Of a stretch of DNA of 64,000 nt, positions 1 through 64,000 are shown one piece after another. The position numbers and the translations under genes are program-made. The stretch covers positions 248,001-312,000 of the forward strand of contig NZ_AUFF01000002.1 of NCBI RefSeq assembly GCF_000426365.1, written 5' to 3'. The DNA is from Arenimonas composti TR7-09 = DSM 18010 (GTDB taxonomy: Bacteria; Pseudomonadota; Gammaproteobacteria; Xanthomonadales; Xanthomonadaceae). How positions within the stretch are numbered: the stretch's first letter is position 1; each line of letters begins with the position of its first letter. A model generated the notes under the pieces. That model saw only the letters and a list, made by a program, of their open reading frames with translations, searched no databases and was not told the origin of the DNA.

Positions 1-290
1 TCGAGGAATTCGGCCTGCGCCGCTTCCAGCCCGAGGGCCCGATCTTCCTGACCCGGCCGAAACCGTCGGCGCTCACGCCGACCGGCTACCTCGGCCGCAC
101 CACGATCATGGAATTCCTGGTGATGGACGACAGCCTGCGCCGGCTGGTGATGCAGCACGCCGGCATGGGCGAGCTCGAGGAGGCGGCGCGCGCCCGCGGC
201 ATGCGCACGATGTACGAGGATGGGCTGGTGAAGGCGATGCAGGGCCTGACCACGATCGAGGAAGTGCTGCGCGTGACCCAGGAAGCCTGA
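1..290 (+). CDS. gspE: type II secretion ATPase GspE/XpsE, C-terminal end (5' truncated)
   Basis: The reading frame is open from base 3 to the stop at 288-290, giving about 95 C-terminal residues of the cytoplasmic secretion ATPase that powers pseudopilus assembly. The stretch GYLGRTTIMEFL matches the conserved GYxGRTxxxE segment of GspE/PilB ATPases. The catalytic Walker motifs would lie upstream of the window. In many GspE proteins a CPxC pair sits directly before the GY. Here that place reads PSALTPTGY and no cysteine is visible in the fragment, so the second half of the usual zinc tetracysteine motif is missing. gspF follows 4 bp downstream, as in xps operons. Identification relies on this motif and on the complete downstream gsp series. 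Confidence 0.88.
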   Translation, partial: EEFGLRRFQPEGPIFLTRPKPSALTPTGYLGRTTIMEFLVMDDSLRRLVMQHAGMGELEEAARARGMRTMYEDGLVKAMQGLTTIEEVLRVTQEA

Positions 291-294
291 GGCC

Positions 295-1506
295 ATGCCG
301 CTGTTCCGCTACCGCGCGCTGTCGGCGACCGGCGAGACCCTCGACGGGCAGATGGAGGCCGCCAGCGCCGAGGAAGTGGCGTTCCGCCTGCAGGAACAGG
401 GCCACCTGCCGGTCGAGGCGCGGCGCGCCGATGCCGGCGAAACCGCGAGCTTCGCCGGCCTGTTCCGGCGCAGCGAATTCGACGGCAAGCAGGTGCTGGA
501 ATTCACCCAGCAGCTGGCGACCCTGCTCGGCGCCGGGCAGCCGCTCGACCGCGCGCTCGGCATCCTGCTGGAGCTGCCGGAAAGCGCCGAGAGCCGCCGC
601 GTCATCGAGCGCATCCGCGATGCGGTGCGCGGCGGCGCCCCGCTGTCGACGGCGCTGGAACAGCAGCACGGCCTGTTCCCGCGCCTGTACGTGAGCCTGG
701 TGCGCGCCGGCGAGGCCGGCGGTTCGCTGCACGAGAGCCTGCGCCGGCTCGCCGACTACCTCGAACGCAGCGGCGCACTGCGCTCGCGGGTGATCAATGC
801 GCTGATCTACCCGGCGATCCTGGTCACCCTGGTCGTGCTGTCGGTGGTGTTCCTGCTGACGACGGTGGTGCCGCAGTTCCAGACCCTGTTCGAGAGCCTC
901 GATGCCGAGCTGCCGTGGTATTCGCAGGCGATCCTCGACATCAGCCTGTTCCTGCGCGCGTGGTGGTGGCTGCTGCTGCCGGCGGTCGTCGCGCTCGGCG
1001 TGTGGGCGGTGTGGGCGCTGCGGCGGCCGGCGGCGCGGCGGGCGATCGACGTGCGCCTGCTGCGTGTCCGCCACGTCGGCGACCTCGTCGCCAAGCTCGA
1101 CACCGCGCGGCTGGCGCGCACCCTCGGCACCCTGGTGCGCAACGGCGTGCCGCTGCTGACCGCGCTGAACATTTCCCGACCGGTGTTGTCGAACCGGGTG
1201 CTGGCCGAGGCGGTGGAAGCCGCGGCCGAGGAGGTGAAGACCGGTAGCGGCCTCGGTTACGCGCTGGGGCGGCAGAAACTGTTCCCGCGCCTCGCGGTGC
1301 AGATGATCCAGGTCGGCGAGGAGTCGGGCGAACTCGACGGCATGCTGCTCAAAGTTGCTGACACTTTCGACCAGGAAACCAGCAATGCGCTCGACCGCGT
1401 GCTCGCGGCGCTGGTGCCGCTGCTCACGCTGCTGATGACGGCGCTGGTCGGGGGCATCATGCTGTCGGTGCTGCTGCCGATTTACGATCTGACTTCGGCG
1501 ATTTAG
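295..1506 (+). CDS. gspF: type II secretion inner-membrane platform protein GspF
   Basis: This 403-aa protein is the polytopic platform of the type II secretion system, coupling the GspE ATPase to pseudopilin assembly in the inner membrane. It starts with the typical MPLFRYRALSATGET and has two homologous T2SSF cytoplasmic domains (about residues 70-190 and 270-390). Hydrophobic segments lie near 165-195, 213-240 and 370-400. Repeats of the type LVRAGEAGGSL and MIQVGEESGEL are the family's duplicated signature. Length is normal. The ATG lies 4 bp after gspE. It is followed by a REP-like hairpin before gspG, the only obvious gap inside the operon. Confidence 0.96.
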   Translation: MPLFRYRALSATGETLDGQMEAASAEEVAFRLQEQGHLPVEARRADAGETASFAGLFRRSEFDGKQVLEFTQQLATLLGAGQPLDRALGILLELPESAESRRVIERIRDAVRGGAPLSTALEQQHGLFPRLYVSLVRAGEAGGSLHESLRRLADYLERSGALRSRVINALIYPAILVTLVVLSVVFLLTTVVPQFQTLFESLDAELPWYSQAILDISLFLRAWWWLLLPAVVALGVWAVWALRRPAARRAIDVRLLRVRHVGDLVAKLDTARLARTLGTLVRNGVPLLTALNISRPVLSNRVLAEAVEAAAEEVKTGSGLGYALGRQKLFPRLAVQMIQVGEESGELDGMLLKVADTFDQETSNALDRVLAALVPLLTLLMTALVGGIMLSVLLPIYDLTSAI

Positions 1507-1507
1507 A

Positions 1508-1530
1508 CATCGCGCCTGAAGGCGCTCCTA
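1508..1530. repeat. REP-like hairpin (variant A) between gspF and gspG
   Basis: A 23-bp unit, the reverse complement of GTAGGAGCGCCTTCAGGCGC plus GAT, begins 2 bp after the gspF stop. Its core GCGCC-TTCA-GGCGC can fold into a hairpin. The same variant occurs twice, head to head, in the palindrome at 12535-12618. A compensated variant (GCGGC-TTCA-GCCGC) recurs at 35 kb, 38 kb and 41 kb. Its position inside an operon could affect mRNA stability or the GspF:GspG ratio (inference). Confidence 0.85.
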
Positions 1531-1556
1531 CGGTGGTCGGGAACGAGAGTGAAGGG

Positions 1557-1976
1557 ATGATGCGCAGGAATATGAAGATCCACAGCCGCCAGGGTGGTTT
1601 CAGCCTGGTCGAAATCATGATCGTGATCGTGCTGATCGGCGGCATCGTCGCGCTGGTCGCGAACCGCGTGATGAACTCGAAGGCGCAGGGCGACTACCGC
1701 CTCGCGCAGGTGCAGCTCGACACCCTCGCCGGCAAGGTCGACCAGTTCCGCAGCGACACCGGCCGGTTGCCGGATTCGCTCGAACAGCTGGTGACCTCGC
1801 CGGGCCTGCAGGGCTGGCTCGGCCCCTACGCGCAGGCGAAGGAACTCGTCGATCCGTTCGGCACGCCGATCGAATACCGTCGCCCGGGCAGCAACGGGCC
1901 GTTCGAGCTCGTCAGCCTCGGCGCCGACGGTGCCCCGGGCGGCGACAGCTTCAACGCCGACATCCGCAAGCCCTGA
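1557..1976 (+). CDS. gspG: type II secretion major pseudopilin GspG
   Basis: The major pseudopilin polymerises into the periplasmic pseudopilus. The prepilin peptidase motif is visible as QGGFSLVEIMIVIVLIGG, with Glu at +5 of the processed protein and a hydrophobic helix. The C-terminal part DPFGTPIEYR...SLGADG fits the calcium-binding end of GspG. I start at ATG 1557 (139 aa). The upstream GTG at 1533 lies just beyond the REP hairpin and would translate repeat-derived DNA. ATG 1560 and ATG 1572 (MKIHSRQGGF) are also possible, and the last gives the usual short leader. Confidence 0.95.
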   Translation: MMRRNMKIHSRQGGFSLVEIMIVIVLIGGIVALVANRVMNSKAQGDYRLAQVQLDTLAGKVDQFRSDTGRLPDSLEQLVTSPGLQGWLGPYAQAKELVDPFGTPIEYRRPGSNGPFELVSLGADGAPGGDSFNADIRKP

Positions 1977-1998
1977 GCCATCCGCGCCGGCGACGACG

Positions 1999-2451
1999 AT
2001 GAAGCGCCAGCGCGGCTTCTCGCTGCTCGAGATCGTCGTCGTCATCGCCCTGATCGCGATGCTCGCCGGCATCGCCGCGGCGACGATCGGCCGGGCGATG
2101 CCCGGGCAGCAACTGCGCGGCAGCGCCCGCGAGCTGGCGACCCAGCTGCGCTTCACCCGCGCACAGGCGATCGCCAGCGGCCGCGAGCAGGTGTTCGAAC
2201 TCGACCTCGGCAGCCGCGCGTGGCGCGGCGCCGGCGGCCGCAGCGGCCGCGTGCCCGAGGACTTCGAACTGATCGTCACCACCGCCCGCGACCCGCGCCC
2301 GCAGCGCGAGGTCGCGGTCGTGCGCTTCTTCCCCGACGGCGCCGCCACCGGCGGCCGCATCGTGCTGCAGTACCGCGACGCCGCCTGGCGCATCGACATC
2401 GGCTGGCTCACCGGCGAGGTGAAGCTGGCGCGCGGCCGGGGCGAGCCGTGA
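1999..2451 (+). CDS. gspH: type II secretion minor pseudopilin GspH
   Basis: A 150-aa minor pseudopilin with a prepilin-type leader MKRQRGFSLLEIVVVIALIAML: the cleavage Gly is followed by Phe and a Glu at +5. It belongs to the tip complex that primes the pseudopilus. The segment RELATQLRFTRAQAIASGRE is the typical conserved GspH helix and loop. An in-frame upstream ATG at 1930 would overlap gspG and give an implausible leader, so ATG 1999 was chosen. The stop overlaps the GTG of gspI by 4 bp, suggesting translational coupling. Confidence 0.93.
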   Translation: MKRQRGFSLLEIVVVIALIAMLAGIAAATIGRAMPGQQLRGSARELATQLRFTRAQAIASGREQVFELDLGSRAWRGAGGRSGRVPEDFELIVTTARDPRPQREVAVVRFFPDGAATGGRIVLQYRDAAWRIDIGWLTGEVKLARGRGEP

Positions 2452-2906
2452 GCACGCCGGCTCGCCAGCACGGTTTCACCCTGCTGGAACTGCTGCTGTC
2501 CTTCCTGTTGCTCACGGTCGGGCTCGGCCTGCTGGTGGCGATCCTCGGTGGCGGCCTGACCCAGGTGCGGCAATCCGGCGACGCCACCGGCGCCGCCCTG
2601 CACGCGCAGTCGCTGCTCGAACAGCTCGGGGTGATGGGCCCGTTGGAGCCGGGCGAACACCACGGCGAGTTCGACGGCGGCCGCTACCGCTGGGAGCTGC
2701 GGATCGAGCAGGTCGAGGACCCGGTGCCGCCACCGCTGCCGTCGCTGGACCAGTCGCCGGTCGAACGCGTCGGCCGCCGTCTCGGCGAACCGATCCTCTA
2801 CCGCGTGCAGCTCGATGTGCACTGGGGCGAGGACGACTGGGCGCGCAGCCTGCAGTTCGTGACGCTGCGGTCGCGCTTCCCGGCGCCGGAGGCGATCGGG
2901 CCATGA
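2448..2906 (+). CDS. gspI: type II secretion minor pseudopilin GspI
   Basis: This 152-aa protein has the prepilin motif HGFTLLELLLSFLLLTVGLGLL and sits at the GspI position between gspH and gspJ. GspI is a core component of the H-I-J-K tip of the pseudopilus. The start is the GTG at 2448, which overlaps the gspH stop (GTGA). No better start is available because the motif lies only 9 residues in. The C-terminal half is divergent, so assignment to GspI rather than a generic minor pseudopilin rests on gene order. The stop overlaps the gspJ start. Confidence 0.87.
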   Translation: MSTPARQHGFTLLELLLSFLLLTVGLGLLVAILGGGLTQVRQSGDATGAALHAQSLLEQLGVMGPLEPGEHHGEFDGGRYRWELRIEQVEDPVPPPLPSLDQSPVERVGRRLGEPILYRVQLDVHWGEDDWARSLQFVTLRSRFPAPEAIGP

Positions 2907-3568
2907 AGCGCGCGCGCGGCTTCACCCTCGTCGAGATGATGCTGGTGGTGACCCTGCTGGCGGCGGCGCTGGCGCTCGGCTTCGCGACGCTGCGCAACGC
3001 CACCCAGGCCACCGAGCGCGCCGAGGAGACCGCGCAGCGGCAGGAGCGGCTGCGCGCGGTGCAGGGCTTCCTGCGCCGGCAACTGGCGGCGGCGATGCCG
3101 CTGCCGATGGCGCCGGTGGACGCCGACGACGCCCCGGAAGTCTTCCTGGCCGCCGGCGACGAGCTCAGCTTCGTCGCGCCGATGCCAGGCTACCTGTCGC
3201 GCGGCGGCCCCTACCTGCAGACCTTCCGGCTGGTGCCGGACCGCGGCGGCCTGCGCCTGGAGTTCGAACACCGCCTGCTGACCCTCGACGGCCCGGCCGA
3301 GCCCGAGCGCGAACCCGAGGTGCTGCTCGACGGCATCGCCGAGGGCCGCTTCGAGACCCGGCGTTTCGACGAGCGCGGCAACGCCGGCGGCTGGACCTCC
3401 CGCTGGAAGAACCCGGACGAGATCCCGCGCCTGGTGCGCCTGCGCCTGCGCATGCAGGACGGTGCCGGCGACTGGCCGACCCTGGTGGTGGCGCCGCGGC
3501 TGGGCCAGAACGCGCCGCCGGTGGCCAGCGGCGACACCCCCGGGGTGCCGCGGGAGGACGAGGAATGA
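2903..3568 (+). CDS. gspJ: type II secretion minor pseudopilin GspJ
   Basis: A 221-aa minor pseudopilin beginning MKRARGFTLVEMMLVVTLLAAAL, a canonical prepilin leader with Glu+5. Size and position between gspI and gspK fit GspJ, which pairs with GspI and GspK at the pseudopilus tip. The mature part contains a long mixed alpha/beta domain ending in a charged tail. ATGA overlaps on both sides (2903-2906 with gspI, 3565-3568 with gspK) indicate tight coupling. Confidence 0.92.
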   Translation: MKRARGFTLVEMMLVVTLLAAALALGFATLRNATQATERAEETAQRQERLRAVQGFLRRQLAAAMPLPMAPVDADDAPEVFLAAGDELSFVAPMPGYLSRGGPYLQTFRLVPDRGGLRLEFEHRLLTLDGPAEPEREPEVLLDGIAEGRFETRRFDERGNAGGWTSRWKNPDEIPRLVRLRLRMQDGAGDWPTLVVAPRLGQNAPPVASGDTPGVPREDEE

Positions 3569-4458
3569 GCCGGCCGATGCGTGCGCACGCGCGCGGCGCC
3601 GCGCTGCTGATCGTGCTGTGGATCGTGCTGCTGCTGTCGGGCCTGGTCGCGGTGTTCGCGCTGACCGCGCGCACCGAGGCGCTGCAGGGCACTGCGCTGC
3701 GCCAGCAGGCGGTCGGCCGGCACATGGCCGAGGCCGGCGTCGAGATGGCCGCCTACCGGCTCGCCGCCAGCGACCCGAACGCGCGCTGGATGGCCGACGG
3801 TCGTGACAACACCTTCGAGTTCGAGGGCTGGACCCTGACCGTCGCGGTGCAGGACGAGGCCGGCAAGTTCGACCTCAACGTCGTCGAGTCGCCGCAGCTG
3901 GCCGAACTGATGCGCGCCCTCGGCATGGACGACGCCCGTGCCCGCGCCCTGGCCGGCGCGATCCAGGACTTCCGCGACCCGGACGACCTGCTGGCGATCG
4001 AAGGCGGCGCCGAGGACCGCGACTACGAAGCCGCCGGCCTGCCCTACGGCGCCAAGGACGCGCCCTTCGTCAGCCTGAGCGAGCTGCAGCAGGTGCTCGG
4101 CATGGACCTGGAGACCTATCGCCTGCTCGAGCCCTATCTGACCGTCTTCACCTCGCGCCCCGAGCCCGACGCGGCCTTCGCGCCCGGTCCGGTGCTGCTG
4201 GCGATGGGCCTGGCGCCGGACCTGGTGGCGACGCTGCTGGCGCAACGCGCCGCCTGGGAGCCGGGCCTGCCGTTGCCGCTGCTGCCCGACGGCAGCGCCC
4301 TCGCCGTGGTCGGATCGGGTACGTATAGTGTCGCCAGCCGCGCCACCCGCCCGGACGGCACCGAGGTCCGGATCACCGCCGTCATCCGCATCGGCGCCGG
4401 CGCCGGCTTCGGACAGACCTACGCGCCGCTGGCGTGGCGGGTGGGAGAACCCGACTGA
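3565..4458 (+). CDS. gspK: type II secretion minor pseudopilin GspK
   Basis: GspK (297 aa) is the large tip pseudopilin. The N-terminus MSRPMRAHARGAALLIVLWIVLLL has the family's atypical leader (GAALLIVLW in place of GFTLxE), followed by a transmembrane helix. The central DEAGKFDLNVV and the later GMDDARARALAGAIQDFRDPDD resemble the conserved helical-domain motifs of the family (DExGKxNLN and WxDxDxxxx). Length is normal. The ATG overlaps the gspJ stop, and the stop TGA shares one base with the gspL ATG. Confidence 0.93.
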   Translation: MSRPMRAHARGAALLIVLWIVLLLSGLVAVFALTARTEALQGTALRQQAVGRHMAEAGVEMAAYRLAASDPNARWMADGRDNTFEFEGWTLTVAVQDEAGKFDLNVVESPQLAELMRALGMDDARARALAGAIQDFRDPDDLLAIEGGAEDRDYEAAGLPYGAKDAPFVSLSELQQVLGMDLETYRLLEPYLTVFTSRPEPDAAFAPGPVLLAMGLAPDLVATLLAQRAAWEPGLPLPLLPDGSALAVVGSGTYSVASRATRPDGTEVRITAVIRIGAGAGFGQTYAPLAWRVGEPD

Positions 4459-5585
4459 TGCCTGCCGCCGACCGCCTGCCCGCCCTGCTGGAAAACCTGT
4501 CGCTGCGCGTCGCCCGCAGCCCGTTCCCGGGCTGGCTGGCCGAGGCCGGCGAGGCCCTGCGCGCGCTGCTGCCGCGGCGCTGGCGGGCGCTGTTCGAGGA
4601 CGGCGCCCAGCGCCTGTTCCTGCAGCCGGGCGCCGACGGCATTCAACTGTTCGCCAGCGACCGCCAGGGCGACCGCCACCTCGGCGCCGTCGCCGGCGAC
4701 GATGCCGCCGACCTCGCCGAGATCGGCCGCCGTCTCGACCAGGCCGGCGCCCCGCGCTGGCTGCTGTTGCCGGCCTCGACCGTGCTGCGGCGCGTGCTGA
4801 GCCTGCCTGCCGCCGCCGAGCCGCGGCTGCGCGAGGTGCTCGGCTTCGAGATCGACCGGCAGACGCCGTTCGCCGCCGACCAGGTCTGCTTCGAGGGCCG
4901 CGTGCTCGGCCGCGACGCCGGTGGCCAGCACCTGCAGGTCGAACTGCTGGTGCTGCCGAAGAACAGCCTCGATGCGGCGCTGAAGGCGATCGGGCCGCTC
5001 GCCGCCGGCATCGCCGGCGTCGACGCGGTCGCCGCCGACGGCCGCCGCCTCGGCGTCAACCTGCTGCCCGCCGGCCGCCGCGAAAGCCGCAGCCACCCGG
5101 TGCGGCGGCTGAACCTGATGCTGGCCGCCGCGGCGGTGTTCTCGATCGTGCTGGCCGGCTGGCTGGTGCTCGACAACCGCGCGCGCAAGCTCGCCGAATT
5201 CGAGGCCGCCGTCGCCGCCGCGAACGACGAGGCGCGCGAGGCGCGCCGCCTGCGTAACCAGCTGCAGGTGTCGGCGAACGCCGCGAACTTCCTCGCCAAC
5301 GCCCGCGCCGCGCGGCCGACGATGCTGGAAGTGCTCGCCGACCTGACCCGGCGCATCCCCGACGACACCGCCCTCGACAAGCTCGCGGTCACCGGCGACC
5401 GCCTGGTGATCGTCGGCCAGAGCCGGGCGGCGCCGGCGCTGGTCGCGCTGCTGCAGGAATCGCCGCTGCTGCGCGAACCGGCGCTGGCCGGCGCCGTGCA
5501 GGCCGACCCGCGCAGCGGCCGCGACCGCTTCACGCTGACCGCGACGATCGTCGCGGCGCCCGCCGCCGCGCCGGAGGTCGAATGA
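4458..5585 (+). CDS. gspL: type II secretion inner-membrane protein GspL
   Basis: GspL (375 aa) anchors the GspE ATPase to the inner membrane. The cytoplasmic part covers about residues 1-215. One membrane helix follows near 220-240 (LNLMLAAAAVFSIVLAGWLVL), then a periplasmic part with a predicted coiled coil (RARKLAEFEAAVAAANDEAREARRL region) and a ferredoxin-like C-terminus. The PSALTR-like ASTVLRRVLSLP stretch and REVLGFEIDRQTPF are typical of GspL/PilM-like actin-fold domains. The start ATG 4458 touches the gspK stop. The N-terminal domain is divergent from the E. coli type, as in Xanthomonas XpsL. Confidence 0.9.
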   Translation: MPAADRLPALLENLSLRVARSPFPGWLAEAGEALRALLPRRWRALFEDGAQRLFLQPGADGIQLFASDRQGDRHLGAVAGDDAADLAEIGRRLDQAGAPRWLLLPASTVLRRVLSLPAAAEPRLREVLGFEIDRQTPFAADQVCFEGRVLGRDAGGQHLQVELLVLPKNSLDAALKAIGPLAAGIAGVDAVAADGRRLGVNLLPAGRRESRSHPVRRLNLMLAAAAVFSIVLAGWLVLDNRARKLAEFEAAVAAANDEAREARRLRNQLQVSANAANFLANARAARPTMLEVLADLTRRIPDDTALDKLAVTGDRLVIVGQSRAAPALVALLQESPLLREPALAGAVQADPRSGRDRFTLTATIVAAPAAAPEVE

Positions 5586-6181
5586 ATCCGGTGATGAAGC
5601 GGCGCGCCGGCGTACTCGCGGGGCTGGCGGTGGTCGCGGTGCTGGCCTATTTCGTGTTCGTGCACTGGTGGTTCACCGTGCCGATGCTGGCGATGGGCGA
5701 CCGCATCCAGGAACTGCGCGACCAGCAGCAGCTGCTGCGCGCCGAGATCGCGCAGAAGCCGCAGCTGGAACTGGCGCTGGCCGGGGTGCGCGCCTTCGAG
5801 GAGGGCAATCCCGGCTTCCTGCCCGAGAGCAACCGCCAGCTCGCGACCGCGGCCCTGGTGCAGCGGCTCGAGGCGGTGGTCGAAGGCACCACCGGTGGCG
5901 CCGCCAGCTGCCGGATCACCGCGCGCACGCCGTCGGAATCGCGGGTCGAGGAACCCTTCGTGCGCGCCACCGTGAAGGTGACGCTGCGCTGCGGCATGGG
6001 CGAGCTGGCGGCGATCCTGCACGCGCTCGAGAGCGGCAGCCCGCAGCTGTTCATCGACAACCTCGACCTGCTGTCGCGGCGCAGCTTCCTCGGCAATGCC
6101 CGCGAGGGCGGTGCGCTCGAGGTCAGCTTCGACCTGTACGGCTACCTGAAGACGCCGGCGACGGCCGGGGAGGGCGGATGA
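5582..6181 (+). CDS. gspM: type II secretion inner-membrane protein GspM
   Basis: A 199-aa bitopic protein with one N-terminal membrane helix (about 12-32: VLAGLAVVAVLAYFVFVHWWF), a short coiled coil (ELRDQQQLLRAEIAQK) and a periplasmic ferredoxin-like domain. GspM binds GspL and stabilises the GspE-L complex. Sequence conservation in this family is low, so the call depends on topology, size and position between gspL and gspN. ATGA overlaps join it to both neighbours. Confidence 0.88.
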   Translation: MNPVMKRRAGVLAGLAVVAVLAYFVFVHWWFTVPMLAMGDRIQELRDQQQLLRAEIAQKPQLELALAGVRAFEEGNPGFLPESNRQLATAALVQRLEAVVEGTTGGAASCRITARTPSESRVEEPFVRATVKVTLRCGMGELAAILHALESGSPQLFIDNLDLLSRRSFLGNAREGGALEVSFDLYGYLKTPATAGEGG

Positions 6182-6942
6182 TCGCCCGCGTACCGGCCAC
6201 GACCGGCCTGCTCGCCGCGACCGCCTTCTGGGGCCTCGGCCTGCTGGTGCTCGCCCTGCTCGGGCTCGGCGGCACCGTCGGCCCGCATCCGGAGAATCCC
6301 GCGCTGGCGCCGCCGCTGCCGGCGGTGAGCCTGGTCGAGATGGAAAACCGCCTCGGCCCGCTGTCGATGTATGCCGAAGTCGCCGAACGGCCGCTGCTCA
6401 ATGCCGACCGCCGGCCGGCGCCGGTCGCCGCGAGCGCCGGCGCCGAGGACGCCCCACTCGACGTCGTGCTGACCAGCGTGCTGCTGGTCGGCGACGTGAA
6501 GCTGGCGATCGTCGAGCGCCCGGACGACCCGACCGCCTACCGCGTGCGGATCGGCGAGGGCGTGCCAGGCACCGGCTGGCGCCTGGTCGAACTGCAGCCG
6601 CGGTTGGCGGTGTTCGACGGGCCGCAGGGCCGGCGCGAACTGGCGCTGCGGGTATTCGACGGCACCGGCGCGCCGATGCCACCGCCGCTGGCCGCGCCGA
6701 CGCCGCCGGCCCCCGCGAACGCCGCCGCGCCGCCTTCGCCGGCTGCCGATGCCGCCGCCCCGGTGCCGGCCCCGGCCAGCGACGGCGCCAACGTGGCGGC
6801 ACCGGCGAATCCCGGCGCGGCCGAGGAACTGACGCCGGAACAGCAGGTCGAGGCGATCCGCCGCCGCATCGAGGCGCGGCGGGCGATGCGGGCCCAGGAG
6901 AACGCCCGCGAACGCGCGGCCCAGGCAGGGGACAACAGGTAG
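6178..6942 (+). CDS. gspN: type II secretion protein GspN (XpsN-type)
   Basis: A 254-aa bitopic protein. The N-terminal membrane helix (about residues 10-32) is followed by a periplasmic domain. The MYAEVAERPLLNADRRPA segment and an HR-like beta domain (LTSVLLVGDVKLAIVER) are followed by a long Ala/Pro-rich linker and a charged C-terminal helix. In Xanthomonas, XpsN interacts with XpsL/M and the secretin XpsD and takes the role GspC has elsewhere. No separate gspC is visible here. Gene order (M-N-D) and topology support the call; sequence alone would be weak. gspD starts 9 bp later. Confidence 0.82.
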   Translation: MIARVPATTGLLAATAFWGLGLLVLALLGLGGTVGPHPENPALAPPLPAVSLVEMENRLGPLSMYAEVAERPLLNADRRPAPVAASAGAEDAPLDVVLTSVLLVGDVKLAIVERPDDPTAYRVRIGEGVPGTGWRLVELQPRLAVFDGPQGRRELALRVFDGTGAPMPPPLAAPTPPAPANAAAPPSPAADAAAPVPAPASDGANVAAPANPGAAEELTPEQQVEAIRRRIEARRAMRAQENARERAAQAGDNR

Positions 6943-6951
6943 AGTGATCCG

Positions 6952-9141
6952 ATGAAGAAGATTCCGACCCCGGCGATCGTCCTGGGCCTGGCCCTGCTCG
7001 TATTCCTCGCCGGCTGCGCGACGACCTCGCCGCCGGTGATCCAGCGCGGCGCCGACCCGCTCGCCCGTGCCGATGCCGCGGTGGTGCTGCCGCCCCCGGC
7101 GGACGTCCCCGTCGACGCCGGCCCGGCCGATGCCGGCGCCGTGGCCGCGACGGGCGGTCCCGGCGCGGTGCTGGTGCCCGGCACCGGCCGCGTGATCAAC
7201 CAGGAACTCGCCGCGCAGCCGGCGCCCTCGCTCGACGGCGTCGGCGAGGCCACGTTCAACTTCGAGGGCCAGTCGCTGCACGCGGTGGTGAAGGCGATCC
7301 TCGGCGACCTGCTGCAGCAGAACTACGTGATCGCGCCGGGCGTGCAGGGCCAGGTGACGCTGGCGACGCCGCGGCCGGTCAACGGCGCCCAGGCCCTGAG
7401 CCTGCTGGAGAACGCGCTGGCCTGGAACAACGCGCGGATGATCTGGTCCGACGGCCGCTACAACATCGTCCCGGCCGACCAGGCGCTGCCGGGCAATCTG
7501 GCGCCGCGCACCGGCGGTCCGGCCAGCGCCCGCGGCTACGAGGTGCGGGCGGTGCCGCTGCAGTACATCTCGGCCAGCGAGATGAAGAAGATCCTGGAGC
7601 CCTACGCGCGGCCGCAGGCGATCGTCAGCGTCGACAACGCGCGCAACCTGATCGTGCTCGCCGGCACCCGCGCCGAGCTCACGAACTACCTGCGCACGGT
7701 CGAGATCTTCGACGTCGACTGGCTGGCCGGCATGTCGGTCGGCGTGTTCCCGCTGATGTCCGGCGAGGCCGAGGCAGTGGTCGACAGCCTCGAGGGCGTG
7801 TTCGGCGCCGAGGGCGCGACCCCGCTCGCCGGCATGGTCCGCTTCATGCCGCTGGCCGGGCAGAACGCGGTGATGGTGATCACCCCGCAGCCGCGCTACC
7901 TGCGCGAGATCGGCACGTGGATCGAGCGCCTGGACGCCGGTGGCGGCGAGGCGCCGCGGCTGTACACCTACGAAGTGCTGTACATGAAGGCGGTCGACCT
8001 GGCCGAGCAGCTGGGCCAGGTCTTCGGCGGGGGCAGTGGCGCCGGCGGTGGCCGCGTCGACGCCGGCGGTCCGCCGTCGATCATGCCGGGCCTGGATCCG
8101 GTGCGGATGCGCACGATCGACACCCCGGCGCCGGACGCCGCCGACCCCGGCGCCCGCGCCGAGAACGCCCGCCGCGAGGCCGCGGCCCGCGGTGGCGAGC
8201 GCGGCGGCGGCATCGCCCTGGGCAGTTCCGACGACGTTTCGATCAGCGCGGTCGAGGAATCCAATGCGCTGCTGGTGCGGGCGACGCCGGTGCAGTGGGA
8301 GTCGATCCGGCGCACGATCGAGCGCCTGGACACGATGCCGCTGCAGGTGCACATCGAGGCGCAGGTGGTCGAGGTCGTGCTGCGCGACCAGCTCAGCTAC
8401 GGCGTCAACTGGTTCTTCGAGAACGCGATCCCCGACGACTTCCCCGGCGCGAACGGTGTCGGCCGGGTCTGGGGCGACGTCGCCGGCGGTGTCGGCGACA
8501 CCGGCCTCGGCTGGAGCTTCCGCGGCCCGAACGCGGCGGCGGTGATCAGCGCGCTCGACCGCTATTCCGACATCCGCATCCTGTCGACGCCGTCGGTGGT
8601 GGTGCGCAACAACGCCGAGGCCCGCCTCGACGTCGGCGACAAGATCCCGGTCAACAGCACCAGCTTCAATCCGATCACCGGCGGCAACGACGGCACGTAC
8701 ACGAACGTGCAGTACCTCGACACCGGCGTGATCCTGACCGTGAAGCCGCGCATCAGCCGCGACGGCACCGTGTTCATGGAGATCGAGCAGGAAGTCAGCT
8801 CGCCCGGCGACACCCCGGACGCCAACGGCAACGTGCCGATCAGCAGCCGCTCGATGACCACCGAGGCGGCGATCAAGAGCGGCGAAACGGTGATGCTTGG
8901 CGGTCTGATCCAGGAGAACGGCCTGCGCGGCTCCGACGGTATTCCGGGGCTGTCGCGGCTGCCGGTGATCGGCGGCCTGTTCGGGCGCCAGATCAACAAC
9001 CGCACGCGCACCGAGGTGATCATCCTGGTGACGCCGACGGTGATCCGTGATCCGAACGAGGCCCGTCGCCTGACCGACGAGTACGGCGAGCGTTTTCGCG
9101 CCCTCGATCCGCTGCGCGCGCCGGACGCCGAACGCCGCTGA
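6952..9141 (+). CDS. gspD: type II secretion outer-membrane secretin GspD
   Basis: The 729-aa secretin forms the outer-membrane exit channel. It carries a lipoprotein signal (VFLAGC, Cys22, with Ala at +2, so outer-membrane sorting is expected). The N0 domain begins at about residue 95 (FNFEGQSLHAVVKAIL), followed by N1-N3 repeats with a Gly-rich insertion near 360-420 (GGGSGAGGGRVDAGG). The C-terminal secretin domain contains VPVIGGLFG and ends in the TEVIILVTPTVI beta strand. A lipidated secretin is known for XpsD. It is last of the gsp series, and the polysaccharide exporter wzm starts one base after its stop. Confidence 0.96.
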   Translation: MKKIPTPAIVLGLALLVFLAGCATTSPPVIQRGADPLARADAAVVLPPPADVPVDAGPADAGAVAATGGPGAVLVPGTGRVINQELAAQPAPSLDGVGEATFNFEGQSLHAVVKAILGDLLQQNYVIAPGVQGQVTLATPRPVNGAQALSLLENALAWNNARMIWSDGRYNIVPADQALPGNLAPRTGGPASARGYEVRAVPLQYISASEMKKILEPYARPQAIVSVDNARNLIVLAGTRAELTNYLRTVEIFDVDWLAGMSVGVFPLMSGEAEAVVDSLEGVFGAEGATPLAGMVRFMPLAGQNAVMVITPQPRYLREIGTWIERLDAGGGEAPRLYTYEVLYMKAVDLAEQLGQVFGGGSGAGGGRVDAGGPPSIMPGLDPVRMRTIDTPAPDAADPGARAENARREAAARGGERGGGIALGSSDDVSISAVEESNALLVRATPVQWESIRRTIERLDTMPLQVHIEAQVVEVVLRDQLSYGVNWFFENAIPDDFPGANGVGRVWGDVAGGVGDTGLGWSFRGPNAAAVISALDRYSDIRILSTPSVVVRNNAEARLDVGDKIPVNSTSFNPITGGNDGTYTNVQYLDTGVILTVKPRISRDGTVFMEIEQEVSSPGDTPDANGNVPISSRSMTTEAAIKSGETVMLGGLIQENGLRGSDGIPGLSRLPVIGGLFGRQINNRTRTEVIILVTPTVIRDPNEARRLTDEYGERFRALDPLRAPDAERR

Positions 9142-9142
9142 G

Positions 9143-9916
9143 ATGATCCCGGCGACCCGCGCCGTCTTCCGCGAGCTGTTGCGCCGCGAACTCGAGGAAC
9201 GCTGGCGCGGCAGCCTGCTCGGCGCCGCCTGGCTGCTGCTGCTGCCGCTGCTGCAGCTGGCGGTGCTGGCCTGGGTGTTCGGCAGCGTGCTGCCGGCGCG
9301 CGCGGCCGGCGGGGCGCTGCCTTACGCGGCTTTCCTCGCGCTCGGGCTGTGGCCATGGAACCTGCTCGCCAACGCCGCCAACCGCGGCGTCACCGCGCTC
9401 ACCGACAACGCCGCGCTGATCGGCAAGGTCGCGGTGCCGCACCGCCTCTACGTCGACAGCCGGGTCGCCGGTGCGGTGCTGCTCGAGATCGCCGGCTTCG
9501 TCGTCGTGCTGGTCGCGCTGCCGCTGTTCGGGGTGTCGCTGCAGTGGAGCGGGGCGCCGGCGCTGCTGCCGGCGCTGGCGACGGTGGCGCTGTGGGCGCT
9601 GGCGCTGGCGCGCACGCTGGCGGTGCTGCAGGTGTTCCTGCGCGACATCGGCGCGGTGATCGTCGCGCTGCTGTCGCTCGGTTTCTTCCTGGCGCCGGTG
9701 CTGTACGACCGCGCGGCGCTGCCGCCGGCGCTCGCCGACGGGCTGGTGCTGAATCCGGCGACGGTGCCGATCGAGGCGGTGCGCGCGGCGCTGCTGCCGG
9801 ACGCGGCCGTGAACTGGCCCGCGCTGGCCGGCAATGCGGCCGCGGCGCTGCTCGCGGTGTGGCTGTCGGCGCGTTTCCTGCGCGCGGCGCGCAGCCATCT
9901 GGAGGATTTCCTGTGA
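9143..9916 (+). CDS. wzm: polysaccharide ABC exporter permease (Wzm-like)
   Basis: This 257-aa protein has about six membrane helices and is an ABC-2 type permease of the O-antigen/teichoic-acid exporter family. Visible features are the N-terminal RELLRRELEERWRGSLLGAAW interface helix and the DIGAVIVALLSLGFFLAPVLYD segment typical of the TagG/Wzm family. It would flip undecaprenol-linked polysaccharide across the inner membrane with the ATPase encoded immediately downstream (GTGA overlap). The start ATG lies one base after the gspD stop, so it is probably co-transcribed with the xps operon. Confidence 0.9.
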   Translation: MIPATRAVFRELLRRELEERWRGSLLGAAWLLLLPLLQLAVLAWVFGSVLPARAAGGALPYAAFLALGLWPWNLLANAANRGVTALTDNAALIGKVAVPHRLYVDSRVAGAVLLEIAGFVVVLVALPLFGVSLQWSGAPALLPALATVALWALALARTLAVLQVFLRDIGAVIVALLSLGFFLAPVLYDRAALPPALADGLVLNPATVPIEAVRAALLPDAAVNWPALAGNAAAALLAVWLSARFLRAARSHLEDFL

Positions 9917-11094
9917 GCGCCGCGCCACTGGTCGAGGCCGTCGGCCTGGGCAAGCGCTATCCGGTGCTCGGCCACCGCGGCGACCGCGTCGCGGCGCTGT
10001 GGGACGTGCTGCGCGGGCGGCCGGCGCGACGCTACACCCAGGTGCTCGAGGACGTGTCCTTCGCCGTGCGGCCCGGTGAATCGCTGGCGGTGATCGGCGA
10101 GAACGGCGCCGGCAAGTCGACCCTGCTCAAGCTGGTGACCGGCGTGCTGACGCCGAGCAGCGGCACGGTTTCGGCGCGCGGCCGCATCGGCGCCCTGCTC
10201 GAACTCGGCGCCGGCTTCCATCCCGAACTCAGCGGCCGCGACAACGTGCGCCTGGCGGCGGCGCTGTACGGGCTCGAGCCGCGCATGCTGGCGGCGAAGC
10301 TGCCGGAGATCGAGGCCTTCGCCGACATCGGCGCCTATATCGACGAGCCGGTGAAGCATTACTCCTCGGGCATGGTGGTGCGCCTGGGCTTCGCGGTGAT
10401 CGCCGCGGTGCGCCCGGAACTGCTGGTGACCGACGAGGTGCTGGCGGTCGGCGACGAGAACTTCCAGCGCAAGTGCATCCGCTGGATCGACGGCTACCTC
10501 GCCGGCGGCGGCACCCTGCTGCTGGTGTCGCATTCGATGTACCACGTGCAGAAGCTGTGCCGGCGCGCGCTGTGGCTCGACGCCGGGCGTGTGGCGATGG
10601 CGGGGGACGTGTTCGACGTCAGCCAGGCCTATCTCGCGGCGCAGGAAGCGAAGCAGCCGGCGGCCGAGGCGGCGCCGGCGGCGGCCCGCGGTGGCGATGT
10701 CGTCATCGAGTCGGCGCGCAGCAACGGCGACGAAAGCGCCACGCCGCTGCTGCTCGAACCCGGCGCGACGCTGCGCCACGAACTGGTGCTGGCGGTGCGC
10801 GACGGCCGCGCGCCGGTGGCGATGTTCGGTTGGCTGCGCGCGGACGGCACGCCGGTCTACGGCGTCAGCAGCGAAATCGACGGCGTGCCGGGCGAGGCGC
10901 TCGGCGACGGCCGCTTCCGCTTCGTCGTCGAATTCCCGGCGCTGCCGCTGCTGCCGGGGAACTACCGGTTGCGGAGTTTCGCGCTGGATGCGGAAGGCCT
11001 GCGCCTGTTCGACCAGCGCGAGCGGGAGATCACCGTGCGCGGGGAGTCACGCGAGTTCGGCGTGGTGCGTCTGCCGCATCGGTGGAATCCATGA
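9913..11094 (+). CDS. wzt: polysaccharide ABC exporter ATPase with C-terminal glycan-binding domain (Wzt-like)
   Basis: A 393-aa protein. The nucleotide-binding domain covers about residues 1-245, with Walker A GENGAGKST, signature YSSGMVVRLGF and Walker B LLVTDEVLAVGD. It is followed by a beta-rich C-terminal domain of about 140 residues (VIESARSNGDE... to FGVVRLPHRW). In E. coli O8/O9a systems this extra domain of Wzt binds the modified non-reducing end of the O-polysaccharide to license export. That suggests the product here is also end-capped, and a methyltransferase is encoded two genes downstream. It starts at a GTG overlapping the wzm stop. Confidence 0.92.
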   Translation: MSAAPLVEAVGLGKRYPVLGHRGDRVAALWDVLRGRPARRYTQVLEDVSFAVRPGESLAVIGENGAGKSTLLKLVTGVLTPSSGTVSARGRIGALLELGAGFHPELSGRDNVRLAAALYGLEPRMLAAKLPEIEAFADIGAYIDEPVKHYSSGMVVRLGFAVIAAVRPELLVTDEVLAVGDENFQRKCIRWIDGYLAGGGTLLLVSHSMYHVQKLCRRALWLDAGRVAMAGDVFDVSQAYLAAQEAKQPAAEAAPAAARGGDVVIESARSNGDESATPLLLEPGATLRHELVLAVRDGRAPVAMFGWLRADGTPVYGVSSEIDGVPGEALGDGRFRFVVEFPALPLLPGNYRLRSFALDAEGLRLFDQREREITVRGESREFGVVRLPHRWNP

Positions 11095-11945
11095 GCGGCC
11101 TGCCGACCGTCGTCGTGCCGGTGTTCAACGGGCTGGACGCGCTCGACGGCTGCCTGGCCGCGCTCGAGCGTACGCTGCCGGCCGGCACGAACGTCCTCCT
11201 CGCCGACGACGCCAGTTCCGATCCGCGCATCGCGCCGCTGCTGGCGGGTTTCGCGGCGCGCAGCCGGCTGGCGGTGCGGGTGGTGACGCGCGCGCGCAAC
11301 CTCGGCTTCCCGGGCAACTGCAATGCCGCATTCGCCGAGACCGGAGACGCCGACCTCGTGCTGCTCAACAGCGACACCGTGGTGACGACCGGGTGGCTGC
11401 AGCGCCTGGCCGCCTGCGCGGCGGCGGACCCGCGGATCGCGACCGTGACGCCGTGGTCGAACAACGCCGAGATCTGCTCGTTCCCGCGCTTCTGCGAGGA
11501 CAATCCGCCGCCGGACGATCCGGAGGCCATCGCCGAAGCCGCCGCCGGCCTCGACGCCGCCGCGGTCGAGCTGCCGACCGCGGTCGGCTTCTGCATGGTC
11601 GTGCGGCGGGCGGCACTGCGCGCGCTCGGCGGCTTCGACGCCGCCACCTTCGGCCGCGGCTACGGCGAGGAGAACGACTTCTGCCTGCGCGCGGCGGCGA
11701 TGGGCTGGCGCAATGTGCTGTGCCCGCAGGCCTACGTGGTGCACCTCGGCGGCGCCTCGTTCGGGCCGCTCGGGCTGGCCCCGAACGGCGACAACCTGGC
11801 GCGGCTGCTGGCGCGCTGGCCGGACTACAACGAGCGCGTCGCCCGCTTCATCCTCGCCGACCCGCTGGCGCTGCTGCGCCAGCGCCTGAACGAGCGCATC
11901 GAGCATCTGGCCCGCAGCGGGCCGCAGCGGGACCTGTTCGGCTAG
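11091..11945 (+). CDS. GT2-family glycosyltransferase
   Basis: A 284-aa GT-A fold family 2 glycosyltransferase. Nucleotide-sugar binding is indicated by TVVVPVFNGLDAL at the N-terminus, DDASSD and the acidic metal-binding stretch LLNSDTVV. The acceptor side shows GGFDAATFGRGYGEENDFCLRA, the ED(D/N)-containing motif of rhamnosyltransferase-like GT2 enzymes. No membrane helices are seen, so it should act at the cytoplasmic face on a lipid-linked glycan. The ATG overlaps the wzt stop, tying it to the exporter. The sugar specificity cannot be told from sequence. Confidence 0.9.
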   Translation: MSGLPTVVVPVFNGLDALDGCLAALERTLPAGTNVLLADDASSDPRIAPLLAGFAARSRLAVRVVTRARNLGFPGNCNAAFAETGDADLVLLNSDTVVTTGWLQRLAACAAADPRIATVTPWSNNAEICSFPRFCEDNPPPDDPEAIAEAAAGLDAAAVELPTAVGFCMVVRRAALRALGGFDAATFGRGYGEENDFCLRAAAMGWRNVLCPQAYVVHLGGASFGPLGLAPNGDNLARLLARWPDYNERVARFILADPLALLRQRLNERIEHLARSGPQRDLFG

Positions 11946-11954
11946 CATTCGCGC

Positions 11955-12878
11955 ATGTCCGTTTCCGTCCTGCCGTTCACCGGCGAGCGCTTCACGCCCG
12001 AGTGCGTGCGCGAGATCGCTCACGAGCACTGGCACCGCTACGCCTTCGCCCGGCCGCTGGCCGCCGGCCGCCGGGTGCTCGACGCGGCCTGCGGCGAGGG
12101 TTACGGCAGCGCCCTGCTGGCCGCGGCCGGGGCCAGGTCGGTCCTCGGCGTCGACCTCGACGGTGCCACCGTCGAACATGCCCGTGGCCGCTACGGCGAC
12201 GCCGCCAACCTGCGTTTCGAGGTCGCCGACGCCGCCGCGCTCGACGCGCTGCCGGACGCCGGTTTCGACCTGATCACCAGCTTCGAGACGCTCGAGCACC
12301 TGCAGGCCCAGGAAGCCCTGCTGGCGGGCTTCGCGCGGCTGCTGGCGCCGGGCGGGATCCTGCTGGTCTCGACACCGGACAAGCGCCAGTACAGCGACGC
12401 GACCGGGGAGAGCAATCCGCATCACGTGCGGGAGCTTTACCGGGAGGAGTTCGAGGCGCTGCTGGCGGACGCATTCCCGGCGCGGCGGCTGTATGCGCAG
12501 AAGCTGTTGTTCCAGTCGGTGCTGTGGGACCTCCCCCCCGCCCCCGTAGGAGCGCCTTCAGGCGCGATCCCAATGCGCATTGGGATCGCGCCTGAAGGCG
12601 CTCCTACGGGGGCGGGGGTCGGTGCACAGGCGCAGTTGGTGACGCATGACGGCGCGGCCTTCCATCCCGGCCTCGCCTACCCGCCGATGTACTACCTGGC
12701 GGCCTGCGCGCACGAAGCCGCCGCACTCGCGACGCTGCCGCCGCTGTCGCTGTACGGCGACGCCGCCGAGAGCGTCTACGCCGACTACCGCGACGAGGTC
12801 CGGCGCAACCGCGCCGCCGCCGCCCACATCGCCCACCTCGAGGCCGAACTGGCGCGCCTGCGCGGCGGCGCGCCGTGA
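11955..12878 (+). CDS. class I SAM-dependent methyltransferase carrying an in-frame palindromic repeat
   Basis: A 307-aa protein with a Rossmann-type methyltransferase domain at about residues 25-190. Motif I is VLDAACGEGYGSALL, the acidic motif II is VLGVDLDG, and ITSFETLEHL and LLAPGGILLVSTPD follow. Residues 194-221 are encoded by an 84-bp perfect palindrome (12535-12618) made of two head-to-head REP-like units, which keeps the frame because 84 is a multiple of three. Downstream the protein continues with a conserved-looking AFHPGLAYPPMYYLAAC and a C-terminal coiled coil (HIAHLEAELARL). In this cluster it may methylate the glycan, perhaps as the end cap recognised by Wzt (inference). The stop overlaps the next GT2 gene. 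Confidence 0.88.
   Translation: MSVSVLPFTGERFTPECVREIAHEHWHRYAFARPLAAGRRVLDAACGEGYGSALLAAAGARSVLGVDLDGATVEHARGRYGDAANLRFEVADAAALDALPDAGFDLITSFETLEHLQAQEALLAGFARLLAPGGILLVSTPDKRQYSDATGESNPHHVRELYREEFEALLADAFPARRLYAQKLLFQSVLWDLPPAPVGAPSGAIPMRIGIAPEGAPTGAGVGAQAQLVTHDGAAFHPGLAYPPMYYLAACAHEAAALATLPPLSLYGDAAESVYADYRDEVRRNRAAAAHIAHLEAELARLRGGAP
12535..12618. repeat. 84-bp perfect palindrome of two REP-like units inside a CDS
   Basis: Every base from 12535 to 12576 pairs with 12618 to 12577; the axis lies in ATGCGCAT. Each arm contains GTAGGAGCGCCTTCAGGCGC, the variant A REP unit also found at 1508-1530, preceded by a C-rich run. As DNA or RNA it can form one long stem, or two separate hairpins. It lies wholly inside the methyltransferase ORF without a frameshift or stop. 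Confidence 0.97.
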
Positions 12879-13798
12879 GCGCAGGCACCGGCGAGCTGCT
12901 GACGTCGCCCGGCGCGGTCGGCATCGGTGCCAACGACATCGGCGTCGTCGTCGTCAGCCACGAGAGCGCCGGCACGATCGGCGAATGCCTGCAGCGCCTG
13001 CTCGCCGCGCGCGACGTCTTCCGCATCGTCGTCATCGACAATGCATCGAGCGACGCCACCGTCGCCATCGTCCGCGAACTCTGCGCGCGCGACGAACGCC
13101 TGAGCCTGGTCGTGAACGCCGACAACGTCGGCTTCGCCGCCGCCTGCAACCAGGGTGCGACCGCGTTCGCGCAGCCGTGGATCGCCTTCGTGAACCCCGA
13201 CTGCTACGTCGAGCGCGACACCCTGTCGCGGCTCGTGCGGCATGCGCGCGAGCGCCCCGGCGCCGGCCTGCTCGGCGTCGAGATGGTCGACGAGGCCGGC
13301 GTCGTCGACCCGAACTCGCGCCGCAGCGATCCGTCGCTGGCCGACCTGCTGCTGCGCTTCGGCCGCCGCGACGACCTCTACCTCGGCCGCGATCCGGCCC
13401 TGGCGCTGCAGCTCGTCGACGCGGTGTCGGGCGCGCTGATGCTGCTGCCGACCGGGCTGTTCCTGCGCCTGGGCGGCTTCGACGAGGGTTACCGCCTGCA
13501 CGTCGAGGACCTCGACCTGTGCCGGCGCGTGCGCGACGGCGGCTACGAGGTGCTGGTCGCCAACGACCTGCGCGTCGTGCACGTCAACGGCGTCTCCAGC
13601 CGCCGCCGCCCGCTGCGGGTGTCCTGGCACAAGCACCGCGGCATGTGGCGCTATTTCCGCAAGTTCGAGGCGCCGCGCGGGCGTTCCTGGACCGCGCCGG
13701 CGGTGTGGGTGGCGCTGTGGCTGCATTTCCTGCTCGGCGCGCCCGGCCTGCTCTGGCGCGCCCGCCGCGAGCGTGCGCAGCGCGGGGCGGCGCCGTGA
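12875..13798 (+). CDS. GT2-family glycosyltransferase, rhamnosyltransferase-like
   Basis: A 307-aa GT2 enzyme. Family marks are IGVVVVSHESAGTIGECL, IVVIDNASSD, NVGFAAACNQG and the metal-binding WIAFVNPDCYV. GGFDEGYRLHVEDLDLCRRVRDGGYEV is the WbbL-type rhamnosyltransferase signature. A C-terminal hydrophobic stretch (APAVWVALWLHFLLGAPGLLW) could attach it to the membrane. The start is a GTG overlapping the methyltransferase stop, and the stop overlaps the GTG of the radical SAM gene. The likely role is elongation or decoration of the polysaccharide exported by Wzm/Wzt; the sugar is unknown. Confidence 0.9.
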   Translation: MSAGTGELLTSPGAVGIGANDIGVVVVSHESAGTIGECLQRLLAARDVFRIVVIDNASSDATVAIVRELCARDERLSLVVNADNVGFAAACNQGATAFAQPWIAFVNPDCYVERDTLSRLVRHARERPGAGLLGVEMVDEAGVVDPNSRRSDPSLADLLLRFGRRDDLYLGRDPALALQLVDAVSGALMLLPTGLFLRLGGFDEGYRLHVEDLDLCRRVRDGGYEVLVANDLRVVHVNGVSSRRRPLRVSWHKHRGMWRYFRKFEAPRGRSWTAPAVWVALWLHFLLGAPGLLWRARRERAQRGAAP

Positions 13799-14745
13799 CG
13801 CCGGCGACGCCGCCGGCGCCGCGCCGTGCGGACAGCATCTACCTGGCGCATCTGGACATCGTGCACGGCTGCCAGCTGCGCTGCGTCGGCTGCCCGAACT
13901 CGATCCTGCAGCCGAAGGTGTCGCAGATCGCCGAGGACGCCTTCGCGGCGATCCTGCGCAACATCGACGTCGACCGCATCCACCTGCTGCGCCTGTTCAA
14001 TTTCGGCGAGCCGCTGCTGCACCGCGGCCTGTCGACGCTGCTGCCGCACATCCGCGCGCAGCGCTGGACCGCCGAACAGGTCGAGCTGTCCACGAATGCG
14101 CAGAAGGTCTACTGGGACGATTTCGAGGCGGCCCTGGCCACCGGCGTGCTGACCCGGCTGATCGTCAGCTGCGACGGCGACGGCACCCCGGCCGACTACG
14201 AGCGCCTGCGGCCGCCGTCGAAGTGGGACCGGCTGGTGGAGTTCCTCGAGCGCACGAAGGAACTGCGCGATCGCCACTGCCCGCATCTCGAGCTGATGAC
14301 GATGACCGTCTGCGAGGACGAGGCCGCGCGCGAGCGCTGGCGCGCCTTCCTCGAGCCGCGCGGCTTCACCCCGCGCTTCCGCCGCTGGATGTGGCTGCCG
14401 GATTCGAAGCGCAACATGACCGGCCGCGACCCGGCGGCGGGCGAGGGCGTCTGCCTGTTCATGGCCGACCCGTCCGAGTTCACCGAGCATCCCTGGGACG
14501 GCCAGATCCACCAGCTCTACTGCGACGCCGACGGCACCGTCGTGCCCTGCTGCGTGCACCCGCAGGCGGCGGTGCTCGGCAACCTGCGCACGCAGACCTA
14601 CAACGACGTGCTCGCCGGCGCCGCGCGCGCGGGATTCCTCGACGACCTCGCGTTCCGCCGCGACCAGCTGCGCATCTGCAGCCAGTGCGAGGTCGGGCCG
14701 GCGCGGGCGCCCGGCGCCCCGCAACAGGCGGCGCTGGATACCTGA
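13795..14745 (+). CDS. radical SAM protein with C-terminal cysteine cluster
   Basis: A 316-aa radical SAM enzyme. The cluster-binding CxxxCxxC is seen in DIVHGCQLRCVGCPNS near residues 22-35. It is followed by NFGEPLLH (the GGEP-like SAM motif) and STNAQKV. A second cysteine cluster at the C-terminus (LYCDADGTVVPCCVHPQ ... ICSQCE) resembles SPASM domains that bind an auxiliary Fe-S cluster. The start is a GTG overlapping the upstream glycosyltransferase. Radical SAM proteins occur in some polysaccharide and peptide-modification clusters, but the substrate here cannot be inferred. No small precursor peptide lies next to it. Confidence 0.85.
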   Translation: MTPATPPAPRRADSIYLAHLDIVHGCQLRCVGCPNSILQPKVSQIAEDAFAAILRNIDVDRIHLLRLFNFGEPLLHRGLSTLLPHIRAQRWTAEQVELSTNAQKVYWDDFEAALATGVLTRLIVSCDGDGTPADYERLRPPSKWDRLVEFLERTKELRDRHCPHLELMTMTVCEDEAARERWRAFLEPRGFTPRFRRWMWLPDSKRNMTGRDPAAGEGVCLFMADPSEFTEHPWDGQIHQLYCDADGTVVPCCVHPQAAVLGNLRTQTYNDVLAGAARAGFLDDLAFRRDQLRICSQCEVGPARAPGAPQQAALDT

Positions 14746-14752
14746 AGTCGGG

Positions 14753-14958
14753 TCAGCGCAACCAGCCCTTCGCCGCCGCGCTGCGCGCCAGGAAGACGAG
14801 GCCGACATGTACGCCTCCGCGGACCAGATCGCCGCGATCGCGCCGCCGAGAAGGTCCGCGGCGCGCGGGCCCAGCAGCAGTCCCAGGCCGCCGAAAGCGG
14901 CGGACACGAGACGGTCGGCGAGGCCCGACGCCTCGCGTTCATGACGGCGCGGTGGCAT
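14753..14958 (-). pseudogene. small membrane protein gene with an apparent -1 frameshift
   Basis: Reading leftwards from ATG 14958, which overlaps the stop of the Coa1-like gene (ATGA), the first part gives MPPRRHEREASGLADRL, a Gly/Leu-rich helix and GAIAAIW. The frame then runs on as unlikely Arg/Ser-rich sequence antisense to the radical SAM gene. In another frame the DNA reads GGVHVGLVFLARSAAAKGWL plus Arg and then a stop at 14753-14755. One extra base near 14816-14820 would join the two into a 68-aa two-helix protein ending 7 bp from the convergent gene, exactly filling the gap. The 206-bp span is one base short of a multiple of three. It is either a broken gene or a sequencing error in GCGGAGGCG. 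Confidence 0.6.
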
Positions 14959-15473
14959 CAGATGCGATCGCCGCCGTCTTCGGCTTCGACCGCCGGGAGA
15001 TCGTCGTCGTCCGCTTCCAGCGCGCCGGAACGCGCCTCGAGGCCCTTGGCGACGGCGATTTCCTCCGGGCTGAGCAGCTCGATGCGGTCACCGCCCTCCG
15101 GTCGCAGTTCGAGCCTCCGGAAGTACCAGACGCCCTCGAGCTTCACCGCCCGCACGTGCAGCGTGCCCGCGCCTTTCGGCCCGGTCAGCGGCAACGTGTA
15201 GTTCGCGTTGCCGCTGTCACCGCTGTCGTTGAACTGGCCCTGCAGCATCCAGCCGGCGGTGATCGGCGCGCCGAGCGCGGCGATCGCCGCCGGATGCTGC
15301 TGCGCGCGCTCGACCCCCTGGCCGTAGGCGCCCGAGCTCTTCATCACCCCGAGGATGCCGCCGAACAGCGCCGCGCAGCTGCCGATCGCCAGCAGGACGA
15401 GCAGCAGGCAGCCGCCGGGCGCGGCCCATTTCCAGTGGCGGCCCCACCAGCTGCGTTGCGGTCGGTCGTGCAT
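14958..15473 (-). CDS. Coa1-family-like membrane protein
   Basis: A 171-aa protein with a short cytoplasmic tail (MHDRPQRSWWGRHWKW) and one membrane helix at about residues 18-42 (GGCLLLVLLAIGSCAALFGGIL). The extracytoplasmic domain contains ERAQQHPAAIAALGAPITAGWMLQG and GNANYTLPLTGPKGAGTLHVRAVKLEGVW. This pattern matches the cytochrome c oxidase assembly factor Coa1 fold (PF08695) seen in many bacterial membrane proteins of uncertain role. A terminal acidic tail is present. It is transcribed leftwards and its stop overlaps the start of the frameshifted small gene. Whether it truly assists an oxidase is unknown; no oxidase genes are nearby. Confidence 0.7.
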   Translation of the reverse strand: MHDRPQRSWWGRHWKWAAPGGCLLLVLLAIGSCAALFGGILGVMKSSGAYGQGVERAQQHPAAIAALGAPITAGWMLQGQFNDSGDSGNANYTLPLTGPKGAGTLHVRAVKLEGVWYFRRLELRPEGGDRIELLSPEEIAVAKGLEARSGALEADDDDLPAVEAEDGGDRI

Positions 15474-15560
15474 GCTCGTTCCCCGGCGATGTCCCGCTGC
15501 CTAGGTTACTACCTCCCCAGCGGCGAGGAGGTACTTCGTACGAACTCGCCCACCCCTAAG

Positions 15561-17225
<1,665 letters not shown>

Positions 17226-17301
17226 GCGTGCTCCCGGGGAAGCCGGCGGCGTCTGGCGCGGCCGGGCAGGGGTGGGATCGAAGGGCCCGCAATTATAGCG
17301 G

Positions 17302-17369
17302 CTTAACAACCGGGGTCAGATTCCCGGGTTAAGCGCGCTTAACCCGGGAATCTGACCCCGGTTGTTAAG
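17302..17369. repeat. 68-bp perfect palindrome between ettA and creD
   Basis: The arms 17302-17335 and 17336-17369 are exact reverse complements around AAGCGCGCTT. Each arm contains AACCGGGGTCAGATTCCCGG, which resembles the unit at 28994-29019 and 59035-59061 (GGGGTCGGAGTAC...). It lies between the divergent starts of ettA and creD and could act as a terminator for neither, but it may form a cruciform. No transposase is associated. Confidence 0.95.
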
Positions 17370-17439
17370 TTCACCGCCGCCCCATCGTCCCTTCACGCAA
17401 ACCGCCGACGCTGGTCCCGACCCCACCGGAGACCCGCGC

Positions 17440-18843
17440 ATGCGCCTGGCCCTGAAACTCGCCCTCGTCGGCGTCCTGTTGCTGCTGCTGATGATCCCGC
17501 TGCTGATGCTCTACGGCCTGGTCGCCGAGCGGCAGCAGCGCGGCGCCGAGGTCGCCGCCGAGATCGCCCAGGCGACCGCCGGCAACCAGACCGTGGTCGG
17601 CCCGCTGCTGCTGGTCGAAGCCGAGCAGGTCACCGAGCCCAAGCGCCTGGTCACCCGCGACGGCGTGATCGGCGAGGAGCTCGAACAGGAGCGCACCACC
17701 GTCCAGTACCTGGTGAGCCCCGACACCCTGCACATTCACAACGACCTGCGCACCGAGCGCCGCGGCCGCAGCCTGTTCCAGGTGCTGCTCTACCACGACG
17801 CGATGCGCCTGCAGGGCCGCGTCACCCACACCGTGCCGGCCACGGAGTCCGGCACCACCCTGCGCCCGCAGCGCGCCTGGCTGGTGCTCGGCCTCGGCGA
17901 CAACCGCGGCCTGCGCGGCCTGGATCTGAAGGTGAACGGCGCCGCCGCCAGCGCCGAGCCCGGCACCCGCGTCGAGTGGCTGAGCGCCGGCCTGCACGTG
18001 CCGGTGGACGTCGCCGCGCTCGACCGTCCGCTCGCCTTCGACTGGTCGCTGCAGCTCAGCGGCACCGGCTGGCTCGGCTGGCTGCCGGTGGCCGGCGAAA
18101 CCACCGTCGAGACCCGCGGCGACTGGCCGCACCCGAGCTTCGATGGCCGCCACCTGCCGCAGGCGCCGGAGGTCCGCGAGGACGGCTTCACCGCCGCCTG
18201 GTCGGTGTCCCGCCTGTCGAGCCGGGTGCCGCAGGCGCTGACCCGCTGCAACGTCGCCGGCGGCCACTGCGCCGCCCTCGACGAAGCCGGCTTCGGCCTG
18301 CGCCTGGTCGAACCGGTCGACCGCTACCTGATGACCGACCGCGCGATGAAGTACGCCCTGCTGTTCCTGGTGCTGGTGTTCGGCGCCGTGTTCCTGGTCG
18401 AGGCGCTGGCGGCGCGGCCCGTGCACTTCGTCGCCTACGGCCTGACCGGGCTGGCGCTGGCGATGTTCTACCTGCTGCTGCTCTCGCTCAGCGAACACCT
18501 CGGCTTCGGCCCCGCCTACGCGATCGCCGCCACCGCCTGCGCCGGTCTGGTCGCCCATTACCTCGCCGGCGTGCTCGGCGGCGTCCGCCGCGGCGCCGCT
18601 TTCGGCCTCGGCCTGCTCGGGCTCTACGGGGTGCTCTTCCTGCTGCTGCGCTCCGAGGACTACGCGCTGCTGGTCGGCAGCCTCCTGCTCTTCGTCCTCC
18701 TCGCCACCGTCATGACCCTCACCCGCCGCCTCGACTGGGCGAACGTCGGCCTCCCCACGCCCCCCGCGTTCCGCGTTCCGGCGCCGGGCTTCGCTTCGCC
18801 GGCCGGCGAAGCGGCCGCGGGTCGTGGTCCGGACACGCCGTGA
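17440..18843 (+). CDS. creD: inner-membrane protein CreD-like
   Basis: A 467-aa membrane protein. An N-terminal helix (about residues 5-27) is followed by a periplasmic domain to about 305, then a bundle of roughly five helices ([20 protein letters not shown] onward). The family hallmarks [12 protein letters not shown] and the [36 protein letters not shown] segment are characteristic of CreD (PF06123). CreD is induced by the CreBC two-component system in enterics and affects envelope integrity. No creBC genes are adjacent here. ATG 17440 begins [11 protein letters not shown]; an upstream in-frame start would translate part of the palindrome. Confidence 0.9.
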
Positions 18844-18995
18844 ATCGTCCGTGTTGGCACCTCGCCGACCCACGGCGATACGTTGCTGCCTGACGGCCCG
18901 TAAAACGGCCGGTCTCCGGGGCGGTGGCCGCCGGCGCCGCCCGCCGACGAATCCCCAACGGCGCCCGCCGACACTGCCCCGGCGACCGCCCGGGC

Positions 18996-19001
18996 TACAA
19001 T
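18996..19001 (+). promoter_or_regulatory. candidate -10 element upstream of glyA
   Basis: TACAAT lies 30 bp before the glyA start. No good -35 hexamer is found at the right distance, so this rests on the -10 match alone. The 187-bp gap between creD and glyA otherwise holds only a short GC-rich inverted repeat (GGCCCGTAAAACGGCC area near 18893). Confidence 0.35.
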
Positions 19002-19030
19002 TCCGGCTTTCCGGTAGCCAGGAGCGGGCG

Positions 19031-20281
19031 ATGTTCGGCAGGGAGATGCGGATCGAGGGGTACGACGAGGAACTGGCCCGGGCGATCGCCCAGGAACGCC
19101 AGCGGCAGGAAGACCACGTCGAACTGATCGCCTCGGAGAACTACGCCAGCCCGCGCGTGCTCGAGGCGCAGGGCACCGTGCTGACCAACAAGTACGCCGA
19201 GGGCTACCCGGGCAAGCGCTATTACGGCGGCTGCGAATACGTCGACATCGCCGAGCGCCTGGCGATCGAGCGCGCCAAGGAACTGTTCGGCGCCTGGTAC
19301 GCCAACGTGCAGCCGCACAGCGGCTCGCAGGCCAATGCCGCGGTGTATCTCGCCCTGCTCAAGCCCGGCGACACCATCCTCGGCATGTCGCTGGCGCACG
19401 GCGGCCACCTGACGCACGGCGCCAAGGTCAACTTCAGCGGCAAGCTGTTCAACGCCGTGCAGTACGGCGTGAACGAGCACGGCCTGATCGACTACGACGA
19501 GGTGCAGCGGCTGGCGAACGAACACCACCCGAAGATGCTGGTCGCCGGTTTCAGCGCCTATTCGCAGGTGGTCGACTGGGAGCGGATGGCGGAGATCGCG
19601 GCGTCGGTCGGCGCGCTGTTCTTCGTCGACATGGCGCATGTCGCCGGCCTGGTCGCCGCCGGCGTGTATCCGAATCCGGTGCCGCACGCCGACGTCGTGA
19701 CCTCGACCACCCACAAGACCCTGCGCGGCCCGCGCGGCGGCATCATCCTGGCGCGCCCGAACGAGGACATCGAGAAGAAGCTCAACTCGATGGTCTTCCC
19801 GGGCACCCAGGGCGGCCCGCTGATGCACGTGATCGCCGCCAAGGCCGTCGCCTTCAAGGAAGCGCTGGAGCCGGAGTTCAAGGCCTACCAGCAGCAGGTC
19901 GTGAAGAACGCGCAGGCGATGGCGAAGACGTTGATGGGCCGCGGCTACAAGGTGGTCAGCGGCGGCACCCGGAACCACCTGATGCTGATCGACCTGATCG
20001 GCCGCGACGTCACCGGCAAGGATGCGGAAGCCGCGCTCGGCGCCGCCCACATCACGGTGAACAAGAACTCGGTGCCGAACGACCCGCGCTCGCCCTTCGT
20101 CACCTCCGGCCTGCGCATCGGCACCCCGGCCGTCACCACGCGTGGTTACAAGGAGCCGGATTGCGTCGCGCTGGCCGAGTGGATCTGCGATGTGCTGGAC
20201 GCGCCGACGGACGAGAACGTGATCGCGGGGGTGCGCGACAACGTGACGCGGCAGTGTCGGGCGTTCCCGGTCTACGGCTGA
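19031..20281 (+). CDS. glyA: serine hydroxymethyltransferase
   Basis: A 416-aa PLP enzyme that interconverts serine plus tetrahydrofolate with glycine plus 5,10-methylene-THF. Family motifs are clear: [37 protein letters not shown] at the N-terminus, MAHVAGL, and the PLP-lysine stretch [13 protein letters not shown]. The substrate Arg region [13 protein letters not shown] lies near the C-terminus. Length equals the bacterial norm. The start ATG 19031 is preceded by AGGAG-like bases (GCCAGGAGCGGG) and by a TACAAT hexamer 30 bp upstream. glyA next to nrdR and the rib genes is a common gammaproteobacterial order. Confidence 0.98.
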
Positions 20282-20303
20282 CGCGCGACATGGCCATGGC
20301 GTT

Positions 20304-20439
20304 CGAGGAACGAGCAACGAGTAACGAGCAACGAGTGGAAGCGCGCGCGTTCGCGCGAGGAACGAGTGCGCCCTTCTCCCGCCCTCCGCGCGCAGCGCGG
20401 GCCTTCACTCGTTTCTCGTTCCTCGTTTCTCGTTTCTAG
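20304..20439. repeat. composite element with complementary heptad arms (AACGAGN)n
   Basis: The left arm (20304-20338) is a run of about five AACGAGN heptads. The right arm (20406-20439) is the complementary series of CTCGTTN heptads. Between them lies a GC-rich core with short hairpins such as CGCGCGTTCGCGCG. It fills the glyA-nrdR gap. Similar architecture recurs at 35 kb and 38.7 kb. No spacers or leader are seen, so it is not a CRISPR array. Confidence 0.85.
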
Positions 20440-20450
20440 TTTCTGGCCGT

Positions 20451-20969
20451 ATGCATTGCCCCTTCTGCCACCACGAAGACACCAAGGTCATCGACTCGCG
20501 CGTGTCGGAGGACGGCACGACGATCCGGCGGCGGCGGGAGTGCGAGCGCTGCGCGGAGCGGTTCAACACCTTCGAGACGGCCGAGCTGAAGATGCCGGCG
20601 ATCGTGAAGAGCGACGGTCGCCGCGAGACCTTCGACGAGCGCAAGCTGCGCACCAGTTTCGAGCGTGCGCTGCAGAAGCGGCCGGTCGGCAGCGAGCAGA
20701 TCGAGGACGCGGTGCGGGCGGTGATGCACGCGCTGCGCACCAGCGGCGAGCGCGAGCTGCCGAGCCTGCGCGTCGGCGAGTTCGTGATGGCGGAGCTGAA
20801 GAAGCTCGACCAGGTGGCTTACGTGCGCTTCGCCTCGGTGTACCGCAAGTTCGAGGACGTGCAGGCCTTCCGTGAGGAGATCGAACGCCTGGAACGCGAC
20901 CTGCCCGGGCTCGAGGGCCTGCAGCTGCCGCTGCTCGACGAGGCCGCCGGCAGCCCGCGCCGGCGCTGA
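20451..20969 (+). CDS. nrdR: transcriptional repressor NrdR
   Basis: A 172-aa NrdR, the nucleotide-sensing repressor of ribonucleotide reductase genes. The N-terminal zinc ribbon has Cys3, Cys6, Cys31 and Cys34 ([17 protein letters not shown] ... RRRRECERC). It is followed by an ATP-cone domain at about residues 49-139 ([32 protein letters not shown]). Length is slightly longer than the usual 150-160 aa because of a C-terminal extension ([21 protein letters not shown]). It lies between glyA and the GNAT gene. No NrdR box was recognised nearby, which is not surprising because its targets are nrd operons elsewhere. Confidence 0.97.
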
Positions 20970-20975
20970 GGCGCC

Positions 20976-21455
20976 GTGATCGCCTTCCTCGCCGACCAGC
21001 CGCGGCACGTGGACACGCTCGCGCGCTGGCACCACGCGCAGTGGGGGGCGCTCTACACCGACTGGACGCTGGCGGACTGCGCCGCCGAGTTGCACGACCA
21101 CGCGACCCGGCACACGCGGCCGACGACCCTCGTGGCGATCGATGACGCCGGCGGCCTGGCCGGCTCCGTCAGCCTCGTGGACGAGGACGCGCCCGAGCTC
21201 GCCGCCACCGGCGATGCCTGGCTGGCCAGCCTGTACGTGCGGCCGGAACGGCGCGGCGAAGGCCTCGGCGCGGCGCTGGTGCGGGCGCTGGTCGCGCATG
21301 CGGCCGCGCTCGGGATTCCGCGGCTGTGGCTGTTCACGCCGGAGCACGCGAACTTCTACGCGCGGCTCGGCTGGCAGCGGCTCGGGCCGTTCGCGCTGAA
21401 CGGCACGCCGGTCGAGGTGATGAGCCTGGCGCTCGCGCCCGGTGCGGACGGGTAA
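20976..21455 (+). CDS. GNAT-family N-acetyltransferase
   Basis: A 159-aa acetyltransferase of the GNAT superfamily. The acetyl-CoA binding motif is LASLYVRPERRGEGLGAALVRAL (Q/RxxGxG/A type: RRGEGLGAA). The C-terminal strand HANFYARLGWQRLG is the usual motif B region. The GTG start at 20976 follows the nrdR stop by 6 bp, and the protein then reads MIAFLADQPRHVDTLARWH, typical of these enzymes. The substrate is unknown. It forms part of the glyA-nrdR-ribD transcription direction. Confidence 0.88.
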   Translation: MIAFLADQPRHVDTLARWHHAQWGALYTDWTLADCAAELHDHATRHTRPTTLVAIDDAGGLAGSVSLVDEDAPELAATGDAWLASLYVRPERRGEGLGAALVRALVAHAAALGIPRLWLFTPEHANFYARLGWQRLGPFALNGTPVEVMSLALAPGADG

Positions 21456-21505
21456 GCTGATGCGCCCCGCAGGAAGCCTGTTCACCGTGATGGAGCCGGA
21501 CCGCG

Positions 21506-22639
21506 ATGCCGCCGCTTAACGGTGTACGTCCCAGATTCCCGTTCAGCGCGGTCGACCATGCGCACATGGCGCGGGCGCTGACGCTCGCCGCGCGCGGCGC
21601 CTACACGACCCGCCCGAATCCGGTCGTCGGCTGCGTGATCGCCGACGGCGCCCGCGTGGTCGGCGAGGGCTGGCACGCCCGCGCCGGCGAGCCGCATGCC
21701 GAGGCGAACGCGCTCGCCGAGGCCGGTGCCGCCGCCCGCGGCGCCACCGCCTACGTGACCCTCGAGCCCTGCGCCCACTTCGGGCGCACGCCGCCGTGCG
21801 CAGATGCCCTGGTCGCGGCCGGCGTCACCCGCGTCGTCGCGGCGGTACGCGACCCGTTCTACCAGGTGGCCGGGCAGGGCTTCGCGAAGTTGCAGGCCGC
21901 CGGCATCACCGTCGAATCCGGGCTGATGGAGGCGCAGGCGCGGGCACTCAATCGCGGCTTCTTCAGTCGCATCGAGCGCGGCCGGCCGTGGCTGCGGGTC
22001 AAGCTGGCGATGAGCCTGGACGGGCGCACGGCGCTGCACGACGGCGAATCGAAATGGATCAGCTCCGAGGCCTCGCGTGCCGACGTGATGCACTGGCGCG
22101 CGCGTGCCGGCGGCCTGCTGACCGGCATCGCCACGGTGCTCGCCGACGATCCGCGTCTCACGGTGCGGCTTCCCGACGACGTCGCCTTCGTGCCGCCGGT
22201 GCGCATCGTGCTCGACGAACGCGGGCGCCTGCCGCATGGCTGCCGGCTGCTGACCGACGGCGCCGCGCCGACGCTGGCCGTGCACGGCGACGACGTGGTG
22301 CCGGATTACTCCGACGAGCTGCCGGCGTTCTCGGTGCGCCGCCTCGACGGCGGCGGCCTCGACCTCGCCGCGGTGCTCGCGCAGCTGGCGCAGCGCGGCA
22401 TCGGCGAGGTGCAGGTGGAGGCCGGCGCGACGCTGGCCGGCGCCTTCCTGCGCGCGGGCCTGGTCGACGAAGTGCTGCTCTACATCGCGCCGGTGCTGCT
22501 CGGCGAGCGCGGACGTCCGCTGTTCGCGGGCCTGGACCCGGCGACGATGGCGGAGCGGATCGGCCTGCGCATCGTCGAGACCGCCCACATCGGCCCCGAC
22601 CTGCGCCTGCACCTCGTACCCGGGGACGTACCCCGTTAA
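21506..22639 (+). CDS. ribD: bifunctional riboflavin biosynthesis deaminase/reductase RibD
   Basis: A 377-aa enzyme for steps 2 and 3 of riboflavin synthesis. The N-terminal deaminase has zinc ligands in H64-A-E66, C89 and C98 (GEPHAEANAL, LEPCAHFGRTPPC). The C-terminal reductase contains WLRVKLAMSLDGRTAL and QVEAGATLAGAFL. The extreme N-terminus (PLNGVRPR, residues 3-10) is encoded by a repeat copy at 21512-21532. The C-terminal GDVPR plus stop comes from the first arm of the inverted repeat at 22622-22704, so both ends of the ORF have been remodelled by the same repeat family. The true start could be internal, but no ATG or GTG lies between residue 1 and Met21 at a fitting position. Confidence 0.95.
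   Translation: MPPLNGVRPRFPFSAVDHAHMARALTLAARGAYTTRPNPVVGCVIADGARVVGEGWHARAGEPHAEANALAEAGAAARGATAYVTLEPCAHFGRTPPCADALVAAGVTRVVAAVRDPFYQVAGQGFAKLQAAGITVESGLMEAQARALNRGFFSRIERGRPWLRVKLAMSLDGRTALHDGESKWISSEASRADVMHWRARAGGLLTGIATVLADDPRLTVRLPDDVAFVPPVRIVLDERGRLPHGCRLLTDGAAPTLAVHGDDVVPDYSDELPAFSVRRLDGGGLDLAAVLAQLAQRGIGEVQVEAGATLAGAFLRAGLVDEVLLYIAPVLLGERGRPLFAGLDPATMAERIGLRIVETAHIGPDLRLHLVPGDVPR
21512..21532. repeat. single copy of the 21-nt ribD repeat unit
   Basis: Twenty-one bases (CCGCTTAACG followed by GTGTACGTCCC) are identical to 22664-22684 in the inverted repeat at the other end of ribD, in the same orientation. Here they encode residues 3-9 of the RibD ORF. The upstream gap to the GNAT gene is only 50 bp. 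Confidence 0.9.
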
Positions 22640-22704
22640 GCGGGACGTACACCGTTAAGCGGTCCGCTTAACGGTGTACGTCCCGCTTAACGGGGTACGT
22701 CCCC
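22622..22704. repeat. 83-bp near-perfect inverted repeat at the ribD 3' end
   Basis: Forty-one-base arms (22622-22662 and 22664-22704) are exact complements around one central T. Each arm holds two related subunits, GGGACGTACCCCGTTAAG and GGGACGTACACCGTTAAG (in the arms as written or complemented). The left arm contains the ribD stop and the right arm the stop of the convergent membrane protein gene. It could serve as a bidirectional hairpin terminator, though it lacks a T-run. Confidence 0.95.
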
Positions 22705-24533
22705 AACGTGATCACGTCGAGCTGGTCGGGCACGCGGCTCCAGGCCCGCACTTCCCACCGGCAGCCGCGGCCGCCCGGCGGCAGGAACAGCGCGCCCGCA
22801 TTCGTCCGCACCGCTGGCGCGACCGGCTCGCCATCGCAGCTCGCCGCGGTGCCGTGAGCGGCATCGCTCAGGAACAGCGGCGAATACACCGCCACCGCCT
22901 CGTCGCCGGCCGCATCGAAGGCCAGCACGCGCTCGACCTCGGCGCCCGGCGCGACCGCCGGGAAGGCATGGTCGTAGACCTCGGCCACCCGCACGCCGCT
23001 GGCCGGCGCGATCACGCGGCGTGGCTGCAGCGCCGCCGCGTCCGCCCAGCCGGCCTCGGCGAAACCGAGCACGTGCAGCGCATGCGGCGTCATCGCCGCC
23101 CAGTGGCGGGCGCCGGCGTCGTCGCCCATCAGCGCGAGATCGAGCCCGGGGCAGGGCAGGCGGAACATCAGCGCGTGGTAGTAGTCGACCAGCGCCGCCA
23201 GTTCGCCGTGCACGCGCAGGACGCCGGCATCGCACTGCGCCGCGGCGATCGCGTCGAGCGCATGCAGCGGCGTGCCCGCCAGCGCGGTCCCGGGCCGATC
23301 GACATGGCGCACGTCGCCGATCGCCTGCAGCGGCAGCACCAGATGTCCGGAGGTGGTCGCCGCGATCCAGCCGAACGAACCGGCGGCGCCGGCGACCAGT
23401 GCCGCCAGCAGCCCGAACGTCGCCGCGAAAAGCCCGCCGCGGCCACGCGCCGCCAGTGCCGCCAGCGGCGCCGCCAGCACGAACAGCAGCGGCGGCGACA
23501 GCACCACGGCCATGTACGAGGGCGTGCGCTCGCGCAGCAGCGCTACCAGCACGATCGCGACGATCGCCAGCAGCAGTGCCGGAATCGCGACCCGGCGCAG
23601 CCGCGGCGCCCCGCGCAACGTGGGCAGGCCCGCCGCCGCGATCCCGACGCAGACCAGCAGCGCGCACCCGGCGACCGCCGCGTAACCCGCCGGGAGCAGC
23701 GCCCGCAGCAGCGTCCACACCCCGCCGGTGACCGCCCACCCGAGCTGCGGCGGGGTCGTGGGCGGCCGGTCCGGCGGCGCCGTCCAGCGCGTTTCGATGC
23801 TCGCGAGCATCGGCCAGCCCTCGCGCCATTCGGCGACGAGCATCGGTGCCAGCGGCAGCAGCGCCAGCACGAGGCCGGACGCCAGCCACCCGATGTCGCC
23901 GCGCCAGCGCGTGCGCCTTCTCCAAAGCACCACTGCCGCCGGCAGCGCCAGCAGCATCGCCACCGGATGCGCCTGCCCGGCGAGCCCGGCGACACCGCCG
24001 AACAGTGCCCACTGCCGCCCGCCGCCGCCGCGCCACAGCGTCAGCAGCGGCAGCCAGGCGGCAAGCAGCAGCGTTTCCAGCACCACGGTGTGGGTCAGCT
24101 GCAGCTTGTGCATCAGGTCCCAGCCCGGCGCGAGCAGCAGCGCCGCCACCGCCAGTGCCAGCCACGGTCCGCCGAGGCGCGTGCCCAGGCGCCAGCCGAA
24201 CACCAGCTTCAGCGTCGACAGCACCCCGACGAACACGCCCGTGCCGGCGAAACCGGCGCCGAGCGCCAGCGGCAGCGCCAGCAGCCAGAACCACAGCGGC
24301 CCGAGGTCGAAGGCCTCGTTGAGGGTCGGGCCGCGCAGCGGCAACGCCTCGCCGTGGGCGAGCGCGCCGGCATGGACGAGGTCGCGGATGAAGTCATTGT
24401 TCGGCACGTACCAGGCGAAGCACGCCACGTGCAGCAGCGCGACCGCGACCACCGCGACGACCAGCAGCCGCGGCGGTGCGGGCGGTTCCGCGGGCGCGGC
24501 CGTGCCCGGCACCGGCGTGTCGGCACGGTTCAC
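22668..24533 (-). CDS. polytopic membrane protein, GT-C (ArnT/PMT)-like, copy 1
   Basis: A 621-aa inner-membrane protein with roughly ten hydrophobic helices in the first 400 residues and a C-terminal soluble domain of about 200 residues. The first extracytoplasmic loop (YVPNNDFIRDLVHAGALAHGEALPLRGPTLN) carries acidic residues as in GT-C fold glycosyltransferases that use polyprenyl-phosphate sugars. The family call is from topology and this loop, so it remains tentative. It starts at GTG 24533, overlapping the stop of its upstream paralogue (GTGA). The C-terminus GTYPVKRDVHR is encoded by the inverted repeat at 22622-22704. The two genes run against the rib genes and separate ribD from ribE. 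Confidence 0.72.
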   Translation of the reverse strand: MNRADTPVPGTAAPAEPPAPPRLLVVAVVAVALLHVACFAWYVPNNDFIRDLVHAGALAHGEALPLRGPTLNEAFDLGPLWFWLLALPLALGAGFAGTGVFVGVLSTLKLVFGWRLGTRLGGPWLALAVAALLLAPGWDLMHKLQLTHTVVLETLLLAAWLPLLTLWRGGGGRQWALFGGVAGLAGQAHPVAMLLALPAAVVLWRRRTRWRGDIGWLASGLVLALLPLAPMLVAEWREGWPMLASIETRWTAPPDRPPTTPPQLGWAVTGGVWTLLRALLPAGYAAVAGCALLVCVGIAAAGLPTLRGAPRLRRVAIPALLLAIVAIVLVALLRERTPSYMAVVLSPPLLFVLAAPLAALAARGRGGLFAATFGLLAALVAGAAGSFGWIAATTSGHLVLPLQAIGDVRHVDRPGTALAGTPLHALDAIAAAQCDAGVLRVHGELAALVDYYHALMFRLPCPGLDLALMGDDAGARHWAAMTPHALHVLGFAEAGWADAAALQPRRVIAPASGVRVAEVYDHAFPAVAPGAEVERVLAFDAAGDEAVAVYSPLFLSDAAHGTAASCDGEPVAPAVRTNAGALFLPPGGRGCRWEVRAWSRVPDQLDVITLGTYPVKRDVHR

Positions 24534-26410
24534 CGCCCGCGACCCATCGGCAGCATCACGACATCGAACTGCTGCGGCCGCCGCGACGCGATTTCGAGCC
24601 GCCAGCGGCAGCCGCGGCCCGGCGGCGGCAGGAACAGTGCGCCGCTGTTGGTGCTGCTTGCCGGCACGACCGCATCGCCATCACAGGTCGCGCCGACGAC
24701 GTGCCCGCCGTCGAACACGAACAGCGGCGCGTACGCGGCGACCGCTTCGTCCGCAGCGCCGTCGAACGCGAAGACGTGCGCGATCGCCTCGCCGTCCGCG
24801 AACGCACGATGCGGGTACGCCGGTCCTTCGACCAGCGGCACCGGCGCGTCGGCGGCGATGATCCGCACCGGCTGCAGCGCGAAGGCCGCATCCCAGCCGG
24901 CATCGGCGAAACCGAGCACGCGCAGCGTATGCGGCGTCGCCCCGGCCCAGTGCCGCGCGCGGCCGTCGTCGCCGCCGGACAGTTCGACCCGCAGCCGCGG
25001 GCAGCGCCACGCGAACGGCAGACTCTGGTAGAAGTCGACCAGGGCCGCGAGCTCGCCATGCACGCGCAGCACCGCGTCGGCCGCATCCGCGCCGCGCGCC
25101 CCGTCGCCGGACTGCGCGCAGGTCTGCGTCGCGAGACGCTCGAACCCGTTCATCGGCAGCAGCGCCAGCGGAACGCGCGGGGCATCGGCGCGGATGTCGT
25201 GGATGTTCGCCAGCGGCAACGCGGCATGGCCGCTGCGCATCGTCGCGATCACGCCGAGATTGCCGGCGATCGCCAGGCCCAGTGCCGCCGCCACCGCGGT
25301 CGCGCGTGCGCCGGCGGCCCAGCGCCAGCCCGTCCGCCACGCCGCCGCCAGCGGCAGCGCCAGCAGCAGCGCCTGCGCCGGTAGCAGCAGCGCCGCCATG
25401 TAGAAGGGCACCGTCGCCCGCACCGCGACCAGCAGCACCGCCGCGAGCAGCCACGCGGCGAACGCCGCACGCCAGGCCTGCGCGAGGGCGCCGTCGCGGT
25501 GCAGCGCCGGCAGCGTCGCCAGCGCCGGCGCGAACACCAGCACGAAGCCGCCCACCACCGCCGCGTGCGTCGTCGCCGGCAGGAAGTCGCGTACCGCCGC
25601 TGCGGCGCCGCCGGTCGAGGCGGCGAGCAACCCCAGTAGGCCCGGCAGCAAGCCGGGCCCCGCGGCCCTGCCCTCGGGCTGCGCCAGCCGCGCCAGCACC
25701 GGCCAGCCTTCGCGCATTTCCGCGACCAGCGCCGGCAGCCACGGCAGCAGCGCCACGAGCACGCCGGCGAGCAGCCAGGGCAGCTCGCCGCGCAGCCGCG
25801 AACGCCGCCGCCACAGCACCGCCGCGGCAGGGAACACCAGGAAGCCGGCGACCGGATGCGCCTGCACCGCCAGCCCGGCGAGCGCGCCGAAGCCGAGCCA
25901 GGCGCGCGCGCGGCCATCGCGGGCCAGCGTCAGCAGCGGCAGCAGCGCCGCGTACAGCAGCGTCTCCAGCACCGCCGTGTGGGTGAGCTGCAGCGCCGTC
26001 AGCAGGTTCCAGCCCGGCAGCAGCGCGAAGGCCGCCAGCGGCAGCGCCAGCGCACGCCCGCCGAGGCGCGCGCCGAGCCGCCACGCCAGCGCCACCTTCA
26101 GCGTCGCCAGCGCACCGACGAACACGGCGCTGCCGGCGAGCCCGGCGCCGATCCCGACCGGCAGCGCCAGCAGCCAGTACCACAGCGGGCCGAGATGGAA
26201 GCTGCTGCGCACGATCGGCCCGCGCAGCGGCCAGCCCTCGCCGCGCACGATCGCGTCCGCGGCGACCAGGTCGCGCGCCCAGTCGTTGCCCGGCACGAAC
26301 CAGGCGAAGGCCGCGACCTGCAGCAGCGCCGCCACCACCAGCAGCACCTGCAGCAGGCGTTCGCCGGTCGTGGCTGCGGTGTTCGGCGATGGCGGGGCGG
26401 CGGCGGACAT
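24530..26410 (-). CDS. polytopic membrane protein, GT-C (ArnT/PMT)-like, copy 2
   Basis: A 626-aa paralogue of the downstream gene with the same layout: a first helix, an acidic loop (FVPGNDWARDLVAADAIVRGEGWPLRGPIV), about ten helices, then a soluble domain. Shared blocks include LGPLWYWLLALP versus LGPLWFWLLALP, LTHTAVLETLL versus LTHTVVLETLL, and a C-terminal LFLPPPGRGCRWRLE versus LFLPPGGRGCRWEV. ATG 26410 (MSAAAPPSPN) was chosen because the ORF further upstream would run into ribE, which is divergent. The pair arose by tandem duplication. The role is unknown; cell-surface glycan transfer is plausible. Confidence 0.72.
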   Translation of the reverse strand: MSAAAPPSPNTAATTGERLLQVLLVVAALLQVAAFAWFVPGNDWARDLVAADAIVRGEGWPLRGPIVRSSFHLGPLWYWLLALPVGIGAGLAGSAVFVGALATLKVALAWRLGARLGGRALALPLAAFALLPGWNLLTALQLTHTAVLETLLYAALLPLLTLARDGRARAWLGFGALAGLAVQAHPVAGFLVFPAAAVLWRRRSRLRGELPWLLAGVLVALLPWLPALVAEMREGWPVLARLAQPEGRAAGPGLLPGLLGLLAASTGGAAAAVRDFLPATTHAAVVGGFVLVFAPALATLPALHRDGALAQAWRAAFAAWLLAAVLLVAVRATVPFYMAALLLPAQALLLALPLAAAWRTGWRWAAGARATAVAAALGLAIAGNLGVIATMRSGHAALPLANIHDIRADAPRVPLALLPMNGFERLATQTCAQSGDGARGADAADAVLRVHGELAALVDFYQSLPFAWRCPRLRVELSGGDDGRARHWAGATPHTLRVLGFADAGWDAAFALQPVRIIAADAPVPLVEGPAYPHRAFADGEAIAHVFAFDGAADEAVAAYAPLFVFDGGHVVGATCDGDAVVPASSTNSGALFLPPPGRGCRWRLEIASRRPQQFDVVMLPMGRGR

Positions 26411-26440
26411 GGCCCGGCATGGTAACGGCCGCGACGCGCT

Positions 26441-26446
26441 TAGACT
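26441..26446 (+). promoter_or_regulatory. candidate -10 element upstream of ribE
   Basis: TAGACT lies 28 bp before the ribE start in the gap between the divergent membrane protein gene and ribE. No convincing -35 is present. Similar hexamers precede ribB and ribH, so each rib gene downstream of an insertion may have its own promoter. Confidence 0.3.
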
Positions 26447-26473
26447 GGCGGCCCCGATCGAGCGACGACCCGC

Positions 26474-27073
26474 ATGTTCACCGGCATCATCCAGTCCGTC
26501 GGCCGCCTGGCGGCCCGCGAGCACCGCGGCGGCGACCAGCGCCAGACCTATGCCTGGGGTGGCCTGGCGCATGACGACATCGCCCTCGGCGAATCGATCG
26601 CCGTCAACGGCTGCTGCCTCACCGTCGTCGCCTGGGACGACGAAGGCTGGTCAGCCGACCTCAGCAACGAGACCCTGGCGCTGACCACGCTCGGCGCGCT
26701 GCCGATCGGCGCTCCGGTCAACTTCGAACGCGCGCTGCGCGCCAGCGATCGCCTCGGCGGGCATCTGGTCGCCGGCCATGTCGACGCCGTCGGCCACGTC
26801 GCCGCGGTGCACGACGACGGCCGCTCGCAGCGCTGGCGTTTCCACGCGCCGGCGTCGCTGCTGCGCTACGTCGCGGTGAAGGGCTCGATCGCCGTCGACG
26901 GCGTCAGCCTCACCGTCAATGCCGTCGACGACGAAGGTTTCGAAGTGAACCTGGTGCCGCACACGATCGCGCATACGGCGTTCGTGGCGACGAAGGTGGG
27001 CGATGCGGTGAACCTCGAGGCCGACACCGTCGCGCGGTATGTCGAGCGGTTGCTGGCGGGCGCCGAGTCATGA
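26474..27073 (+). CDS. ribE: riboflavin synthase, alpha subunit type (RibE)
   Basis: A 199-aa riboflavin synthase that dismutates two 6,7-dimethyl-8-ribityllumazine molecules to riboflavin. The universal N-terminus MFTGIIQSVG is present. Two lumazine-binding repeats follow, each with an SIAVNGCCLTV / SIAVDGVSLTVNAV type motif and a G(G)HxVxGHVD-like stretch (LGGHLVAGHVDAVG). Length is normal. It lies in the direction of ribD but is separated from it by two antisense membrane protein genes. The stop at 27071-27073 is close to a 49-codon ORF. Confidence 0.97.
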   Translation: MFTGIIQSVGRLAAREHRGGDQRQTYAWGGLAHDDIALGESIAVNGCCLTVVAWDDEGWSADLSNETLALTTLGALPIGAPVNFERALRASDRLGGHLVAGHVDAVGHVAAVHDDGRSQRWRFHAPASLLRYVAVKGSIAVDGVSLTVNAVDDEGFEVNLVPHTIAHTAFVATKVGDAVNLEADTVARYVERLLAGAES

Positions 27074-27095
27074 AACGGCTCACCTGACGCTTCGG

Positions 27096-27245
27096 ATGAT
27101 CGACTTCCCATTCACCATCTCACGGGGAATTTCGGCGAAGCCATACCGTACGGGCACACCAGAGCAGCAAAGAAGCTTCAACGAGCTTCCAGATGCCTTA
27201 CGCCTCAGCAATCCAGACCACTTGATGGAGTACATAGAGCGATGA
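27096..27245 (+). CDS. small hypothetical ORF (49 aa) coupled to a lipoprotein gene
   Basis: The ORF reads MIDFPFTISRGISAKPYR... and ends DHLMEYIER, with its TGA overlapping the ATG of the following lipoprotein gene (ATGA). Base composition is much more AT-rich than the neighbours. No family was recognised and there is no membrane helix or leader. The ribosome binding site is weak. It could be a genuine small protein, a coupling leader ORF, or the remnant of a larger transferred gene. Confidence 0.35.
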   Translation: MIDFPFTISRGISAKPYRTGTPEQQRSFNELPDALRLSNPDHLMEYIER

Positions 27246-27679
27246 GAAGACTTCTGGCGGCGCAGGCACTCTTGCTCATGACCGCTCTGGCCGGCTGCGT
27301 GTCTACCCCACGAGAGACAACAAGCGTTCCAACGTCGTATCGACTGCGCGTCGTGGACTTGCCTGAGAAGAGAACATTCGAGATCTCGCTCGTTTCGACG
27401 GAGAAGCGACCAATTTGCGTGTCGTCGGATCAGTGGCCGAACGCGGGAGGCTACGTCAGTATCGGCACGCGAGCGGTCCTGAATGGCGACAGGATTCGGC
27501 TGGTCGCGATGGATGCAGATTTCGGCTCGTGTGTCGGACCGTGCGAACCGCACCGGATCGAAGCGGGCGGTGAGCTCGCAGGCTCCATTTCTTATGACGC
27601 ATTCGGTGATGCGGAGTTCGTGCGCAACATGGAACCTCGCGATCTCGTATTGGCAGTCAATCCATACTTCTGCCCGTAG
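27242..27679 (+). CDS. hypothetical lipoprotein, AT-richer than neighbours
   Basis: A 145-aa protein with a lipoprotein signal: MRRLLAAQALLLMTALAGC, lipobox LAGC with Cys19, then Val at +2. The mature part (about 127 residues) is beta-rich by appearance and has four cysteines (PICVSSD, GSCVGPCEP, YFCP) that could form disulfides in the periplasm. No known domain was recognised. Base composition and codon choice are visibly more AT-rich than the surrounding rib genes, with codons such as AGA, ACA and TCG mixed. It sits between ribE and ribB with a coupled small ORF upstream, suggesting a recently acquired cargo. Confidence 0.72.
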   Translation: MRRLLAAQALLLMTALAGCVSTPRETTSVPTSYRLRVVDLPEKRTFEISLVSTEKRPICVSSDQWPNAGGYVSIGTRAVLNGDRIRLVAMDADFGSCVGPCEPHRIEAGGELAGSISYDAFGDAEFVRNMEPRDLVLAVNPYFCP

Positions 27680-27828
27680 CAGCTTGTTGAGTTTCGCCCA
27701 CGTGCGACTTGCATTTGGGAGGTCGCGGAGACCGTGACGCCGGGGACGGTTGGCGCTGCGCGATTACGAGCCCTGAACCGCACCCCTGCGTTGCATCCAT
27801 CCGGGCCGGTCCCCGGTCCCGGGTGGCC

Positions 27829-27834
27829 TAGAAT
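27829..27834 (+). promoter_or_regulatory. candidate -10 element upstream of ribB
   Basis: TAGAAT lies 31 bp before the ribB ATG, after a 185-bp gap in which no FMN riboswitch core was recognised. The rest of the gap (27680-27828) holds short GC-rich inverted stretches (CCGGTCCCCGGTCCCGGG) and nothing else I can name. Confidence 0.33.
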
Positions 27835-27864
27835 TGGCGCCTGATTTCTCTGCCGGCTATCCGC

Positions 27865-28965
27865 ATGCCCTTCGCCCCCGTCCCCGAACTGCTGGAAGAA
27901 CTGCGCGCCGGCCGCATGGTCGTGATCGTCGACGACGAGGACCGCGAGAACGAGGGCGACCTGATCATGGCCGCCGAGCTGGTGAAGCCCTCGGACATCA
28001 ATTTCATGGTGACGCACGCGCGCGGGCTGGTCTGCCTGTCGCTGACGCGCGAGCGCTGCCGCCAGCTCGGGCTGGGGCCGATGGTCCGCGACAACGCCTC
28101 GCCCTACCATACCAACTTCACCGTCTCGATCGAGGCGGCCGAGGGCGTCACCACCGGCATCAGCGCCTACGACCGCGCCCACACGATCCGCACCGCGGTG
28201 CGCCCCGACGCGAGCGCTGACGATCTGGTGATGCCCGGCCACATCTTCCCGCTGATGGCGCAGCCCGGCGGCGTGCTGACCCGCGCCGGCCACACCGAAG
28301 CCGCCGCCGACCTGGCGCGGCTCGCGGGGCTGGAACCGGCCGGTGTGCTGGTCGAGATCCTGAACCCCGACGGCTCGATGGCACGGCGGCCGGAGCTCGA
28401 GGCCTTCGCCCGCGAGCACGGGCTGAAGATCGGCTCGATCGAGGCACTGATCCGGCACCGCCTGGAGACCGAACACACCGTCGAGCGGATCGACGAGCGC
28501 GGCATCGACACCGCGCACGGCGGATTCCGCCTGCTGACCTACCGCGACCGCGTCAGCCGCGAGCTGCATTTCGCGCTGGTGCACGGCACGCCGCGCGCCG
28601 ACACGCCGACGCTGGTGCGCGTGCACGTGCAGAACCCGCTGAGCGACGTGCTGCAGTGGCGGCGCGCCGATTTCGGCATCGGCGTGCACGAGGCGATGGC
28701 GGCGGTGGCCGCGGCCGGCGAGGGCGTGGTGGTGGTGCTGGCTGAACCGCACGGCGCCGACGAGCTGCTGGCGCGCATCACCGAGGCCGACGACGCGGCG
28801 GCGGCCTCCGGCAAGGGCCCGAAGGTGCGCGAATGGCGCCGCAACGGCGCCGGCGCGCAGATCCTGGCTGACGTCGGGCTCGGCAAGCTGCGCGTGCTCG
28901 GCACGCCGCGGCGGCAGGTCGGCCTGGCAGGCTTCGGACTCGAGGTCGTCGAGTACGTGCGCTGA
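27865..28965 (+). CDS. ribB: 3,4-dihydroxy-2-butanone-4-phosphate synthase with degenerate GTP cyclohydrolase II domain
   Basis: A 366-aa RibBA-like protein. The N-terminal DHBP synthase domain (about residues 5-205) is intact: [28 protein letters not shown]-like [22 protein letters not shown], and the catalytic loop HIFPL...RAGHTEAA. The C-terminal RibA-like domain lacks its zinc ligands: where active RibA has a CxxGD...RCDCG segment, this protein reads VQNPLSD...RRADFG. The GTP-binding RQEGRGIGL motif is also gone ([10 protein letters not shown]). It therefore should make the four-carbon unit only, and a separate ribA is expected elsewhere. Such RibBX-type fusions are common in gammaproteobacteria. 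Confidence 0.95.
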
Positions 28966-29023
28966 GCCGAAAACCGGGCCGAAAACCCGGGTCGAAAACC
29001 GGGGTCGGAGTACATTCCCGGGT
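28966..29023. repeat. tandem CCGAAAACCGGG units and a GGGGTCGGAGTAC repeat copy
   Basis: Right after the ribB stop come three tandem units (CCGAAAACCGGG, CCGAAAACCCGGG, TCGAAAACCGGGG). The last merges into GAAAACCGGGGTCGGAGTAC followed by ATTCCCGGG. An inverted copy of the latter occurs at 59035-59061 and a related one forms the palindrome at 17302-17369. The remaining gap to 29168 holds no recognisable gene or promoter. Confidence 0.85.
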
Positions 29024-29168
29024 TCCAATGCCGCGGGTTCCGGTGCCGGAGTAGTTTTCCGGTTCACGTCCACGCCGAATTCCTACGCCGCGGCGAGCCC
29101 GTGGCGGAGGCGCCGCGCGCGGCGACGAGGCATCGTCGATCCAGGTTCACCGCGCACTGGATCGCCGC

Positions 29169-30419
29169 ATGGACGCGCCGCTGTTCCGCCCGCAGGTGCT
29201 GGAAGCGAAAGCCGAAACCGGGCTCGGCACGATCGCGCTCGGGCAGCCGCTGTCGCGCTGGCTGCTCGCCGCGTTCGCGCTGCTGGCGACGGCGGCGGTC
29301 GTGGTTTTCCTCGCCACCGCCGACTACAGCCGCCGCACCCGCGTCGCCGGCCAGCTGGTGCCGCGCGACGGCCTCGCCAGCGCGGTGTCGCCGGTCGCCG
29401 GCACCGTGCTGTCGCTGCGCGTGCGCGAAGGCGACGCCGTGCGCGCCGGCGACGTGCTCGCGATCGTCGCCACCAGCCGGGTCACCCGCCGCGACGGCGA
29501 CACCGCGCGCGTCGCCGAAACCGCCCTCGCCGAACGTCGCAGCGCGCTGGTCGCCGGTTACGCCGCGCAGCGCGCCCAGCTCGAGGCGCAGCGCGACGGC
29601 GTCACCGCCCAGCTGCAGGCGCTGGCACTCGAACTCGTCCAGGTCGACGCCGAACGCCTGACCCGCGCCCGCCAGCAGGAACTCGCCGAAGCGGCCCTCG
29701 ACCGCTATCGCGAGCTGCACGCGCGCCGCTTCGTCACCGCGCTCGAGCTGCAGCAGCGCGAGGCCGCGGCGCTGGAACAGCGCGCGCTCGCACAGGCGGC
29801 CGCACGCCAGCACGCGGCGCTGCGCCGGCAGCAGTCGCAGCTCACGCAGGCGCGCGACGAGATGCCGGCGCGGCTGGCGGCCCTTGACGCGGCGCAGCAG
29901 CGCGAACTCGCGGCGCTGGCGCAGGAAGCCGCCGACACCGCCGCCCGCGCCGAGGCGGTGATCGTCGCCGCCGCCGACGGCAGCATCGCCACGCGCCTGG
30001 TGGAACCGGGACAGGCGGTGCTGGCCGGGCAGCCGCTGCTGGCGCTGCTGCCGGCCGATGCGACCCTCGAGGCGCATCTGGCGGTGCCGAGCCGCGCGGT
30101 CGGCTTCGTGGCCCCCGGCGACCGCGTGCTGCTGCGTTACGACGCCTTCCCGTACCAGAAGTTCGGCCAGCATCCGGGCACCGTGCTGCGCGTCTCGCGC
30201 AGTGCTTCGGTGGGCGAGGGCGGCGATGGCGAGCCGCTGTACCGGGTAGTGGTGGCGCCGGCGCGGGCCGAGGTCGTCGCCTTCGGCCGCGGCGAACCGC
30301 TGCGCCCCGGCATGCGACTCGAAGCCGACCTGCTCGGCGAGCGCCGGCGCCTCTGGGAATGGCTGCTCGAACCGCTGCAGGCGCTCGACGGTGCCGTGCG
30401 CGAGCACGGGCGGGGCTGA
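29169..30419 (+). CDS. HlyD-family membrane-fusion protein for bacteriocin-type export
   Basis: A 416-aa periplasmic adaptor. One membrane helix lies at about residues 32-52, followed by a lipoyl/beta-barrel half (VSPVAGTVLSLRVREGDAVRAGD), a long coiled-coil hairpin (about 110-260, Ala/Gln/Arg-rich) and the second half. The late motif RYDAFPYQKFGQHPGTVLRVSRSA is characteristic of CvaA/RaxA-type adaptors working with C39-peptidase ABC exporters. It should link the inner-membrane exporter encoded 1 bp downstream to a TolC-type channel encoded elsewhere. The pair lies between ribB and ribH. ATG 29169 gives MDAPLFRPQVLEAK, a normal start for this family. Confidence 0.93.
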   Translation: MDAPLFRPQVLEAKAETGLGTIALGQPLSRWLLAAFALLATAAVVVFLATADYSRRTRVAGQLVPRDGLASAVSPVAGTVLSLRVREGDAVRAGDVLAIVATSRVTRRDGDTARVAETALAERRSALVAGYAAQRAQLEAQRDGVTAQLQALALELVQVDAERLTRARQQELAEAALDRYRELHARRFVTALELQQREAAALEQRALAQAAARQHAALRRQQSQLTQARDEMPARLAALDAAQQRELAALAQEAADTAARAEAVIVAAADGSIATRLVEPGQAVLAGQPLLALLPADATLEAHLAVPSRAVGFVAPGDRVLLRYDAFPYQKFGQHPGTVLRVSRSASVGEGGDGEPLYRVVVAPARAEVVAFGRGEPLRPGMRLEADLLGERRRLWEWLLEPLQALDGAVREHGRG

Positions 30420-30420
30420 C

Positions 30421-32550
30421 GTGGAAGCGATCCGGCAATCCGCGGTCGGCGAATGCGGCCTGGCCTGCCTGGCGATGGTCGCGGAACACCATGGCCACCG
30501 CATCGGCCTGCCGGCGCTGCGCCAGCGCTTCCCGCTGTCGCTGAAAGGCGCCTCGCTGGCGCGGCTGGTGGCGATCGCCGGCGCCCTCGGGCTGCAGGCG
30601 CGGGCGCTGCGGCTCGAGCCGGCGCAGCTGCGCGAGCTGAAGCTGCCATGCGTGCTGCACTGGAACCTCGACCATTACGTCGTGCTCGAGAAGGTCGGGC
30701 GGCGGGGGCTGCGCATCCTCGATCCGGCGCTCGGGCGCCGGCACGTGGATGCCGACGAAGTCGCGCGCCGCTTCACCGGCGTCGCGCTCGAACTCACGCC
30801 GGCCGCCGCCTTCGCGCCGCGCGCCGCGCCGCCGCCGCTGCGCCTGCGCCAGCTGCTCGGCCGCGTCGCCGGCGGCCTGCGCGCGCTCGGCCTGCTGCTG
30901 GCGCTGTCGCTGGCGCTGCAGGTGTTCGTTCTGCTGGCGCCGATGCAGCTGCAGTGGATCGTCGACCACGCCCTGGTCGCCGCCGACCGCGAACTGCTGG
31001 CGGTGATCGCGCTCGGTTTCGCGCTGCTGCTGGCGCTGCAGGTCGGCGTCGGCCTGTTGCGCGGCTGGACCCTGGTCGCGCTGGCGGCGGCGCTGGGCCG
31101 GCAGTGGACCGGCAACGTGCTCGCGCATGCGCTGCGGCTGCCGCTCGACTTCTTCCAGAAACGCCATCTCGGTGACGTCGTGTCGCGGCTCGGCGCGGTG
31201 CAGGCGATCCAGCGCACGCTCACCACCGGCTTCGTCGAGGCACTCGTGGACGGCGTGCTGGCCGTGGCGACGGCGACGATGATGCTGCTCTACAGCCCGA
31301 AACTCGCGGCGATAGGCTTCCTCGCCGTCGCGCTCTACCTGGCGGCGCGGATGACGGCCTTCCCGCACCTGCGCGAGGCCAACGAACGCCAGCTCGAGGC
31401 GGCGGCGAGCCAGCAGGGCCACCTGCTCGAATCGCTGCGCGGCATCCAGAGCCTGAAGGTCGCCGGCCAGGAGCCGGCACGCGCGGCGCAGTACCGCAGC
31501 CTGGTCGTCGACACCCTCAACCGCGAACTGCGGCTGGCGACCTTCGGGCTCGGCTTCTCCTCCGGCCAGCAGCTGCTGTTCGGCGGCGAACGCGTGCTGG
31601 TGATCTGGCTCGGCGCCGGCCTGGTGCTCGACGGCGGCTTCTCGGTCGGCATGCTGCTCGCGTACCTGGCGTGGAAGGACCAGTTCGCGGCGCGCACCGC
31701 GACCCTGGTCGACCGCCTGGTGGAACTGCGCATGCTGCGCCTGCACGGCGAGCGCCTGGCCGACATCGTGCTCGCGGAACCCGAGCACGACCCGGCGTCG
31801 GATTTCGAGCAGGCGCCGGCGTCGCTGCGCATCGAGGTGCGGGAGCTCGGCTTCCGCTACGCCGACGGCGAACCCTGGGTGCTGCGCGGCTGCAGCTTCC
31901 ATGTCGACGAGGGCGAGACGGTGGCGATCGTCGGTGCCTCCGGTGGCGGCAAGACGACGCTGCTGAAGCTCGTGCTCGGCCTGCTGTCGCCGGAGGAGGG
32001 GCGGGTCCTGGTCGGCGGCCGCGACCTGCGCCGGCTGGGCGCCCGCAACTTCCGCGCCCAGGTCGGCGTGGTGATGCAGGACGACCAGCTGTTCGCCGGT
32101 TCGATCGCCGACAACATCGCCCTCGGCGACGACCGCGTCGACATGGTCCGGGTCGAGGCCGCTGCCCGCGCCGCCGCGGTGCACGACGAGATCGCGGCGA
32201 TGCCGATGGGCTACCACAGCCTGATCGGCGACATGGGCAGCGCCCTCAGCGGCGGCCAGAAGCAGCGGGTGATCCTGGCGCGGGCGCTGTACCGGCAGCC
32301 GCGGCTGCTGGTGCTCGACGAGGCCACCAGCCACCTCGACGTCGGCAACGAGCAGCGGGTCAACGCGGCGATCCGGCAGCTGCGGATCGGCAAGCTGATC
32401 GTCGCCCACCGCCCGGAAACCATCGCCGCCGCCGACCGGGTGCTGGTGCTGCACGGCGGCCGGATCGTGCAGGAAGCCCGGCCCGGGCTGCCGCCGGGGC
32501 CGCCGGCCCGCGCCGCCCCGGAAGCCGCGAGCCCGGTCCCCACGGGGTAA
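30421..32550 (+). CDS. C39-peptidase ABC exporter for double-glycine-leader peptides
   Basis: A 709-aa bacteriocin-type exporter in three parts. The N-terminal C39 peptidase covers about residues 1-130, with Cys12 in [10 protein letters not shown], His85 in WNLDHYVVL and Asp101 in ILDPALG. Six membrane helices span about 145-430. The ATPase has Walker [10 protein letters not shown], signature ALSGGQKQR and Walker [13 protein letters not shown]. All three catalytic residues are present, so it should cut leaders after Gly-Gly and export the core. The GTG at 30421 follows the HlyD stop by 1 bp. A longer reading from 30391 would overlap hlyD. The obvious substrate is the peptide at 35362. Confidence 0.95.
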
Positions 32551-32553
32551 ACT
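32548..32553 (+). promoter_or_regulatory. candidate -10 element upstream of ribH
   Basis: TAAACT overlaps the exporter stop codon and lies 28 bp before the ribH ATG. The -35 region is not recognisable. With the hexamers before ribE and ribB it suggests separate transcription starts for rib genes that follow inserted DNA. Confidence 0.3.
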
Positions 32554-32581
32554 TGCGGCCCCTTCGTCCCCGCCCACCCCG

Positions 32582-33049
32582 ATGACCGACTACGCAGGCG
32601 ATGTCCGCAGCCCCGACGGGGCCCGCTACGCCATCGTCGCCAGCCGCTGGAACCCGCGCATCGTCGACGCCCTCGTCGACGGCGCCCGCCGTGCCTTCGC
32701 CGGCAACGGCGTGGCTGCCGACGCCGTCGACCTGATCCGGGTGCCCGGCGCCTGGGAGCTGCCGATGGCGGCCGCGCACGCGGTCGACCGCGGCCAGTAC
32801 GCCGGCATCGTCGCCCTCGGCTGCGTGGTCCGCGGCGACACCCGCCACTACGAACACGTCGCCGACGAATGCGCCCGCGGCCTGATGCGCGTCGCCCTGG
32901 ACACCGGCGTGCCGGTCGCCAACGGCGTGCTCGCGGTCGAGCGCCACGAGGACGCCGTCGCCCGCGCCGGTGGCGCCCACGGCAACAAGGGCGAGGAATG
33001 CGCCCTGGCCATCGTCGAGATGGCGAACCTGATCGGAAAACTCGCATGA
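32582..33049 (+). CDS. ribH: 6,7-dimethyl-8-ribityllumazine synthase
   Basis: A 155-aa lumazine synthase that condenses the RibB product with 5-amino-6-ribitylaminouracil. Family motifs are [20 protein letters not shown] (substrate loop), [15 protein letters not shown] and [17 protein letters not shown], the last with the catalytic His. The C-terminal [17 protein letters not shown] is also typical. It usually follows ribB directly; here an HlyD/ABC export pair intervenes. The stop overlaps the nusB ATG (ATGA). Confidence 0.97.
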
Positions 33050-33507
33050 AGCACGCCCGCCCCGACGGCATCGACCCGCACGCCCGTTCCCGCGCCCGCC
33101 GCCGCGCCCTGCAGGCGATCTACGCCTGGCAGCTGTCCGGCGCCGCGATCGCCAAGGTCATCGAGCAGTTCCGCAGCGAGCAGGACATGGAAGTGGCCGA
33201 CCTCGAGTATTTCGAGGACCTGGTGCGCGGCGTCGAGGCGAACCTCGGGGAACTGGACGCGAAGCTGGCCGGTTTCGTCGACCGCGACATCGCCCAGGTC
33301 GATCCGATCGAGCGCGCGGTGCTGCGCATCGCCGCCTACGAACTGCTGCACCGCCCCGACGTGCCCTACCGGGTGGTGATCAACGAGGCGATCGAAACCA
33401 CCAAGCGCTTCGGCAGCGAGCACGGCCACACCTACGTCAACGGCGTGCTCGACCACGCCGCGGCGCAGTGGCGCGCCGCCGAGGCACAGGCCGCCCGCCA
33501 GCGCTGA
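33046..33507 (+). CDS. nusB: transcription antitermination protein NusB
   Basis: A 153-aa all-helical RNA-binding protein that joins the rRNA antitermination complex with NusE at boxA. Recognisable segments are [36 protein letters not shown] and [31 protein letters not shown]. Length is a little above the usual 140 aa owing to an N-terminal extension before the RSRAR motif. The ATGA overlaps with ribH and the shared base with thiL indicate one transcript. Confidence 0.97.
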
Positions 33508-34481
33508 TGGCCGGCGAGTTCGCGCTGATCGACCGGATCCGCGCGCGCGCCCGCTCCCGCGCCGACGTCGTGCTCGGCATCGGCGACGATGCCGCCCTGC
33601 TGGCGGTACCGCCCGGCCAGCAGCTCGTCGTCACCACCGACACCCTCGTCGCCGGCGTGCACTGGCCGGACGGCACCGCCCCCGCCGACATCGGCTGGAA
33701 GGCGCTGGCGGTGAACCTCAGCGATCTCGCGGCGATGGCCGCCACGCCGGCCTGGGTGACGCTGGCGCTGACGCTGCCGTTCGCGAGCGCGGAGGAACGC
33801 AGCGCTTTCGTCGACGGTTTCCTCGACGGCTTCTGCGAGCTCGCCGACGAACACGACGTCGCGCTGGTCGGCGGCGACACGACGTCCGGCCCGCTGGCCG
33901 TCACCGTGACCGCGCACGGGCTGGTGGCGCCGGGCGCGGCGCTGCACCGCGACGCCGCCCGCCCCGGCGACGACGTGTGGGTCACCGGCACCCTCGGCGA
34001 CGCCGCCGGCGCGCTGGCGCAGTGGCGGGCGCGCGGGCCGTTCTCGGCCAAGCTGCGCTACCGGCTGGACCGGCCGACGCCGCGCCTGGCGGTCGCCGCC
34101 GCGCTGCGCGGCCTCGCCCGCGCTGCGGTCGACGTCAGCGACGGCCTGCTCGCCGACCTCGGCCACGTGCTCGCCGCCAGCGGCGGCCTCGGCGCCGCGC
34201 TCGAGCTCGGCCGGCTGCCGACCTCGCGCACGCTCGCCGACCACTTCGCCGACGAGCGGGCGCGCTGGCCGCTGCAGCTTTCCGGCGGCGACGACTACGA
34301 ACTGTGCTTCACCGCCGCGCCGGCCGACGCGCTGGCGATCGAGATGGCGCTCGACGCCGCCGGCTGCGGCGCCGCGGTGATCGGGCGGATCACCGCCGAG
34401 CCCGGTATCCGCCTGACCACGCCGGAGGGCGAGGCCTGGGTGCCCGGGGCCGCGGGATACGAACATTTCGGGCGGGCGTAG
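33507..34481 (+). CDS. thiL: thiamine-monophosphate kinase
   Basis: ThiL (324 aa) phosphorylates thiamine monophosphate to the active diphosphate. Typical motifs are FALIDRIRAR, DVVLGIGDDAALL, VVTTDTLVAGVHW, WKALAVNLSDLAAMAATP, LVGGDTTSGPLAVTV and SGGDDYELCFT. Length is normal. ATG 33507 shares its first base with the nusB stop; the longer reading from 33468 lies inside nusB. The following gap to pgpA carries a short tandem repeat. Confidence 0.97.
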   Translation: MAGEFALIDRIRARARSRADVVLGIGDDAALLAVPPGQQLVVTTDTLVAGVHWPDGTAPADIGWKALAVNLSDLAAMAATPAWVTLALTLPFASAEERSAFVDGFLDGFCELADEHDVALVGGDTTSGPLAVTVTAHGLVAPGAALHRDAARPGDDVWVTGTLGDAAGALAQWRARGPFSAKLRYRLDRPTPRLAVAAALRGLARAAVDVSDGLLADLGHVLAASGGLGAALELGRLPTSRTLADHFADERARWPLQLSGGDDYELCFTAAPADALAIEMALDAAGCGAAVIGRITAEPGIRLTTPEGEAWVPGAAGYEHFGRA

Positions 34482-34494
34482 TTCGAATTCTTTG

Positions 34495-34532
34495 CCACGG
34501 ATGAACACGGACGAGCCCGGATGAACACGGAT
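34495..34532. repeat. short tandem repeat, GGATGAACACGGA type
   Basis: Two copies of CGGATGAACACGGA separated by CGAGCCC lie between thiL and pgpA. Similar strings are frequent between genes in related bacteria (recalled, not searched). No function is proposed. Confidence 0.6.
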
Positions 34533-34558
34533 AGAGCTTTCGGTTCGGAGCGCGACGC

Positions 34559-35059
34559 ATGGCGCTGATGCCGACGGGGACGCGGCGGAAGCTGATGAGG
34601 CATCCGCTGGGCTGGATCGCCGCCGGGTTCGGGGCGGGGTTTTCGCCGTGGGCGCCGGGGACGGTCGGCAGTCTCGCGGCGCTCGTTCCGTGGTGGTTCC
34701 TGCTGCGCGACCTGTCGCTGCCGGTGTATCTGGCGGTGCTGGTGGCGACGTTCGTCCTCGGCTGCTGGGCGGCGCACTGGACGATCCGCAGGACCGGCAT
34801 CGAGGACCCGTCGGTCGTCGTCTGGGACGAATACGTCGGCATGTGGATCGCGCTGATCCTGCTGCCCGCCGGCTGGCCCTGGGTGGTCGCGGCGTTCGCG
34901 CTGTTCCGGCTGTTCGACATCTGGAAGCCGTGGCCGGTGAGCTGGGCCGATTCGAAGCTGCACGGCGGCTTCGGCGCGATGCTCGACGACGCCTTCGCCG
35001 GCCTCTGGGCGCTGGCCCTGCTGCAACTCGGCGCCTGGCTCCTCTCCCGCTTCTCGTAG
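34559..35059 (+). CDS. pgpA: phosphatidylglycerophosphatase A
   Basis: A 166-aa membrane phosphatase converting phosphatidylglycerophosphate to phosphatidylglycerol. PF04608 family motifs are GFGAGFSPWAPGTVGSLAAL, VVWDEYVGMWIAL, FRLFDIWKPWPVSWADSKLHGGFGAMLDDAFAGL. About four membrane helices are visible. ATG 34559 was taken; ATG 34568 (MPTGTRRKLM) is equally possible. It closes the nusB-thiL-pgpA run, which is a standard order, and is followed by a block of repeats. Confidence 0.95.
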   Translation: MALMPTGTRRKLMRHPLGWIAAGFGAGFSPWAPGTVGSLAALVPWWFLLRDLSLPVYLAVLVATFVLGCWAAHWTIRRTGIEDPSVVVWDEYVGMWIALILLPAGWPWVVAAFALFRLFDIWKPWPVSWADSKLHGGFGAMLDDAFAGLWALALLQLGAWLLSRFS

Positions 35060-35235
35060 GAGCGGCTTCAGCCCCCCCGCTTCTTGTGGGAGCGGCTTCA
35101 GCCGCGATGAGCGAGAAACGAGGAACGAGAAACGAGGGACGAGGAACGAGGAACGAGGAACGAGTGAGGGCCCGCGCCGGGGCGCGGGCGCGCTTCGCGC
35201 GAGTGGGGAGGGATCGCGGCTGAAGCCGCTCCTAC
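35056..35235. repeat. composite repeat block: REP units plus AACGAGN heptads
   Basis: Two direct REP-like units (35056-35073, truncated; 35086-35108) open the block. They are followed by about eight AACGAGN heptads (35111-35166), a GC-rich hairpin (GGGCCCGCGCC...GGCGCGGGC, then GCGCGCTTCGCGCG) and an inverted REP unit at 35213-35235. It overlaps the pgpA stop region. The same hairpin core recurs, inverted, at 38735-38770. Confidence 0.88.
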
Positions 35236-35306
35236 GCGCGTTCCGCGCGGCGTTGTAGGAAATCGCCGCGACCCCGCGAGCACCCCTTGATTCCGACCCG
35301 GGTAAT

Positions 35307-35340
35307 CAGGGTCTGCTGACCCTGCCCGCAATACCGCGGG
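35307..35340 (+). promoter_or_regulatory. two adjacent short hairpins in the leader of the double-glycine peptide gene
   Basis: CAGGGTC-TGCT-GACCCTG (35307-35324) is followed at once by CCCGC-AATACC-GCGGG (35325-35340). The ribosome binding site AGGGAG (35349-35354) and ATG 35362 come next. No T-run follows, so these are not a classical terminator. They may be a leader structure or part of an operator (inference). No promoter with both hexamers was found in 35236-35306. Confidence 0.45.
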
Positions 35341-35361
35341 TGCACACCAGGGAGTGGTGTC

Positions 35362-35583
35362 ATGCGTGAACTCACCCAGATGGAACTGGAGATGGTGGAG
35401 GGCGGCAATGCGGCGCTGGTGCCGGTGATCATCGGAATCATCGTGCTCGCCGGCGTGGCGGTGGCCGCGTACGCGGTGGCGAACGAATGCGACGTCAGCT
35501 TCGAGGTCGGCGTCGACGGCATGTCGTTCGAGATCGACTGCAGCGGCAACCCCGACCCCACCGCCACCTGCCCCGGCGGCTGA
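35362..35583 (+). CDS. double-glycine-leader peptide, bacteriocin-like precursor
   Basis: A 73-aa precursor. The leader MRELTQMELEMVEGG fits the double-glycine consensus exactly: Leu -12, Thr -11, Glu -8, Leu -7, Val -4, Gly-Gly -2/-1. The 58-residue core has a hydrophobic, Gly/Ala-rich segment (about residues 17-40) with GxxxG-like spacing and then an acidic tail with Cys43, Cys60 and Cys70. The parts CDVSFEV and MSFEIDC are near mirror images. It has a good ribosome binding site (AGGGAG, 7 bp spacing). The C39 exporter at 30421 is the probable processing and export machine. It could be a class II-type bacteriocin, a toxin or a signal. Confidence 0.85.
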   Translation: MRELTQMELEMVEGGNAALVPVIIGIIVLAGVAVAAYAVANECDVSFEVGVDGMSFEIDCSGNPDPTATCPGG

Positions 35584-35637
35584 GCCGCCCTGGCGTCGGC
35601 TGCGTCCGCGCAGCCGGCGCCCACCGGAGGAAAGCCC

Positions 35638-36156
35638 ATGCGTCGTCTTCTCCGACATCCTGAAACCGCCGGTCTGCTGCTCGGCCTGTCCGACGTGATT
35701 TTCCGCGCGCTCGCCGCGGCGACGTGGCCACCGTCCGGCGGCCGCCTGTTCGGACGCTTCTTCCTCGCAAACGTGCACCACCGTGTCGAGAAGCGCGCGT
35801 TTGGCCTCGACAGTCTCGAGTGGTTCGGCATCGCCGCGGTCGTGGTGGTACTGATGTACGGCGGCGTGCGCCTGTGCAGCCACGTCGCCCATCGCGATTA
35901 CGCCGGCTACCGGCTCGCGCGCTTCGCGGTCGCGGCGATGGCTGGCGTGCTGATGCTGAACACCGCCGAGGCCCTGCTCACCGGCAAGGTCACCGACTGG
36001 TTCGGGCTGGTTCATGGCAACGGCGGAAAGGCGCTCAACCTGGGCGACCTCGTTGCCTGGACGGCCGCGGTACTGGTGCCGGGCGGAATCTTCGCCGGAG
36101 TGATCGGCTACCTGCGCGACCCCGCGAAGTACGTGCCTGGGGCTCAGCCTGGCTGA
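35638..36156 (+). CDS. signal peptidase II (LspA)-like membrane protein linked to the double-glycine peptide
   Basis: A 172-aa protein with about four membrane helices. The order of conserved elements follows LspA: D19-x3-R23 in the first helix, Asn45 in the loop where LspA has NxGxAF, then N108-x2-E111 before G116-K-V-T-D120 and N134-L-G-D137. Asp120 and Asp137 occupy the positions of the catalytic aspartates. The Arg after the Asp/Glu of the third motif is replaced by Ala112, and overall sequence is divergent, so it is unlikely to be the housekeeping enzyme. It lies 54 bp after the peptide gene and may process, export or neutralise it (inference). The stop overlaps the convergent UDG gene by 13 bp. 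Confidence 0.7.
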   Translation: MRRLLRHPETAGLLLGLSDVIFRALAAATWPPSGGRLFGRFFLANVHHRVEKRAFGLDSLEWFGIAAVVVVLMYGGVRLCSHVAHRDYAGYRLARFAVAAMAGVLMLNTAEALLTGKVTDWFGLVHGNGGKALNLGDLVAWTAAVLVPGGIFAGVIGYLRDPAKYVPGAQPG

Positions 36157-36758
36157 TCGGCGAACAGCGCGGCCACACGCTCGCGCAGCGCCGGAATCAC
36201 TTCCGCCTCGAACCACGGGTTGAGCTTGAACCAGCCCTGGTTGCGCGGACTCGGGTGCGGCAGGGGGAAAACCGGGGTGTCGGTGTACTCGCGCCACGCC
36301 ATCACCGTGTCGGTAAGCGTCTTCTTCCGGCGCGCGCCGAGGTGGTGCGCCTGCGCCCAGCTTCCGATCGCCAGGACCAGCCGCACCTGCGGCAGCAGCG
36401 GCAGCAGCCGCGGATGCCAGGTGGCGGCGCATTCCGGTCGTGGTGGCAGGTCGCCACTGAGGCCGCGGCCGGGATAGCAGAAACCCATCGGCACGATCGC
36501 CACCCGCGACTCGTCGTAGAAGGTCGCCTTGTCGATGCGCAGCCACTCGCGCAGGCGCACGCCGCTGGCGTCGTCGAAGGGCACGCCGCTGCCGTGCACG
36601 AGCGCGCCCGGTGCCTGACCGGCGATCAGCAGGCGCGCGGTCGTGCTGGCGCGCAGCACCGGGCGCGGGCCGAGCGGCAGCGCGGCCTCGCACAGCCGGC
36701 AGGCCCGCGCTTCGGCGAGCAGTTGTTCCAGCGGTGAGCGGGAGCGTGGCTGGCTCAT
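36144..36758 (-). CDS. uracil-DNA glycosylase family protein
   Basis: A 204-aa protein of the uracil-DNA glycosylase superfamily (COG1573-like). Motifs: N-terminal CRLC, motif 1 LLIAGQAPGALVHGSGVPFDDASGVRLREWL, and motif 2 LPHPSPRNQGWFKLNPWFEAEVIPALR with the conserved His-Pro-Ser. Probably cleaves uracil or related lesions from DNA. The ATG at 36758 overlaps the stop of the upstream oxidase gene (ATGA). A much longer ORF in this frame extends through the oxidase but is antisense-like noise beyond this start. The 3' end overlaps the LspA-like gene. Confidence 0.88.
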   Translation of the reverse strand: MSQPRSRSPLEQLLAEARACRLCEAALPLGPRPVLRASTTARLLIAGQAPGALVHGSGVPFDDASGVRLREWLRIDKATFYDESRVAIVPMGFCYPGRGLSGDLPPRPECAATWHPRLLPLLPQVRLVLAIGSWAQAHHLGARRKKTLTDTVMAWREYTDTPVFPLPHPSPRNQGWFKLNPWFEAEVIPALRERVAALFADQPG

Positions 36759-38158
36759 GCGTCGGGCAGCACCTTGCCGGGATTGAGGATGCCGTCCGGG
36801 TCGAAGTCGCGCTTGATCGCGCGCATCAGCGCCAGCGCGCCGGGGTCGAGCGAGCGGCCGAGCAGCTCGCGCTTGACCAGGCCGATGCCGTGTTCGCCGC
36901 TGACCAGGCCGTCGAGGGCGATGACGGCCGCGAACACGTCCTCGAGCGCCGCATCGGCACGCGCCGCCTGCGCGGTGTCCGCGGGATCGTAGAGGATGTT
37001 CACGTGCAGGTTGCCGTTGCCGGCGTGGCCGAACACGACGATCGGCAACGCATGCGTCGCCGCCGCCGCGCGCACCGCCGCGACGAGGTCGGGGATGCGC
37101 GACACCGGCACGACGACGTCCTCGTTGATCTTGCCCGCCGCGATCGTGCGCAGCGCCGGGCTCAGCGCCTTGCGCGCGGCCCAGAGCGCGGCGGCGTCGG
37201 CGGCGTCGGCGGCGGTGCGCACCTCGAGGCAGCCGGGGCCGTCGGCGGCGGCGGCGATCGCTGCGACCGCCGACGCCAGCACCGCCTCGTCGCCGTCGGC
37301 TTCGAGCATCAGCAGGGCGCCGGCGGCGGGCAGGCCCGTGGCGCCGCCGACTTCGCGCGCGAGGCGCACGCATTCGCCGTCCATGAACTCGAGCATCGAC
37401 GGCGTCACCGGCTGCGCCATCAGCCGCGCGACCGCGGCGGCGGCTGCCTCGACATCGGCGAAGAGCGCACGCAGCACGCGGCGGGCCTTCGGTGCGGGGG
37501 TGAGGCGCAGGGTCGCCTCGACGATCAGCGCCAGCGTGCCTTCGCTGCCGATCAGCAGCCGCGACAGGTCGTAGCCGCTGGCGCCTTTCGTCGTCGCGGC
37601 GCCGAAGCGCACCAGCTCGCCGGTGCCGGTGACCGCGGCCAGCGCCAGCACGTTGTCGCGGGTGGCGCCGTACTTCACCGCGCGCGGACCGCCGGCGCCG
37701 CAGGCGAGGTTGCCACCGACGCTGCAGTAGCCGGCGCTGGTCGGATCCGGCGGCCAGAACAGGCCGTGCGGTGCCAGCGCCGCCTGCAGGTCGCCGTTGA
37801 GCAGGCCCGGCTGCACGACGGCGACGCGGTCGCCGGGGCGGATCGCCAGGATCCGGTCCATGCGCTCGAACGACACCACCAGCGCGCCGTCGCCCGGCAC
37901 GCTGGCGCCGGTGGTGTTGGTGCCGCGGCCGCGCGCGACGATCGGCACCCGGTGGGTGCGACACGCGCGCACGATCGCCTGCACCTGCGCCGCGTCCGAA
38001 GGCAGCGCCACCGCCGCCGGTAGTCCCTGCCGCCGCGAGTTGTCGTAGCCGTAGCCGAGGCGCTCGCCCGGGTCGGTGAGAAGGCCGGACGGCCCGAGCG
38101 CGGCGACCAGTTCGGCGAGCAGGGGCGCGGGAAGCGAGGCGGGGTCGGGCGGGGGCAT
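36755..38158 (-). CDS. FAD-linked oxidase, GlcD/D-2-hydroxyacid dehydrogenase type
   Basis: A 467-aa flavoprotein. The FAD-binding PCMH domain (about residues 40-220) shows VPIVARGRGTNTTGASVPGDGALVVSFERMD and SVGGNLACGAGGPRAVKYGATRDNVL. The C-terminal FAD-oxidase domain ends with HAGNGNLHVNILYD and GEHGIGLVKRELL...FDPDGILNPGKVLP, all typical of glycolate oxidase subunit GlcD, D-lactate dehydrogenase and D-2-hydroxyglutarate dehydrogenase. The substrate cannot be fixed from sequence. No glcE/glcF partners are adjacent, which favours a stand-alone D-2-hydroxyacid dehydrogenase. Coupled to the downstream UDG gene by a 4-bp overlap. Confidence 0.9.
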   Translation of the reverse strand: MPPPDPASLPAPLLAELVAALGPSGLLTDPGERLGYGYDNSRRQGLPAAVALPSDAAQVQAIVRACRTHRVPIVARGRGTNTTGASVPGDGALVVSFERMDRILAIRPGDRVAVVQPGLLNGDLQAALAPHGLFWPPDPTSAGYCSVGGNLACGAGGPRAVKYGATRDNVLALAAVTGTGELVRFGAATTKGASGYDLSRLLIGSEGTLALIVEATLRLTPAPKARRVLRALFADVEAAAAAVARLMAQPVTPSMLEFMDGECVRLAREVGGATGLPAAGALLMLEADGDEAVLASAVAAIAAAADGPGCLEVRTAADAADAAALWAARKALSPALRTIAAGKINEDVVVPVSRIPDLVAAVRAAAATHALPIVVFGHAGNGNLHVNILYDPADTAQAARADAALEDVFAAVIALDGLVSGEHGIGLVKRELLGRSLDPGALALMRAIKRDFDPDGILNPGKVLPDA

Positions 38159-38188
38159 GGCGGGATTGTAGGCCGCGAGGGGGGAGGG

Positions 38189-38209
38189 ATCGCGGCTGAA
38201 GCCTCCTAC
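38189..38209. repeat. degenerate REP-like unit (variant B, inverted)
   Basis: ATCGCGGCTGAAGCCTCCTAC matches the inverted REP unit but has lost two bases of the stem (CG in GCCGCTCC). It lies between yraN and the oxidase gene. Confidence 0.75.
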
Positions 38210-38227
38210 AGGCTGTTCGTCGCCTTG

Positions 38228-38620
38228 TCAGCAGTCGTCGAGGGTGAACGCATCCCGCCACACATCGACCATCAGGCAGGCGCCGTCGTCCCAGACCGAG
38301 GCGACGTCGAAGCGGCAGGGCCATTGCGCCAGCCAGGGCCGGCGCGCCAGCCAGGCGCGGGCGGCGAGGGCGATGCGGCGGCGCTTGCGGCGGGTCACCG
38401 AGGTCGCGCCACAGCCGTAGCGGCCGATGCGCCGGTAGCGGACTTCGCAGAACACGATCGTGCCCTGGTCGAGCAGCACGAGGTCGAGCTCGCCGACGCG
38501 GAAGTTCGGATTGCGGTCGAGCACCGCGCAGCCCTGCGCCTCGAGCATTTCGGCGGCGACGCTCTCGGCGTGGAAGCCGAGCGGGCGACGATTGCGGTGG
38601 TCGCGGCGGCGGATGTCCAT
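38228..38620 (-). CDS. yraN: YraN/UPF0102 family nuclease-like protein
   Basis: A 130-aa protein of the UPF0102 family, a restriction-endonuclease-like fold of unclear function. The motif NPNFRVGELDLVLLDQGTIVFCEVRYRR contains the E-D-ExK-like residues (GELDLV, CEVR) typical of the family; the usual Lys is Arg here. The N-terminal ESVAAEMLEAQGCAVLDRN matches AExxAxxxLxxxGxxxLxxN. Its placement downstream of lpoA in the same direction, across a repeat block, is the usual gammaproteobacterial yraN-lpoA-rsmI arrangement. Confidence 0.9.
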   Translation of the reverse strand: MDIRRRDHRNRRPLGFHAESVAAEMLEAQGCAVLDRNPNFRVGELDLVLLDQGTIVFCEVRYRRIGRYGCGATSVTRRKRRRIALAARAWLARRPWLAQWPCRFDVASVWDDGACLMVDVWRDAFTLDDC

Positions 38621-38689
38621 GGCGGCAGCGTCGCGCAGAAGGAGCGCGGCGGCTGTCGGAGAACCGCGCGTCCGTGCGTGCGAAAGCCA

Positions 38690-38818
38690 GAAACGAGTAA
38701 CGAGCCGTAGGAGCGGCTTCAGCCGCGATCACTCTCACTCGCGTAAAGCGCGCCCGCGCCAAGGCGCGGCCTCCCACTCGTTCCTCGTTCCTCGCTTCTC
38801 GCTCCTGTTCCCCGTTCC
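38690..38818. repeat. composite repeat: heptad arms, REP unit and GC-rich hairpin
   Basis: The short left arm (38690-38706, AACGAGN type) is followed by a REP unit (38707-38729). A GC-rich core comes next (38735-38770), matching the one at 35167-35204 in reverse orientation. The right arm of CTCGTTN/CTCGCTN heptads is at 38775-38818. It occupies the yraN-lpoA gap up to the lpoA stop. Confidence 0.85.
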
Positions 38819-38822
38819 CGCG

Positions 38823-40571
38823 TCAGTCGCTCGCTTCCACGGGCGCCGGCAACAGGGCCCCATCCAGCGCCGGGCGGGCGCGGCCACCGCTGAACACGGC
38901 CCAGGCCGGCACGCGCTGGACGACGCCGAGCGGGTCGAGCTGCAGTTCGCCGGTCGCACCCTGGACGCTGGCGCCGGGCTGCGCGAGCAGGTGGTCGAGC
39001 CAGGCCGCCAGGCGCCAGGCGTCGGCACCGAAGGCGAACAGGCGGGCGCCGCCGCCGCGGGCGCTCGGCAGGGTGTTGCCGATCGTGTCGGCGTCGGGCA
39101 GGCCGATCGCGCTGCGGCCGATCAGCCAGGGCAGTTCGGGGAACTCGATGCCGTCGAGTTCGGTGTCCAGGCGCAGGTTGCCCCCGGCCTGGATCAGCGA
39201 GGTCGCGACCTTCGGCACGCCGCTGAGGCCGGCGGTTTCCATCTGGCTGGCGAGCAGCCGTGCCGGCGCCGCGCGCAGCGCCAGGAACAGCGCGTCGGGG
39301 CGGTTCGCCCCCATCGCCGCCTGCAGGGTCGGGATGAAGTCCGGCTCGGTTTCGGCGACCACAGCCTCGCCGACGATCTCGCCACCGCGCTCGCGCAGGC
39401 GCTCGCGGAATGCGCCGAGGGCGCGGCGGGCGTTGTCGTCGGCCTGCGTCACGACCAGCACGCGGCGCAGGCCGCGGTCGAGCAGGCGCTCGGCGGCGGC
39501 GGCGCCTTCCTCTTCCGGGGTCAGCGCGAAGGTCGCGCTACCGGGCGGCGGCGGCAGCTGGCCGCGGTTGAGCGCCAGCACCGGCAGGTCGAGGTCGGCC
39601 ATGCCGAACAGCGCGTCGACCTCGTCGCGGGTCAGCGGACCGACGAGCAGCTGGGCGCCTTCCTCGCGGGCGCGGATCAGCGCGCCCTGCAGGCCGGCGA
39701 CATTGCCGCCGGTGTCGTGGAAACGAATCTCCGGGCGCCGGCGGTTCTCGCCGTAATAGGCGGCGAGGATGCCGTCGCGGACACTGCTGCCGGCCGCCGC
39801 CAGCGGCCCGGACAGTGGCAGCAGCACGGCGATGCGCAGCGGCGGCCGGTAGCCGTCGGCGGCCGCCGGCGGCACCGCGTCGTCGAGCGCCAGGCCGGTA
39901 CCGCGCTCGAGCGGCCGCGGCAGCGGCAGGCCGCGGCGCTGCAGCTGGCGGGCGGCCTGCGGGTACAGCGGGTGGCCGGCCGGCAGCGCGGCGGCGCCGG
40001 CGGCGAGGGCGTCGTCGTTCAGGCCGGCGAGCAGGCGGTCGATGCGGCGCAGCAGTTCGCCGCGCTGGCTGCGCTCGGCGCCGTCGGCGAGCACCGCCAG
40101 GTCGGCGGCGGCGTCGAACGGGCGACCGGCGCGTTCGGCGATGTCCGCGCGCAGGCCCAGCCAGCGGACGCGCAGGTTCGCCGGCACTTCGGCGCCCGGA
40201 CGCGAGAGCAGGCCCAGCGCCCGGGCGTCATCGCCGTCGGCGCTGAGGAAGGCCGCTTCGAGGAAGGCGTGCAGGGCGAGGTCGCCGGCGTCGAGGCGGC
40301 GGCGGCTGGTCTCGGCCCAGGCGGCGCGGGCGGCGCCGGTTTCGCCGGCCAGCCAGTACTGCTCGGCGGCGCGCAGCCAGGCATGGTCGCGGGCGGCGCC
40401 GCGGGCGGCGAGGGCGGTTTCGCTCCAGGCGCGCGCGGCCTGCGCATGGTCGCCGGCGGCAGCGTACTTGCGTGCGGCATCGGGCTCGACGACGACCGGC
40501 GCGCGCTGCACGGAAACACTGGCGCAGCCGGCCAGGGCCAGGACGAGCAGCAACGGGGCGAAACGCGACAT
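38823..40571 (-). CDS. lpoA: penicillin-binding protein activator LpoA
   Basis: A 582-aa outer-membrane lipoprotein that stimulates PBP1A. The signal is MSRFAPLLLVLALAGC with Cys16 in LAGC. The N-terminal TPR-like helical domain covers about residues 30-250. The C-terminal periplasmic-binding-protein fold (about 255-570) starts at RIAVLLPLSGPLAAAGSSVRDGILAAYY, with GPLTRDEVDAL and FALTPEEEGAAAAE. The start ATG 40571 is 60 bp from the divergent rsmI; the longer ORF upstream overlaps rsmI antisense. The rsmI/lpoA divergent pair with yraN downstream is the standard gamma arrangement. Confidence 0.95.
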   Translation of the reverse strand: MSRFAPLLLVLALAGCASVSVQRAPVVVEPDAARKYAAAGDHAQAARAWSETALAARGAARDHAWLRAAEQYWLAGETGAARAAWAETSRRRLDAGDLALHAFLEAAFLSADGDDARALGLLSRPGAEVPANLRVRWLGLRADIAERAGRPFDAAADLAVLADGAERSQRGELLRRIDRLLAGLNDDALAAGAAALPAGHPLYPQAARQLQRRGLPLPRPLERGTGLALDDAVPPAAADGYRPPLRIAVLLPLSGPLAAAGSSVRDGILAAYYGENRRRPEIRFHDTGGNVAGLQGALIRAREEGAQLLVGPLTRDEVDALFGMADLDLPVLALNRGQLPPPPGSATFALTPEEEGAAAAERLLDRGLRRVLVVTQADDNARRALGAFRERLRERGGEIVGEAVVAETEPDFIPTLQAAMGANRPDALFLALRAAPARLLASQMETAGLSGVPKVATSLIQAGGNLRLDTELDGIEFPELPWLIGRSAIGLPDADTIGNTLPSARGGGARLFAFGADAWRLAAWLDHLLAQPGASVQGATGELQLDPLGVVQRVPAWAVFSGGRARPALDGALLPAPVEASD

Positions 40572-40631
40572 GGGCAGGGTCCGAGGTGCGGGCGGGTAGG
40601 ATGATACCCGCGACGGAATGGACGGCGGATC

Positions 40632-41468
40632 ATGGTGACGACGGCGGGAACCCTCTACGTGGTGGCGACGCCGATCGGCAATCTCGCCGACATCAGCGCG
40701 CGTGCGCGCGAGGTGCTGGCCGGGGTCGACGCGATCTGCGCCGAGGACACCCGCCACACGCGCCAGCTGCTGCAGGCGCTCGGCATCGACCGACCGCTGG
40801 TCGCCCTGCACGAGCACAACGAGGACGCCGCCGCGGCGAAGCTGGTCGAGCGCCTGCGCGCCGGCGAGCGGCTGGCGCTGGTGTCGGACGCCGGCACGCC
40901 GCTGGTCAGCGATCCCGGCTACCGCTTCGTGCGCGCGGCCCGCGCTGCCGGGATGAAGGTGTCGCCGCTGCCGGGCGCCTGCGCGGCGATCGCCGCGCTG
41001 TCGGTGGCCGGGCTGCCGTCCGACCGCTTCTGCTTCGAGGGCTTCCTGCCGGCGAAGGCGGCGGCCCGGCGCGAGCGCCTCGCCGCGCTGGTCGGCGAGC
41101 CGCGCACGCTGGTTTTCTACGAGAGCGCGCACCGGATCGGGGAGGCGCTGGCCGATCTGATCGCGGTCTTCGGCGGCGAACGCGAGGCGGTGCTGGCGCG
41201 CGAGCTGACCAAGCTCTTCGAGACCGTGCTCGGCGACAGCCTGGCCGAGCTCGCCGCGCGCGTCGCCGCCGACCCCGACCAGCGTCGCGGCGAATTCGTG
41301 CTGGTCGTGCGCGGCAATCACGACGACGCCGACGCCAGGCTGCGCGAAGGCCGCCGCCTGTACACGAAGCTCTGCGAGCACCTGAAACCCTCGGTCGCCG
41401 CGAAACTGGCGGCGGAGCTGAGCGGGGCGCCGCGCAAGGCGCTCTACGGCGGCGACCCGGACCCTTAA
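40632..41468 (+). CDS. rsmI: 16S rRNA 2'-O-methyltransferase RsmI
   Basis: RsmI (278 aa) methylates C1402 of 16S rRNA on the 2'-OH. Motifs: GTLYVVATPIGNLADIS, ICAEDTRHTRQLL, LALVSDAGTPLVSDPGYRFV and LPGACAAIAALSVAGLPSDRFCFEGFLP, then FYESAHRI. Length is normal. Diverges from lpoA. The 141 bp between its stop and RNase P RNA are almost filled by three REP units. Confidence 0.97.
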   Translation: MVTTAGTLYVVATPIGNLADISARAREVLAGVDAICAEDTRHTRQLLQALGIDRPLVALHEHNEDAAAAKLVERLRAGERLALVSDAGTPLVSDPGYRFVRAARAAGMKVSPLPGACAAIAALSVAGLPSDRFCFEGFLPAKAAARRERLAALVGEPRTLVFYESAHRIGEALADLIAVFGGEREAVLARELTKLFETVLGDSLAELAARVAADPDQRRGEFVLVVRGNHDDADARLREGRRLYTKLCEHLKPSVAAKLAAELSGAPRKALYGGDPDP

Positions 41469-41479
41469 GGACCGCGTTT

Positions 41480-41583
41480 GTAGGAGCGGCTTCAGCCGCG
41501 ATGCTTCCCGCTTTCGCGCGCAGCGCGAAAAGCATCGCGGCTGAAGCCGCTCCTACAGGCATCGCGGCTGAAGCCGCTCCTAC
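41480..41583. repeat. cluster of three REP-like units (variant B)
   Basis: One unit is direct (41480-41502) and two are inverted (41534-41556 and 41561-41583). The first two enclose a small hairpin (CTTTCGCGCGCAGCGCGAAAAG). The cluster ends about 27 bp before the RNase P RNA and may form a strong stem-loop between rsmI and rnpB. Confidence 0.92.
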
Positions 41584-41609
41584 AGGGGCGGGCGTGCGAG
41601 AATGGCCGC

Positions 41610-41966
41610 GGCGGAGCCGGCCAGACAGTCGCGTCGCAGCAATGCGCCGAGGAAAGTCCGGGCTCCATAGAGCAGGGTGCCAGGTAACGCCTGGGCGGCG
41701 TGAGCCGACGGAAAGTGCAACAGAAAACAAACCGCCGAACGGCCCGCAAGGGTGCGTGGTAAGGGCGAAACGGTGGGGTAAGAGCCCACCGCCCGAGGGG
41801 ACAACGCCTCGGGGCACGGCAAACCCCACCCGGAGCAAGTCCAAATAGGGGTGCGATGGCATGGCTCGTGCCGCACCCGGGTTGGACGCTCGAGGCCTGC
41901 GGTGACGCAGGTCCCAGAGGAATGACTGTCCACGACAGAACCCGGCTTATCGGCCGGCTCCGCCAC
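41610..41966 (+). ncRNA. rnpB: RNase P RNA, bacterial type A
   Basis: The ribozyme subunit of RNase P, which matures tRNA 5' ends. Diagnostic strings are GAGGAAAGTCCGGGCTCC at 41650-41667, CAGGGTGCCAGGTAACGCC shortly after, and GAATGACTGTCCACGACAG near 41920. The closing P1 stem pairs GGCGGAGCCGGCC (from 41610) with GGCCGGCTCCGCC (41952-41964). The length of about 357 nt is typical. Ends are set by the P1 stem and may be off by a few bases. A T-rich stretch (TTCCTTTTTC) follows directly and may help termination. Linkage rsmI-rnpB-mraZ is a known gammaproteobacterial order. Confidence 0.97.
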
Positions 41967-42006
41967 TTCCTTTTTCGACCCACTGAGCCCGGCGGCGGGG
42001 GAGTGG

Positions 42007-42196
42007 GTAGTTCGTATGAGGTAGTTCGTTGTCGTCATGGCCGTGGGTTCACCGGCAACCCCACTTCTCCCCACCGCCGCCGGCCGGCCGCGCAGCGGCG
42101 TGCTCGAGGCGTGAAAAAACTTCCCCCCGAAGACCCGCCGCCGCGGCCACCCGCCCCGCCATCCCCTGCCAACTACATCCAACCAACTACGAACTA
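42007..42196. repeat. element with TAGTTCGTA/TACGAACTA inverted ends between rnpB and mraZ
   Basis: TAGTTCGTA (42008-42016, repeated as TAGTTCGT at 42022) is the complement of TACGAACTA at 42188-42196. The right end also has ACTAC/CAACTAC short repeats. The GC-rich interior (to about 42170) has no ORF of note. The layout (short complementary arms around a GC-rich core) resembles the heptad elements elsewhere in the window, with a different heptad. No gene is seen between rnpB and mraZ. Confidence 0.5.
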
Positions 42197-42294
42197 GTTG
42201 TTAGTAAACAACGGTTACGCGGGACATCTTGAACCAGTCTCTCAAGAGTCGCGCAAGGCGTTGATCCGCCAAGTGAAATTCCTGGATTTCCCTG

Positions 42295-42324
42295 TTGACT
42301 TGCTGTCCACCTGAGGACTAACGT
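42295..42324 (+). promoter_or_regulatory. candidate dcw promoter (Pmra)
   Basis: TTGACT (42295-42300) and TAACGT (42319-42324) are spaced by 18 bp, a good sigma-70 match in an otherwise GC-rich region. The -10 box abuts the first MraZ box, so MraZ binding would compete with RNA polymerase. Confidence 0.62.
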
Positions 42325-42368
42325 GGGCAACCGAGGGAAATCGGGGTTTTCTGTGGTTTTTGGTGGAC
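42324..42368 (+). promoter_or_regulatory. MraZ operator: five TGGG-like boxes at 10-bp steps
   Basis: Boxes TGGGC (42324), AGGGA (42334), GGGTT (42344), TGGTT (42354) and TGGAC (42364) start exactly 10 bp apart, each separated by 5 bp. MraZ of E. coli is known to bind TGGGN repeats with 5-nt spacers before mraZ. The first box is the best; later boxes are degenerate. This supports autoregulation of the dcw cluster by the downstream mraZ product. Confidence 0.72.
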
Positions 42369-42387
42369 GAGGGGTAGCGCTCAGGTG

Positions 42388-42834
42388 ATGTTCCAGGGCG
42401 AAACGGCGATCACGATCGACGACAAGGGCCGGATGGCGGTGCCGACCGCCTACCGGGATGTCGTCGCGCGTGAGTGCGGCAACCGCCTCGTCTTCACCTA
42501 CAACCCCTACGACGCCGGCGGCGTGTGGCTGTTCCCGCACGCGGTCTGGGAGCGGGTGCGCGACAAGGTGCTCAAGCTCAGCAGCGTCCACGACTCCAAC
42601 CGCCGCGCGCAGCGCCTGCTGGTCGGCGCCGCCGCGGTCGTGGAGCCCGACGCGCACGGCCGCGTGCTGGTGCCGGCGAGCATGCGCACCGCCTGCAACC
42701 TCGAAAAGAAGGCGGTGCTGCTGGGGATGGGCGAGAAGTTCGAACTCTGGAGCGAGCAGGCCCACCTGGCGCAGATCCGCCGGACGATCGCGCCGGACGA
42801 GCTGAGCCCGGAAATGCTCGAGCTCGACCTGTGA
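42388..42834 (+). CDS. mraZ: transcriptional regulator MraZ
   Basis: A 148-aa DNA-binding protein with two AbrB-like SpoVT halves: [23 protein letters not shown] and [17 protein letters not shown], each with the D(x)KGR/DxxGR(x)xxP motif. It autoregulates the dcw cluster in gammaproteobacteria. ATG 42388 gives the canonical MFQG start; an upstream adjacent GTG (42385) is less likely. The five-box operator lies 20 bp upstream. The stop overlaps the GTG proposed for rsmH. Confidence 0.97.
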
Positions 42835-43787
42835 CGGACCTGGCCGGGATGCGGCAGGACGCGCAGCCCAGCCACCTCCCGGTGATGTGGGCGCAGGCGC
42901 TGGACGCCCTGCGGGTGGCCACGGATGGCACGTATCTCGATGGCACCTTCGGGCGCGGCGGACACGCGCGCGGGGTGCTGGACCGGCTGGGGCCGGACGG
43001 AAGGCTGCTGGTGATGGACAAGGACCCCGAAGCGATCGCCGAAGCCCGCGCGCTGGCCGCCGCGGATGCGCGCGTCGCCGTCCGCCACGCCTCGTTCGCC
43101 ACGCTCGCCGACTGGGACGCCACCGCCGGCGGTCTCGACGGCGTGCTGCTCGACCTCGGGGTGTCGTCGCCGCAGCTCGACGTCGCCGAGCGCGGCTTCA
43201 GCTTCGGCAAGGACGGCCCGCTCGACATGCGCATGGACCCGACGTCCGGCGAATCCGCGGCCGACTGGCTGGCGCGCGCCGACGAGCGCGAGATCGCCGA
43301 CGTGCTCTGGCACTACGGCGAGGAGAAGCTGTCGCGCAAGATCGCCCGCACCCTCGTCGCCCGTCGTGGCGAGGCGCCGCTGCGCCGTACCGGCGAACTG
43401 GCCGAGCTGATCGCCTCGGTGGTCGGCCGCGGTGACCAGCGCATCCATCCGGCGACCCGCAGCTTCCAGGCCATCCGCATCTTCGTGAACCGCGAGCTCG
43501 AGGACCTCGAGGCGGGGCTCGCCGCGGCGCATGCGCGCCTGAAGCCCGGCGGCCGGCTGGTGGTGATCAGCTTCCACTCGCTCGAGGACCGTATCGTCAA
43601 GCGCTTCATCGCCGCCCGCGCGAAGGCGCCGGCCGGTAACCGCCGCATGCCGGTCGCGGTCGCCTTCAGCCCGAGCCTGCGCGACCTCGCCGGCGCGGTG
43701 CGCGCCGACGCCGCCGAGACCGCCACCAATCCGCGCGCCCGCAGCGCCGTACTGCGGATCGCCGAAAAGCTCGCGGAGGCTGCATGA
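42831..43787 (+). CDS. rsmH: 16S rRNA N4-methyltransferase RsmH (MraW)
   Basis: RsmH (318 aa from the GTG start) methylates C1402 on N4, complementing RsmI. Motifs: [67 protein letters not shown] and [10 protein letters not shown], then [18 protein letters not shown] and [15 protein letters not shown]. Start GTG 42831 overlaps the mraZ stop (GTGA) as seen elsewhere in this window; ATG 42849 would give 312 aa and begin closer to the conserved part. The stop overlaps ftsL. Confidence 0.96.
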
Positions 43788-44053
43788 GCCTGCGCGCGCT
43801 GCTGACCCTGCTGCTGTCCGTCGCCGTGCTCGCCGGCGCCATCGGCGTCGTCTGGGCGCGGCACCTGCACCGCCAGGCCTATATCGAACTGAGCCAGCTC
43901 GAGCACGCCCGCGACGAGCTGAACATCGAATTCGGCCGGCTGCAGCTCGAACAGGCGACCTGGTCCGAGGCCAACCGCGTCGAGCAGGTCGCCGCCGCGC
44001 GCCTCGGCATGAAGTTCCCGGAAACCGCCGACATCGTGGTGCTGCAGCCATGA
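43784..44053 (+). CDS. ftsL: cell division protein FtsL
   Basis: An 89-aa bitopic divisome protein. One helix at about residues 4-24 ([21 protein letters not shown]) is followed by a periplasmic coiled coil ([31 protein letters not shown]) and the conserved end [18 protein letters not shown]. FtsL joins FtsB and FtsQ and activates FtsWI. The 4-bp ATGA overlaps with rsmH and ftsI place it firmly in the dcw chain. Confidence 0.95.
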
Positions 44054-45834
44054 AGCTGCGCGCCCGCCAGTTCAACCTGCGGCAGCGGCTCGGCGTCCTC
44101 GGCGCCGTGCTCGGTGTCTGCGCCGCGGTGCTGGTCGGCCGCGCCGCGCAGCTGCAGCTGGTGGCGCCGGAGTTCCTGCAGCGGCAGGGCGATGCGCGTT
44201 TCCTGCGCGACGTGCCGATCCCGACCTCGCGCGGGATGATCACCGACCGCAACGGCGAGCCGCTGGCGATCTCGTCGCCGGTGGAGTCGATCTGGGCCAA
44301 TCCGCAGGAACTGCTGCTGCATCCGGAACGCCTGAGCGAACTCGCCGCCGGCCTGCAGATCCCGGTCGCCACCCTCGAGCAGCGCCTGCGCGACCGCGCC
44401 GACAAGGAATTCGTCTACCTGCGCCGGCACCTGAACCCGGACGTCGCCGAGGCGGTGATGGCGCTCGACATCCCGGGTGTCTTCAGCCAGCGCGAGTTCC
44501 GCCGCTTCTATCCGGACGGCGAGGTGATGGCGCACGTGCTGGGCTTCACCAACATCGACGACGCCGGCCAGGAAGGCCTGGAGCTGGCCTTCGAGGACTG
44601 GCTGCGCGGCACCGCCGGCGTGCAGCGGGTGATCCGCGACCGCCGCGGCCGCGTGGTCGAGAACGTCGACCTGGTGCGGCCGGCGCAGCCCGGCAACGAC
44701 CTGGTGCTGTCGATCGACCGCCGCATCCAGTACCTGGCCTATCGCGAACTGAAGGCGGCGCTGGTCGAGCACGGCGCCAGCAGCGGCTCGATCGTCGTGC
44801 TGGACGTCGCCACCGGCGAGATCCTGGCGATGGTCAACCAGCCCTCGTACAACCCGAACGCGCGCGGCGCCGCCACCCCCGGCACGACCCGCAACCGCGC
44901 CGTCACCGACCTGGTCGAGCCGGGTTCGGTGATGAAGACGCTGACGCTGGCGGCGGCGCTCGAGAGCGGCCGCTTCCGCCCGGACACGCCGATCGACGTG
45001 TCGCCGGGCTACATGGGGCTGCCCGGCGGTTACACGATCCGCGACTTCCGCAACTACGGCACCCTGACCCTGACCGGCGTGCTGACGAAGAGCTCGAACA
45101 TCGGCGCCGCCCGCATCGCCGCCCAGCTCGACAACTCGCACCAGTACGACATGTACCGGCGCTTCGGCCTCGGCCAGCTGACCGGCAGCGGCTTCATCGG
45201 CGAGTCGGCCGGCCTGCTGCGCGGCCCGAACGAGTGGGGCCCGACCGAGAAGGCGACGATCAGCTACGGCTACGGCCTGTCGGTGACGCCGCTGCAGCTC
45301 GCGCGCGCCTACGCCGCGATCGGCAACCGCGGCCGCCTGCACGAGGCCACCTTCGTCAAGGGCCGCGACGACGAGGGCGTGCAGATCATCGACCCGGTGA
45401 TCGCCGACCAGCTGATGGCGATGATGGAAACCGTCACCGGCAGCGACGGTACCGCCCGCCGCGCCGCGATCCTCGGCTACCGCGTCGCCGGCAAGACCGG
45501 CACCTCGCGCATCGCCGCCGCCGGTGGCTACGCGCAGCGGCGCTACGCCTCGGTCTTCGTCGGCCTGGTGCCGGCGAGCCGGCCGCGCTTCGCGACCGCG
45601 GTGGTGATCCAGGAACCGCAGGGCGCCGAATACGGCGGTGGTGCGGTGTCGGCGCCGGTATTCCAGCGCGTCATGGACGGCACCCTGCGGCTGATGGACG
45701 TGACGCCGGACAACATCGAGCAGTACCTCGCGGCGCAGGCCGCGGCGCGGCCGGCGCGTCCCGTCCCCCTGCGCCCGGCCGCCGCGCCGGCGCCGCCGGC
45801 CGCCACGAACGCACCGGCCGGAGGCCGGCGATGA
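44050..45834 (+). CDS. ftsI: septal peptidoglycan transpeptidase FtsI (PBP3)
   Basis: A 594-aa class B penicillin-binding protein. An N-terminal helix (about 14-35) is followed by a pedestal domain and the transpeptidase domain. Active-site motifs are S293-V-M-K296, SSN (TKSSNIG) and KTGTS ([10 protein letters not shown]). The C-terminal tail is Ala/Pro-rich and probably disordered. It cross-links septal peptidoglycan with FtsW. The ATG overlaps the ftsL stop, and the stop overlaps murE. Confidence 0.97.
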
Positions 45835-47321
45835 GCCGCGCGCTGCCGCTGTCGCTGCTGCTGGCCGGCGATCCGCCGCTGCCGCCGGGTTTCGACCCGC
45901 GGGTGCAGGGCCTCGTCGGCGACAGCCGCGCGCTGCGCCCGGGCGACGCCTTCGTCGCGCTCGCCGGCGCCAGCACGCATGCGCTGAAGCACCTCGACCC
46001 GGCGCTGGCGCCGCAGCTGGCGGCCGTGCTGTTCGAACCGCCGGCGCCGGCCGATGTCGCGCTGCCGGCGAATGCGGTCGCGGTGCCGCGCCTGCGCGCC
46101 CGCCAGGGCGAACTCGCCGACCGCTTCCACGGCGCGCCGTCGCAGGCGATGGCGGTGGTCGGCGTGACCGGCACCAACGGCAAGACCTCGACCGTGCAGC
46201 TGCTCGCGCAGGCGCTGACGCTCGACGGCGCGGTGGCCGGCAGCATCGGCACCCTCGGCGCCGGCCTGCACGGCGCGCTGCGCGCCGGCGAACGCACCAC
46301 CCCCGACGTGCTCAGCGTGCACCGCGAACTCGCGGCGATGCGCGCGCAGGGCGCGACCCACGTGGCGATGGAAGTCAGCTCGCACGCGCTGGCGCAGGGC
46401 CGCGTCGACGGTGTCGCCTTCCGCATCGCCGCGTTCACCAACCTCACCCGCGACCACCTCGACTTCCACGGCACGATGCAGGCCTACGGCGCCGCGAAGG
46501 CGAAGCTGTTCGACTGGCCGACCCTGGCCGCCGTCGTGGTCAATCTCGACGATCCCGCCGGTCCCGCGATGCTCGCCGGCGCCCGCGCCGATGCGCAGCG
46601 CTGGGGCCTGAGCGCGCGCGGTGCCATCGGCGCCCGCCTGCGCGCCGAGGCCGTCGCGCTCGGCGGCGACGGCATCCGCTTCGAGCTGGTCGAGGAAGGC
46701 CGCGCGCTGCCGGTGGCATCTCCGCTGCTCGGCCGCTTCAACGTCGACAACCTGCTCGCGGTCGCCGGCTGCCTGCGCGCGCTCGGCTGGCCGCTGGAGC
46801 GGGTCGCGGCGATGCTGCCGCGCCTGCAGCCGGTGGACGGCCGCATGAGCCGGGTCGGCGGCAAGGCCGGCCGACCGCTGGTCGTCGTCGATTACGCGCA
46901 TACGCCGGACGCGCTGCAGCAGGCGCTGGCCAGCCTGCGCGAACACACCCGCGGCCGCCTGTTCTGCGTGTTCGGCTGCGGCGGCGAACGCGATGCCGGC
47001 AAGCGGCCGCTGATGGCGGCGATCGCCCAGGCCGGCGCCGACCGCGTGATCGTCACCGACGACAACCCGCGCGGCGAGGACGGCGACCGCATCGTCGCCG
47101 ACATCGTCGCCGGCTTCACCCACGCCGGCGCCGCCCAGGTCGAACGTGACCGTGCCGCCGCGATCGCGCTGGCGCTGCGCGAGGCCGGCGCCGGCGACGT
47201 CGTGCTGGTGGCCGGCAAGGGCCACGAGCCCTACCAGGAAGCCGCCGGCGTGAAGCAGCCGTTCGACGACCTGCAGGTCGCCGCGGCCCTGCTCGCCGGG
47301 GCGGCGGAGGTGGGGGCATGA
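45831..47321 (+). CDS. murE: UDP-MurNAc-tripeptide synthetase MurE
   Basis: A 496-aa Mur ligase adding the third stem residue. P-loop [27 protein letters not shown], and the substrate-selecting [10 protein letters not shown], whose DNPR motif indicates meso-diaminopimelate as in Gram-negative cells. Central and C-terminal Mur domains are complete ([29 protein letters not shown]). Starts at ATG 45831 in the ATGA overlap with ftsI; stop overlaps murF. Confidence 0.97.
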
Positions 47322-48700
47322 GGCCGCTGCCGCTGTCGCAGGTCGCGCGCTGGGTCGAAGGCCGCCACGACGGCGCCGACGTGGCGGTCGATTCGGTGTC
47401 GATCGACTCGCGCACGCTGACGCCGGGCGCGCTGTTCGTCGCGCTGCGCGGCGACAACCACGACGGCCACGCACACGTCGCCCAGGCGGCCGAGCGCGGC
47501 GCCGCGGCGCTGCTGGTGCAGCGCGAAGTCGACAGCGACCTGCCGCAGGTGCGCTGCGCCGACACCCGCGACGCCCTCGGCGAACTCGCCGCCGGCGTGC
47601 AGCAGGGGCGGCCGGCGGTGGTCGTCGCGCTGACCGGCAGCAACGGCAAGACCTCGGTGAAGATGCTGGCGCTGTCGATCCTCGAGCGCGCCGGCCGCAC
47701 CTACGGCAATCCCGGCAACCGCAACAACGAGATCGGCCTGCCGCTGGCGGTGCTCGACGCCCCCGAGGACGCGCAGTTCGCCGTCTACGAGATGGGCGCC
47801 GGCCAGCCCGGCGACATCGCCTACCTGGCCTCGATCGCGCCGCCGCAGGTGGCGCTGGTGAACAACGTGATGCCGGCGCACATGGAGCGCATGGGCAGCC
47901 TGCTCGGCATCGCCGAGACCAAGGGCGCGATCTACGAGGCCTTGCCCGACGACGGTATCGCGGTGGTCAACGCCGACGACGCCTTCGCGCCGTGGTTCCA
48001 GCAGCGCATCGGCCGCCGGCCGACGCTGCGCTTCGCACTCGAGAACGACGCCGAGATCCGCGCCACCGCGCTGCGCCTCGAGGACGGCCGGGCCTGCTTC
48101 CGTTTGCATACACCGGCCGGCAGCGACGACATCGCGCTGCCGCTGCCGGGCCGGCACAACGTGCTCAACGCGCTCGCGGCGACCGGCCTGGCGCTGGGCG
48201 CCGGCGCCGGCCTGGCCGACGTCGTCGCCGGCCTGCACGCGGCGCGGCCGGTGCCGGGTCGGCAGGTCGCGCACACGCTCGGCAACGGCGCGGTGCTGGT
48301 CGACGACAGCTACAACGCCAACCCCGGTTCGGTCGGCGCGGCGATCGCGGCGCTGGCCGCGGCCGGCGGCGAGGCCTGGCTGGTGCTCGGCGAGATGAAG
48401 GAACTGGGCGCCGACGAGGCCGCGCTGCACTACGGCGTCGGCGCGCAGGCGAAGGCCGCCGGGGTGCGCCGGCTGTGGACCACCGGCGACCTCGGCGCCG
48501 AGATCGCCCGCGGTTTCGGCGAGGGCGCGCGGCACTGCCGCGACCACGACGAACTGCTGGCGTCGCTGCTGCCGGCGCTGCAGGCCGCCGGCGCCGGCGT
48601 GCGCTGCCTGGTGAAGGGATCGCGCGCGAGCGCGATGGATCGGATCGTCGCGGCCGTGCTGGCCGGCGACCGGAAAGGGACTTCCGACGATGCTGCTTGA
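47318..48700 (+). CDS. murF: UDP-MurNAc-tripeptide:D-Ala-D-Ala ligase MurF
   Basis: MurF (460 aa) adds D-Ala-D-Ala to complete the pentapeptide precursor. Motifs: [20 protein letters not shown]-loop [32 protein letters not shown] and [14 protein letters not shown], then [13 protein letters not shown] and [14 protein letters not shown]. Length is normal. ATGA overlap with murE; its last 11 bp overlap mraY in another frame. Confidence 0.97.
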
Positions 48701-49772
48701 ACTGGCCCGCTGGCTGTACGCGATGGGATGGATGCCGCCGCTGTTCGGCTACATCACCTTCCGCGGCATCCTCGGTGCGCTCACCGCCCTGCTGCTGTCG
48801 CTGTGGCTCGGCCCGTACGCGATCGCCCGCCTGAAGCGGCTCAAGGGCGGCCAGCCGATCCGCACCGACGGCCCGCAGTCGCATTTCTCCAAGGCCGGCA
48901 CGCCGACGATGGGCGGCTCGCTGATCCTGGTGACGATCACGCTGTCGACCCTGCTGTGGGCCGACCTGCGCAACCGCTACGTCTGGGTGCTGCTGGCGGT
49001 GCTGGTCGCCTTCGGCCTGATCGGCTGGCTCGACGACTGGATCAAGATCGTCCGCCGCGATCCGAACGGCCTGAAGTCCCGCTACAAGTACGCGCTGCAG
49101 TCGCTGTTCGGGCTCGCCGCGGCGGTGTTCCTGTTCATGAGCGCCGACACGCCGGCGGCGACCACGCTCTACCTGCCGCTGCTGAAGGACGTCGCCTGGC
49201 CGCTGGGCGCCGGCTTCATCGTCGTCGCGTACTTCTGGATCGTCGGCTTCTCGAACGCGGTGAACCTCACCGACGGCCTCGACGGCCTGGCGATCATGCC
49301 GACGGTGCTGGTGGCCTCGGCGCTCGGCGTGTTCGCCTATGCCTCGGGCAATGCGGTGTTCTCGGAATACCTGCAGATCCCGGCGGTGCCCGGTGCCGGC
49401 GAGATCACGATCTTCTGCGCGGCGATCGCCGGCGCCGGCCTCGGCTTCCTGTGGTTCAACACCTATCCGGCGATGGTGTTCATGGGCGACATCGGCGCGC
49501 TGGCGCTCGGCGCCGCGCTCGGCACGATCGCGGTGATCGTGCGCCAGGAAGCGATCCTGGTCGTGATGGGCGGCGTGTTCGTGATCGAGACGCTGTCGGT
49601 GATGATCCAGGTCGCCTCGTTCAAGCTCACCGGCCGGCGGGTATTCCGCATGGCCCCGATCCACCACCACTTCGAGCTCAAGGGCTGGCCGGAGCCGCGC
49701 GTGATCGTGCGCTTCTGGATCATCTCGGTGATGCTCGTGCTGGTGGGCCTGGCGACGTTGAAGGTGCGCTGA
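48690..49772 (+). CDS. mraY: phospho-MurNAc-pentapeptide translocase MraY
   Basis: A 360-aa polytopic enzyme forming lipid I. About ten helices; catalytic and uridine-binding motifs are [16 protein letters not shown], the aspartate pair [26 protein letters not shown], and the C-terminal [23 protein letters not shown] with the HHH motif. The ATG lies inside the murF end (11-bp overlap), the only non-4-bp overlap of the run apart from the one-base contact with ftsW. Confidence 0.98.
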
Positions 49773-51082
49773 TGGCCGGCCTCGACGACATCCCGATGCC
49801 CGCCGGCCAGGCCACCCGCCTCGACGCGATCCGCGGCCGCATCGACCCGTGGCTGCTCGGCCTGGCGCTGGTAATGGCCGGCTTCGGCCTGGTGATGGTC
49901 GCCTCCAGCTCGATCGCGATCGCCGAGGGCCTGAACGTCGGCCCGTTCCATTTCCTCGTGCGCCACGCGATCTTCCTCGCGCTCGGCGCGGCGCTGGCGC
50001 TGATGATGGTGCGCACCGAGCTCAAGACGCTCGAGAAGTACAGCCACCTGATGCTGCTGGCCTGCTTCGCGCTGCTGCTGGCGGTGTTCGTGCCGGGCAT
50101 CGGCCACACGGTCAACGGTGCCCGCCGCTGGGTGAACCTTGGTGTCTCCAACTTCCAGGCGGTGGAGGCGGTCAAGCTGCTGCTGATCGTCTGGCTGGCG
50201 TCCTACCTCGTGCGCTACCGCGACGAGATCGGCAACAGCTGGGCGGCGCTGCTGAAGCCGCTGGGCGTGGCCGGGCTGCTGGTCGCCTTCCTGCTGCTGC
50301 AGCCGGACTTCGGTTCGGCGGCACTGATCATCGCGGTCACCGGCGGCATGGTCTGGCTGGGCGGCGCGCGCATCCGTCACCTGCTGGTGATGGCCGCGGT
50401 GGCGCTGCCGGCCCTGGTCGCGGTCGCGATCGCCGAGCCCTACCGCGTGCGCCGCCTGGTGTCCTTCCAGGATCCGTGGGCGGATCCGTTCAACGACGGC
50501 TTCCAGCTGACCCAGGCGCTGATCGCGATCGGCCGCGGCGAATGGTTCGGCGTCGGGCTCGGCGGCAGCGTGCAGAAGCTGTTCTACCTGCCGGAGGCGC
50601 ATACCGACTTCATCTTCTCGGTGACCGCCGAGGAGCTGGGCTTCGTCGGCGCCGCCGGCCTGATCGCGCTGTTCGCGGCCTTCGCGGGACGCACGTTCTG
50701 GATCGGCCTGCGGGCGTTCGAGATGCGTCGCTGGTTCTCGGCCTACTGCGCCTTCGGTGTGGGTCTGTGGCTGGGCCTGCAGTCGTTCGTGTCGATCGGC
50801 GTCAACCTCGGCCTGCTGCCGACCAAGGGGCTGACCCTGCCGCTGATCTCTTCCGGCGGCTCGAGCGTGCTGATGACCTGCGCGGCGATCGGCGTGCTGC
50901 TGCGTGTGAGCTACGAGCTCGACCGTGCCGCGCGGCAGGTGGCGCGCGTGCGCGAAACCGCGCCTTCCGGTGGTCCGGTCGCGTCCGAACCGGTACTGCG
51001 TCCGGAGCCGGTCGCGGTGCCGGCGCCGCAGCCGCTGCGCGGCGGCCGCCGCATCGAGCCGAAGCTGGGGCTGGTGCAATGA
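49772..51082 (+). CDS. ftsW: septal peptidoglycan glycosyltransferase FtsW
   Basis: A 436-aa SEDS-family polymerase with ten helices. Motifs: [105 protein letters not shown] (shown as several known blocks), and [12 protein letters not shown] near the end. It polymerises septal glycan with FtsI. The ATG shares its first base with the mraY stop. The stop overlaps murG by 4 bp. The C-terminal cytoplasmic tail is longer and Pro-rich. Confidence 0.97.
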
Positions 51083-52155
51083 GCGGCCCCGTGCTGATCC
51101 TCGCCGGCGGCACCGGCGGCCACATCTTTCCCGGCCTGGCCGTGGCGCAGGCGCTGCGCGAGCGCGCGGTGCCGGTGGTCTGGCTCGGCGCCGCGGGCGC
51201 GATGGAAACCCGGCTCGTGCCGGCGGCCGGCGTGCCGCTGGAGACCATCGCGATCGGTGGCCTGCGCGGCAAGGGCATCGCGACCCTGCTGTCGGCGCCG
51301 TTCACGCTGCTGCGCGCGCTGTGGCAGGCGCGGGCGGTGCTGCGCCGGCATCGGCCGCGGGCGGTGCTGAGCTTCGGCGGTTACGCCGCCGGCCCCGGCG
51401 GCCTGGTCGCGTGGTCGCTGCGCCGGCCGCTGCTGGTGCACGAACAGAACCGCGCGCCGGGTCTGACCAACCGCGTGCTGGCGAAGCTGGCCCGGCGGGT
51501 GCTGCAGGGCTTCCCGGGCAGCTTCCCGGAAGGCCGCGCGGAAACCGTCGGCAATCCGGTTCGCGCCGAGATCGCCGCGCTGCCGCCGCCGGCCGAACGC
51601 TTCGCCGGCCGCGCCGGGGCGCCGCGCCTGCTCGTGCTCGGCGGCAGCCAGGGTGCGCATGCGCTGAACGTGGTGCTGCCGCAGGTGCTCGCGCGACTGC
51701 CGGCCGACGCCCGGCCGCAGGTGCGCCACCAGTGCGGCGAACGGCATGCGGCGAAGTCGCGCGAGGTCTATGCCGACGCCGGTGTCGAGGCCTCGGTCGA
51801 ACCCTTCATCGCCGACATGGCCGGCGCCTACGGCTGGGCCGACCTCGTGGTCTGCCGCGCCGGCGCGCTGACGATCGCCGAGCTGTCGGCGGCCGGCGTC
51901 GGTGCGCTGCTGGTGCCGTTCCCGGGGGCGGTCGACGACCACCAGACCCGCAACGGCGAATACCTCGCCGAACGCGGCGCCGCCCGCCTGGTACCGGAGG
52001 GCTCCGGTTTCCCGGAACGCCTGCTCGAGGCGCTGCAGCCGCTGCTCGCCGACGCCGGTGCGCGCCGGGCGATGGCGGAAGCGGCGCGTGCGGCGGCGCT
52101 GCCCGAGGCAGCGGCGAAGGTCGCGGACGCGGTGCTCGCGGAGGCCGGCGCATGA
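51079..52155 (+). CDS. murG: UDP-GlcNAc transferase MurG
   Basis: MurG (358 aa) converts lipid I to lipid II at the cytoplasmic membrane face. Motifs: [92 protein letters not shown] and [11 protein letters not shown]. All GT28 donor-binding blocks are present. ATG 51079 overlaps the ftsW stop and its stop overlaps murC (ATGA). Confidence 0.97.
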
Positions 52156-53591
52156 TCCGGCGGCTCCAGCACAGCGGCGACCTCGCCCGCGCCTTCCCGC
52201 GCGTGCACTTCATCGGTATCGGCGGTGTCGGCATGAGCGGCATCGCCGAGGTGATGGTCACGCTCGGCTACCAGGTCTCCGGCTCCGACCAGAACGACAG
52301 CCGCGCCACCCGCCGCCTCGTCGACATGGGCGCGACGGTGTTCCGCGGCCACGCCGCGGCGCAGGTCGAGGGCGCCGACGTCGTGGTGATCTCGAGCGCG
52401 ATCAAGGCCGACAACCCCGAACTCGCCGAGGCGCGTGCCCGCCGCATCCCGATCGTGCCGCGCGCGGAGATGCTCGCCGAGCTGATGCGCTTCAAGCGCG
52501 GCATCGCGATCGCCGGCACCCACGGCAAGACCACGACGACCTCGCTGGTCGCCAGCGTGCTCAGCGAAGGCGGGCTCGACCCGACCTTCGTGATCGGTGG
52601 CCAGCTGTTGTCGGCCGGCGCCAACGCCCGTCTCGGCGGCGGCCAGTGGCTGGTCGCGGAGGCCGACGAGAGCGACGGCAGCTTCCTGCGCCTGAACCCG
52701 CTGGTCGCGGTGGTCACCAACATCGACGCCGACCATCTCGAGAACTACGGCGGCGACTACGCGCGCATGCGCGCCGCGTTCGACGAGTTCCTGCACCGGC
52801 TGCCGTTCTACGGCCTGGCCGTGCTCTGCGTCGACGATCCGGAGACCGCGGCGCTGGCGGCCGGGGCGCCGCGCCACCTGATCCGCTACGGCATCGCCGC
52901 CGAGGAAGCCGACGTGCGTGCCAGCGACGTGCGCCAGGAAGGCCCGGCGATGCGTTTCACCCTGCACCTGCCGGACACCGCGCCGCAGGACGTGCTGCTG
53001 AACCTGCCGGGCCGGCACAACGTGCTCAACGCGCTGGCCGCCGCGGCGGTGGGTTGGGAGCTCGGCGTCACGCCGGAGGCGATCGTCGCCGCGCTGGCGA
53101 AGTTCCAGGGCATCGGCCGCCGCTTCAACCTGCTCGGCGAACTGCGCCTGGCCGGTGGCGGCAGCGCCCTGCTGGTCGACGACTACGGGCACCACCCGCG
53201 CGAGCTGGAAGCGGTGTTCGCGGCGGCGCGCGGCGGCTGGCCGGAGCGCCGGCTCGTCGTCGCGTTCCAGCCGCACCGCTACAGCCGCACGCGCGACCTG
53301 TTCGACGACTTCGCCGCGGTGCTGTCGAGCGCCGACGCCGTGGTGCTGGCCGACGTGTATCCGGCCGGCGAGGCGCCGGTCGCCGGTGCCGACGCGAAGT
53401 CGCTGGCGCGCGCGATCCGTGCCCGCGGCCGCGTCGATCCCGTGCTCGCGGGCCGCGCCCGCGACCTGCCGAACGTGCTCGCCGACATGCTCGCCGACGG
53501 CGACCTGCTGCTGGTCGTCGGCGCCGGCGACATCGGCCAGGTCGCCGCCGACCTCGGGACCCTCGCCATCAACGGAGCCGTGCTCGCATGA
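52152..53591 (+). CDS. murC: UDP-MurNAc:L-alanine ligase MurC
   Basis: A 479-aa Mur ligase for the first stem residue. N-terminal [16 protein letters not shown], the P-loop [49 protein letters not shown] region, and C-terminal [15 protein letters not shown] and [13 protein letters not shown] match the family. Length is normal. The 4-bp overlaps with murG and ddl continue the coupled chain. No murB is present between murC and ddl, as in several gammaproteobacteria. Confidence 0.97.
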
Positions 53592-54550
53592 CCGCCGTCG
53601 CGCCCCCGCGCCTTTCCGATCCGCGCGCCTTCGGCTGCGTCGCCGTGCTGCTCGGCGGCAGCAGCGCCGAGCGCGAGGTGTCGCTGGATTCCGGCCGCAA
53701 CGTGCTCGAGGCGCTGCGCGCCCGCGGCATCGACGCACAGCCGGTCGACGGCATCCCGGCGCTGATCGAAGGATTGCGCGAGCGCCGCTTCGATCGCGTC
53801 TTCAACATCCTGCACGGCAACAAGGGCGGCGGCGAGGACGGCACCCTGCAGGGACTGCTCGAGGCGCTCGGCGTGCCCTATACCGGCTCGCGCGTGCTCG
53901 GCAGCGCGCTGGCGATGGACAAGATCCGCAGCAAGCAGGTGTGGCTGGCGCTCGGCCTGCCGACGCCGCGCTACGCCCGCCTCGCGAAGGGCGACGACGT
54001 GCAGGCGGCCGCGCATGCGCTGGGCCTGCCGGTGATCGTGAAGCCGGCCTGCGAGGGCTCGAGCGTCGGCGTTTCGCGGGTGTTCGACGACGCCGGTCTC
54101 GCCGGGGCGGTGGAACTGGCCTCGCGCTATCCCGGCGAGCTGCTGATGGAGCAGCTGGTGGTCGGCGGCGAATACACCGTCGGCATCCTCGGCGATCTCG
54201 CGCTGCCGACGATCCGCATCGTTCCGGCCGGCGAGTACTACGACTACCACGCCAAGTACCAGGCCGAGGACACGCAGTACCTGTGCCCGGGCCTGGACGA
54301 CGCCGGCGCCGAGGTGGAGATGCGCGCGCTGGCGCTGGCGGCCTTCCGCGCGCTCGGCTGCAGCGGCTGGGGCCGCGTCGACGTGATGCGCGACCGCGAC
54401 GGCAACAACCATCTGCTCGAGGTGAACACCGCCCCCGGCATGACCAGCCATTCGCTGGTGCCGAAGGCGGCGCGCGAGCTCGGCATCGGCTTCGAGGAGC
54501 TGTGCTGGCGCGTGCTCGAGACCAGCCTCGCCGACGGAGGCGCGGCATGA
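53588..54550 (+). CDS. ddl: D-alanine:D-alanine ligase
   Basis: A 320-aa ATP-grasp ligase making D-Ala-D-Ala, the substrate of MurF. Motifs: [49 protein letters not shown] (blocks), [30 protein letters not shown], and [20 protein letters not shown]. Length is typical for DdlB. ATGA overlaps on both sides. Confidence 0.97.
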
Positions 54551-55272
54551 GCGCGCTGGTGCGGCTGCTCGCATGGACGCTGGCACTGGCCCTGGTCGCG
54601 GCGCCGGTCGTCGCCGTGTTCGAGGGCTGGATCGCCGGCGAGCGCTGGCCGATGCGGGTGCTGGCGGTGACCGGCGAGTTCCGCCAGGTCGACGAACAGT
54701 CCGTGCGCGAGGCGGTGCTGCCGCTGGTGCGCCGCGGCTTCTTCGCGGTCGACCTGGACGCGGTGCGCGACGCGGTCGCGGCGCTGCCGTGGGTCGAGCG
54801 GGTCGAAGTGCGCAAGCGCTGGCCGGACCGGCTCGAGATCGCCCTCAGCGAGCACACGCCGGTGGCGCGCTGGGGCGAGGACCGGATGTTGTCCGAGGAC
54901 GGCCTGCTGTTCGCGGCCCCGCCCGGCGCCGGCGCCGAGCTGCCGCTGTTCATGGGGCCGGAATCGCGCGCATCGGAGCTGATGGCCTTCCACGCGATCG
55001 CGCGGCCGCTGTTCCTGCCGCTCGGCCTGCGCGTGCACACGGTCGAGCTGAGCGCCCGCGGCAGCTGGAGCCTGGTGCTGTCCGACGGCACCGTCGTCGA
55101 GGCCGGCCGCGGCGACCCGCGCGCCAGGCTCGCGCGCTTCGCGCGGATGCTGCCGCAGCTGCACGCCGATCCCACGCGCCGTATCGCGCGCGCCGACCTC
55201 CGTTACACCAACGGCTTCGCGATCGTCTGGGCGGACGTCGCGGCGCCGGCCACGCAAGAAGGAAACGCATGA
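54547..55272 (+). CDS. ftsQ: cell division protein FtsQ
   Basis: A 241-aa bitopic divisome protein. A helix at about 5-24 is followed by the POTRA domain ([24 protein letters not shown]...[36 protein letters not shown] in pieces) and a beta domain that binds Fts[23 protein letters not shown] is typical. ATGA overlap with ddl and with ftsA. Confidence 0.95.
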
Positions 55273-56504
55273 ACCGCAAGGGCGACAAGTCGCTGATCGT
55301 CGGCCTCGACATCGGCACCTCGAAGATCACCGCGCTCGTCGGCGAATACGCGCCGGGGCAGGAGATCGAGGTCATCGGCATCGGCAGCCACGAATCGCGC
55401 GGCATGAAGCGCGGCGTCGTCGTCGACATCGAGTCGACGGTGCAGTCGATCCAGCGCGCGATCGAGGAAGCCGAGCTGATGGCCGGCTGCGAGATCCGCA
55501 GCGTCTACGCCTCGATCACCGGCAGCCACACCCAGTGCCGCAATTCGCCGGGCATCGTCCCGGTCGCCGGTGGCGAGGTGACCTATGCCGACCTCGAGCG
55601 CGTGCTCGAGGCGGCGAAGGCGGTGGCGGTGCCGGCCGACCAGCGGATCCTGCACGCGATCCCGCAGGAGTACATCGTCGACAACTCGCAGGAAGGCATC
55701 CGCAATCCGGTCGGCATGAGCGGCGTGCGGCTCGAGGTGCGCGCGCACCTGGTCACCGGCGCGCAGTCGGCGGCGAGCAACGTCAGCAAGTGCGTGCAGC
55801 GCTGCGGCCTGCACGTCGACGACCTGGTGCTGAGCGCGCTGGCGTCGAGCGCGGCGGTGCTGACCAGCGACGAGAAGGAACTGGGCGTCGTGCTGGTCGA
55901 CATCGGCGCCGGCACCACCGACATCGCGGTGTTCGTGCAGGGCGCGATCCGCCACAGCGCCTCGCTGCCGATCGCCGGCGACCAGGTCACCAACGACATC
56001 GCCCACCTGCTGCGCACGCCGACCCCGGAAGCCGAGCAGATCAAGGTCCGCTACGCCTGCGCGCTGGCGCAGCTGGCGACCGCCGAGGAATCCATCCAGG
56101 TGCCGAGCGTCGGCGACCGGCCGCCGCGGCGCCTGGCCCGGCAGGCGCTCGCAGAGGCGGTGCAGAACCGCTACGAGGAGATCTTCGAGATGGTGCAGGC
56201 GGAACTGCGCCGCTCCGGTTTCGAGGAGCTGGTGCGCGCCGGCCTGGTGCTGACCGGCGGCGCCTCGCGGATGGAGGGCGTGGTCGAGCTGGCGGAGGAA
56301 ATGCTGCACATGCCGGTTCGCGTCGGCATTCCGCAGCACGTCGCCGGGCTCGGCGAGGTGGTCGGCAACCCGGTGCACGCCACCGGCGTCGGCCTGCTGC
56401 TCTGGGGCACCCAGCTGGAACACCCGCGCCGGCCGGCGCTGTCGGCCGGCAAGGCGGGAACGATCTGGACGAAGTTCAGGAACTGGTATCGCGGTGAGTT
56501 CTGA
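55269..56504 (+). CDS. ftsA: cell division protein FtsA
   Basis: A 411-aa actin-like protein that tethers FtsZ to the membrane. Motifs: LIVGLDIGTSKITALVGE (phosphate 1), GIGSHESRGMKRGVVVDIESTVQSI, VLVDIGAGTTDIAVF (phosphate 2) and GLVLTGGASRMEGV (adenosine). The C-terminal amphipathic helix is KFRNWYRGEF. Length is normal. The last member of the uninterrupted overlap chain; an 88-bp gap follows before ftsZ. Confidence 0.97.
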   Translation: MNRKGDKSLIVGLDIGTSKITALVGEYAPGQEIEVIGIGSHESRGMKRGVVVDIESTVQSIQRAIEEAELMAGCEIRSVYASITGSHTQCRNSPGIVPVAGGEVTYADLERVLEAAKAVAVPADQRILHAIPQEYIVDNSQEGIRNPVGMSGVRLEVRAHLVTGAQSAASNVSKCVQRCGLHVDDLVLSALASSAAVLTSDEKELGVVLVDIGAGTTDIAVFVQGAIRHSASLPIAGDQVTNDIAHLLRTPTPEAEQIKVRYACALAQLATAEESIQVPSVGDRPPRRLARQALAEAVQNRYEEIFEMVQAELRRSGFEELVRAGLVLTGGASRMEGVVELAEEMLHMPVRVGIPQHVAGLGEVVGNPVHATGVGLLLWGTQLEHPRRPALSAGKAGTIWTKFRNWYRGEF

Positions 56505-56592
56505 ATCTTCGTCCGCGCGGCACGCGGTACGAGCAACGAATAACGACAAGAACTGAAAGAACACCCTGGATCGAATCACGGAGGACGAGGAC

Positions 56593-57831
56593 ATGGCACA
56601 TTTCGAACTGATCGAGAAGCTGGCACCGAATGCGGTGATCAAGGTGGTCGGCGTCGGCGGCGGCGGCGGCAACGCGGTCGCGCACATGGTCAATGCGGGC
56701 GTGGAGGGCGTGGAGTTCATCACCGCCAACACCGACGCGCAGGCGATCAAGCAGTGCGGCGCGAAGCTGCAGCTGCAGCTCGGCGCGAACGTCACCAAGG
56801 GCCTGGGCGCCGGTGCCAATCCCGAGGTCGGCCGCCAGGCCGCGCTCGAGGACCGCGAGCGCATCGTCGAGGCGCTGGAAGGCGCCGACATGGTGTTCAT
56901 CACCGCCGGCATGGGCGGCGGCACCGGCACCGGTGCGGCACCGGTCGTCGCCCAGCTGGCGAAGGAGATGGGCATCCTGACGGTCGCCGTCATCACCAAG
57001 CCCTTCCCGTTCGAGGGCCGCCGGCGCATGCAGGTCGCGCTGAAGGGCATCGAGGAGCTCGGCCACCACTGCGATTCGCTGATCACCATCCCGAACGAGA
57101 AGCTGATCACCGTGCTCGGCCGCCAGGCGACGATGGTGCAGGCCTTCCGCGCCGCCAACGACGTGCTGCTCGGCGCCGTGAAGGGCATCGCCGACCTGAT
57201 CGTCAGCCCGGGCCTGATCAACGTCGACTTCGCCGACGTCCGCACCGTCATGTCCGAGATGGGCCTGGCGATGATGGGCACCGGCATCGCCCGCGGCGAC
57301 GACCGCGCCCAGGCGGCGGCCGAGGCGGCGATCAGCAACCCGCTGCTGGACGAGGTCAACCTGTCCGGCGCCAACGGCGTGCTGGTCAACATCACCGCCG
57401 GTCCGGACTTCACGATGGCCGAGTTCGACGAGATCGGCCGCACGATCGAGGACTTCGCCTCCGAGGACGCCACCGTCGTCATCGGCACCTCGCTCGACCC
57501 GGAGATGCAGGACGAGGTGCGGGTCACGGTCGTCGCCACCGGCCTGAACCGCGGCGCGGTGCGCCAGCCGGTGCGGACCCCGGAGAAGGAGGTGGGACGG
57601 GCGCCGGTGAAGCTGGTCCGCAACGCCACCACCGGCCAGGTCGACTACGAGGCGGTCGGTGCGGCCGCCACGGTGGCCGAGCGCGGCCATGGCAGCAGCC
57701 ACGTGCCGGCCGGCGTCGGCCTGGGCCTGCGCAGCCGGTCGCACGAGCCGGTGTCCGCGGCGGCGACCGCCCTCGGCGAGGGCCACGACTACCTGGACAT
57801 CCCGGCCTTCCTGCGCCGCCAGGCCGACTGA
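56593..57831 (+). CDS. ftsZ: cell division GTPase FtsZ
   Basis: A 412-aa tubulin homologue forming the Z ring. Motifs: [30 protein letters not shown], the tubulin signature [17 protein letters not shown], and [15 protein letters not shown] (T7). The C-terminal [14 protein letters not shown] is the conserved peptide that binds FtsA/ZipA. Preceded by GGAGGACGAGGAC as ribosome binding site. The 88-bp gap upstream contains a short decayed AACGAGN-type stretch (56529-56553) and may hold a promoter, but I could not define one. Confidence 0.98.
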
Positions 57832-57960
57832 GGTCGTTTTCCCGCGCCGGCCTCCTCCGGGCCTGGCCGGGACGTTCCAGCGGGGCGGCGGGACGCCGTC
57901 CCGGGCAGGGCCTCCCGCCAGGACGGCGGGGGGAGCAGTCCCCAGGGGGTTAGGAAGTTT

Positions 57961-57990
57961 GGCCCGCCGGCATCCGGCGGGCCGTTTTCC
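57961..57990 (+). terminator. rho-independent terminator after ftsZ
   Basis: GGCCCGCCGG-CAT-CCGGCGGGCC forms a perfect 10-bp stem with a 3-nt loop, followed by GTTTTCC. It marks the end of the dcw transcript and lies 86 bp before lpxC. The region 57832-57960 is GC-rich with nothing else recognisable. Confidence 0.88.
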
Positions 57991-58004
57991 GCCCATCTGT
58001 TATG

Positions 58005-58033
58005 TTTTCGTTCAAACCGCGCTGTGCTATGGT
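58005..58033 (+). promoter_or_regulatory. candidate extended -10 promoter of lpxC
   Basis: TGCTATGGT (58025-58033) is an extended -10 (TGn-TATGGT), with TTTTCG as a weak -35 at 17 bp. It lies between the ftsZ terminator and lpxC, 43 bp before the ATG, so lpxC is probably transcribed separately from dcw. Confidence 0.5.
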
Positions 58034-58075
58034 GCCCAGCGGTTTGCGCGCTCCGCACCGGAGAACGCCTCGAAA

Positions 58076-58987
58076 ATGATCAGACAGCGAACCCTCAAGA
58101 ACGTCATTCGCGCTACCGGCGTCGGCCTCCACAGTGGCGAAAAGGTCTACATGACCCTGCGCCCGGCCGCCCCGGACACCGGGATCGTGTTCCGTCGGGT
58201 GGACTTCGACCAGCCGGTCGAGATCCATGCGAAGGCCGAGAAGGTGGGCGACACCAGCCTGTGCACCGCCCTGGTGCAGGGCGACGTGCGGGTGATGACC
58301 ATCGAGCACCTGCTGTCGGCGATGGCCGGTCTGGGCATCGACAACGCCTATGTCGACCTGTCGACCGCGGAAGTGCCGATCATGGACGGCTCCGCCGGTC
58401 CGTTCGTCTTCCTGCTGCAGTCGGCGGGCATCGAGGAACAGGAAAAGGCCAAGCGCTTCATCCGCATCAAGCGCCCGATCACCGTCGCCGACGGCGACAA
58501 GTGGGCCCGCTTCGAGCCGTTCGACGGCTTCAAGGTCGGCTTCACGATCGATTTCGCGCACCCCATCTTCAACAAGGCGACCTCGAGCACCGAGATCGAC
58601 TTCTCGACCACTTCCTTCGTGAAGGAGGTCAGCCGGGCCCGCACCTTCGGCTTCATGAAGGACATCGAGTTCCTGCGCGAGCGCAACCTGGCGCTGGGCG
58701 GCTCGATGGACAACGCGATCGTGCTCGACGACTACCGCGTGCTGAACGAGGACGGCCTCCGTTACGAGGACGAGTTCGTCAAGCACAAGATCCTCGACGC
58801 GATCGGCGACCTGTACCTGCTCGGCCACTCGCTGATCGGCGCGTTCTACGGCTACAAGTCCGGCCACGCGCTCAACAACCAGCTGCTGCGCGCCCTGCTG
58901 GCCGACACCACGGCCTGGGAAGAAGTCACGTTCCAGGACCCGGCGCTGGCGCCGATCTCCTACGCGCACCCCGCCCAGGCGGTCTGA
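58076..58987 (+). CDS. lpxC: UDP-3-O-acyl-N-acetylglucosamine deacetylase LpxC
   Basis: LpxC (303 aa) catalyses the committed step of lipid A synthesis. Zinc and catalytic residues are visible: His in [14 protein letters not shown], the His-x3-Asp in [17 protein letters not shown], the active-site His in GHSLIGAF, and Glu in [10 protein letters not shown]'s neighbour region. N-terminal [20 protein letters not shown] and [14 protein letters not shown] are typical. ATG 58076 yields the canonical MIRQRTL start. LpxC levels are often controlled by proteolysis through the C-terminus, which here ends [10 protein letters not shown]. Confidence 0.98.
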
Positions 58988-59034
58988 AACCGGGTGCTTT
59001 CCTCCGGGGCCCCCTCGTGAGCGGGGGAGCTTTC

Positions 59035-59061
59035 GGGAAAAGTACTCCGACCCCGGTTTTC
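59035..59061. repeat. inverted copy of the GGGGTCGGAGTAC repeat
   Basis: GAAAAGTACTCCGACCCCGG followed by TTTTC is the reverse complement of the unit at 28994-29019. The rest of the 197-bp gap between lpxC and dciA (58988-59184) holds a short T-rich run (CGCTTTTTTAACC) and no gene. Confidence 0.8.
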
Positions 59062-59184
59062 TTCCTCACCCCGCTGAATCGCCGCCCCCCGGGGCCTGAA
59101 CCCCGTGTCCGGTTTGCGGATCGAATCACGTCAATTCACGCTTTTTTAACCCCCGATTAACGACACGGGGGTTTCACATCGGCA

Positions 59185-59673
59185 TCATGCGTCGTCGGTC
59201 GACTTCCCCGACGCCGCCGCCAGCTTCAGCAGCTGGGCCCGGAGGCCGGGATCGGAGACCGAGTGGGCGGTGGCTCGCAGTGAATCGCGAACTGCCTCGG
59301 AAAGCGGTTTCGAACGGTCGGGTCCCGTGGGGACGACGGGCTCGGGCGGCGCCACTTTCACCACCAGCGTCCTCGCCGGGATCCCGGCCGCGGCCGCCGC
59401 GTCCCGCAGGACGTCGGCGTGCAACCGCAGGCTGGCTTTCCAGACCGGGGCGCTGACGAGGAACACCATGCTGTTTTCATCCACGTTGGCCAGTCGGCAC
59501 TGGCCGGCCAAGGTGGCGGGGAGACTCTGGCGCAGTACCCGGTCGAGCGCGTCCAGCCATCGGACGCGATCCACCAGGTTGGCCAACCCCGATCCCGCGA
59601 GCGCCTCCAGGGGCTGGCGGGGCGGGCGGGCCGACGCGGCACTGCGGGCACCTGGCTTGAATGGGTTGGACAT
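59185..59673 (-). CDS. dciA: DUF721/DciA-family protein
   Basis: A 162-aa DUF721 protein; DciA is the ancestral loader of the replicative helicase DnaB in most bacteria. The conserved part is residues about 20-100: LANLVDRVRWLDALDRVLRQSLPATLAGQCRLANVDENSMVFLVSAPVWKASLRLHADVL (in blocks), a KH-like fold with the typical hydrophobic-W pattern. The C-terminus is presumably disordered. ATG 59673 is the complement of the CAT in CATG that also contains the divergent M23 start. Members between lpxC and secA are usual in Xanthomonadales. Confidence 0.85.
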   Translation of the reverse strand: MSNPFKPGARSAASARPPRQPLEALAGSGLANLVDRVRWLDALDRVLRQSLPATLAGQCRLANVDENSMVFLVSAPVWKASLRLHADVLRDAAAAAGIPARTLVVKVAPPEPVVPTGPDRSKPLSEAVRDSLRATAHSVSDPGLRAQLLKLAAASGKSTDDA

Positions 59674-60586
59674 GATGAATGTGATCATCGCAGCAAAATT
59701 CCTTCGTTCGCCGAAGAAGCTCTCTTTCGACGAACCGAAGGTGGCCTCCCTCGCCCTCGGCGCGGTCGCGCTCGTGCTGGCGGCGACGTTCGGCCTGGGC
59801 TGGATGATCCGCGGTGCCGACGGCGCCGCGCTGGCGGAAATGCAGAAGCTGCGCACCGAACTCGACGCGCAGCGGGTCGCGCTCGACGCCGCGCGCAGCG
59901 AGGCGCAGATGGAAGTGAACGCGATCGCCGCGCGCGTCGGCGAACTGCAGGCGCAGGCCAACCGCCTCAACGCCCTCGGCGAGCGCCTGACCCGGGTCGG
60001 CAAGCTCAAGGACGGCGAGTTCAACTTCGGCGAACTGCCGGGCCAGGGTGGCGCCGAGGGCGCCGGCGACATGCCGTCGCGCGAACTGCTGGCGAGCCTG
60101 GACGCGCTGGAGGCGCAGTTCGACCACAGCGGCAACCAGCTGTCGGTGCTCGAGGCACTGCTGTTCGACCAGTCGCTCGAGGCCGATGCGGTGCCGGCCG
60201 GCATGCCGGCCCCGGGCTACATCTCTTCCGGCTACGGCGGCCGCAACGATCCCTTCGGCCGCGGCCGCGCCCACCACATGGGCATCGACATCGACGCCAA
60301 TACCGGCGATCCGGTGACCGCCGCGGCCGGCGGCGTCGTCAGCTTCTCCGGCGTGCGCAACGGCTACGGCAACGTCGTCGAGATCGACCACGGCAACGGC
60401 TACACCACGCTGTACGCGCACAACTCGCAGAACCTGGTCCGCGCAGGCGACGTCGTTCGCGCCGACCAGCAGATCGCCCGGGTCGGTTCCACCGGCCGCT
60501 CGACCGGCTCGCACCTGCACTTCGAGGTCAAGCTCAACGGTCGCCAGGTCAACCCGCGCCAGTTCCTGCAGAAGGCGCGCGGTTGA
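59672..60586 (+). CDS. M23-family metallopeptidase
   Basis: A 304-aa membrane-anchored endopeptidase. A helix at about residues 24-46 (VASLALGAVALVLAATFGLGWMI) is followed by a coiled coil (about 50-110) and the M23 LytM domain (about 185-300). Zinc ligands: HMGIDID (His and Asp), HLHFEVKLNG (HxH), and YTTLYAHNS. All metal ligands are present, so it is probably an active D,D-endopeptidase rather than an EnvC-type degenerate activator. Two adjacent ATG codons (59672, 59675) are possible starts; the first overlaps the divergent dciA start codon by 2 bp. It precedes secA by 138 bp. Confidence 0.9.
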   Translation: MMNVIIAAKFLRSPKKLSFDEPKVASLALGAVALVLAATFGLGWMIRGADGAALAEMQKLRTELDAQRVALDAARSEAQMEVNAIAARVGELQAQANRLNALGERLTRVGKLKDGEFNFGELPGQGGAEGAGDMPSRELLASLDALEAQFDHSGNQLSVLEALLFDQSLEADAVPAGMPAPGYISSGYGGRNDPFGRGRAHHMGIDIDANTGDPVTAAAGGVVSFSGVRNGYGNVVEIDHGNGYTTLYAHNSQNLVRAGDVVRADQQIARVGSTGRSTGSHLHFEVKLNGRQVNPRQFLQKARG

Positions 60587-60724
60587 GTCGCGCCGCCGGG
60601 CTTGATAGTCCGGCCCGGCTCCCCAAGTTAAACTAGCCGGCCGCGACGCCCCCCTCGGGCTGCCGCGGCCGCTTCGTTTTCGCGCCCCGCGCCCGCATTC
60701 CCTTTCCCACGGTCCTTCCCGCCA

Positions 60725-63469
<2,745 letters not shown>

Positions 63470-63501
63470 GCCGGGGCCGGACGATCCTGCCGCACTGACC
63501 G

Positions 63502-64000
63502 ATGCCGGAGCGGACGCGCGCCGTCCACGTCGCCGCCGCGGTGCTGCGGGACGTCCGCGGCCGCATCCTGCTGGCCCGGCGCACCGCCGGGCGTGACCTG
63601 GCCGGGCTCTGGGAATTCCCCGGTGGCAAGGTCGAGCCCGGCGAGACGCCGGCCCAGGCGCTGGTTCGCGAGATCGAGGAAGAACTCGGCATCCGCGTGC
63701 TCGCCGCCGAGCCGCTGATCGCGGTGCCGCAGGCCTATCCGGACAAACGCATCGTCCTGGACGTGTTCGAGGTGACGGCGTGGGAGGGACAGCCGCGCGG
63801 TCGCGAGCGTCAGGCCCTGGCGTGGTCGCCGCTCGAACAGCTCGCCAGTTATCCGATGCCGCCGGCCGACCGCCCGGTGGTCGCGGCGCTGACCGCCGGC
63901 GACCGCTACCTGATCACGCCGCCGGACAGCGAACGCGCCGGCTTCCTCTCCCGCCTGGACCGTGCCCTGCTCGCGGGCGTGCGGCGGGTGCAGCTGCGCG
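63502..64000 (+). CDS. mutT: Nudix hydrolase (MutT) fused to a ThiE-like domain, 3' truncated by the window
   Basis: The frame is open from ATG 63502 to the window end (166 residues visible). The Nudix domain covers about residues 5-130 and contains a complete Nudix box GGKVEPGETPAQALVREIEEELGI, fitting MutT, which removes 8-oxo-dGTP. After it comes DRYLITPPDSERAGFLSRLDRALLAGVRRVQLR, which resembles the start of thiamine-phosphate synthase (ThiE)-like domains. Nudix-ThiE fusions downstream of secA are known in gammaproteobacteria. The ThiE-like half in such fusions is generally of uncertain activity, and its catalytic part lies beyond the window. Confidence 0.9.
   Translation, partial: MPERTRAVHVAAAVLRDVRGRILLARRTAGRDLAGLWEFPGGKVEPGETPAQALVREIEEELGIRVLAAEPLIAVPQAYPDKRIVLDVFEVTAWEGQPRGRERQALAWSPLEQLASYPMPPADRPVVAALTAGDRYLITPPDSERAGFLSRLDRALLAGVRRVQLR

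Follow-up and report, generated by a model that had tools for sequence, protein, structure and literature searches.

The window, i.e., the whole stretch of 64,000 nucleotides of Arenimonas composti that was analysed, contains the following features:

29169 to 30419, forward strand: HlyD-type periplasmic adaptor of the exporter, 416 aa (Pfam HlyD_3, 2.6e-19).
30421 to 32550, forward strand: C39-peptidase-containing ABC exporter, PCAT (Pfam Peptidase_C39, 2e-32, with ABC_membrane and ABC_tran).
35060 to 36156, no strand assigned: cargo slot, from pgpA to a reverse-strand gene of the uracil-DNA-glycosylase family (UDG), the place of double-glycine (GG) peptide cassettes in Arenimonas.
35362 to 35583, forward strand: GG precursor peptide, 73 aa, with the leader MRELTQMELEMVEGG (NCBIfam TIGR03949 above cut-off).
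35638 to 36156, forward strand: four-helix membrane protein of the LspA superfamily, 172 aa, proposed immunity protein (profile homology, motif losses and helix count).

The reading frames of the adaptor, the exporter, the peptide and the 172-aa protein were found where the preliminary description had placed them, and its complete C39 exporter with HlyD adaptor was borne out by Pfam domains and an intact catalytic triad. The exporter displayed the composition of its class, a C39 domain with Cys, His and Asp together with ABC membrane and ATPase domains. The triad (Cys12, His85, and Asp101, numbered from the GTG at 30421) showed the same spacing, 73 and 16 residues, as that given for CvaB (Cys32/His105/Asp121; PMC9746304). 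This was the only C39 gene detected in the genome. HlyD homologues with 46-56% identity adjoined the C39 gene, or lay at most about 1 kb off, in 8 other Arenimonas genomes with a C39 gene of the window type, and exporter plus adaptor were present in all four Arenimonas genomes bearing the pair of peptide and LspA-like gene. In genome G155 a C39 gene was present at another place. The split between exporter and peptide, described earlier and marked by the intervening ribH-nusB-thiL-pgpA, was confirmed; A. terrae has all four genes side by side, in the order HlyD, peptide, LspA-like protein and C39 exporter.

The peptide carries the GG leader of class II microcin precursors, followed by a core of 58 aa with one hydrophobic helix (residues 17-35). 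Cys43 and Cys60 were invariant among the relatives, and a third cysteine, Cys70, was not conserved. The window's peptide, the only one scored against this model, matched TIGR03949 (lactobin A/cerein 7B-type) with 24.7 bits (cut-off 21.5) over residues 3-37, which correspond to the leader and the start of the core; scores remained below the Pfam cut-offs for Bacteriocin_IIc (18.4 vs. 27.1 bits) and MccV (17.4 vs. 27 bits). No lipobox was present at the two conserved cysteines in any of the six intact peptides, and lipid modification of the peptide was rejected on this basis; for the same reason lipid-linked release, one of three roles proposed earlier for the LspA-like protein, was left without support. 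A single lipobox-like string was found among these six peptides, at an additional cysteine within the helical segment of the peptide of G116.

Searched alone, the 172-aa protein gave no Pfam or NCBIfam match at E ≤ 10, and a single-sequence search of the genome contigs retrieved no relatives. In contrast, a profile of eight members had S. aureus LspA (6ryo) as its sole PDB match at E ≤ 1 (E = 6e-8; homology over profile positions 11-154), and seven of the eight members, the window's own protein being the exception, matched PF01252 at E ≤ 10, the best of them with 6.6e-8. This profile evidence bears out the earlier label "LspA-like", a guess from one sequence, and places the family within the LspA superfamily as a relative. 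Alignment of the family with LspA by hhalign gave a score of 29.2 (P = 7e-4, with a probability of only 26.5); none of 20 column shuffles exceeded 20.0, and PgpA scored 14.4. Four hydrophobic helices were found in all eight members. The AlphaFold model obtained from three sequences, the window's protein and two relatives, was unusable (mean pLDDT 44, pTM 0.30), so that the LspA fold was deduced from sequence. PF02517 (Abi/CPBP) matched neither the window's protein nor any of the eight members. A canonical LspA is encoded elsewhere in the window's genome (G000:C4); it was counted with three helices because the stretch was taken without its first helix.

Residues needed for catalysis in LspA were partly lost from the family. 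Both aspartates whose conservation was to be checked, Asp120 and Asp137, mapped to the catalytic dyad of S. aureus LspA (D118 and D136), and both are present in the window's protein; conservation held for Asp137 (8/8 members), but for Asp120 in only five of eight (D, N, N, D, E, D, D, and D); A. terrae and A. daejeonensis carry Asn there and one of the G116 copies Glu, all three beside intact peptide genes. The equivalent of R110 was never Arg (A, S, S, W, T, Y, A, and K, the Lys in G880). In the NxG motif, Gly at the G54 equivalent was absent from the six members examined, two of which kept Asn at the N52 equivalent, and in NxxDR the Asp was replaced by Glu in all eight members, with the Asn134 equivalent always kept. 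Canonical LspA controls (30 loci, 29 with a usable stretch) kept the motifs in 29/29 stretches. An ordinary second LspA was therefore rejected by the loss of Arg, NxG, and NxxDR.

The same residues bear on a possible function as a maturation protease, making a second cut within or beside the hydrophobic helix after C39 cleavage at GG, as LspA does on prolipoproteins. Homology to LspA, the retention of Asp137, Asn134 and, in five members including the window's, Asp120, and the strict pairing with one peptide family would fit this function, which we nevertheless consider unlikely, since catalytic residues are gone in some members and no conserved lipobox exists. In S. aureus LspA, D118N, D136N, and R110A were reported to leave 0% activity and R110K 50% (PMC6952399), whereas the family carries Asn or Glu at the first position in three members and no Arg at the R110 equivalent; moreover, the LspA-like frame of G155 is intact despite a broken peptide. 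Keeping the first aspartate in five members and the second in all eight exceeds what mere binding would require, so that catalysis may be possible in those members.

Within Arenimonas, the LspA-like gene was detected in 4 of 27 genomes and the peptide (E < 1e-30) in the same four, although genomes from within a genus do not count as independent observations; one further weak peptide match appeared in G307 (E 0.06). A search of the family (395 genomes, 54 genera) with the LspA-like profile yielded at least 7 genomes, which belong to 2 genera, and in 369 genomes of the class all nine non-own matches scored were canonical LspA by motifs; in these family- and class-wide searches at most nine first-look candidates were scored per genome, and member counts are lower bounds. 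No LspA-like relative was found in 72,556 plasmid records. The LspA-like gene lay directly 3' of the peptide in all seven loci found, the window and six others, at two chromosomal sites: between pgpA and UDG in Arenimonas, and in a second genus downstream of what we take to be a malic-enzyme-like gene. Weak peptide-profile matches (E 1e-5 to 0.05) occurred in 13/299 genomes, two of which were examined. That of G155 was a real peptide gene, decayed, next to the intact LspA-like frame; that of G245 corresponded to other GG peptides, with no LspA-like gene in the 18 kb of sequence inspected there. Co-occurrence of the two genes, which had been put forward as a check, thus held wherever it was searched, except for the decayed peptide of G155.

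The adjacency of the two small genes is more than chance, because the same order, side by side, is found in six other loci. A chance neighbourhood, in which the GG peptide would be an orphan, the membrane protein unrelated to it and the exporter devoted to another task, could be read from the 3 kb and four genes that lie between exporter and peptide in the window, but it is hardly credible in view of the recurrence of the pair in two genera and at two sites, its contiguity with the exporter in A. terrae, and the fact that exporter presence and slot occupancy go together. Indeed, the gap between pgpA and UDG is a cargo slot: where the slot was visible and the Arenimonas genome had an exporter of the window type, it held GG cassettes in 8/8 cases, while none was recognised in the slot of 14 other syntenic genomes, and it measured 12-203 bases in 12 other genomes. 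Other cassettes in this slot end with a gene for a small leaderless hydrophobic protein, in line with an immunity role for the last gene. Exchange of cassettes was not shown by the trees of the exporter (10 rows, 1/7 inner branches well supported) and PgpA (21 rows, 3/18), their support being too weak.

Between A. terrae (G121) and A. daejeonensis (G299), identity was 62% for the LspA-like protein and 72% for the peptide, as compared to 86% for PgpA; the LspA-like gene presented a dN/dS of about 0.28. GG-leader peptides can act as signals, and the window's peptide showed a weak match to the NCBIfam peptide pheromone VP1 (E 0.024, 14.9 bits vs. a cut-off of 85). A pheromone with the LspA-like protein as its membrane receptor or processing protein is, however, very improbable considering the patchy occurrence of the pair in genus and family, a divergence faster than that of PgpA, the presence of other bacteriocin-like cassettes in the same slot, and the tandem LspA-like copy found in G116, even though a regulator may lie among the neighbouring genes, which were annotated in part.

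All these factors taken together make it probable that the locus encodes a class II microcin-like bacteriocin whose exporter is split from exchangeable cargo, with the LspA-family protein as immunity protein. The GG leader of the 73-aa peptide would be recognised by the C39 ABC protein, cut after GG, and the core exported through this protein and the adaptor encoded 3 kb upstream; the anatomy, linkage, and co-occurrence of these genes are observed, and cleavage and export are what we infer from them. The released core, in which a hydrophobic helix that contains glycine precedes a stretch bearing the two invariant cysteines, probably joined by a disulfide, would insert into the inner membrane of sensitive relatives. 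The LspA-like protein would protect the producer from its own peptide, as suggested by its gene position, the constant pairing, the intact frame beside a decayed peptide, its membrane nature, and a divergence faster than that of the housekeeping neighbour. Among the three roles proposed earlier, immunity is thus the best supported and maturation is disfavoured. Most likely the LspA-like protein would hold the helix of the peptide in the groove where LspA is proposed to hold the signal-peptide helix. Cleavage may be an extra step in members with both aspartates, including the window's, but the partnership probably does not depend on it, judging from the two species whose residue matches the inactive D118N mutant of LspA.

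With a cysteine closely following its helix at the membrane surface, the peptide looks like a prolipoprotein around the site cut by LspA, for which reason we also considered that the peptide could be a ribosomal inhibitor of the essential LspA of competitors and the LspA-like protein a target-mimic decoy binding it in the producer; we regard this as a long shot. If LspA were the target, the peptide would provide a ribosomally made lead against an enzyme essential to Gram-negative bacteria, as a gene-encoded counterpart of globomycin and myxovirescin. Returning to the microcin with its immunity protein, the aspartic LspA family would, if this is true, join Abi/CPBP as the second superfamily of membrane proteases that bacteriocin producers have recruited to protect themselves. 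Among the natural versions of this one small gene the catalytic dyad ranges from complete to broken, so that binding and cutting could be told apart experimentally, and split systems can be sought by inspecting the pgpA-UDG slot in Arenimonas genomes whose exporter lies within the rib operon or close to it.

The preliminary description knew of no system pairing an LspA-fold protein with a GG peptide; among the matches listed from open-licence PMC papers nothing contradicted this, nor was a known LspA-like immunity protein found there. With LspA itself (PF01252; 6ryo/6ryp), the family shares four hydrophobic helices, a long loop after helix 1, and alignable dyad positions; it differs in the missing essential Arg, the lost Gly of NxG, Glu for the Asp of NxxDR, a variable first aspartate, its pairing with a GG peptide, and its occurrence in addition to an ordinary LspA. 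The globomycin and myxovirescin clusters likewise encode additional LspA copies alongside an antibacterial (GlobF; LspA3 and LspA4), with a proposed self-resistance role (PMC9943842); there, however, the antibiotic targets LspA and GlobF keeps the 14 conserved residues, whereas the family described here is eroded and the product is a ribosomal peptide. SkkI, PlnI, and PlnL, Abi/CPBP immunity proteins suggested to act by proteolysis (PMC8538875), also represent a membrane-protease superfamily accompanying a bacteriocin and offer a precedent for immunity proteins of such descent; PF02517, however, is a metalloprotease family, in contrast with the aspartic-peptidase family of the LspA-like protein, with catalytic residues partly lost. 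The Cdz system of Caulobacter (CdzC/CdzD, CdzI) resembles the present one, by its description, in being Gram-negative, with small hydrophobic (glycine-zipper) bacteriocins, type I secretion, and a small transmembrane immunity protein (PMC5380434); Arenimonas has one peptide with two conserved cysteines, and CdzI is not called LspA-like in the passages cited. Class II microcins of Enterobacterales, described with precursor, immunity protein, PCAT, adaptor, and TolC (PMC9746304), differ in taxon, in that the Arenimonas-type core measures only 48-58 aa, and in that the exporter lies apart from the peptide in three of the four Arenimonas genomes with the pair, but they share with it the GG leader, a C39 exporter with its triad, the HlyD adaptor, and a small membrane protein encoded behind the peptide.

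The four genes of the locus were recovered with the coordinates that the preliminary description had assigned to them:

29169-30419, HlyD adaptor, with a clear Pfam family match
30421-32550, C39-peptidase ABC exporter, with a clear Pfam family match
35362-35583 (+), 73-aa double-glycine (GG) peptide precursor
35638-36156 (+), 172-aa LspA-like protein

The peptide scored 24.7 bits against the NCBIfam lactobin A/cerein 7B family (cut-off 21.5) and fell under the cut-offs of both Pfam Bacteriocin_IIc and MccV; its core comprised one Gly-containing hydrophobic helix and, after it, a stretch bearing two invariant Cys. Shine-Dalgarno-like sequences, judged by eye, precede the peptide and LspA-like genes. 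Among the neighbouring genes, pgpA and the uracil-DNA-glycosylase (UDG) family gene were named by Pfam, and those that we take to be the rib genes, nusB, thiL, FAD oxidase and malic enzyme carry presumptive names, in part from the preliminary description. The exporter was the sole C39 gene found in this genome (3.16 Mb, 29 contigs), and the spacing of its Cys12, His85 and Asp101 equalled that of the CvaB triad (numbering from an excerpt of PMC9746304). The interval from pgpA to the peptide gene contains three copies of a palindromic repeat, GTAGGAGCGGCTTCAGCCGCGA, present in the window in 10 copies at ≤3 mismatches versus 0 in 100 shuffles (35056-35107 and 35214-35235; also 1510, 12546, 12586, 38707, 41480, 41535, and 41562); beyond its own genome, an exact copy was seen in one other examined locus only (L075).

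Comparisons at profile level showed the 172-aa protein to be homologous to LspA, so that the label "LspA-like" was borne out. Against all PDB chain sequences, S. aureus LspA (6ryo, E = 6e-8) was the only match of an eight-member family profile (A7) at E up to 1. At a threshold of E = 10, seven of the eight members each matched Pfam Peptidase_A8 as single sequences, the best with 6.6e-8; the exception was the window's own protein, which as a single query had no match in Pfam or NCBIfam at that threshold. A search of 369 genomes from the class with a six-member profile (A3) gave nine matches beyond the window's genome, each of them a canonical LspA by its motifs. Profile-profile comparison with 29 LspA stretches from the family scored 29.2 (P = 7e-4, with a probability of only 26.5); none of 20 column shuffles exceeded 20.0, and PgpA scored 14.4. 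All eight members presented four hydrophobic helices, the number reported for LspA (PMC6952399, in part). The AlphaFold model (pLDDT 44) gives no independent support for the fold.

The co-occurrence of peptide and LspA-like gene, which the preliminary description had made the touchstone of their pairing, was clear. Within Arenimonas (family Xanthomonadaceae), the genus to which the window belongs, the LspA-like profile matched 4/27 genomes and the peptide profile the same four at E below 1e-30, with a weak peptide match only (E 0.06) in a fifth, G307. Single-protein BLAST of the LspA-like protein against 299 genomes of the order returned three, all Arenimonas; the peptide profile gave strong matches in those three and weak ones (E 1e-5 to 0.05) in 13 more. 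One weak peptide-profile match led to G155, from a second genus of the family, which single-protein BLAST had not detected. The LspA-like profile then recovered seven of 395 family genomes, belonging to 2 of 54 genera (the window, A. terrae R29, A. daejeonensis KACC 14631 and Arenimonas G116; G155, G872, and G880 in the second genus), and in all seven loci the gene lay directly after a peptide gene of the same family. The pair occupies two chromosomal sites, pgpA-UDG in Arenimonas and downstream of a presumed malic-enzyme-like gene in the second genus. Two tandem LspA-like genes follow one peptide gene in G116 (L005:923-2001, reverse strand), whilst the peptide of G155 is decayed, its helix and C-terminal part standing in separate frames and the leader being seen in neither, beside an LspA-like frame that is open. 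Both a chance adjacency and a signalling pair made up of the peptide and the LspA-like protein fit this distribution poorly.

The separation of exporter and pair, as first described, was real in the window and in A. daejeonensis, where ribAB and ribH flank HlyD-C39 and the pair comes after pgpA; in A. terrae the four genes are contiguous (pgpA-[HlyD-peptide-LspA-like-C39]-UDG), and in G116 HlyD-C39 is located past the FAD-oxidase gene. A C39 gene was present in 10/27 Arenimonas genomes, being of the window type in nine (the window itself, or 59-68% identity) and divergent (33%) in G304; pgpA was found in 25/27, not counting an additional, weaker copy in each of G302 and G317. The slot between pgpA and the reverse-strand UDG gene was visible in eight of the nine genomes with the window-type exporter (the G309 contig ends before it), and each of the eight was occupied by a GG-peptide cassette. 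The cassette includes the LspA-like gene in four genomes (G000, the window's genome; G121, A. terrae; G299, A. daejeonensis; G116) and is of another, three-gene kind in the other four (G262, G315, G303, and G307). Just 12-203 bases separated pgpA from the UDG or FAD-oxidase gene in 12 of the other 17 pgpA genomes, G304 included; no GG gene was recognised in the longer gaps of G316 (713 bases) and G311 (980 bases), and the slot was undefined in G300, G314, and G317, with neither neighbour gene close after pgpA. Because members of a single genus are not independent samples, no probability is given for the association between exporter and slot.

The second cassette type, also present in the bacteriocin island of G155 (locus L044), consists of two GG peptides, alpha and beta, and of a small hydrophobic protein, the third product, that has no leader:

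L100:2262-2862, second cassette type
L101:about 2284-2908, second cassette type
L103:about 2171-2793, second cassette type
L108, reverse strand, second cassette type
L044:10557-11132, second cassette type, G155 island

The alpha core ends ...R..L..I......L..EC; the third protein resembles it in each of five genomes (alignment scores 54-77, 0/1000 shuffles as high) and may provide immunity by peptide mimicry. A leaderless small protein ending ...ALAKECR, which looks like this third protein, follows the LspA-like gene of G880 (L133:36-215, reverse strand), and no alpha or beta peptide was recognised in the 2.2 kb covered at that locus. The G155 island also carries a further 92-aa GG-leader ORF (L044 9807-10085) and, next to the LspA-like gene and its decayed peptide, an Rce1-like/CPBP membrane protease (L044:7984-8886, reverse strand; PF02517, 1.4e-10), of a superfamily that includes known immunity proteins. 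In A. daejeonensis, the interval from ribAB to HlyD holds two additional GG-leader peptides as well as a small hydrophobic ORF (L043:13635-14437), and C39, ribAB, ribE, and FAD oxidase are split between frames, perhaps by assembly indels.

For S. aureus LspA, whose numbering is used here, 14 highly conserved residues are catalogued, and activity was 0% in D118N, D136N, and R110A and 50% in R110K (portions of PMC6952399). The canonical motifs were kept in 29/29 LspA stretches examined. All eight LspA-like members had Asp at the D136 equivalent, Asn at N133, Glu at D109, and Arg at K25. In the order window, A. terrae, A. daejeonensis, G116 copies 1 and 2, G155, G872, and G880, the R110 equivalent was A, S, S, W, T, Y, A, K and the D118 equivalent D, N, N, D, E, D, D, D. 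Asp137 of the window (D136) was thus conserved throughout, but Asp120 (D118) was replaced in three of eight members, by Asn or, in the second G116 copy, Glu. In these residues the family departs from a working LspA; the window's member could nevertheless be catalytic, because it retains both catalytic Asp. A role as maturation protease is possible where both Asp are kept, but A. terrae and A. daejeonensis do not fit it.

Most likely, the LspA-like protein acts as the immunity protein of the peptide, as suggested by its gene position, its membrane-embedded nature, a divergence faster than that of the neighbouring PgpA (62 vs. 86% identity between A. terrae and A. daejeonensis), the duplication in G116, and the open frame beside the decayed peptide. 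Its dN/dS of about 0.28 indicated that it is still under purifying selection. From what is known of the family, the C39 domain would cut the leader MREL...GG and the core would then be exported. Binding of the peptide's helix would be the likeliest use of an LspA relative here, since LspA is proposed to accommodate the signal-peptide helix between its membrane helices (PMC6952399, in part); members with both Asp may cut the peptide as well as bind it, but cutting is not a general feature of the family.

A very improbable alternative is that the peptide is a ribosomal LspA inhibitor and the LspA-like protein an LspA decoy; the globomycin and myxovirescin clusters, with LspA copies of their own, offer an analogue (PMC9943842, in part). 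GlobF of the globomycin cluster retains the 14 residues according to the same source, whereas several substrate-site residues are eroded in the present family, which argues against a faithful decoy. Among the matches listed in the open-licence PMC literature, no title or abstract opening linked a double-glycine peptide to an LspA relative, so that the earlier statement that no such system had been described met no contrary case there; for Arenimonas and bacteriocin, neither term appeared in a title or abstract among the matches listed in that literature. The individual parts of the system are of known kinds, and an LspA-family partner together with a distant cargo slot is, as far as could be seen, new as a combination.

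What the first reader, a model, noticed from the sequence alone, without database searches (positions are those of the whole stretch)
35362..35583. Bacteriocin-like precursor with a transmembrane core and a mirror-like cysteine tail
The leader matches the double-glycine consensus at every position from -12 to -1. The core is unusual: a continuous 24-residue hydrophobic segment right after the cleavage site, then an acidic tail with three cysteines and the near-mirror pair CDVSFEV / MSFEIDC. The odd cysteine count suggests one disulfide plus one free or intermolecular cysteine.
Basis: partly seen in the sequence, partly recalled or inferred. Interest (0 to 1): 0.7.

Follow-up and report, generated by a model that had tools for sequence, protein, structure and literature searches.

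The report
Bacteriocin paired with a peptidase-like guard
A small bacterial peptide gene that looks like a secreted antibacterial toxin sits, in every relative found, next to a gene for a worn-down copy of the lipoprotein-processing enzyme LspA, which probably protects the producer and hints at what the peptide attacks.

Summary
The ORF is real and as described: a 73-aa double-glycine precursor with a 24-residue hydrophobic segment and three cysteines. Six intact members are known (four Arenimonas including the window, two in another genus of the family) plus one broken copy. All intact ones share leader, hydrophobic segment and a two-cysteine tail; the third cysteine is peculiar to this species. 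The "mirror" pair is a conserved Cys-closed tail, probably a beta-hairpin, and in the one pair compared it is the most constrained part of the gene.

In all seven loci an LspA-like (signal peptidase II) membrane protein follows the precursor. Searching with this partner alone led to two of the precursors. In A. terrae peptide, LspA-like gene and C39 exporter form one operon. The partner keeps LspA signature residues but has lost Arg110 in 8 of 8 copies and a catalytic aspartate in 3 of 8, so it looks like a non-catalytic descendant.

Best reading: a class II microcin-like bacteriocin with an LspA-derived immunity protein (about 0.6). Bolder reading: the peptide mimics a prolipoprotein and blocks LspA (about 0.3). 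No killing activity has been shown.

The parts
35362..35583 (+). GG-leader precursor peptide, 73 aa
   Evidence: ORF; NCBIfam TIGR03949 24.7 bits over cut-off 21.5; relatives in Arenimonas and in the genus of G087
35362..35406 (+). leader MRELTQMELEMVEGG, cleaved after GG (inferred)
   Evidence: GG kept in 6 of 6 intact members; C39 exporter in the genome
35410..35481 (+). 24-residue hydrophobic segment, residues 17-40, probable transmembrane helix
   Evidence: hydropathy; helix 19-41 in a low-confidence model, mean pLDDT 58.9
35488..35541 (+). Cys43 to Cys60: conserved Cys-flanked tail, probable disulfide-closed beta-hairpin
   Evidence: C43, S46, C60 invariant in 6 of 6; strands 44-50 and 53-59 in a low-confidence model; lowest dN/dS of the gene
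35349..35354 (+). ribosome-binding-like AGGGAG of the precursor
35638..36156 (+). LspA-like (signal peptidase II-like) membrane protein, 172 aa, candidate immunity protein
   Evidence: 54 bp after the precursor; family matches PF01252 in 7 of 8 members, 4 over the cut-off, but not this copy on its own; hhalign with 39 LspA E 1.1e-6; follows the precursor in all 7 loci
29169..30419 (+). HlyD-type membrane fusion protein
   Evidence: PF13437 and TIGR01843 matches
30421..32550 (+). C39-peptidase ABC exporter (ORF open from 30391; GTG at 30421 directly follows the HlyD stop)
   Evidence: PF03412 112.7 bits; only C39 match in the genome; start

Best explanation
This is a chromosomal class II microcin-like bacteriocin of Arenimonas with its own immunity gene. 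The C39 exporter cuts the leader after Gly-Gly and, with HlyD (and presumably a TolC-type pore), exports a 58-residue peptide: a hydrophobic helix followed by a tail closed by a Cys43-Cys60 disulfide. In a sensitive relative the peptide would reach the inner membrane, insert the helix and leave the acidic hairpin in the periplasm. The next gene encodes a divergent, probably non-catalytic descendant of lipoprotein signal peptidase LspA. It most likely protects the producer by binding the peptide in the membrane, as LspA binds the helix-then-cysteine end of prolipoproteins. Shown by sequence: the ORF, its conservation, the constant pairing with the LspA-like gene, the LspA homology of that family and its lost active-site residues, and the exporter. 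Inferred: cleavage, export, disulfide, killing and immunity. Still weaker: that the target is LspA itself (about 0.3).
For: Precursor relatives keep leader, helix and C..C tail. The LspA-like gene follows the precursor in 7 of 7 loci, 48-60 bp downstream in the 6 intact ones, and in the genus both occur in the same 4 of 27 genomes. A search with the LspA-like family alone in the genus of G087 found 3 of 17 genomes; 2 carry an intact GG precursor just upstream and 1 a broken one. In A. terrae the exporter start codon overlaps the LspA-like stop codon. LspA homology: PF01252 in 7 of 8 members, E 6.3e-8 to 2e-3, 4 over the cut-off of 25 bits; the only PDB match of the family profile is S. aureus LspA, E 0.0041; hhalign against 39 LspA: probability 91, E 1.1e-6, against 0.58 for reversed LspA and 0.06 for PgpA. 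Arg110 lost 8 of 8, Asp109 to Glu 8 of 8, Asp118 lost 3 of 8, Asp136 kept 8 of 8; in S. aureus LspA R110A, D118N and D136N have 0% activity (PMC6952399 Table 1, passage). Housekeeping LspA is elsewhere in the genome. Adjacent inner-membrane immunity proteins of 51-216 aa are typical of class II microcins (PMC10233263, passages).
Against: No antibacterial activity, export or expression was tested. The window's own LspA-like copy has no Pfam or NCBIfam match by itself, and an HMM of 39 Xanthomonadales LspAs scored only 1 of 6 LspA-like proteins above the best shuffle. The AlphaFold model of the LspA-like protein is poor (mean pLDDT 50.6) and Foldseek found nothing. In the window copy both catalytic-dyad aspartates are still present, so it could conceivably be active. 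In the window the exporter lies 3 kb away behind four housekeeping genes; no such exporter lies on the 10-kb and 5.8-kb stretches read around the G519 and G520 pairs, or on the 15 kb around that of G087. Only seven loci are known. No sigma-70-type promoter was found.
Confidence: 0.6

Rival explanations
1. LspA-targeting bacteriocin (a sharper form of the best explanation): the peptide is a gene-encoded prolipoprotein mimic. Its helix ends in a cysteine at the outer membrane face, and the hairpin sits on the LspA beta-cradle; it blocks housekeeping LspA of competitors. The LspA-like partner is a decoy or a peptide-binding double of the target.
For: Partner is LspA-derived. Producers of both known natural LspA inhibitors carry extra lspA genes in the biosynthetic cluster: lspA3/lspA4 for myxovirescin, globF for globomycin (PMC9943842, passages). 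LspA is modelled to bind a helical signal peptide ending in Cys, and its beta-cradle is proposed to hold the residues after the cleavage site (PMC6952399, passages). Cys43 at the helix end is invariant in 6 of 6, and the tail is the most constrained part.
Against: No lipobox: the residues before Cys43 are ANE, YKE, SQG, SQG, AKD, YKG. An immunity protein need not resemble the target. No docking or assay was possible.
Confidence: 0.3
2. Proteolytic immunity or maturation: the LspA-like protein is an active aspartyl protease that cuts the peptide near Cys43, destroying it in the producer or releasing the hairpin.
For: Both dyad aspartates (Asp118 and Asp136 equivalents) are kept in 5 of 8 copies, including the window's. 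Proteolytic immunity to a Vibrio cholerae microcin is in print (title seen in a reference list only; paper not held).
Against: Arg110 is lost in 8 of 8 and replaced by Lys in only one; R110A kills S. aureus LspA. Asp118 is Asn in A. terrae and G198, and D118N has 0% activity, although there the tail is well conserved.
Confidence: 0.15
3. Signalling peptide or another non-killing secreted peptide, such as a pheromone exported by the same C39 transporter.
For: GG leaders and C39 exporters also serve pheromones (recalled); a weak match to NCBIfam pheromone VP1 lies mainly in the leader (E 0.024, 14.9 bits against a cut-off of 85).
Against: Neighbours are ribH, thiL and pgpA by family match, and nusB, uracil-DNA glycosylase-like and glcD-like genes by eye; no sensor kinase was recognised among them. 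An LspA-type membrane partner is not a receptor of a kind I know.
Confidence: 0.1
4. Half of a two-peptide class IIb bacteriocin of the lactobin A/cerein 7B kind, as the NCBIfam label would have it.
For: TIGR03949 over its cut-off for the window peptide; 5 of 6 members match at E up to 1.
Against: The match covers residues 3-37 only. No second GG peptide was found in the window by the pattern scan, there is no GxxxG in the core, and the conserved part is the C..C tail outside the model. Only 1 of 27 genomes of the genus passes the cut-off.
Confidence: 0.05

Closest known systems
Class IIa microcins (MccV type; CvaC/Cvi/CvaB/CvaA)
   Same: GG leader, C39 ABC exporter plus HlyD, adjacent membrane immunity candidate, cysteines for a disulfide, no Gly/Ser-rich siderophore tail
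   Different: Chromosomal, exporter 3 kb away here, unrelated mature peptide, partner derived from LspA (no such immunity protein seen in the listings)
NCBIfam TIGR03949, class IIb bacteriocin, lactobin A/cerein 7B family
   Same: Leader and the start of the hydrophobic segment score over the cut-off
   Different: No partner peptide found, no GxxxG, conserved Cys-closed tail
LspA (signal peptidase II, Pfam PF01252 Peptidase_A8)
   Same: The partner protein has the LspA motif order, with the Asn133 and Asp136 equivalents in 8 of 8
   Different: Arg110 lost 8 of 8, Asp109 to Glu 8 of 8, Asp118 lost 3 of 8; a separate clade from 39 LspAs
LspA paralogues of the myxovirescin (lspA3/lspA4) and globomycin (globF) clusters
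   Same: An LspA homologue encoded beside an antibacterial product
   Different: Those products are not ribosomal (recalled); GlobF keeps all 14 conserved residues (PMC9943842, passage), the proteins here keep 5-7 of 14

Membership tests
Class IIa microcin | N-terminal double-glycine leader | tested here: met
   6 of 6 intact members
Class IIa microcin | C39-peptidase ABC exporter and membrane fusion protein encoded in the genome | tested here: met
   same operon in A. terrae
Class IIa microcin | Adjacent inner-membrane immunity protein | tested here: inconclusive
   adjacent membrane protein in 7 of 7 loci; immunity itself not tested
Class IIa microcin | No Ser/Gly-rich siderophore-accepting C terminus | tested here: met
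   tails
Class IIa microcin | Antibacterial activity, TolC export | not testable with these tools
   no experiment; tolC was not searched for
TIGR03949 lactobin A/cerein 7B class IIb | Score over the curated cut-off | tested here: met
   24.7 against 21.5 bits; A. fontis copy 18.1, below
TIGR03949 lactobin A/cerein 7B class IIb | Second peptide and GxxxG motifs (recalled features) | tested here: not met
   no second GG ORF in the window (pattern scan); no GxxxG in the core (sequence)
LspA / Peptidase_A8 (partner protein) | Profile match | tested here: met
   7 of 8 members match, 4 over the cut-off; the window copy does not
LspA / Peptidase_A8 (partner protein) | Complete active site (14 conserved residues) | tested here: not met
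   5-7 of 14 kept in 8 copies; 39 LspAs keep each residue in 38 or 39 of 39 (three of these residues' motifs were used to pick the 39)
LspA / Peptidase_A8 (partner protein) | LspA fold | tested here: inconclusive
   model pLDDT 50.6, no Foldseek match

The most novel reading that the evidence does not exclude
A ribosomally made bacteriocin family that kills by imitating a prolipoprotein and blocking signal peptidase II, with immunity from a catalytically dead LspA descendant that traps the peptide. It would be a gene-encoded LspA inhibitor, beside the two natural products known (globomycin, myxovirescin; PMC9943842, passage).
Probability: 0.28. Interest if true: 0.85.

Novelty: new variant of a known kind. 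Interest (0 to 1): 0.6.

Why it matters
Immunity proteins of class II microcins cannot be located by conserved sequence features (PMC10233263, passage), so they rarely reveal a target. Here the partner is a descendant of a known enzyme, which turns an anonymous short peptide into a testable hypothesis about LspA. [quoted passage not shown] The partner gene also serves as bait: it led to two precursors in a second genus.

Tried and rejected
A weak genome match of the precursor on contig 9 (E 0.0118) lacks a GG leader and was set aside as chance. Nine other weak genus hits (E 0.04 to 0.6) were set aside without closer study. Order-level hits L062 and L063: L062 is inside a long protein; L063 is a GG peptide without the tail, leader similarity only. 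The LspA-like profile gave ten weak order-level hits (E 1e-4 to 1e-2): nine read as ordinary LspAs by sequence; the tenth, L071, in a 1430-aa frame, was not read. Plasmid searches found nothing for precursor or partner. Foldseek on the poor partner model was uninformative. A promoter/terminator scan found none. My first thought that Glu111 replaces a catalytic aspartate was wrong: the published dyad is Asp118/Asp136 (PMC6952399), so the window copy keeps the dyad and loses Arg110. A first leader pattern with an error in spacing found nothing useful and was corrected. The tree puts the 8 LspA-like proteins in one clade on very long branches; it cannot show where they came from. One search (198 genomes of the family) found 3 holders of the precursor, all in the genus; (369 genomes of the class, E up to 1e-6) found the LspA-like protein only in the own genome.

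Full report
WHAT IS THERE. The ORF 35362-35583 encodes MRELTQMELEMVEGG followed by a 58-residue core. Third-position G+C is 0.92 and a ribosome-binding-like AGGGAG precedes the ATG. The core is a 24-residue hydrophobic segment, then a tail with seven acidic and no basic residues and Cys43, Cys60, Cys70. NCBIfam calls it class IIb bacteriocin, lactobin A/cerein 7B (24.7 bits, cut-off 21.5); Pfam Bacteriocin_IIc and MccV match below their cut-offs.

EXPORT. The only C39-peptidase protein found in the genome is the ABC exporter at 30421-32550. It directly follows a HlyD-type gene (29169-30419). Both lie between ribBA and ribH, about 3 kb upstream of the precursor, with ribH, nusB, thiL and pgpA between (ribH, thiL, pgpA by family match; ribBA and nusB by eye). 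Of 27 genomes of the genus, 9 have an exporter of this kind (63-68% identity in the other 8; G147 has two). All 4 genomes with the precursor are among these 9.

RELATIVES OF THE PEPTIDE. In 27 genomes of the genus the precursor occurs in G000 (window), G076 (A. fontis), G103 (A. terrae) and G198. A scan of genome contigs found 171 candidate stretches, of which 2 encode a relative, A. fontis and A. terrae. In the genus of G087, G519 and G520 hold intact precursors and G087 a frame-broken one. The six intact peptides share M1 R2 E3 L4 E8 V12 G14 G15 V22 G25 C43 S46 C60. Between A. terrae and G198 the tail has the lowest dN (0.07 against dS 0.38), the hydrophobic segment changes almost freely (0.41 against 0.44), and the leader lies between (0.11 against 0.44); counts are small (4 nonsynonymous differences in 61 sites for the tail). 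So the 'near-mirror' tail is a constrained part. A low-confidence AlphaFold model gives helix 19-41 and strands 44-50 and 53-59, a hairpin closed by Cys43 and Cys60. Cys70 is not shared.

THE PARTNER. The next gene, 35638-36156, has no family match by itself. Its relatives follow the precursor in every locus: A. fontis (two tandem copies), A. terrae, G198, G087, G519, G520, with 48-60 bp between the genes in the six intact loci. In the genus, partner and precursor occur in the same 4 of 27 genomes. The search with the partner family alone in 17 genomes of the genus of G087 gave 3 hits; reading upstream of the two new ones gave the two new GG precursors. In A. terrae the order is HlyD, precursor, partner, exporter, and the exporter ATG overlaps the partner stop.

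THE PARTNER IS AN LspA DESCENDANT. Pfam Peptidase_A8 (signal peptidase II) matches 7 of 8 partner proteins: G087 6.3e-8, G520 1.7e-7, G519 3.4e-7, A. fontis copy 1 1.3e-6 (these four over the cut-off), G198 3e-4, A. fontis copy 2 7.9e-4, A. terrae 2e-3; the window copy does not match. The profile of five partner proteins has one match in the PDB sequences at E up to 10, S. aureus LspA 6ryo (E 0.0041). Profile-profile comparison of 8 partner proteins with 39 LspAs gives probability 91 and E 1.1e-6; controls: reversed LspA 0.58, PgpA 0.06. With only the five Arenimonas partner proteins the same comparison is weaker (probability 26, E 1.4e-4). Against this: an HMM of those 39 LspAs alone scored only one of six partner proteins above the best of 2400 shuffles, and the structure model is poor. 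Of the 14 residues conserved in LspA (PMC6952399, passages), the partners keep 5-7. Asp136 and Asn133 are kept in 8 of 8, Asp109 is Glu in 8 of 8, Arg110 is lost in 8 of 8 (Lys in one), and Asp118 is lost in 3 of 8. Published S. aureus mutants R110A, D118N and D136N have no activity. The genome has its ordinary LspA elsewhere. The 8 partners form one clade apart from 39 LspAs, on long branches.

HOW IT MOST LIKELY WORKS. Precursor, exporter and an adjacent inner-membrane protein match the published layout of class II microcins, whose immunity proteins are usually adjacent, membrane-bound and 51-216 aa (PMC10233263, passages). I therefore read the partner as the immunity protein. LspA is modelled to bind helical signal peptides that end in a cysteine at the outer face of the membrane, and its beta-cradle is proposed to hold the residues that follow. 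The mature peptide has that outline: a helix, an invariant cysteine at its end, and a constrained hairpin. A non-catalytic LspA descendant could trap it. If immunity resembles target, the target is LspA, as with the lspA copies in the myxovirescin and globomycin clusters (PMC9943842, passages). That last step is an inference at about 0.3; the residues before Cys43 are not a lipobox.

NOVELTY. Seven searches of the paper library bearing on this, one on proteolytic immunity and one for Arenimonas with microcin (no paper) listed nothing that, by title and abstract start, ties an LspA-like protein to immunity against a ribosomal bacteriocin. I read passages of five papers and otherwise only listings; none was read whole. 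I call it a new variant of class II microcins.

OTHER CARGO. Other exporter-bearing congeners carry different GG peptides: between pgpA and the uracil-DNA glycosylase-like gene in G213 (two peptides), at the same place in G147 (one clear, one doubtful), beside a second exporter in G147, and two upstream of HlyD in G198. The place after pgpA therefore looks like an exchangeable cargo slot for a shared exporter.

Noticed in passing
L048 11306-11869 (G213) and L050 12446-12806 (G147): At the place of the precursor, after pgpA, other Arenimonas genomes carry different GG peptides, in G213 two in a row, like a two-peptide bacteriocin; the slot seems to exchange cargo.
   Followed up: partly
L047 13868-14299 (G198): Two further GG-leader peptides rich in Gly and Ala lie upstream of HlyD, in addition to the relative of the window peptide.
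   Followed up: no
L112 6866-7515 (G087): A frame-broken precursor is followed by an open LspA-like gene with no such exporter on the 15-kb stretch read: possibly an orphan immunity gene.
   Followed up: partly
window 35090, 35216, 38711, 41484, 41537, 41564: Copies of a 16-base inverted-repeat-like element (GAGCGGCTTCAGCCGC, either strand), two of them just upstream of the precursor; REP-like.
   Followed up: no
window 27865-33049: The HlyD-C39 exporter pair sits inside the riboflavin gene row, between ribBA and ribH; in A. fontis and A. terrae it lies elsewhere nearby and ribBA-ribH are adjacent.
   Followed up: partly
L104-L108 (G128, G207, G164, G205, G147): Five Arenimonas genomes hold a second, identical or nearly identical LspA gene that forms its own clade beside their ordinary LspA, suggesting a recently spread element.
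   Followed up: no

Follow-up and report, generated by a model that had tools for sequence, protein, structure and literature searches.

A divergent homologue of lipoprotein signal peptidase linked to a double-glycine peptide in Arenimonas is a putative immunity protein of a class-II-microcin-like locus

The window analysed here, a stretch of 64,000 nucleotides from the soil/water bacterium Arenimonas composti, contains a small open reading frame in which a preliminary description, made from the letters of the DNA, had recognised the elements of lipoprotein signal peptidase (LspA, signal peptidase II), next to a gene encoding a peptide with a membrane-helix core. The locus raises the question of what a divergent signal peptidase does at such a site: whether it is an LspA at all, whether it is the housekeeping enzyme of the cell or a specialised paralogue, and whether it cleaves the neighbouring peptide or guards the producer against it. 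The features on which the analysis turns are as follows.

29169..30419, + strand: HlyD-type membrane fusion protein (export adaptor), 416 aa; PF13437, E 2.6e-19
30391..32550, + strand: C39-peptidase ABC exporter, 719 aa; PF03412 at 112.7 bits, PF00664 and PF00005 above cut-off
35362..35583, + strand: double-glycine precursor peptide, 73 aa, with leader MRELTQMELEMVEGG and a 58-aa core; TIGR03949
35592..35621, + strand: intergenic RNA hairpin with a 13-bp stem, following the peptide stop and preceding the ribosome-binding site of the LspA-like gene
35638..36156, + strand: LspA-like ORF, a degenerate LspA homologue of 172 aa with four membrane helices and a beta-cradle; putative immunity protein

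The LspA-like ORF opens with an ATG behind a ribosome-binding site (GGAGG at 35626-35630). By itself the 172-aa protein matched no Pfam or NCBIfam model, PF01252 and TIGR00077 included, and as a single query it retrieved nothing from the genome collection; an alignment of four members found three Arenimonas species. Across 297-397 genomes of the family and order, eight LspA-like proteins were recovered from seven genomes: A. composti (G000, the window genome), A. terrae (G103), A. daejeonensis (G592), A. fontis (G076, with two in tandem) and three genomes of a second genus (G272, G282 and G087). PF01252 matches seven of the eight, the window protein being the exception, with a best value of 5.9e-8 and four members above the Pfam cut-off, and TIGR00077 matches five. 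Comparison of the eight members with ten housekeeping LspA proteins by hhalign gave an E-value of 3.1e-10 at a probability of 96.7%, and a profile built from seven members, with no LspA in it, retrieved genuine LspA from other genomes over nearly its full length (E about 1e-7). In a phylogenetic tree the eight proteins form one group with support of 100/100 on a long branch.

The predicted structure leads to the same relatives. An AlphaFold model made with LspA rows in the alignment reached a pLDDT of 90.5 and matched the PDB entry 5dir_C with a Z of 13.0 (rmsd 2.9 over 139 residues); with LspA sequences left out, a second model of lower confidence (pLDDT 78.8) showed the same fold (Z 12.3). 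For both models the outstanding PDB matches were LspA only, from P. aeruginosa and S. aureus (Z 11.4-13.0 overall, 12-13 for the first model and 11-12 for the second), with the next unrelated structure at 6.6, and a viral structure library searched with the model gave no significant match. The modelled secondary structure runs in LspA order (helix 8-29, strands 35-48, helices 59-84 and 89-115, strands 118-133, helix 135-160), and the four-helix and beta-cradle fold and the order of the sequence boxes are those of LspA (MEROPS A8, PF01252; structures 5DIR, 6RYO and 6RYP). The Abi/CAAX (CPBP) proteases, which are of the metalloprotease type, differ in both respects: their EExxxR and FxxxH motifs are absent from the window protein, which has no EE pair, and its fold is that of LspA. 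Chance occurrence of the motifs in a small membrane protein is excluded by the profile-profile score, the family-level Pfam matches and the fold. The 172-aa ORF thus encodes a genuine, though divergent, LspA homologue, as the preliminary description had held from the order of the motifs; the profile-profile search and the superposition on LspA that it had suggested as checks both bear it out, and the mismatch of fold that would have spoken against it did not appear.

That the LspA-like protein is simply the housekeeping enzyme can be rejected. The canonical lspA of the window genome lies between ileS and ispH (G000:C4:64436-64861), with the motifs DQWTK, GNLIDRV, VVDF and FNVAD intact, and a separate canonical lspA was found in all seven genomes carrying the LspA-like gene, which excludes that reading in each of them. 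The possibility, raised in the preliminary description, that the genome holds no other lspA was thus disposed of near ileS, where a second gene had been looked for. In contrast to lspA, the LspA-like gene lies away from ileS and is linked to a double-glycine peptide.

The state of the active site separates the family further from its ancestor. S. aureus LspA has 14 conserved residues and a catalytic dyad, D118/D136; the R110A and D118N enzymes show 0% activity and D136N shows none, and R110K keeps 50% (PMC6952399). In the window protein D19-x3-R23 corresponds to LspA D-Q-x-T/S-K and N108-x2-E111 to the box GN-x-x-D-R, and a profile alignment places V118-T119-D120 on the Asp of V-x-D-F and N134-L-G-D137 on that of FN-x-A-D, so that the V-x-D and N-x-(A/G)-D of the dyad are shared with LspA. 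The catalytic aspartates noticed at the outset are indeed retained in the window protein (D120 and D137), but the first is not conserved across the family: it is Asp in five of the eight members, Asn in those of A. terrae and A. daejeonensis, and Glu in the second A. fontis copy. The second, D137, is invariant in all eight, as are the Glu at the place of D109 (E111) and the equivalent of N133 (N134). The loss of the conserved Arg had also been read correctly, Ala occupying in the window protein the place of the Arg of GN-x-x-D-R; the equivalent of R110 is lost in seven of the eight members and is Lys in the eighth (G282). Additional changes at S. aureus positions in the window protein are Glu for D109, Leu for F132 and Gly for A135. 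Family-wide, box C of LspA, GN-x-x-D-R, has become N-x-x-E-(A/S/W/T/K/Y), and the Phe and Ala of the Phe-Asn-x-Ala-Asp box are gone in most members. The family has thus preserved the fold and some of the pocket, yet accepts replacements that should destroy peptidase activity. If Asn inactivates these proteins as it does LspA, proteolysis cannot be the function that the family has in common. A. fontis carries two tandem LspA-like genes behind one peptide gene (G076:C27:187375-188447); the first copy keeps the catalytic Asp (VTD), and the second reads VTE, with Asp and Arg at the Asn positions.

The partner of the LspA-like gene is a double-glycine precursor whose core, in the window, combines a membrane helix (Kyte-Doolittle 2.8 over 19 residues) with a Cys-x16-Cys segment. 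This peptide scores 24.7 bits against TIGR03949 (cut-off 21.5), the model of class IIb bacteriocins of the lactobin A/cerein 7B family, and it gives a weak match to the microcin V model; TIGR03949 matches five of the six family peptides. At the six intact peptide loci the products are 63-73 aa long, with a leader of the form MREL...E...V.GG with invariant residues and a hydrophobic stretch of Kyte-Doolittle 2.5-2.8. Two invariant Cys always stand 17 positions apart, and the residues between them alternate polar and hydrophobic, as in C-S-G-S-V-E-V-S-x-E-x-I-K-V-E-V-T-C. At its end the helix reaches an invariant Cys, close to where the membrane edge is predicted to lie. A lipobox, [LVI][ASTVI][GAS]C, is absent before the first invariant Cys, where the preceding residues are VANE, VSQG, IYKE, VSQG, AYKG and IAKD.

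Between the peptide stop and the LspA-like gene lie 54 bases, and the RNA hairpin encoded there recurs at all six loci with an intact peptide gene, with stems of about 11-13 bp that differ in sequence; the intergenic stretches of the six intact pairs have folding energies of -23 to -33 kcal/mol. The hairpin may protect the end of the peptide mRNA and allow more peptide than LspA-like protein to be made. Rfam families and promoter or terminator consensus sequences were sought in the locus, and none was found.

Genes for export of the peptide are found in the same window. The HlyD-type protein scores 131 bits against TIGR01843 (type_I_hlyD), below the cut-off of that model. The C39 exporter is the sole C39 protein found in the window genome, and its protease site can be read as Cys (GECGLAC), His (NLDHYVVL) and Asp (ILDP); it would cut the double-glycine leader and export the peptide. 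Two PF02321 proteins of the genome are candidates for the TolC-type outer membrane channel. A C39 exporter is present in all seven genomes with the LspA-like gene. A. terrae has the genes in unbroken order, hlyD - peptide - LspA-like - C39 exporter, in a cluster flanked by pgpA at one end and by glycolate-oxidase and uracil-DNA-glycosylase genes at the other. The remaining three Arenimonas genomes carry the peptide and LspA-like genes at that same site, with the exporter genes not adjacent but within about 10 kb, and in the second genus (g11) the pair lies near a malic-enzyme-like gene, the exporter being on other contigs or far away. The window also contains ten copies of a REP-like element, GTAGGAGCGGCTTCAGCCGCGA (with a variant carrying GCCTTCAGGC), often in inverted pairs and against a chance expectation of 0; copies lie at 1510-1531, 12546-12607, 35056-35235, 38707-38728 and 41480-41583, some of them between pgpA and the peptide gene.

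A double-glycine peptide gene stands directly upstream of the LspA-like gene at all seven loci, as remnants only in G087. Four of 27 Arenimonas genomes have the peptide (E <=7e-9), and these are also the four with the LspA-like protein; neither was found in the other 23. C39 exporters occur in ten of these 27, six of which have the exporter but neither peptide nor LspA-like protein; the LspA-like protein therefore tracks the peptide and not export in general. Under random placement a four-genome match would arise once in 17,550, a figure that ignores relatedness and is more extreme than the true one. A specialised LspA paralogue tied to a neighbouring membrane-helix peptide, as first proposed, is what the conserved pairing at all seven loci shows. 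In G087 the LspA-like ORF is intact and the upstream peptide survives as frameshifted, leaderless remnants in two frames. Within 4 kb of this orphan LspA-like gene there are further double-glycine peptide-like ORFs (L057 10807-11085, MRSLKVQEIHSVAGG..., and near 12132 on the - strand, MRTLSSVELEHVGGG...), and between them an ORF (8984-9886) for a membrane protein that by eye resembles the CPBP (CAAX protease) family.

The LspA-like gene diverges fast and under constraint. Between A. terrae and A. daejeonensis the LspA-like proteins are 62% identical and the housekeeping LspA proteins 88%, and a dN/dS of about 0.27 for the LspA-like gene indicates purifying selection. The synonymous divergence between the same two species is about 1.0 for the LspA-like gene, 0.35, three times less, for the housekeeping lspA, and 0.43 for the peptide gene; the higher value of the LspA-like gene hints at replacement by transfer or recombination.

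In the samples drawn, the peptide/LspA-like pair is confined to Arenimonas and one related genus. Order-level profile matches read in other families were all canonical LspA, and a peptide match in another family (G981) was set aside, as it covered leader and helix only and had no LspA-like neighbour. A class-level sample of 350 genomes contained a second PF01252 match in 26; of the twelve such extra loci read, most hold recognisable LspA-sized paralogues with the DR box preserved, or else LspA domains within long frames, and none was adjoined by a convincing double-glycine peptide. Several gammaproteobacterial families have long frames of about 570-1,070 aa that match PF01252 close to their N-terminus (G996:C27:3084-3500, L110; G872:C31, L108; G920:C6, L109; and G809, G901, G717 and G749). 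The three of these that were read (L108-L110) contain LspA-like domains, two with a degenerate GN-x-x-DR box, apparently fused to another part. In three genomes, extra copies of LspA (L099 2583-3125, L100 2609-3178 and L101 2652-3224) carry CVGCDQ or GVGCDQ, in which a lipobox-like Cys immediately precedes the conserved Asp of box A, such that the peptidase might itself resemble a lipoprotein precursor.

We propose, with a probability of roughly 0.6, that the locus is a class-II-microcin-like system in which the LspA-like protein is the immunity protein and binds the peptide without cleaving it. A class II microcin system has, besides its double-glycine precursor, the parts for export (C39 exporter, HlyD-type adaptor and TolC) and a small immunity protein encoded close by; the immunity proteins are 51-216 aa long, usually reside in the inner membrane and are encoded beside the microcin (PMC9746304). 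The LspA-like protein has this size, place and membrane character, with 172 aa, four helices and a position 54 bases downstream of the peptide. By this model the C39 exporter would cut the leader after the double glycine and, with the HlyD adaptor and a TolC-type channel, export a peptide of 48-58 aa, which we infer to be antibacterial; it would combine a single membrane helix with a Cys-x16-Cys hairpin whose two Cys could be joined in a disulfide. The natural task of LspA is to hold a membrane helix, that of a signal peptide. In LspA the helix lies in the pocket and the residues that follow it in the substrate are proposed to rest on the beta-cradle (PMC6952399). Descended from such a peptidase, the LspA-like protein retains that fold together with some polar residues of the pocket (N134, D137 and E111), has dropped residues needed for cleavage and, in the inner membrane of the producer, would capture the helix and hairpin of the incoming peptide and block its action. 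On the alignment, conservation of N134, D137 and E111 together with loss of the R110 equivalent and variation at D120 fits a pocket used for binding; rapid divergence under purifying selection, and the persistence of the gene next to a decayed peptide gene, are in keeping with a role in immunity. G087, with its intact LspA-like gene and broken peptide, is as expected of an immunity gene that has outlived its toxin. Immunity, one of the two roles raised in the preliminary description, is the best supported.

The other role raised there, the pairing of an intramembrane protease with its substrate, is less well supported for the family, with the Arg lost in seven of eight members and the first Asp in three, and is possible for the members with an intact dyad. 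Active cleavage by the LspA-like protein could be a second maturation step after the double-glycine cut, or immunity by destruction. Both dyad Asp, along with V118 and N134, are kept in five of the eight members, the window protein among them, D137 is unchanged throughout the family, the peptide resembles LspA substrates in having a membrane helix, and peptide processing is known for some CAAX proteases of bacteriocin clusters (PMC9298176). Against these stand the loss, in seven members, of an Arg whose Ala mutant is inactive, the Asn, Asn and Glu that replace the first Asp in three members still beside a peptide (D118N having 0% activity), and the want of a lipobox before the invariant Cys; we consider a working protease rather unlikely.

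Another reading makes the peptide a prolipoprotein mimic that jams the LspA of competitors, and the degenerate LspA a decoy that mops up the peptide in the producer, the literal sense of the immunity decoy raised in the preliminary description. The two natural inhibitors of LspA that are known each have lspA copies in the gene cluster that makes them (PMC8689077, PMC9943842), the end of the peptide helix at the invariant Cys corresponds to where a lipobox Cys sits, near the membrane edge, and bacteriocins with an intramembrane protease as receptor exist (RseP; PMC8260761). The peptides have no lipobox, however, and their two Cys are more simply taken as a disulfide; furthermore, several residues around the LspA inhibitors are changed in the LspA-like protein, whereas GlobF keeps all 14 conserved ones. 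We regard such a decoy as unlikely, though if it were real it would be the first peptide microcin directed against lipoprotein maturation, with a dead copy of the target as immunity. It is very improbable that the LspA-like protein has nothing to do with immunity, being a leftover lspA duplicate or a chaperone or export helper of the peptide. The A. terrae gene does lie between the peptide and exporter genes, where an export helper could sit, but purifying selection (dN/dS about 0.27), the conservation of the pair in two genera with different surroundings, and the retention of the gene where the peptide is broken all argue otherwise; in G087 an export helper is unlikely because the broken peptide leaves no client.

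To our knowledge, none of the verified class II microcin immunity proteins is obviously similar to LspA. These proteins show no obvious similarity to one another (PMC9746304), and their mechanisms are for that reason hard to infer. The literature searched gave no link between LspA and double-glycine bacteriocins. Antibiotic clusters with LspA paralogues have been described, and so have bacteriocin immunity proteins from intramembrane-protease families (Abi/CAAX; PMC9298176); in that literature we found no degenerate LspA linked to a ribosomal peptide of the double-glycine type. Even if the peptide spares LspA, a pseudo-peptidase serving as an immunity protein would, as far as we have found, be a new use of the fold.

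Among known systems, the class II microcins (microcin V, with CvaA/CvaB/TolC and Cvi) share with this locus the short M-R-x-L... double-glycine leader, the C39 exporter, the HlyD adaptor and a small inner-membrane protein beside the peptide, here predicted; the peptide core differs in not being that of a known microcin. With the Abi/CAAX (CPBP) systems the likeness is that of an intramembrane-protease fold encoded in bacteriocin loci, where it serves immunity (PMC9298176), the role proposed here. Enterocin K1 and EJ97 likewise pair a small bacteriocin with an intramembrane protease, but RseP is there the receptor on the target cell (PMC8260761), and no degenerate copy serves as immunity. The nearest parallel in the peptidase itself is offered by lspA3 and lspA4 of the myxovirescin cluster and globF of the globomycin cluster (PMC8689077, PMC9943842), which are, like the gene described here, LspA paralogues in clusters for antibacterial compounds, with a proposed part in self-resistance. 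The M. xanthus lspA3 and lspA4 have been shown to keep LspA activity, and GlobF keeps all 14 conserved residues (PMC9943842), whereas the Arenimonas paralogue is degenerate; and where myxovirescin and globomycin are non-ribosomal/polyketide compounds, the partner here is a ribosomal peptide.
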